Below, piece by piece: positions 1-11,326 of a stretch of DNA of 11,326 nucleotides. Location of the stretch: the NCBI GenBank assembly GCA_031287505.1, contig JAITSW010000184.1:1-11326 (forward strand), in the 5' to 3' direction. A model generated the notes under the pieces. It was not told the DNA's origin. It searched no databases and saw only the letters and a list, made by a program, of their open reading frames with translations. The translations under genes were made by a program, and so were the position numbers. Numbering within the stretch: position 1 is the first letter of the stretch; each line of letters begins with the position of its first letter. The DNA comes from Propionibacteriaceae bacterium. Lineage in GTDB: Bacteria; Actinomycetota; Actinomycetes; Propionibacteriales; Propionibacteriaceae.

Positions 1-492
1 GGCATAGCCAGCGCCATCGTCCACAACGGCGAAATTCTGGCTAACTCCGGCACTGCCGGCGAAGTAGGCCACGGCAGCGCCACCAGCGGCGAGCTGTGCG
101 CCTGCGGCGGACGCGGTTGCCTGGAAACTTACGCCTCGGCAGCGGGTATCGCCCGCCGCTACTCAGCGCTCAGCGGCCAACAGGTGGCCGGAGCAGTCGA
201 AGTGCTGGAGAAAGTCCAAGCCGGCGACCCGACAGCCATCGAAATCTGGGATACCGCAATAGCGGGCCTAGCCGATCTGCTAAGCCAAATCGTCCGGCTG
301 CTGGGGAAAACCCGCATAGTAATAGGCGGCGGCCTCTCCCTGGCCGGCCCGGCTCTTTTCACCCCGCTGGCCAAAGCCACAGCGGCAAGGCTCCCGATCC
401 AGCCCCTCCCAGAAATTACCCCTTCAGCATTTGCCGACAAATCTGCCATCTACGGGGCGGCTCTTTTAGGATGGGACGCCGCGGCCTGTTGA
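1..492 (+). CDS. ROK-family sugar kinase or transcriptional regulator, C-terminal part (5'-truncated by window)
   Basis: An open frame runs from the window's first base to TGA at 490-492, giving 163 residues of a protein that begins outside the window. It carries the ROK zinc site: GEVGH near residues 20-24, then CACGGRGCLE at 33-42 (CxCGxxGCxE; His24 plus Cys33, Cys35 and Cys40 as ligands). A GGGLSLAG glycine-rich stretch lies near the C terminus. ROK proteins are cytoplasmic glucokinases, N-acetyl sugar kinases, or repressors that carry an extra N-terminal helix-turn-helix. The N-terminal ATP-binding and possible DNA-binding parts are missing, so kinase and regulator cannot be told apart. 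The gene converges with cysE, leaving 27 nt between the stops and no obvious terminator hairpin. Internal ATG and GTG codons are not the true start. Confidence 0.88.
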   Translation, partial: GIASAIVHNGEILANSGTAGEVGHGSATSGELCACGGRGCLETYASAAGIARRYSALSGQQVAGAVEVLEKVQAGDPTAIEIWDTAIAGLADLLSQIVRLLGKTRIVIGGGLSLAGPALFTPLAKATAARLPIQPLPEITPSAFADKSAIYGAALLGWDAAAC

Positions 493-519
493 GCGAGGAC
501 TGGGAAGGACCAGGCGCGG

Positions 520-1071
520 CTAGGCGACGATGTCAGCCGGATTCGTGTTGGCTGGGATGCCTGTGACGATGGCGTTGGCAGGCACATCCTTTACCACTAG
601 CGCGTTGGCACCGATTTTGGTGTCGTCTCCGATGTGGATTGGGCCGATTATCTTGGCGCCGGCTCCGATGAGCACCCGGTTGCCGATGGTCGGGTGGCGT
701 TTGAAGTTGCCGCGCGAACGCCCTCCCAAAGTCACTTGGTGATACATCAGGACGTCTTCGCCGATCTCGGCGGTTTCGCCGATGACCACCCCCATGCCGT
801 GGTCGATAAAGAAGCGCCGTCCGATGGTGGCTCCGGGGTGGATTTCAACCCCGGTGAGATTTCGGGCTAGCTGCGACAGCACCCGGGCCAGCGGGCGCAG
901 GCCGGGTTGCCTGACCCAAAGCCGGTGGCAAACGCGGTGCGCCCAAACGGCATGCACCCCCGGGTAGCAGATGGCCACCAACAACTTGGAGGAAGCAGCT
1001 GGATCTTCGCGCATGGCGGTATCGAGATCTTCTTGCATCCGCGCCCACGCGGCTTTGAGTAACTGCTGCAT
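520..1071 (-). CDS. cysE: Serine O-acetyltransferase CysE (short EpsC-type)
   Basis: The 183-residue enzyme acetylates L-serine with acetyl-CoA to O-acetylserine, the substrate of CysK encoded just upstream. It has a short helical N-terminal region (about residues 1-70, with the family signature [13 protein letters not shown] at 34-46). A left-handed beta-helix of hexapeptide repeats follows: [27 protein letters not shown], and a C-terminal GIPANTNP tail. The FIDHGMG segment holds the expected catalytic His91; the Glu of VEIHP sits where E. coli CysE has Asp, as is common in the EpsC type. The length matches short actinobacterial CysE, not the 273-residue E. coli form. The start at 1071 is preceded by TAAGGGATT, a close but usable ribosome site; Met12 (codon 1038-1036) is an alternative. 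It lies 269 nt downstream of cysK on the same strand, so co-transcription is possible but not assured. Confidence 0.93.
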
Positions 1072-1115
1072 AATCCCTTACCGAGGTTGTCTGGCCCGCT
1101 AGCCGGTCTTTGCGG

Positions 1116-1188
1116 ATTCTACCCCGCTGAACTGTTGGTTGGGCGAACGGAGGACGGGCAACCAACTTCGTCCGATTCCACTATTCTA
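1116..1188 (-). promoter_or_regulatory. Two promoter-like TAGAAT boxes ahead of cysE
   Basis: On the minus strand TAGAAT occurs at 1188-1183 and again at 1121-1116. Each is preceded by nearly the same bases: TCAGCGGG for the first and TCAGCGGGG for the second. TAGAAT fits the actinobacterial TANNNT -10 pattern and is the same hexamer found before mshA. The expected starts would be near 1176 and 1109, giving cysE untranslated leaders of about 105 or 38 nt. No TTGACA-like -35 is evident for either. The shared flank could equally be a regulator-binding repeat. Confidence 0.35.
1134..1166 (-). promoter_or_regulatory. Hairpin in the presumed cysE leader
   Basis: GTTGGTTG (1134-1141) and CAACCAAC (1159-1166) form a perfect 8-bp stem around a 17-nt loop whose edges can add a CG/CG pair. 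There is no following T-run, so it is not a classical terminator. It sits between the two TAGAAT boxes and could be an RNA leader structure or a DNA operator. Confidence 0.35.
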
Positions 1189-1245
1189 CCCGCTGAGGCG
1201 AGAATACCTGGAGCCTGAGCTCTAGAAGAACAACACCTCAGCCTA

Positions 1246-1292
1246 GAGAACAGCCCTGTCCCGGACGGAGCAGCCGGGACGGGGCTGTTCTC
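1246..1292 (-). terminator. Strong 19-bp hairpin between cysK and cysE
   Basis: The arms at 1246-1264 and 1274-1292 pair over 19 bp with one G-T wobble and a 9-nt loop. The left arm starts GAGAACAGCCC and the right arm ends GGGGCTGTTCTC. It lies 48 nt past the cysK stop codon. No U-run follows on either strand, so it would be a tail-less terminator of the sort proposed for actinobacteria, or an RNA-stabilising or processing hairpin that lowers cysE relative to cysK. Confidence 0.6.
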
Positions 1293-1340
1293 ACCGGCGT
1301 CCAAGAGGCTGTTCACGCCTTTGACGCCAACAGGCTGCCG

Positions 1341-2282
1341 CTAGTCGAGAAGATCTTGGTAGAGGACGGTGGAGAGATAACGCTCGCCGAACGATGGGAT
1401 GATCACGACGATGGTCTTTCCCGCGGCTTCTGGGCGGGCGGCAAGCTCACCGGCGGCAGCCAGCGCCGCGCCGGAGGAGATGCCCACCAGCAGGCCTTCT
1501 TCTTTGGCGGCGCGGCGAGCCCACTCGAGAGCGGTGTCGGAGGGTTGCGGCAGAATCTCGTCGATGACGCTGCGGTCGAGGATCTCGGGGATGAAGCCGG
1601 CGCCGATGCCCTGAATCTTGTGCGGCCCCTTTGGCTGGCCCGATATAACGGCGGATTCGGCCGGCTCAACGGCGATGATCTGCACCTGGGGCTTGCGGGA
1701 CTTCAGCACCTGGCCAACACCGGTGATGGTGCCGCCGGTGCCGATGCCGGAAACTAGGTAGTCAACCTGGCCTTCGGTGTCCGCCCAGATTTCTTCAGCC
1801 GTCGTCTTGCGGTGGATTTCAACGTTGGCGGGATTGGTGAACTGGCTGGCGAGGATGGCGCCGGGAGTCTCTTCCACGATCTTCTTTGCGATGGCGATAG
1901 CGCCGGGAACGCCGTCTGCGCCGGGGGTGAGGATGAGTTCGGCACCGAAAGCCCGCAGCAAGGCCCGGCGTTCTTTGGAGAACGTCTCTGGGAGGGTGAT
2001 GATTACTTTGTAGCCGCGGGCAGCGCCCACGAAAGCCAATGCGATACCGGTGTTGCCAGAGGTCGCCTCGACGATGGTTCCACCGGGCTTGAGGGCGCCG
2101 GAGGCTTCAGCCGCGTCGACGATTGCGACGCCGATGCGGTCTTTGACAGAGTTGGCCGGGTTGTAGAACTCCAGTTTCGCCAGCACGGTGGCCAAGCTGT
2201 CGCCGTAGAGCTTGTTGACCTTGACCAGCGGGGTACGTCCGATGAGTTCGGTTGCGTCGTTGTAATACGCAATATTTTTCAT
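1341..2282 (-). CDS. cysK: Cysteine synthase A, O-acetylserine (thiol)-lyase CysK
   Basis: This 313-residue PLP enzyme of fold type II makes L-cysteine from O-acetylserine and sulfide. The PLP lysine is Lys47 in NPANSVKDR. The substrate loop TSGNTG is at 74-79, the phosphate-binding loop GTGGT at 181-185, and GISSGA at 268-273 supplies the serine that contacts the pyridine nitrogen. Length and ends are normal for CysK. The start ATG at 2282-2280 is supported by the typical N terminus ([17 protein letters not shown]), yet the bases before it (AACGTAATA) contain no Shine-Dalgarno. Upstream on the same strand lie an intrinsic terminator and a cysteine-rich leader peptide, so expression is probably governed by attenuation in response to cysteinyl-tRNA supply. 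It is the first structural gene of a cysK-cysE pair and is divergent from guaA. Confidence 0.96.
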
Positions 2283-2324
2283 TATTACGTTGAATTTGGG
2301 TGGGATTTTGTGTTACTTGGGCAT

Positions 2325-2352
2325 AAAAAAAGCGACTCAAGAGAGCCGCTTT
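2325..2352 (-). terminator. Intrinsic terminator (attenuator) between the Cys leader peptide and cysK
   Basis: Read on the minus strand, AAAGCGGCTC (2352-2343) and GAGTCGCTTT (2338-2329) form a 10-bp stem with one G-U pair and a TCTT loop, followed directly by T residues to 2325 (seven in a row counting the stem end). On the plus strand the G-U pair becomes an A-C mismatch and the tail is absent, so the signal is oriented towards cysK. It lies 18 nt after the stop codon of the leader peptide and 42 nt before the cysK ATG, as in classical amino-acid operon attenuators. Confidence 0.85.
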
Positions 2353-2370
2353 GGAGGTTTGCGTAGTTGC

Positions 2371-2442
2371 TTAGCGCATACGACAACAAGCCGCCGACGG
2401 CATGGCGCAACAACACACAGACGCCACAGCCGTTTTGAACAT
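2371..2442 (-). CDS. Polycysteine leader peptide of cysK (23 aa)
   Basis: An ATG at 2442-2440 opens a 23-codon frame that ends at TAA (2373-2371). The peptide has five cysteines in two runs: CCC at residues 10-12 (TGT TGT TGC) and CC at 19-20 (TGT TGT), within [16 protein letters not shown]. It has no Shine-Dalgarno. A TAGCGT -10 box ends exactly 7 nt before the ATG, so it is probably translated from a leaderless transcript. Leaderless polycysteine short ORFs are known as cysteine-responsive attenuators in mycobacteria, and cysteine-rich leader peptides have been predicted before actinobacterial cys operons. Ribosomes pausing at the Cys codons would signal low Cys-tRNA. The RNA just after the stop codon (GCAAC, 2370-2366) can pair with either Cys-codon cluster (GUUGC 2411-2407 or GUUGU 2387-2383), giving mutually exclusive structures upstream of the terminator. 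The frame lies inside a longer open frame whose upstream part has no start signal. Confidence 0.75.
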
Positions 2443-2449
2443 GTGCCAA

Positions 2450-2455
2450 ACGCTA
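2450..2455 (-). promoter_or_regulatory. -10 box for the leaderless Cys leader transcript
   Basis: The minus strand reads TAGCGT, matching TANNNT, and is followed by exactly 7 nt (TTGGCAC) before the leader-peptide ATG. The predicted transcription start therefore coincides with the A of the ATG at 2442. No good -35 is visible; the best upstream candidate is a poor TTACCC at 2479-2474. A small inverted repeat CCCA-GCT-TGGG (2465-2475) sits just upstream and could bind a regulator, but it is short. Confidence 0.5.
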
Positions 2456-2540
2456 TCACGAATTCCCAGCTTGGGGTAATGATGTCGCAGGCCAAGATGC
2501 CCGCTGATATTGAACGCCGCGAAGTGTTGCGGGGAGCCAC

Positions 2541-2546
2541 TAAGAT
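2541..2546 (+). promoter_or_regulatory. -10 box for leaderless guaA transcript
   Basis: TAAGAT matches TANNNT and ends exactly 7 nt before ATG 2554, the same geometry as for the Cys leader and mshA. That would place the transcription start at the guaA ATG itself. No convincing -35 lies 16-19 nt upstream. The nearest purine-rich stretch (GGGGAG, 2531-2536) is too far from the ATG to be a normal ribosome site, which favours the leaderless reading. Confidence 0.5.
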
Positions 2547-2553
2547 TCACCCC

Positions 2554-4119
2554 ATGGGAACTGTGCATGACTTGGTTTTGGTCGTTGATTTCGGGGCGCA
2601 GTACGCGCAGTTGATCGCCCGCCGGGTTCGGGAAGCCAAGGTTTACTCGGAAATTGTTCCACATAGTATGCCCGCCGTTGATATCCTCGCCAAAAACCCG
2701 AAGGCGATTGTCCTATCTGGCGGGCCGAGCTCGGTGTATGAGCCGGGAGCGCCGCAACTTGATAACGCCCTGCTTGAAGCCGGCGTCCCGGTATTGGGTA
2801 TTTGCTACGGCTTTATGGCGATGGCGCAGGCCTTGGGCGGGCAGGTCGCCCAGACCGGCCAGCGCGAGTTTGGGCGCACCGAAGTCAGTGTTTTGAACGA
2901 GGGCAAGCTGCTCAGCGGACTGCCTTCCACCCTTACCTCCTGGATGTCTCATGGGGACGAGGTGGTTTCAGTCCCCGGGGGTTTCTCGCTGAATGCCTGC
3001 TCTCCGCGCGCCACGGTGGCGGCGTTTGAGAATCGCGAACGCCGGTTAGCCGGCGTGCAATGGCATCCCGAGGTTGCCCACAGCCAGTTTGGGCAAAAAG
3101 TGCTGGAACATTTCCTCTACGACATTGCCGGGTGTTCCCCCTCGTGGACGGCCAATTCGATTGTGGATGAACAAGTGGCCCGGATTCGGGCCCAGGTCGG
3201 CACCGGCCGGGCAATCTGCGGGCTTTCCGGCGGTGTCGATTCCGCGGTGGCCGCCGCACTCGTGCAGCGGGCCATCGGCGACCGGCTAACCTGCGTTTTC
3301 GTAGACCATGGCTTGCTTCGCGCTGGAGAACGCGAACAAGTCGAGCAAGATTTTGTGGCGGCCACCGGCGCAAGGCTTAAAACGGTGGCTGCTCAAAAGC
3401 GCTTCCTGGACTTCCTCGAAGGCGTTGGAGACCCAGAGCAGAAGCGCAAGATCATCGGACGTGAGTTCATCCGCGTCTTTGAAGCCGCCCAGCGGGAGGT
3501 CATCGCCGAGGCAGCTGATGGCGATCCGGTGAGATTCCTAGTCCAAGGAACTCTGTATCCAGACGTCGTCGAATCTGGCGGCGGTGAAGGCGCTGCCAAC
3601 ATTAAAAGCCACCACAATGTCGGCGGGTTGCCCGAAGACCTGCGTTTCGAGTTGGTAGAGCCGCTTCGCACGCTGTTCAAAGACGAAGTCCGCCAGGTGG
3701 GCCGCGAGCTGGGGCTGCCCGGTGTCATCGTTGACCGCCATCCCTTCCCGGGCCCGGGCTTGGGTATTCGCATTGTCGGCGCAGTTGACGCCGAACGCCT
3801 GCGCATCCTGCGTGCCGCCGACGCCATAGTCCGCGAGGAGACGACGGCTGCCGGGTTGGACGCCGAAATCTGGCAGTTCCCGGTGGTGCTGCTCGCCGAC
3901 GTCCGCTCGGTGGGGGTTCAAGGTGATGGTCGTACTTACGGCCATCCCATCGTTCTGCGCCCGGTCACCAGCGAAGATGCCATGACGGCCGACTGGGGTC
4001 GGCTGCCATTCGACGTCCTGGAAAAGATGAGCACCCGCATCACCAATGAGGTGCCGGAGGTAAACAGGGTAGTCCTTGACGTGACGAGCAAGCCGCCGGG
4101 CACCATCGAATGGGAGTGA
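2554..4119 (+). CDS. guaA: GMP synthase (glutamine-hydrolysing) GuaA
   Basis: This 521-residue enzyme converts XMP to GMP with ATP and glutamine in the last step of guanine nucleotide synthesis. The N-terminal class I glutamine amidotransferase has [18 protein letters not shown] at 10-27, nucleophile Cys84 in GICYG and the His171/Glu173 pair in QWHPEV. The ATP-pyrophosphatase has its P-loop SGGVDS at 225-230, and the dimerisation domain ends in the standard GTIEWE. The ATG at 2554 gives the usual family length and start and has a leaderless -10 box. Upstream in-frame ATGs at 2479, 2482 and 2497 would add 19-25 unrelated residues, and the frame stays open back to 2290 only by chance. Oddity: residue 88, normally the Gln of GxCxGxQ, is Met (GICYGFM). 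The gene is divergent from cysK and converges on the 4182-5165 gene. Confidence 0.96.
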
Positions 4120-4137
4120 GGTCCAAGCCGCCGGGCA
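4089..4137 (+). repeat. 14-bp direct repeat spanning the guaA stop codon
   Basis: CAAGCCGCCGGGCA occurs at 4089-4102 inside the last codons of guaA and again at 4124-4137 just after the stop. The second copy forms the left arm of a small hairpin (CCGCCG 4128-4133 with CGGCGG 4141-4146) that competes with the hairpin at 4143-4161. It probably arose by local duplication; a role in termination is possible. Confidence 0.5.
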
Positions 4138-4142
4138 TGTCG

Positions 4143-4161
4143 GCGGAAAACTGTTTTCCGC
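4143..4161. terminator. Short hairpin between the convergent guaA and 4182-5165 genes
   Basis: GCGGAAAA (4143-4150) pairs with TTTTCCGC (4154-4161) around a 3-nt loop. It sits 24 nt past the guaA stop and 21 nt past the opposing stop, the expected place for a bidirectional terminator. There is no separate U-tail, although the A/T run inside the stem gives a U-rich arm on both strands. It overlaps the CCGCCG/CGGCGG hairpin by 4 nt, so only one can form at a time. Confidence 0.45.
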
Positions 4162-4181
4162 GAGATTCGCAGCTGTCGCGG

Positions 4182-5165
4182 CTACGGGGTGTCGGGGGTT
4201 TCCAAGGTCGTCGGGGTAGCAGATTCCGAACCGGAGGGAGTCTCGGGCTGCGTGGTCGAGGGCTCTTCGGAAGGCTTTGGGCTGGGAGAGGCCGACTCGG
4301 CGGGGGGTGATTCTGACGAAGACTCGGACGGATCCGGCGAGGGGGACAAGCTGGGGTCGGGAGAAACCGGGGCACTGGTGGACGGGCTCGTCACCGGATC
4401 TGGGGTTGGGGGTGTTTGAGACCCCGCACCCGCATCGACATCGCCGGGAAGATGCGCCGGCGGGACTGCCAATCCGCCGATGGTTGTTCCTTCTTGGCCG
4501 CTTAGGGAACGGCCGGTGAGCATCTCCCAGCCGGTTATCGCAGTGAAGGCCAACAGGAAGATAGCGATACCGACGACGATGACACGCACTAGCGCTGCGG
4601 TGCGCAGGCTCTCCTTTGGGGCGGCTTCTGTCTCTTCTGGGTCAGCTTCGCCGATCCTCAGCTCGGGGAGTTCTGTCTCTTCTAGGTCAGTTCCGCCGAT
4701 CTCCAGCTCGGGGAGCTTTGTCTCTTCTAGGTCAGCTTCGCCGATCCCCAGCTCAAGGAGTTCTGCCTCTTCAGCTGCCTGTTGAAGCTTTTGACCGTTT
4801 GCGGGGTTGGGGAGCGCTGTCTCGTCCGCGGCTGGGAGAATTTCGGTCTGAGTGTCACCGCCGGCCTCTTCGCCTGGGTTGGCAGCAGCCGAGTCGGAGC
4901 GGATAAGCTCAACCCCGCGTGAGAGTGCCGAGCCCACCTTCTTCGAAGTCTTGGTGATGCCAACGGTGTAGAGCGTCCCGCCGACAGCGCCGATGATACT
5001 GGCCACCGCCGCGCCGATGATGGTGCCTGCCACACCCAAGGTGGAGCCGATCGCCGCCGCGGTGGCAGCGGCTAAAGCGCCACCCAACACTTGCGGCAGC
5101 GAGAATGAAAGCTCGCGCGGCTTGTCATCGAGCGGACTGTTGTTTTTGTCTGGTTCGCTGCTCAT
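4182..5165 (-). CDS. Repeat-containing membrane protein with Pro/Ser/Thr-rich tail (unknown function)
   Basis: I do not recognise this 327-residue protein. After a polar start, residues 26-70 form a Gly/Ala-rich hydrophobic region (glycine-zipper-like: IGSTLGVAGTIIGAAVAS). An acidic linker contains three tandem 15-residue units at 136-150, 151-165 and 166-180 (middle unit LPELEIGGTDLEETE), then a clear transmembrane helix at about 190-212. The C-terminal 85 residues or so are rich in Pro, Ser and Thr, as in wall-spanning or exposed tails. The likely topology puts the acidic repeats in the cytoplasm and the tail outside, though the first hydrophobic region could change this. The ATG is 9 nt after the stop of the glycosyltransferase gene, so the two are almost certainly co-translated; only a weak GCGGG ribosome site is seen. 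It is the last gene of the mshA-led operon. Confidence 0.72.
   Translation of the reverse strand: MSSEPDKNNSPLDDKPRELSFSLPQVLGGALAAATAAAIGSTLGVAGTIIGAAVASIIGAVGGTLYTVGITKTSKKVGSALSRGVELIRSDSAAANPGEEAGGDTQTEILPAADETALPNPANGQKLQQAAEEAELLELGIGEADLEETKLPELEIGGTDLEETELPELRIGEADPEETEAAPKESLRTAALVRVIVVGIAIFLLAFTAITGWEMLTGRSLSGQEGTTIGGLAVPPAHLPGDVDAGAGSQTPPTPDPVTSPSTSAPVSPDPSLSPSPDPSESSSESPPAESASPSPKPSEEPSTTQPETPSGSESATPTTLETPDTP
4626..4760 (-). repeat. Three tandem 45-bp in-frame repeats
   Basis: Three consecutive 45-bp units encode LLELGIGEADLEETK, LPELEIGGTDLEETE and LPELRIGEADPEETE. They are in frame inside the membrane protein at 4182-5165, so copy number can change by slippage or recombination without breaking the frame. 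The DNA units are similar but not identical, which means the duplication is not very recent. Confidence 0.8.
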
Positions 5166-5174
5166 CGATACCCG

Positions 5175-6308
5175 CTATTTCGCCACGCCGCACTGCTCGG
5201 CGATTACCGCGGCAATCTCGCGGGCTGCCCGGGGGCGTGCCAGCGAGCGGGAGATTTTGGCGGCAGCGGCCCGGTGCGCCGGGTTCGCCACCCAGTCTTG
5301 GAGCGCGTCCACCACTTCGCGCGGACGCGGAGCCCAAACGCCCGCCTTATGCTGTACGACGTAGTCGACGTTGCCCTCCTCTTGGCCGTCGAGGCGCGCA
5401 TAGAGGATGATAGGCAGACCGGAGATGAATCCCTCGCAGATAGTCCCAGGCCCGGCCTTCGTGACCAAAATGTCGGACGCCCCCATGAATTGTGGCATCT
5501 CGGTGGTGAACCCGTAAATATGTGCGGGGATCTTCCAGTTGATCGCTTCCAGATCGGCTTTCAAAGAAGCGTTTCGACCGCAGATGACGGCCAGTTGTAT
5601 CGGCACCTCGGCATTGTTGACGGCTTTCGCCACCCGGAGTACCGGACCCATGCCGTCGCCGCCGCCGACCAGCAAGGCCACCGGGATGTCGCGATCCCAA
5701 CCGTGTGAACGCCGCCAAGCGGCCCGGTTAGCCATCGGCTGGTTGAATTTGTCTGCCACCGGCAACCCGATCACCCGCAGATTTCCTTCGGAGATGCCGA
5801 AGTGAATGCCGCGGGATTTCGCCAAATCTGTGGGCACGACGACCAAGTCGGCATGGCGGTCAAACCAAAAAGCGTGGGTGGAAACCATATCGGTGACCAC
5901 GGTGATGAAAGGGCTGGGGTGCTTCTTCATCGAGCGGACCAAGGTGTTGTTTGCCAACGGATGCACCGAGACGATCAAGTCGGCGGGGTTTTCCCGCAGC
6001 AGCCGCTGCATGCCCCGGCGGATGTAGGGGTAGGCGACTTTGGTGACGGTGCGAACCCGGCGGCCTCCGTCCATCACTTCATAAGGCAGCCCCCACGCCG
6101 ACGGAACTTTAGAGAGCTTGCTGTAAATCTCGGGAGCGTATTTGAGCGGGCTGGGGAAGTAGTCGCGCAGGAAATCCACCGCAGCGGTCGTGAACGCCCC
6201 CGGGTATTCCAAATCGAGGGCTTCTATCATCGCCTCTGTCGCGGCGCGATGGCCGCCTCCGGTGTCGGAGAAGAGGAAGAGGACGCGTTTCTTGGGGGTT
6301 TCTTTCAT
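5175..6308 (-). CDS. GT28-family glycosyltransferase, UgtP/MGDG-synthase-like
   Basis: The 377-residue protein matches the monogalactosyl/diacylglycerol glucosyltransferase group, peripheral membrane enzymes that transfer a sugar from a UDP-sugar to a lipid acceptor. The N-terminal domain has VLFLFSDTGGGHRAA (9-23) and the TDMVSTHAFWF segment (139-149). The C-terminal GT-B domain has LLVGGGDGMG (212-221), the nucleotide-sugar site TKAGPGTICEG (283-293) and GQEEGNV (308-314). The length is typical. No transmembrane helix is seen. Donor and acceptor cannot be told from sequence; MurG-like and other GT28 enzymes are alternatives, but the SDTGGGH start favours the MGDG-synthase group. The ATG is 31 nt after the lipoprotein gene with a weak AGAGAA ribosome site, and 9 nt separate its stop from the next ATG. 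Confidence 0.85.
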   Translation of the reverse strand: MKETPKKRVLFLFSDTGGGHRAATEAMIEALDLEYPGAFTTAAVDFLRDYFPSPLKYAPEIYSKLSKVPSAWGLPYEVMDGGRRVRTVTKVAYPYIRRGMQRLLRENPADLIVSVHPLANNTLVRSMKKHPSPFITVVTDMVSTHAFWFDRHADLVVVPTDLAKSRGIHFGISEGNLRVIGLPVADKFNQPMANRAAWRRSHGWDRDIPVALLVGGGDGMGPVLRVAKAVNNAEVPIQLAVICGRNASLKADLEAINWKIPAHIYGFTTEMPQFMGASDILVTKAGPGTICEGFISGLPIILYARLDGQEEGNVDYVVQHKAGVWAPRPREVVDALQDWVANPAHRAAAAKISRSLARPRAAREIAAVIAEQCGVAK

Positions 6309-6339
6309 GGGTTCTCTACGGGTGGTGGGGTGAGCTAAG

Positions 6340-7473
6340 CTAAACGATTTTCAGCTTGGCTTTTGGCTGCGGCATGTCTACCCAGGTTCTTCCGGGAGCC
6401 ATCTTCAGCGGGGTGCCGTCGTCGAGCACAAACTTGAAAAGCTCTTGAATCTCCCCCTTCGTCCAAGTGCCGGTCACGTATTTGCCGCCGTGGAAGTAGT
6501 AGAACTTACCTTGGGCGTTGATAATCTCATAGACCGGCTCTTTGTGGGTACTGCCTTTCGGTGCTTCCATATTGCACTGGGCTGCGATGATGAGCGCGTT
6601 GGGGGTTTCAACGCGCGCGCCGCTGCGGACAACCCATTTTGCCCACTTGGATTTGTAGAACTTGATTGAACGCTGCCAGACGCCCTTCTTGGCATTCCAA
6701 TCCCAGCGATGGTCTTCTTGCCAAGAGCCCTGGTAAGGAATGGTGACCTGCTTAGCCGCGGTGCCGTTCGCGGTGGAGACTTCCGCGTCGGTTAAGGCGT
6801 AGGGCAGATATACCGGCGGGATTACCCCGGGGGAGAGTTTGGCGTCTCGGGAGAGGTTTCCCGGGATCGCCACGATTCCCTTGTCTTCCTTGGCGCCGCC
6901 GGACCACCACGGACGAAGTCCCGGCGTGTACTTCCAGCGGTCGGAACGGTCTCCATACTTCTCGCGGAGTTCAATGTACTTTTTTTGCCTCTTGACGTAT
7001 TTGAGCACCCACGGCCAAGCCCCCGAGCAGGCCAACACCGCTTTGAGGGGGGCCAAGAGCGGCACATCGACAGGGCGGGTGGAGCGAATCGGATTTGCCC
7101 CCTCTTTTGGGAAGTTGGAATGGAAGACGGCACACGCGCGCGTCACGTCGTAGGAATCGCCTTGAGACTCGACAAAGACGATGTCGGCTTTGTCCACACC
7201 GGTCTGCGGGAAGGAGCGCTTCTCGATCGGCACCTTGGCTCCGACGGCGGCGTGGGCGGCTTTGCTTTCTTCGCCAGGTTTGAGCGGCACGCCGGTGAGC
7301 GGCCAGCGGGGAGTGGTGTCGACTATTTCGGTGGGGCTGGGCTCTGGTTGCGGGCTGGGGGTGTTTGCCGCCGCCGGATAGCCCGCCGGGGGTGGCGGCT
7401 GCTTGGTAGAGCAGCCCGCCACCGCGAGCGCCGAAAAACCAGCTAATGCCGCCCTGCGCGAGATCGGTCCCAT
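6340..7473 (-). CDS. DUF3048 (YerB-like) lipoprotein
   Basis: This 377-residue protein starts with SRRAALAGFSALAVAGC. The twin arginines and the lipobox LAVAGC (Cys21) indicate export, perhaps by Tat, and lipid anchoring outside the membrane. A Pro-rich linker (25-48) leads to the DUF3048 fold: WPLTGVPLKPGEE (57-69), TGVDKADIVFVE (91-102), the family hallmark NPIRSTRPVDV (127-137) and, at the end, DDGTPLKMAPGRTWVDMPQ of the C-terminal domain. DUF3048 proteins have no settled function. The first domain, normally RPVAVMIDN-like, seems shortened here (residues 70-85). A strong ribosome site GGAGGAA (7483-7477) precedes the ATG. It lies 47 nt after the Dabb gene and 31 nt before the GT28 gene. 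Confidence 0.85.
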   Translation of the reverse strand: MGPISRRAALAGFSALAVAGCSTKQPPPPAGYPAAANTPSPQPEPSPTEIVDTTPRWPLTGVPLKPGEESKAAHAAVGAKVPIEKRSFPQTGVDKADIVFVESQGDSYDVTRACAVFHSNFPKEGANPIRSTRPVDVPLLAPLKAVLACSGAWPWVLKYVKRQKKYIELREKYGDRSDRWKYTPGLRPWWSGGAKEDKGIVAIPGNLSRDAKLSPGVIPPVYLPYALTDAEVSTANGTAAKQVTIPYQGSWQEDHRWDWNAKKGVWQRSIKFYKSKWAKWVVRSGARVETPNALIIAAQCNMEAPKGSTHKEPVYEIINAQGKFYYFHGGKYVTGTWTKGEIQELFKFVLDDGTPLKMAPGRTWVDMPQPKAKLKIV

Positions 7474-7520
7474 TTATTCCTCCGTGAGTTTTGCCCACCT
7501 AATCCTATTGGGTTTTGCGC

Positions 7521-7823
7521 TTATACCTCATAGTCGATGACGACGCGGCCAGTGCGGCGGGGAGTCAACCAGGCGACATACTCCAAATGTGCGGGGTGGG
7601 TGGCATAGGCCTTCAACGTTTGAACAGAATCGAATGCGGAGATAAGGATCTGATCGTGGCTGTGCTCTAGTCCGTCCTGGGCAATAGCCACTTCGAAGCC
7701 CTCGATGCCGGGGATCAAATCGCCGAGGGCTTCTAGGCGGGCCTTGGATTCGGTGAGGTTCTGGGCTTTTGAGGCACCTTCGGCTTCATCGGCAAAAGTC
7801 CACATCACTACGTGCTTTATCAT
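7521..7823 (-). CDS. Dabb (stress-responsive A/B barrel) domain protein
   Basis: A 100-residue protein consisting of one Dabb domain: the N-terminal strand IKHVVMWTF, the segment LGDLIPGIEGFEVAIAQD (34-51) and the ending SAFDSVQTLKAYATHPAHLEYV (62-83) are typical of this ferredoxin-like dimeric fold. Members are small cytoplasmic proteins, some of them stress-induced, mostly without known reaction. A strong ribosome site AAGGAAG (7833-7827) sits just before the ATG. It follows the mshB-like gene by 22 nt, so it is probably co-transcribed with mycothiol genes; a link to thiol or oxidative stress is inference only. Confidence 0.88.
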   Translation of the reverse strand: MIKHVVMWTFADEAEGASKAQNLTESKARLEALGDLIPGIEGFEVAIAQDGLEHSHDQILISAFDSVQTLKAYATHPAHLEYVAWLTPRRTGRVVIDYEV

Positions 7824-7845
7824 TTTCTTCCTTGGATAGTCGGGT

Positions 7846-8625
7846 TTACGCGCTGTCGGCGGATGGCAGTTTCATGGTCACGGATAGGGGTAACCTTTGA
7901 AGCTGCCCGCCCACATGTGCAATTGTCTCACCGTTGAGCGAGAGCTGGCTGCGATAACACCGCAGCGCCGCGCAAATCCGGGGGCGATAGCGCTCAAACC
8001 CAACGGTGACCGCCCCAGTGGGTAAGCGGTTTGCGCCCAGGTATTCCCGCGAAACGATCTCCCAGCGCGGGATGCCCGCCGCTTTCGCAGCCTGTTTGGC
8101 AACCTCATGGCAAGTGACGTGGTCTGGGTGGAGGTAGCCACCGTATTCGTCATAGCCAATTAGGGCATCTGCGCGGAAAACCGAGAGAAAGGCGGCCAAA
8201 TCTGCCACTGGTTCGGCATGCGGCGCGAGCGAAAAGGCGGTGTCTTCGGCGGCCGGGTCCGGGCCGGCCACCCCGTCCGAAATCCAGCTCATTCCAGAAT
8301 CCCCGTAGACGCGTGCTGGACGTCCGGCTGCCCTGGCCGGCGGCCATCCCAAGAACGCCTGGGTGACATCACCCAACTCGGCCAACGCGCTCAGCAGCTC
8401 GCTTTCGCGCAGGGCTGCTAAGGCGGCCTTGGGATCCGGGGTGCCTGCGAGTTCTTGGGCGACTTGTCCGGTGGCCTCTCCAGCTTCCCCGCGGGTGGCA
8501 GTCACCACCGCGACTGCAGCTCCGGCATCGGAAAACGCGGCTATCAGCCCACCGGTTGCGAGGGTTTCATCGTCGGGGTGGGCATGGAAAAAGACCGGGC
8601 GTTTCGCAGATTCAAGCCAGGTCAT
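7846..8625 (-). CDS. mshB: PIG-L family deacetylase, MshB-like (mycothiol pathway)
   Basis: This 259-residue LmbE/PIG-L zinc hydrolase most likely removes the acetyl group from GlcNAc-inositol, the step after MshA. It has HAHPDDE (14-20; zinc ligands His16 and Asp19, general base Asp18), YGDSGMSW (108-114), resembling the DSGM segment of MshB, and YGGYLHPDHV (161-170; zinc ligand His169). The ATG at 8625-8623 overlaps the mshA TGA (ATGA, 8625-8622), and an AAGGCG site lies 7 nt upstream inside mshA, pointing to translational coupling. An upstream in-frame ATG at 8691 would add 22 residues lying in mshA and is rejected. Adjacency to mshA supports MshB over mycothiol S-conjugate amidase (Mca), though these paralogs overlap in activity. 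Confidence 0.86.
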   Translation of the reverse strand: MTWLESAKRPVFFHAHPDDETLATGGLIAAFSDAGAAVAVVTATRGEAGEATGQVAQELAGTPDPKAALAALRESELLSALAELGDVTQAFLGWPPARAAGRPARVYGDSGMSWISDGVAGPDPAAEDTAFSLAPHAEPVADLAAFLSVFRADALIGYDEYGGYLHPDHVTCHEVAKQAAKAAGIPRWEIVSREYLGANRLPTGAVTVGFERYRPRICAALRCYRSQLSLNGETIAHVGGQLQRLPLSVTMKLPSADSA

Positions 8626-9830
8626 GCCGATGCGCCTTGGCTGATGAGTTTTTGATACAGGTCCTCTAGTTGCAGTGCTGCCCAGCGCCACTGAAAGCGG
8701 CGGGCATGTACCCGGGCCACCGTCCCCATGGCGGCTAGCAGTTCGGCGTTAGAGAGCAGGCTGACAATTGCCCGGCCCCAATCGGCTGGTTCGCGGGAAT
8801 CCATCAAATAGCCGGTCTCGCGGTGTGCAACTGCCTCGCGCAGCCCGCCAGCCGAGGAGGCGATAACCGGTGTGCCGCTGGATTGCGCTTCCAGGGCTAC
8901 CAACCCGAAGGTTTCGGAATAGGAGGGGACGAGGGTGATCTGCGCGCCGCGCATCAAACGGGCCAACTCCCGGCGTTGCAGCGGGCCGGTGAAATCGACT
9001 TGGCCGCTTAAATTTAGGGACGCCGTCAGCGCCAGCAATTCGGCTTCGTAGGCGCGGAAATCTTCCGAAACATCGCCGGCGACGACCAAACGCGGACGGA
9101 TTTGCGCGGGTACTTCTGCCAGCGCCCGAATGGCCAGATCAGGGGCTTTGAGGGGCTGTAGGCGGGCGGCGAAGAGCACATAACCCGATGTCCCCTTCGC
9201 TGCCGGGCGAGCCTGGCCAACACCCGGCGGGTGGAACAGCGCATGATCGACACCGGGATGAATGATGTGAACGCGATCAGGGGTAGCGCCGCAACGCGAG
9301 ATAACGGTATGCGCCTCGGCCGCGCTGATGGCGACGATGGCATTAGACTCGCGGGCGCATTGGGCTTCGCCGGCAACCCGGGCGCTTGATTCGGGAGGCT
9401 CGCCTTCGGATAGCCCGGAGTTTGGCAGCGCCGCGACGGAGTGATAACTCTGGACGTGCGGGATGCCCCAAGTTTTCGCCCAAGGCAAAGCGGCCACTCC
9501 CGACATCCAGTGGTGCGAATGGATGGCGTCAAAGCCCCCAAGCTTGCCGATATTCGCCGAAAACTGCGGGATATGCGCGTCAATAGCGCTTTTGGCCAAA
9601 GGCGCGGCCGGGCCGCCGTCCAAATGCCTGAGGAAAACGCCGTCGGACAATTCGACGATGTCTGGCTGATCAGGTGATGAGCGGCGGGTGATGAGCTCAA
9701 TCCGGTGGCCAAGTTTGGCCAAATGCTCTCCCTGAGCCCGCTCGACTACATTCATGCCGCCCGCGTCCCCGGAACCAGGTTGGGCGGCGGGGGAGGTGTG
9801 CATCGAGACGAACGCCAGTTTTAGCGGCAT
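8622..9830 (-). CDS. mshA: D-inositol-3-phosphate glycosyltransferase MshA-like
   Basis: This 402-residue GT4 (GT-B fold) enzyme is expected to join UDP-GlcNAc to inositol 3-phosphate, the first step of mycothiol synthesis. Signatures are MHTSPAAQPGSGDAGGMNV (10-28), HSHHWMSG (104-111), AARLQPLKAPD (221-231; donor-binding Arg223 and Lys228) and ETFGLVALE (306-314; Glu306 and Glu314). Lys80 and Arg151 match phosphate-site residues of C. glutamicum MshA as I remember them, while the usual Tyr of HSHYW is His107 and a conserved Thr is Ser131. No ribosome site precedes the ATG; a TAGAAT -10 box ends 7 nt upstream, so the mRNA is probably leaderless. It heads a run of six closely spaced genes and overlaps mshB by 4 nt. 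Confidence 0.9.
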   Translation of the reverse strand: MPLKLAFVSMHTSPAAQPGSGDAGGMNVVERAQGEHLAKLGHRIELITRRSSPDQPDIVELSDGVFLRHLDGGPAAPLAKSAIDAHIPQFSANIGKLGGFDAIHSHHWMSGVAALPWAKTWGIPHVQSYHSVAALPNSGLSEGEPPESSARVAGEAQCARESNAIVAISAAEAHTVISRCGATPDRVHIIHPGVDHALFHPPGVGQARPAAKGTSGYVLFAARLQPLKAPDLAIRALAEVPAQIRPRLVVAGDVSEDFRAYEAELLALTASLNLSGQVDFTGPLQRRELARLMRGAQITLVPSYSETFGLVALEAQSSGTPVIASSAGGLREAVAHRETGYLMDSREPADWGRAIVSLLSNAELLAAMGTVARVHARRFQWRWAALQLEDLYQKLISQGASA

Positions 9831-9837
9831 ATGGTTG

Positions 9838-9843
9838 ATTCTA
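9838..9843 (-). promoter_or_regulatory. -10 box for leaderless mshA transcript
   Basis: The minus strand has TAGAAT followed by 7 nt (CAACCAT) and then the mshA ATG at 9830. Transcription would start at the start codon. No TTGACA-like -35 is visible; at the right distance lies the region just beside the 29-bp repeats, so a regulator bound there could replace a -35 contact. Confidence 0.5.
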
Positions 9844-9872
9844 ACGAATTCCCGGCGTGCCAGGAGATGGGT

Positions 9873-9985
9873 GTGTCAGGGGAACGTAATAGTTGTCAGG
9901 CGTGTCAGCGGGCGTGACAAGGGGATGTATAACTTGCCACGCTATCTGGAACGGGCGTGTCAGGGGGACGTATAACTTGTCACGC
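9873..9985. repeat. Three diverged copies of a 29-bp element with inverted ends
   Basis: Copies lie at 9873-9901, 9914-9942 and 9957-9985, with starts 41 and 43 bp apart and spacers of 12 and 14 bp. Each begins GTGTCA or GTGACA, has a G-run, a central GTATAAC-like core (GTAATAG in copy 1) and ends TTGTCAC, TTGCCAC or TTGTCAG then GC. Copies 2 and 3 differ at 5 positions; copy 1 is more diverged. With the flanking GC, copies 2 and 3 have 8-bp inverted ends (GCGTGWCA) matching at 7 of 8 positions. An extra GTGTCAGCGG fragment precedes copy 2. They fill the space between divergent mshA and the 10037 gene, so they may be operators, or relics of a small mobile or dispersed repeat. Confidence 0.75.
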
Positions 9986-10007
9986 TGCCTGCGGGGGCGG
10001 GTAAAGT
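9977..10007 (+). promoter_or_regulatory. Candidate promoter of the 10037-10864 gene
   Basis: TTGTCA (9977-9982), one base from TTGACA, is the right end of repeat copy 3. After a rather long 19-nt spacer comes TAAAGT (10002-10007), a TANNNT box. The expected start near 10014 gives a leader of about 23 nt that includes the ribosome site. If correct, the third repeat copy overlaps the -35 region. Confidence 0.4.
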
Positions 10008-10025
10008 GACGACCTGGTTTGAGCG

Positions 10026-10031
10026 AAGGAG
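10026..10031 (+). promoter_or_regulatory. Ribosome-binding site deciding the 10037 start
   Basis: AAGGAG lies 5 nt before ATG 10037. It fixes the start there and not at the in-frame TTG at 10019, which is upstream of the site. Confidence 0.85.
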
Positions 10032-10036
10032 CAGCC

Positions 10037-10864
10037 ATGGCTAAGGACAGCCCAGATCCCCGGCTCATCCCAGATCGGGGGCGTCCAGGTGGGTGGTTCG
10101 TCCGCATTGGGGGCACGGACCAGTCTTTTGTCGATACCTCCAATCCGGCCTACCTGGAGTTTGACTACGTCCAGCGCATCGCCGAGGTCATCGACCAGCT
10201 TGCGCCGCCCCAAGAGCGTGTCCGAGTGGTCCATGTGGGCGGTGGCGGGCTGACGTTGCCCAGATATGTGGCTGCTACCCGCCCCACCTCGGCGCAGATT
10301 GTGCTCGAGCCAGATGCCGGCCTGATTGCCGCAGTGCGCGCGGTTGCCCCGCTGCCAAAGAATTCCGGGATAAAAGTGCGGCCAGTTGACGGGCGGTCGG
10401 GGCTGGCCGCCATGCCGGAGAACTACGCCGACTTGATTATCCAAGATGCTTTCAATGGCGCCCAGGTGCCTGCCGAGCTGACCAGCTTGGAGTGGCTCGC
10501 CCTTGTCGTCCGGGTGCTAAAACCAGAGGGGACGTTGGCGCTAAATCTCACCGACAAAGCTCCGTTTGCCTGGTCTAGGCGATTGGTGGCCGGCGTGGCC
10601 GAGCTTTTTGGACAGGTGGTTTTTGCGGCAGATCCGGCAACTATCAAGGGTCGGCGCTTTGGGAATTTGGTGGTTTCCGCCGGGCCAAATCTCGATGTTG
10701 GGCGGCTAGAGCGGGTGGCTGGAAGAGCCGCCTTCCCGTATCGGGTCGTTTCAGGGGCTCAGCTCGCCCGCTGGCTGGGCAACGCCCGTCCGTATACCGA
10801 TGCCGACGCGCAGCCGTCCGCCGATCCGAAAACCTTCGGGGTGACGATGCTGGGGCGGAATTAG
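10037..10864 (+). CDS. Spermidine-synthase-like class I methyltransferase-fold protein
   Basis: A 275-residue cytoplasmic protein of the spermidine synthase/SpeE-like superfamily. It has an N-terminal strand region leading to NPAYLEFDYVQRI (36-48), the nucleotide-binding glycine loop VVHVGGGGLTLPRYV (64-78), an acidic residue pair IVLEPD (88-93), PVDGR (116-120) and LIIQDAFNG (133-141). True spermidine synthases carry an Asp-Asp/Ser-x-Asp-Pro type active-site motif after the fourth strand. Here the segment is QDAFNGAQVP without the second Asp-Pro, so polyamine synthesis is doubtful and a methyltransferase or other aminopropyl-like role is open. It is a single gene divergent from mshA, with repeat copies in its promoter region, and converges on the epimerase gene 16 nt away with no clear terminator. 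Confidence 0.82.
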   Translation: MAKDSPDPRLIPDRGRPGGWFVRIGGTDQSFVDTSNPAYLEFDYVQRIAEVIDQLAPPQERVRVVHVGGGGLTLPRYVAATRPTSAQIVLEPDAGLIAAVRAVAPLPKNSGIKVRPVDGRSGLAAMPENYADLIIQDAFNGAQVPAELTSLEWLALVVRVLKPEGTLALNLTDKAPFAWSRRLVAGVAELFGQVVFAADPATIKGRRFGNLVVSAGPNLDVGRLERVAGRAAFPYRVVSGAQLARWLGNARPYTDADAQPSADPKTFGVTMLGRN

Positions 10865-10880
10865 CGTCTCTAACGGAAAA

Positions 10881-11326
10881 CTAGACCTGGGAGAGCAGCC
10901 ACTGGGTGGTGCGGCGGTATTCTCCGCCCGGACGCAGAACCGTGGACGGGAAGGTCGGCTGGTTCGGGGCATCTGGGTACTCTTGGGGCTCGATGGCCAC
11001 TCCGGCGAAGGCCTCGAAAGGCGTGCCTTGCCCGGAAACGGCCGTTTCGGCTAGACCAGAGCCGTCGTATATCTGGATGCCCGGAGTGTCTGAGATAACG
11101 GTGAGCTGCAGGCCGTCGGGGCTTGTCAAACGCAGTTGTTCGCGCAGGCCGGTGCCGCGCACGCAGAAGTTGTTGTCGAATCCGGCGCACGGGAGGGTGC
11201 CGGCCGCAGCGCCGGCGGCCCGCGCTTCGCCAATGCGCCGCGGCTGTCTAAAATCGAATGCGGTGCCAGCCACATCGATGATTTCGCCGGTGGGGATGAG
11301 ATCGGGGGCAACTGCGGTGTAGCCGT
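10881..11326 (-). CDS. Aldose 1-epimerase (galactose mutarotase-like), C-terminal part (5'-truncated by window)
   Basis: The frame is open from the right edge of the window to TAG at 10883-10881, giving 148 residues of an enzyme that interconverts alpha and beta anomers of aldoses. Family features are LIPTGEIIDVAGTAFDFR, near the left end of the visible part, FDNNFCV where most members have a DHNF-like motif, SPDGLQLTVISDTPGIQIY, and AIEPQEYPDAPNQP. The Glu before PQ in the last one is the expected catalytic base. The C terminus (PGGEYRRTTQWLLSQV) is complete. The catalytic His lies in the missing N-terminal half, so activity cannot be judged. A GTG at 11273 is internal and not the start. Confidence 0.92.
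   Translation of the reverse strand, partial: GYTAVAPDLIPTGEIIDVAGTAFDFRQPRRIGEARAAGAAAGTLPCAGFDNNFCVRGTGLREQLRLTSPDGLQLTVISDTPGIQIYDGSGLAETAVSGQGTPFEAFAGVAIEPQEYPDAPNQPTFPSTVLRPGGEYRRTTQWLLSQV

Follow-up and report, generated by a model that had tools for sequence, protein, structure and literature searches.

A conserved polycysteine leader followed by a predicted intrinsic terminator upstream of cysK in a Propionibacteriaceae genome: a candidate cysteine-responsive attenuator

Cysteine leaders and the locus upstream of cysK

Cys leader peptides have been predicted before cys operons in Mycobacterium and Propionibacterium acnes, and before cbs in Bifidobacterium longum (Seliverstov et al. 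2005; PMC1262725). The accessible part of that paper finds no conserved terminator hairpin, lists the leaders as "without obvious terminators", and suggests Rho. The preliminary description of the present locus has the actinobacterial leaders as predicted mostly without obvious terminators. In mycobacteria, leaderless polycysteine sORFs are described, in the accessible text of PMC9031893 and PMC13236596, as translational control of the downstream genes, and Canestrari et al. (2020; PMC8764745) is presented there, as in the accessible text of PMC9094748, as cysteine-responsive control. In Rhodobacterales, the uORFC-8-2 motif before cysS comprises a Cys uORF, two stems, and a U run, with a proposed ribosome-mediated transcription attenuation by the level of Cys-tRNA (PMC8632094, from the text available). 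In Streptomyces lividans, trpL1, leuL2, and ilvL are leaderless leader peptides with Rho-independent terminators; the table in the part of the paper available concerns other amino acids, with no leader assigned to cysteine, and metL does contain Cys codons (PMC8079986). No cys case was found in the available part of PMC2965389. In the literature searched, which included few subscription papers, we did not find an actinobacterial cysteine leader with an intrinsic terminator.

The stretch of DNA analyzed here, called the window, is 11,326 nt long and belongs to a genome of 1.64 Mb that is 71% complete (G000). The Actinomycetaceae, first taken as the host family, are the wrong assignment: the named best relatives of its cysK are mostly Propionibacteriaceae and related MAGs. 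Within the Propionibacteriaceae, the genus is probably Propionicimonas. On the minus strand, cysK (cysteine synthase A, 1341–2282) is followed downstream by cysE (serine O-acetyltransferase, 520–1071), both assigned with NCBIfam, and the two presumably form one operon. The divergent neighbor guaA (2554–4119, plus strand) runs away from the leader. No Shine–Dalgarno sequence was found for cysK between 2282 and 2310 of the minus strand (duplex energy 0.5 kcal/mol), unlike the cysK of a genus mate, G016, which is preceded by AGGAG. MshA- and MshB-like genes of mycothiol biosynthesis (7846–9830, minus strand; best NCBIfam matches, both under the curated cut-offs) share the window with cysK–cysE.

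Ahead of cysK–cysE, the minus strand contains a reading frame of 23 codons plus TAA (2371–2442, 72 nt, with the ATG at 2442). Five of the 23 codons are for cysteine, in two clusters recovered also in the leader alignment: TGT TGT TGC at codons 10–12 (2407–2415), codon 10 being the stall site modeled below, and TGT TGT at codons 19 and 20 (2383–2388). A −10 box, TAGCGT (2450–2455), lies 7 nt upstream of the ATG, and a weak −35-like TTACCC (2474–2479) precedes it with an 18-nt spacer. A scan for consensus sigma-70 promoters did not find one at the window leader; the promoter call is based on the relatives: all 17 leaders checked carry TANNNT 6–7 nt before the ATG, and 12 of the 17 aligned have TTGACC at the −35 position, the window having TTACCC only. 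The −10 spacing suggests a leaderless mRNA and, because it is conserved, transcription is predicted to start at or beside the leader ATG.

Directly after the stop codon, the stretch GCAACTACGCA (2360–2370) can pair with either Cys cluster, a complementarity noticed earlier. Next comes the stem–loop AAAGCGGCTC-TCTT-GAGTCGCTTT (2352–2329), with 10 pairs (one G-U) and T's to 2325. Its first arm, AAAGCGGCTC (2343–2352, segment 3), contains GCGGC at 2349–2345; the second arm together with the U run is GAGTCGCTTTTTTT (2325–2338, segment 4). Both arms come from hairpin scans. This predicted terminator (2352–2325, −14.2 kcal/mol) sits between leader and cysK, 18 nt past the leader stop codon. It is the sole perfectly paired hairpin of −8 kcal/mol or below with T5 on either strand of the window in our own scan; with looser settings, 16 terminator-like sites are found against 11.3 (sd 4.0) in shuffles. 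The succession of −10 box, 7 nt, ATG, 23-codon frame, Cys runs of three and two, stop, 18 nt, 10-bp stem, and U run agrees on the minus strand with the preliminary description.

An NCBIfam search with the leader peptide and those of four relatives gives no family, and Rfam gives no match at the curated score over the whole window. A match below threshold to Phe_leader (RF01859; 2437–2323, minus strand, whole model, 26.6 bits, E 0.021) carries little weight, because it is absent from the G016 and G011 leaders and because a control leader has an unrelated Rfam match at E 0.0006.

Compared with the leaders of PMC1262725, as far as its available text describes them, the window has in common the short reading frame, the runs of Cys codons near the stop, and the position before cys genes; it differs by its clear terminator, and P. 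acnes belongs to the same family as the window host. The mycobacterial sORF attenuators, in the texts available, share the short leaderless frame (in the window, predicted), the contiguous Cys codons, and the position before genes that respond to the cysteine supply (in the window, again predicted), to which the window adds an intrinsic terminator between leader and cysK. With uORFC-8-2, compared by its available description and not by sequence, the Cys-codon frame and the U run are in common, but that motif occurs in Alphaproteobacteria, before a tRNA synthetase gene, and has two tandem Cys codons. The S. lividans leaders, from what is available of PMC8079986, are likewise actinobacterial and combine a leaderless frame (in the window, predicted) with a terminator.

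Conservation of the leader and occurrence of the terminator

Of the 30 genomes of the genus (G000–G029), 19, the window included, have a leader of precisely 72 nt whose Cys codons align. These leaders were collected by reading the DNA around peptide matches, cysK, and metY; the first alignment had 17, with G025b and G035 left out (other kinds of leader), and the addition of G022 and G007 gives 19. The peptide follows the pattern MxSTxxATMCCCCxPSMACCRMx (13 leaders aligned), and the first Cys cluster starts at codon 10, except in G028 and G014 (codon 11). The Cys codons of the 19 leaders are skewed to TGT (56 TGT to 48 TGC, against 2 to 14 in six genes of the window; p = 0.0024, a value that ignores the kinship of leaders that are not independent). 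Odd or eroded leaders occur in G011, G013, G019, G023, and G029. None was seen before metY of G021 or within 1.2 kb upstream of cysK of G004; in G001 and G005 the region is lost at contig ends, and G006 and G020 lie outside the leader survey. By its position, length, Cys codons, and promoter, all conserved in the genus, the leader is a real element.

In the 198 genomes of the family, a search with the peptide gives matches in 50 at E ≤ 1, the top two being the window and G016. Class-wide, a search with the leader alignment (394 genomes) gives 54 at E ≤ 0.1, mostly short pieces within long frames, and from the match table we judge them mostly due to chance. A DNA pattern of Cys codons and T-run, run on the 198 family genomes, matches the window; we counted none of its other matches as a cysK case, judging from the printed sequence, with two loci read. 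Because it reported neither G016 (6-nt spacing) nor G011 (without adjacent Cys codons), the pattern is no measure of rarity. Two loci of another kind were met in the family. In G025 (L162), another kind of Cys-rich leader, MSASVYTIVRPACCRMRMCCR (oriented stop at 3781), which also looks leaderless, stands before a small gene, presumably for a DUF4395-like protein. In G213 (L241), a T-tailed hairpin, CCGCCTGATGTAGGCGG, lies between the short frame MHTTRTWWPA, which has two Trp codons, and a probable lipoprotein gene; from its sequence, the locus resembles a trp-type attenuator, again within this family.

The gene following the 72-nt leader is metY (O-acetylhomoserine/O-acetylserine sulfhydrylase) in 17 of the 19, with cysK after metY in some of these genomes (e.g., G012). 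Among the 19, cysK comes directly next only in the window and in G016. In G016, metY sits elsewhere and the 420 nt before it contain no Cys leader; the incomplete window genome yielded only distant metY relatives. In a third cysK-first case, G011, the leader is shorter (MFVNQTCKCRCGVPLASCQF) and stands behind TAGGGT and 7 nt.

With a stem of at least six pairs, −8 kcal/mol or below, and T5 as the definition of a terminator, three of 104 distinct cysK upstream regions have one, those of the window, G016, and G011, each time directly behind a Cys-codon leader, and none of 58 metY loci does (duplicates not removed). Between leader stop and gene, the 17 metY leaders never show more than four T's in a row, nor a T5-tailed hairpin. 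The three cysK stems differ in sequence and remain paired, the sixth core pair being U-A, C-G, or G-C. Conservation in relatives, put forward earlier as a check, holds in part: the Cys codons and the stop position are kept, and the stem is kept with a changed sequence in G016 and G011, but most genus mates have no terminator. Other Propionibacteriaceae, and one MAG of the Actinomycetaceae (L072), have Cys-rich candidate leaders upstream of cysK that no terminator follows. The window and G016 do not group as sisters in the cysK tree. A tree uniting the terminator forms was not found (G011 is in the cysK tree, unlabeled).

Folding model of the switch

The E. coli trp attenuator works by the logic of four segments, and antiterminators of the trp type are usually regarded as kinetic. 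In the model used here, transcripts ending just after the first arm of the terminator are folded with the bases under the ribosome kept unpaired. Segment 1 (ACGGC.. TGGCG, 2421–2433, minus strand) can pair with segment 2 (2397–2408) when free of the ribosome; segment 2, which includes GCCGU at 2401–2397, has either segment 1 or the first arm of the terminator as partner, the latter pairing being the antiterminator. When the ribosome is placed at the first Cys codon, the first arm is paired with GCCGU in the window, or with GCCGUC in G016, and the second Cys cluster pairs with the anti-Cys stretch, nested inside the antiterminator helix. The GCCGU (2401–2397) to GCGGC (2349–2345) pairing, named in the preliminary description as a candidate antiterminator, is the one that the folding finds at this stall. 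The counterparts are GCCGUC with GGCGGC in G016 and GCCGCU with AGCGGC in G011.

The cost of freeing the first arm, in the order first-Cys stall, no ribosome, ribosome at stop, is 7.8/2.6/3.4 kcal/mol in the window and 5.2/1.9/1.2 kcal/mol in G016. The E. coli trp control (L233), with Trp codons in place of Cys codons, gives the same pattern under the same ribosome-mask computation, with a cleaner contrast than the window (9.2/0.1/0.0 kcal/mol). With the stall moved to codon 11 or 12, the cost is 2.8 or 2.3 in the window, where the first arm is not trapped, and 2.0 or 5.5 in G016. Moved to codon 19 or 20, it is 6.7 in the window, where the arm is trapped, and 5.9 in G016. The contrast requires an upstream ribosome edge of 15–18 nt: an edge of 12 nt abolishes the first-Cys contrast in both leaders and weakens the trp control as well.

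Random synonymous leaders (codon counts from five in-frame genes) with a shuffled spacer reach the contrast of the window in 1.2% of 600 draws or 1.5–1.8% of 400 draws, and that of G016 in 0.7–5.5%; with permuted codon order, the values are 0.7% (window) and 4.7% (G016). The statistic was picked after the folds were seen, and all these percentages are therefore guides. In G011, the stall stands out from the ribosome-free state (null 1.3%), but not from the state with the ribosome on the stop codon (4.8 versus 8.7 or 3.8; null 0.70 or 0.12).

The hairpin between segments 1 and 2 forms in the cut transcript of the window when the ribosome sits at the stop codon, and in the terminator-containing folds of both the window and G016 with the ribosome at the stop or absent. 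When the cut transcripts carry no ribosome, and also in G016 with the ribosome at the stop, segment 2 is held by other folds of the leader and not by segment 1. Across the 19 leaders, the segment 1:2 helix keeps one register, with six pairs, each paired in 17–19 of them; the changes among the 19 are one-sided, with no two-sided ones, and in the window three of these six pairs are lost and two further ones gained. The 45-nt piece containing the helix is more stable than most random synonymous versions (fraction as low, 0.002–0.13 in the 19 leaders); for the window, 13% of random versions are equally stable. For the full switch, left unsettled in the preliminary description, we propose segment 1 as the alternative holder of segment 2. 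At equilibrium, the terminator of the window wins in every ribosome state modeled, and the switch must therefore be kinetic; in the window, the states separate only in transcripts that end before the second arm.

Put together from the elements, their conservation, and the alternative pairings of the folding model, the predicted steps, from transcription start and leader translation to termination and the cysteine response, would be as follows. Transcription would start at or beside the ATG of the leaderless 23-codon frame. With ample Cys-tRNA, or on a ribosome-free transcript, other parts of the leader would occupy segment 2 (GCCGU), most simply segment 1; the terminator would then form and RNA polymerase would stop ahead of cysK. 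With scarce Cys-tRNA, the ribosome would stall at codon 10 and cover segment 1, so that segment 2 and the second Cys cluster would pair with the first arm and the anti-Cys stretch, and transcription would enter cysK. The locus is thus probably a cysteine-responsive, ribosome-mediated transcription attenuator of cysK–cysE. Classical ribosome-controlled termination, as envisaged in the preliminary description, is the best-supported reading on purely computational grounds: the conservation of the leader, the cysteine-making role of cysK and cysE, the order leader, terminator, cysK common to three related leaders (window, G016, and G011), and the folding.

Alternative explanations and outputs of the leader

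The mycobacterial type of attenuator is defined by pairing of the Cys codons with the start region of the downstream gene. In four metY leaders, a complementarity resembling the mycobacterial one is present. A stretch that ends some 20 nt ahead of the metY start, with AGGAG right behind it, can pair with the first Cys cluster over 16 bases in G018 and G003, and in G008 and G007 the same kind of complementarity extends over 13 bases. The shuffle p values for pairing of the Cys codons near metY are 0.004 (G008) and 0.000 (G007, G018, and G003), with weaker cases in G025a (0.010) and G014 (0.044), all uncorrected for 38 tests; in the other metY leaders, the pairing of the Cys clusters with the metY start region is not significant. 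These sequences suggest that the metY leaders of the four genomes may be under translational control. The 16-base complements just upstream of the metY Shine–Dalgarno in G018 (L165) and G003 (L166) mark candidate translational attenuators within the same genus.

Extended to the window, the same control would have the Cys codons pair with a stretch hiding the start region of cysK, the hairpin being secondary. The four metY leaders, with their 13–16 bp just upstream of AGGAG, speak for it, but no such pairing stands out near the cysK start in the window (p 0.19 for cluster 1 and 0.68 for cluster 2) or in G016 (p 0.06 and 0.70), the cysK of the window has no Shine–Dalgarno to hide, and a strong intrinsic terminator is present in both; we consider this explanation unlikely for the window. 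It is also improbable that the leader is a remnant and the hairpin a constitutive premature terminator setting a low basal level of cysK with no cysteine response. The preference for the terminator in all ribosome states at equilibrium, as well as the eroded-looking leaders of the genus mates G013, G023, and G029, would fit such a role, but in the window the Cys runs, the length, and the stop position are kept, and in the model stalling affects what becomes of the first arm more strongly than it does in random leaders.

Very improbable is a hairpin that terminates an upstream gene at its 3′ end, unrelated to the leader. In G011, guaA is indeed upstream of cysK and in the same direction, but in the window and G016 it is divergent; the next likely minus-strand gene upstream in the window ends at 4182, 1.7 kb off, so that no nearby gene on that strand calls for a terminator here. 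Moreover, the stem starts 13–20 nt past the leader stop in the window, G016, and G011. A chance meeting of a random short Cys-codon frame with a random hairpin is hardly credible: short Cys-rich frames do arise randomly, and the class-wide matches look mostly random, but the position, length, Cys codons, and promoter kept throughout the genus already contradict it.

Attenuation of transcription in response to cysteine is the reading retained as probable for cysK–cysE. For the genus, a broader idea is put forward tentatively, at slightly less than an even chance: one leaderless 23-codon polycysteine sensor, with a hairpin of its own, may be wired to different outputs, Shine–Dalgarno sequestration before metY in some species and an intrinsic terminator ahead of cysK in three. 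This change of output would accompany an operon lacking metY and may have occurred repeatedly (the window and G016 stand apart on the cysK tree). Polycysteine leaders are known in related bacteria, where they are described without an intrinsic terminator; here a predicted one follows the leader. A plain intrinsic terminator makes a transcriptional mechanism directly testable, and the close relatives devoid of it suggest how one codon-counting sensor attaches to different outputs.
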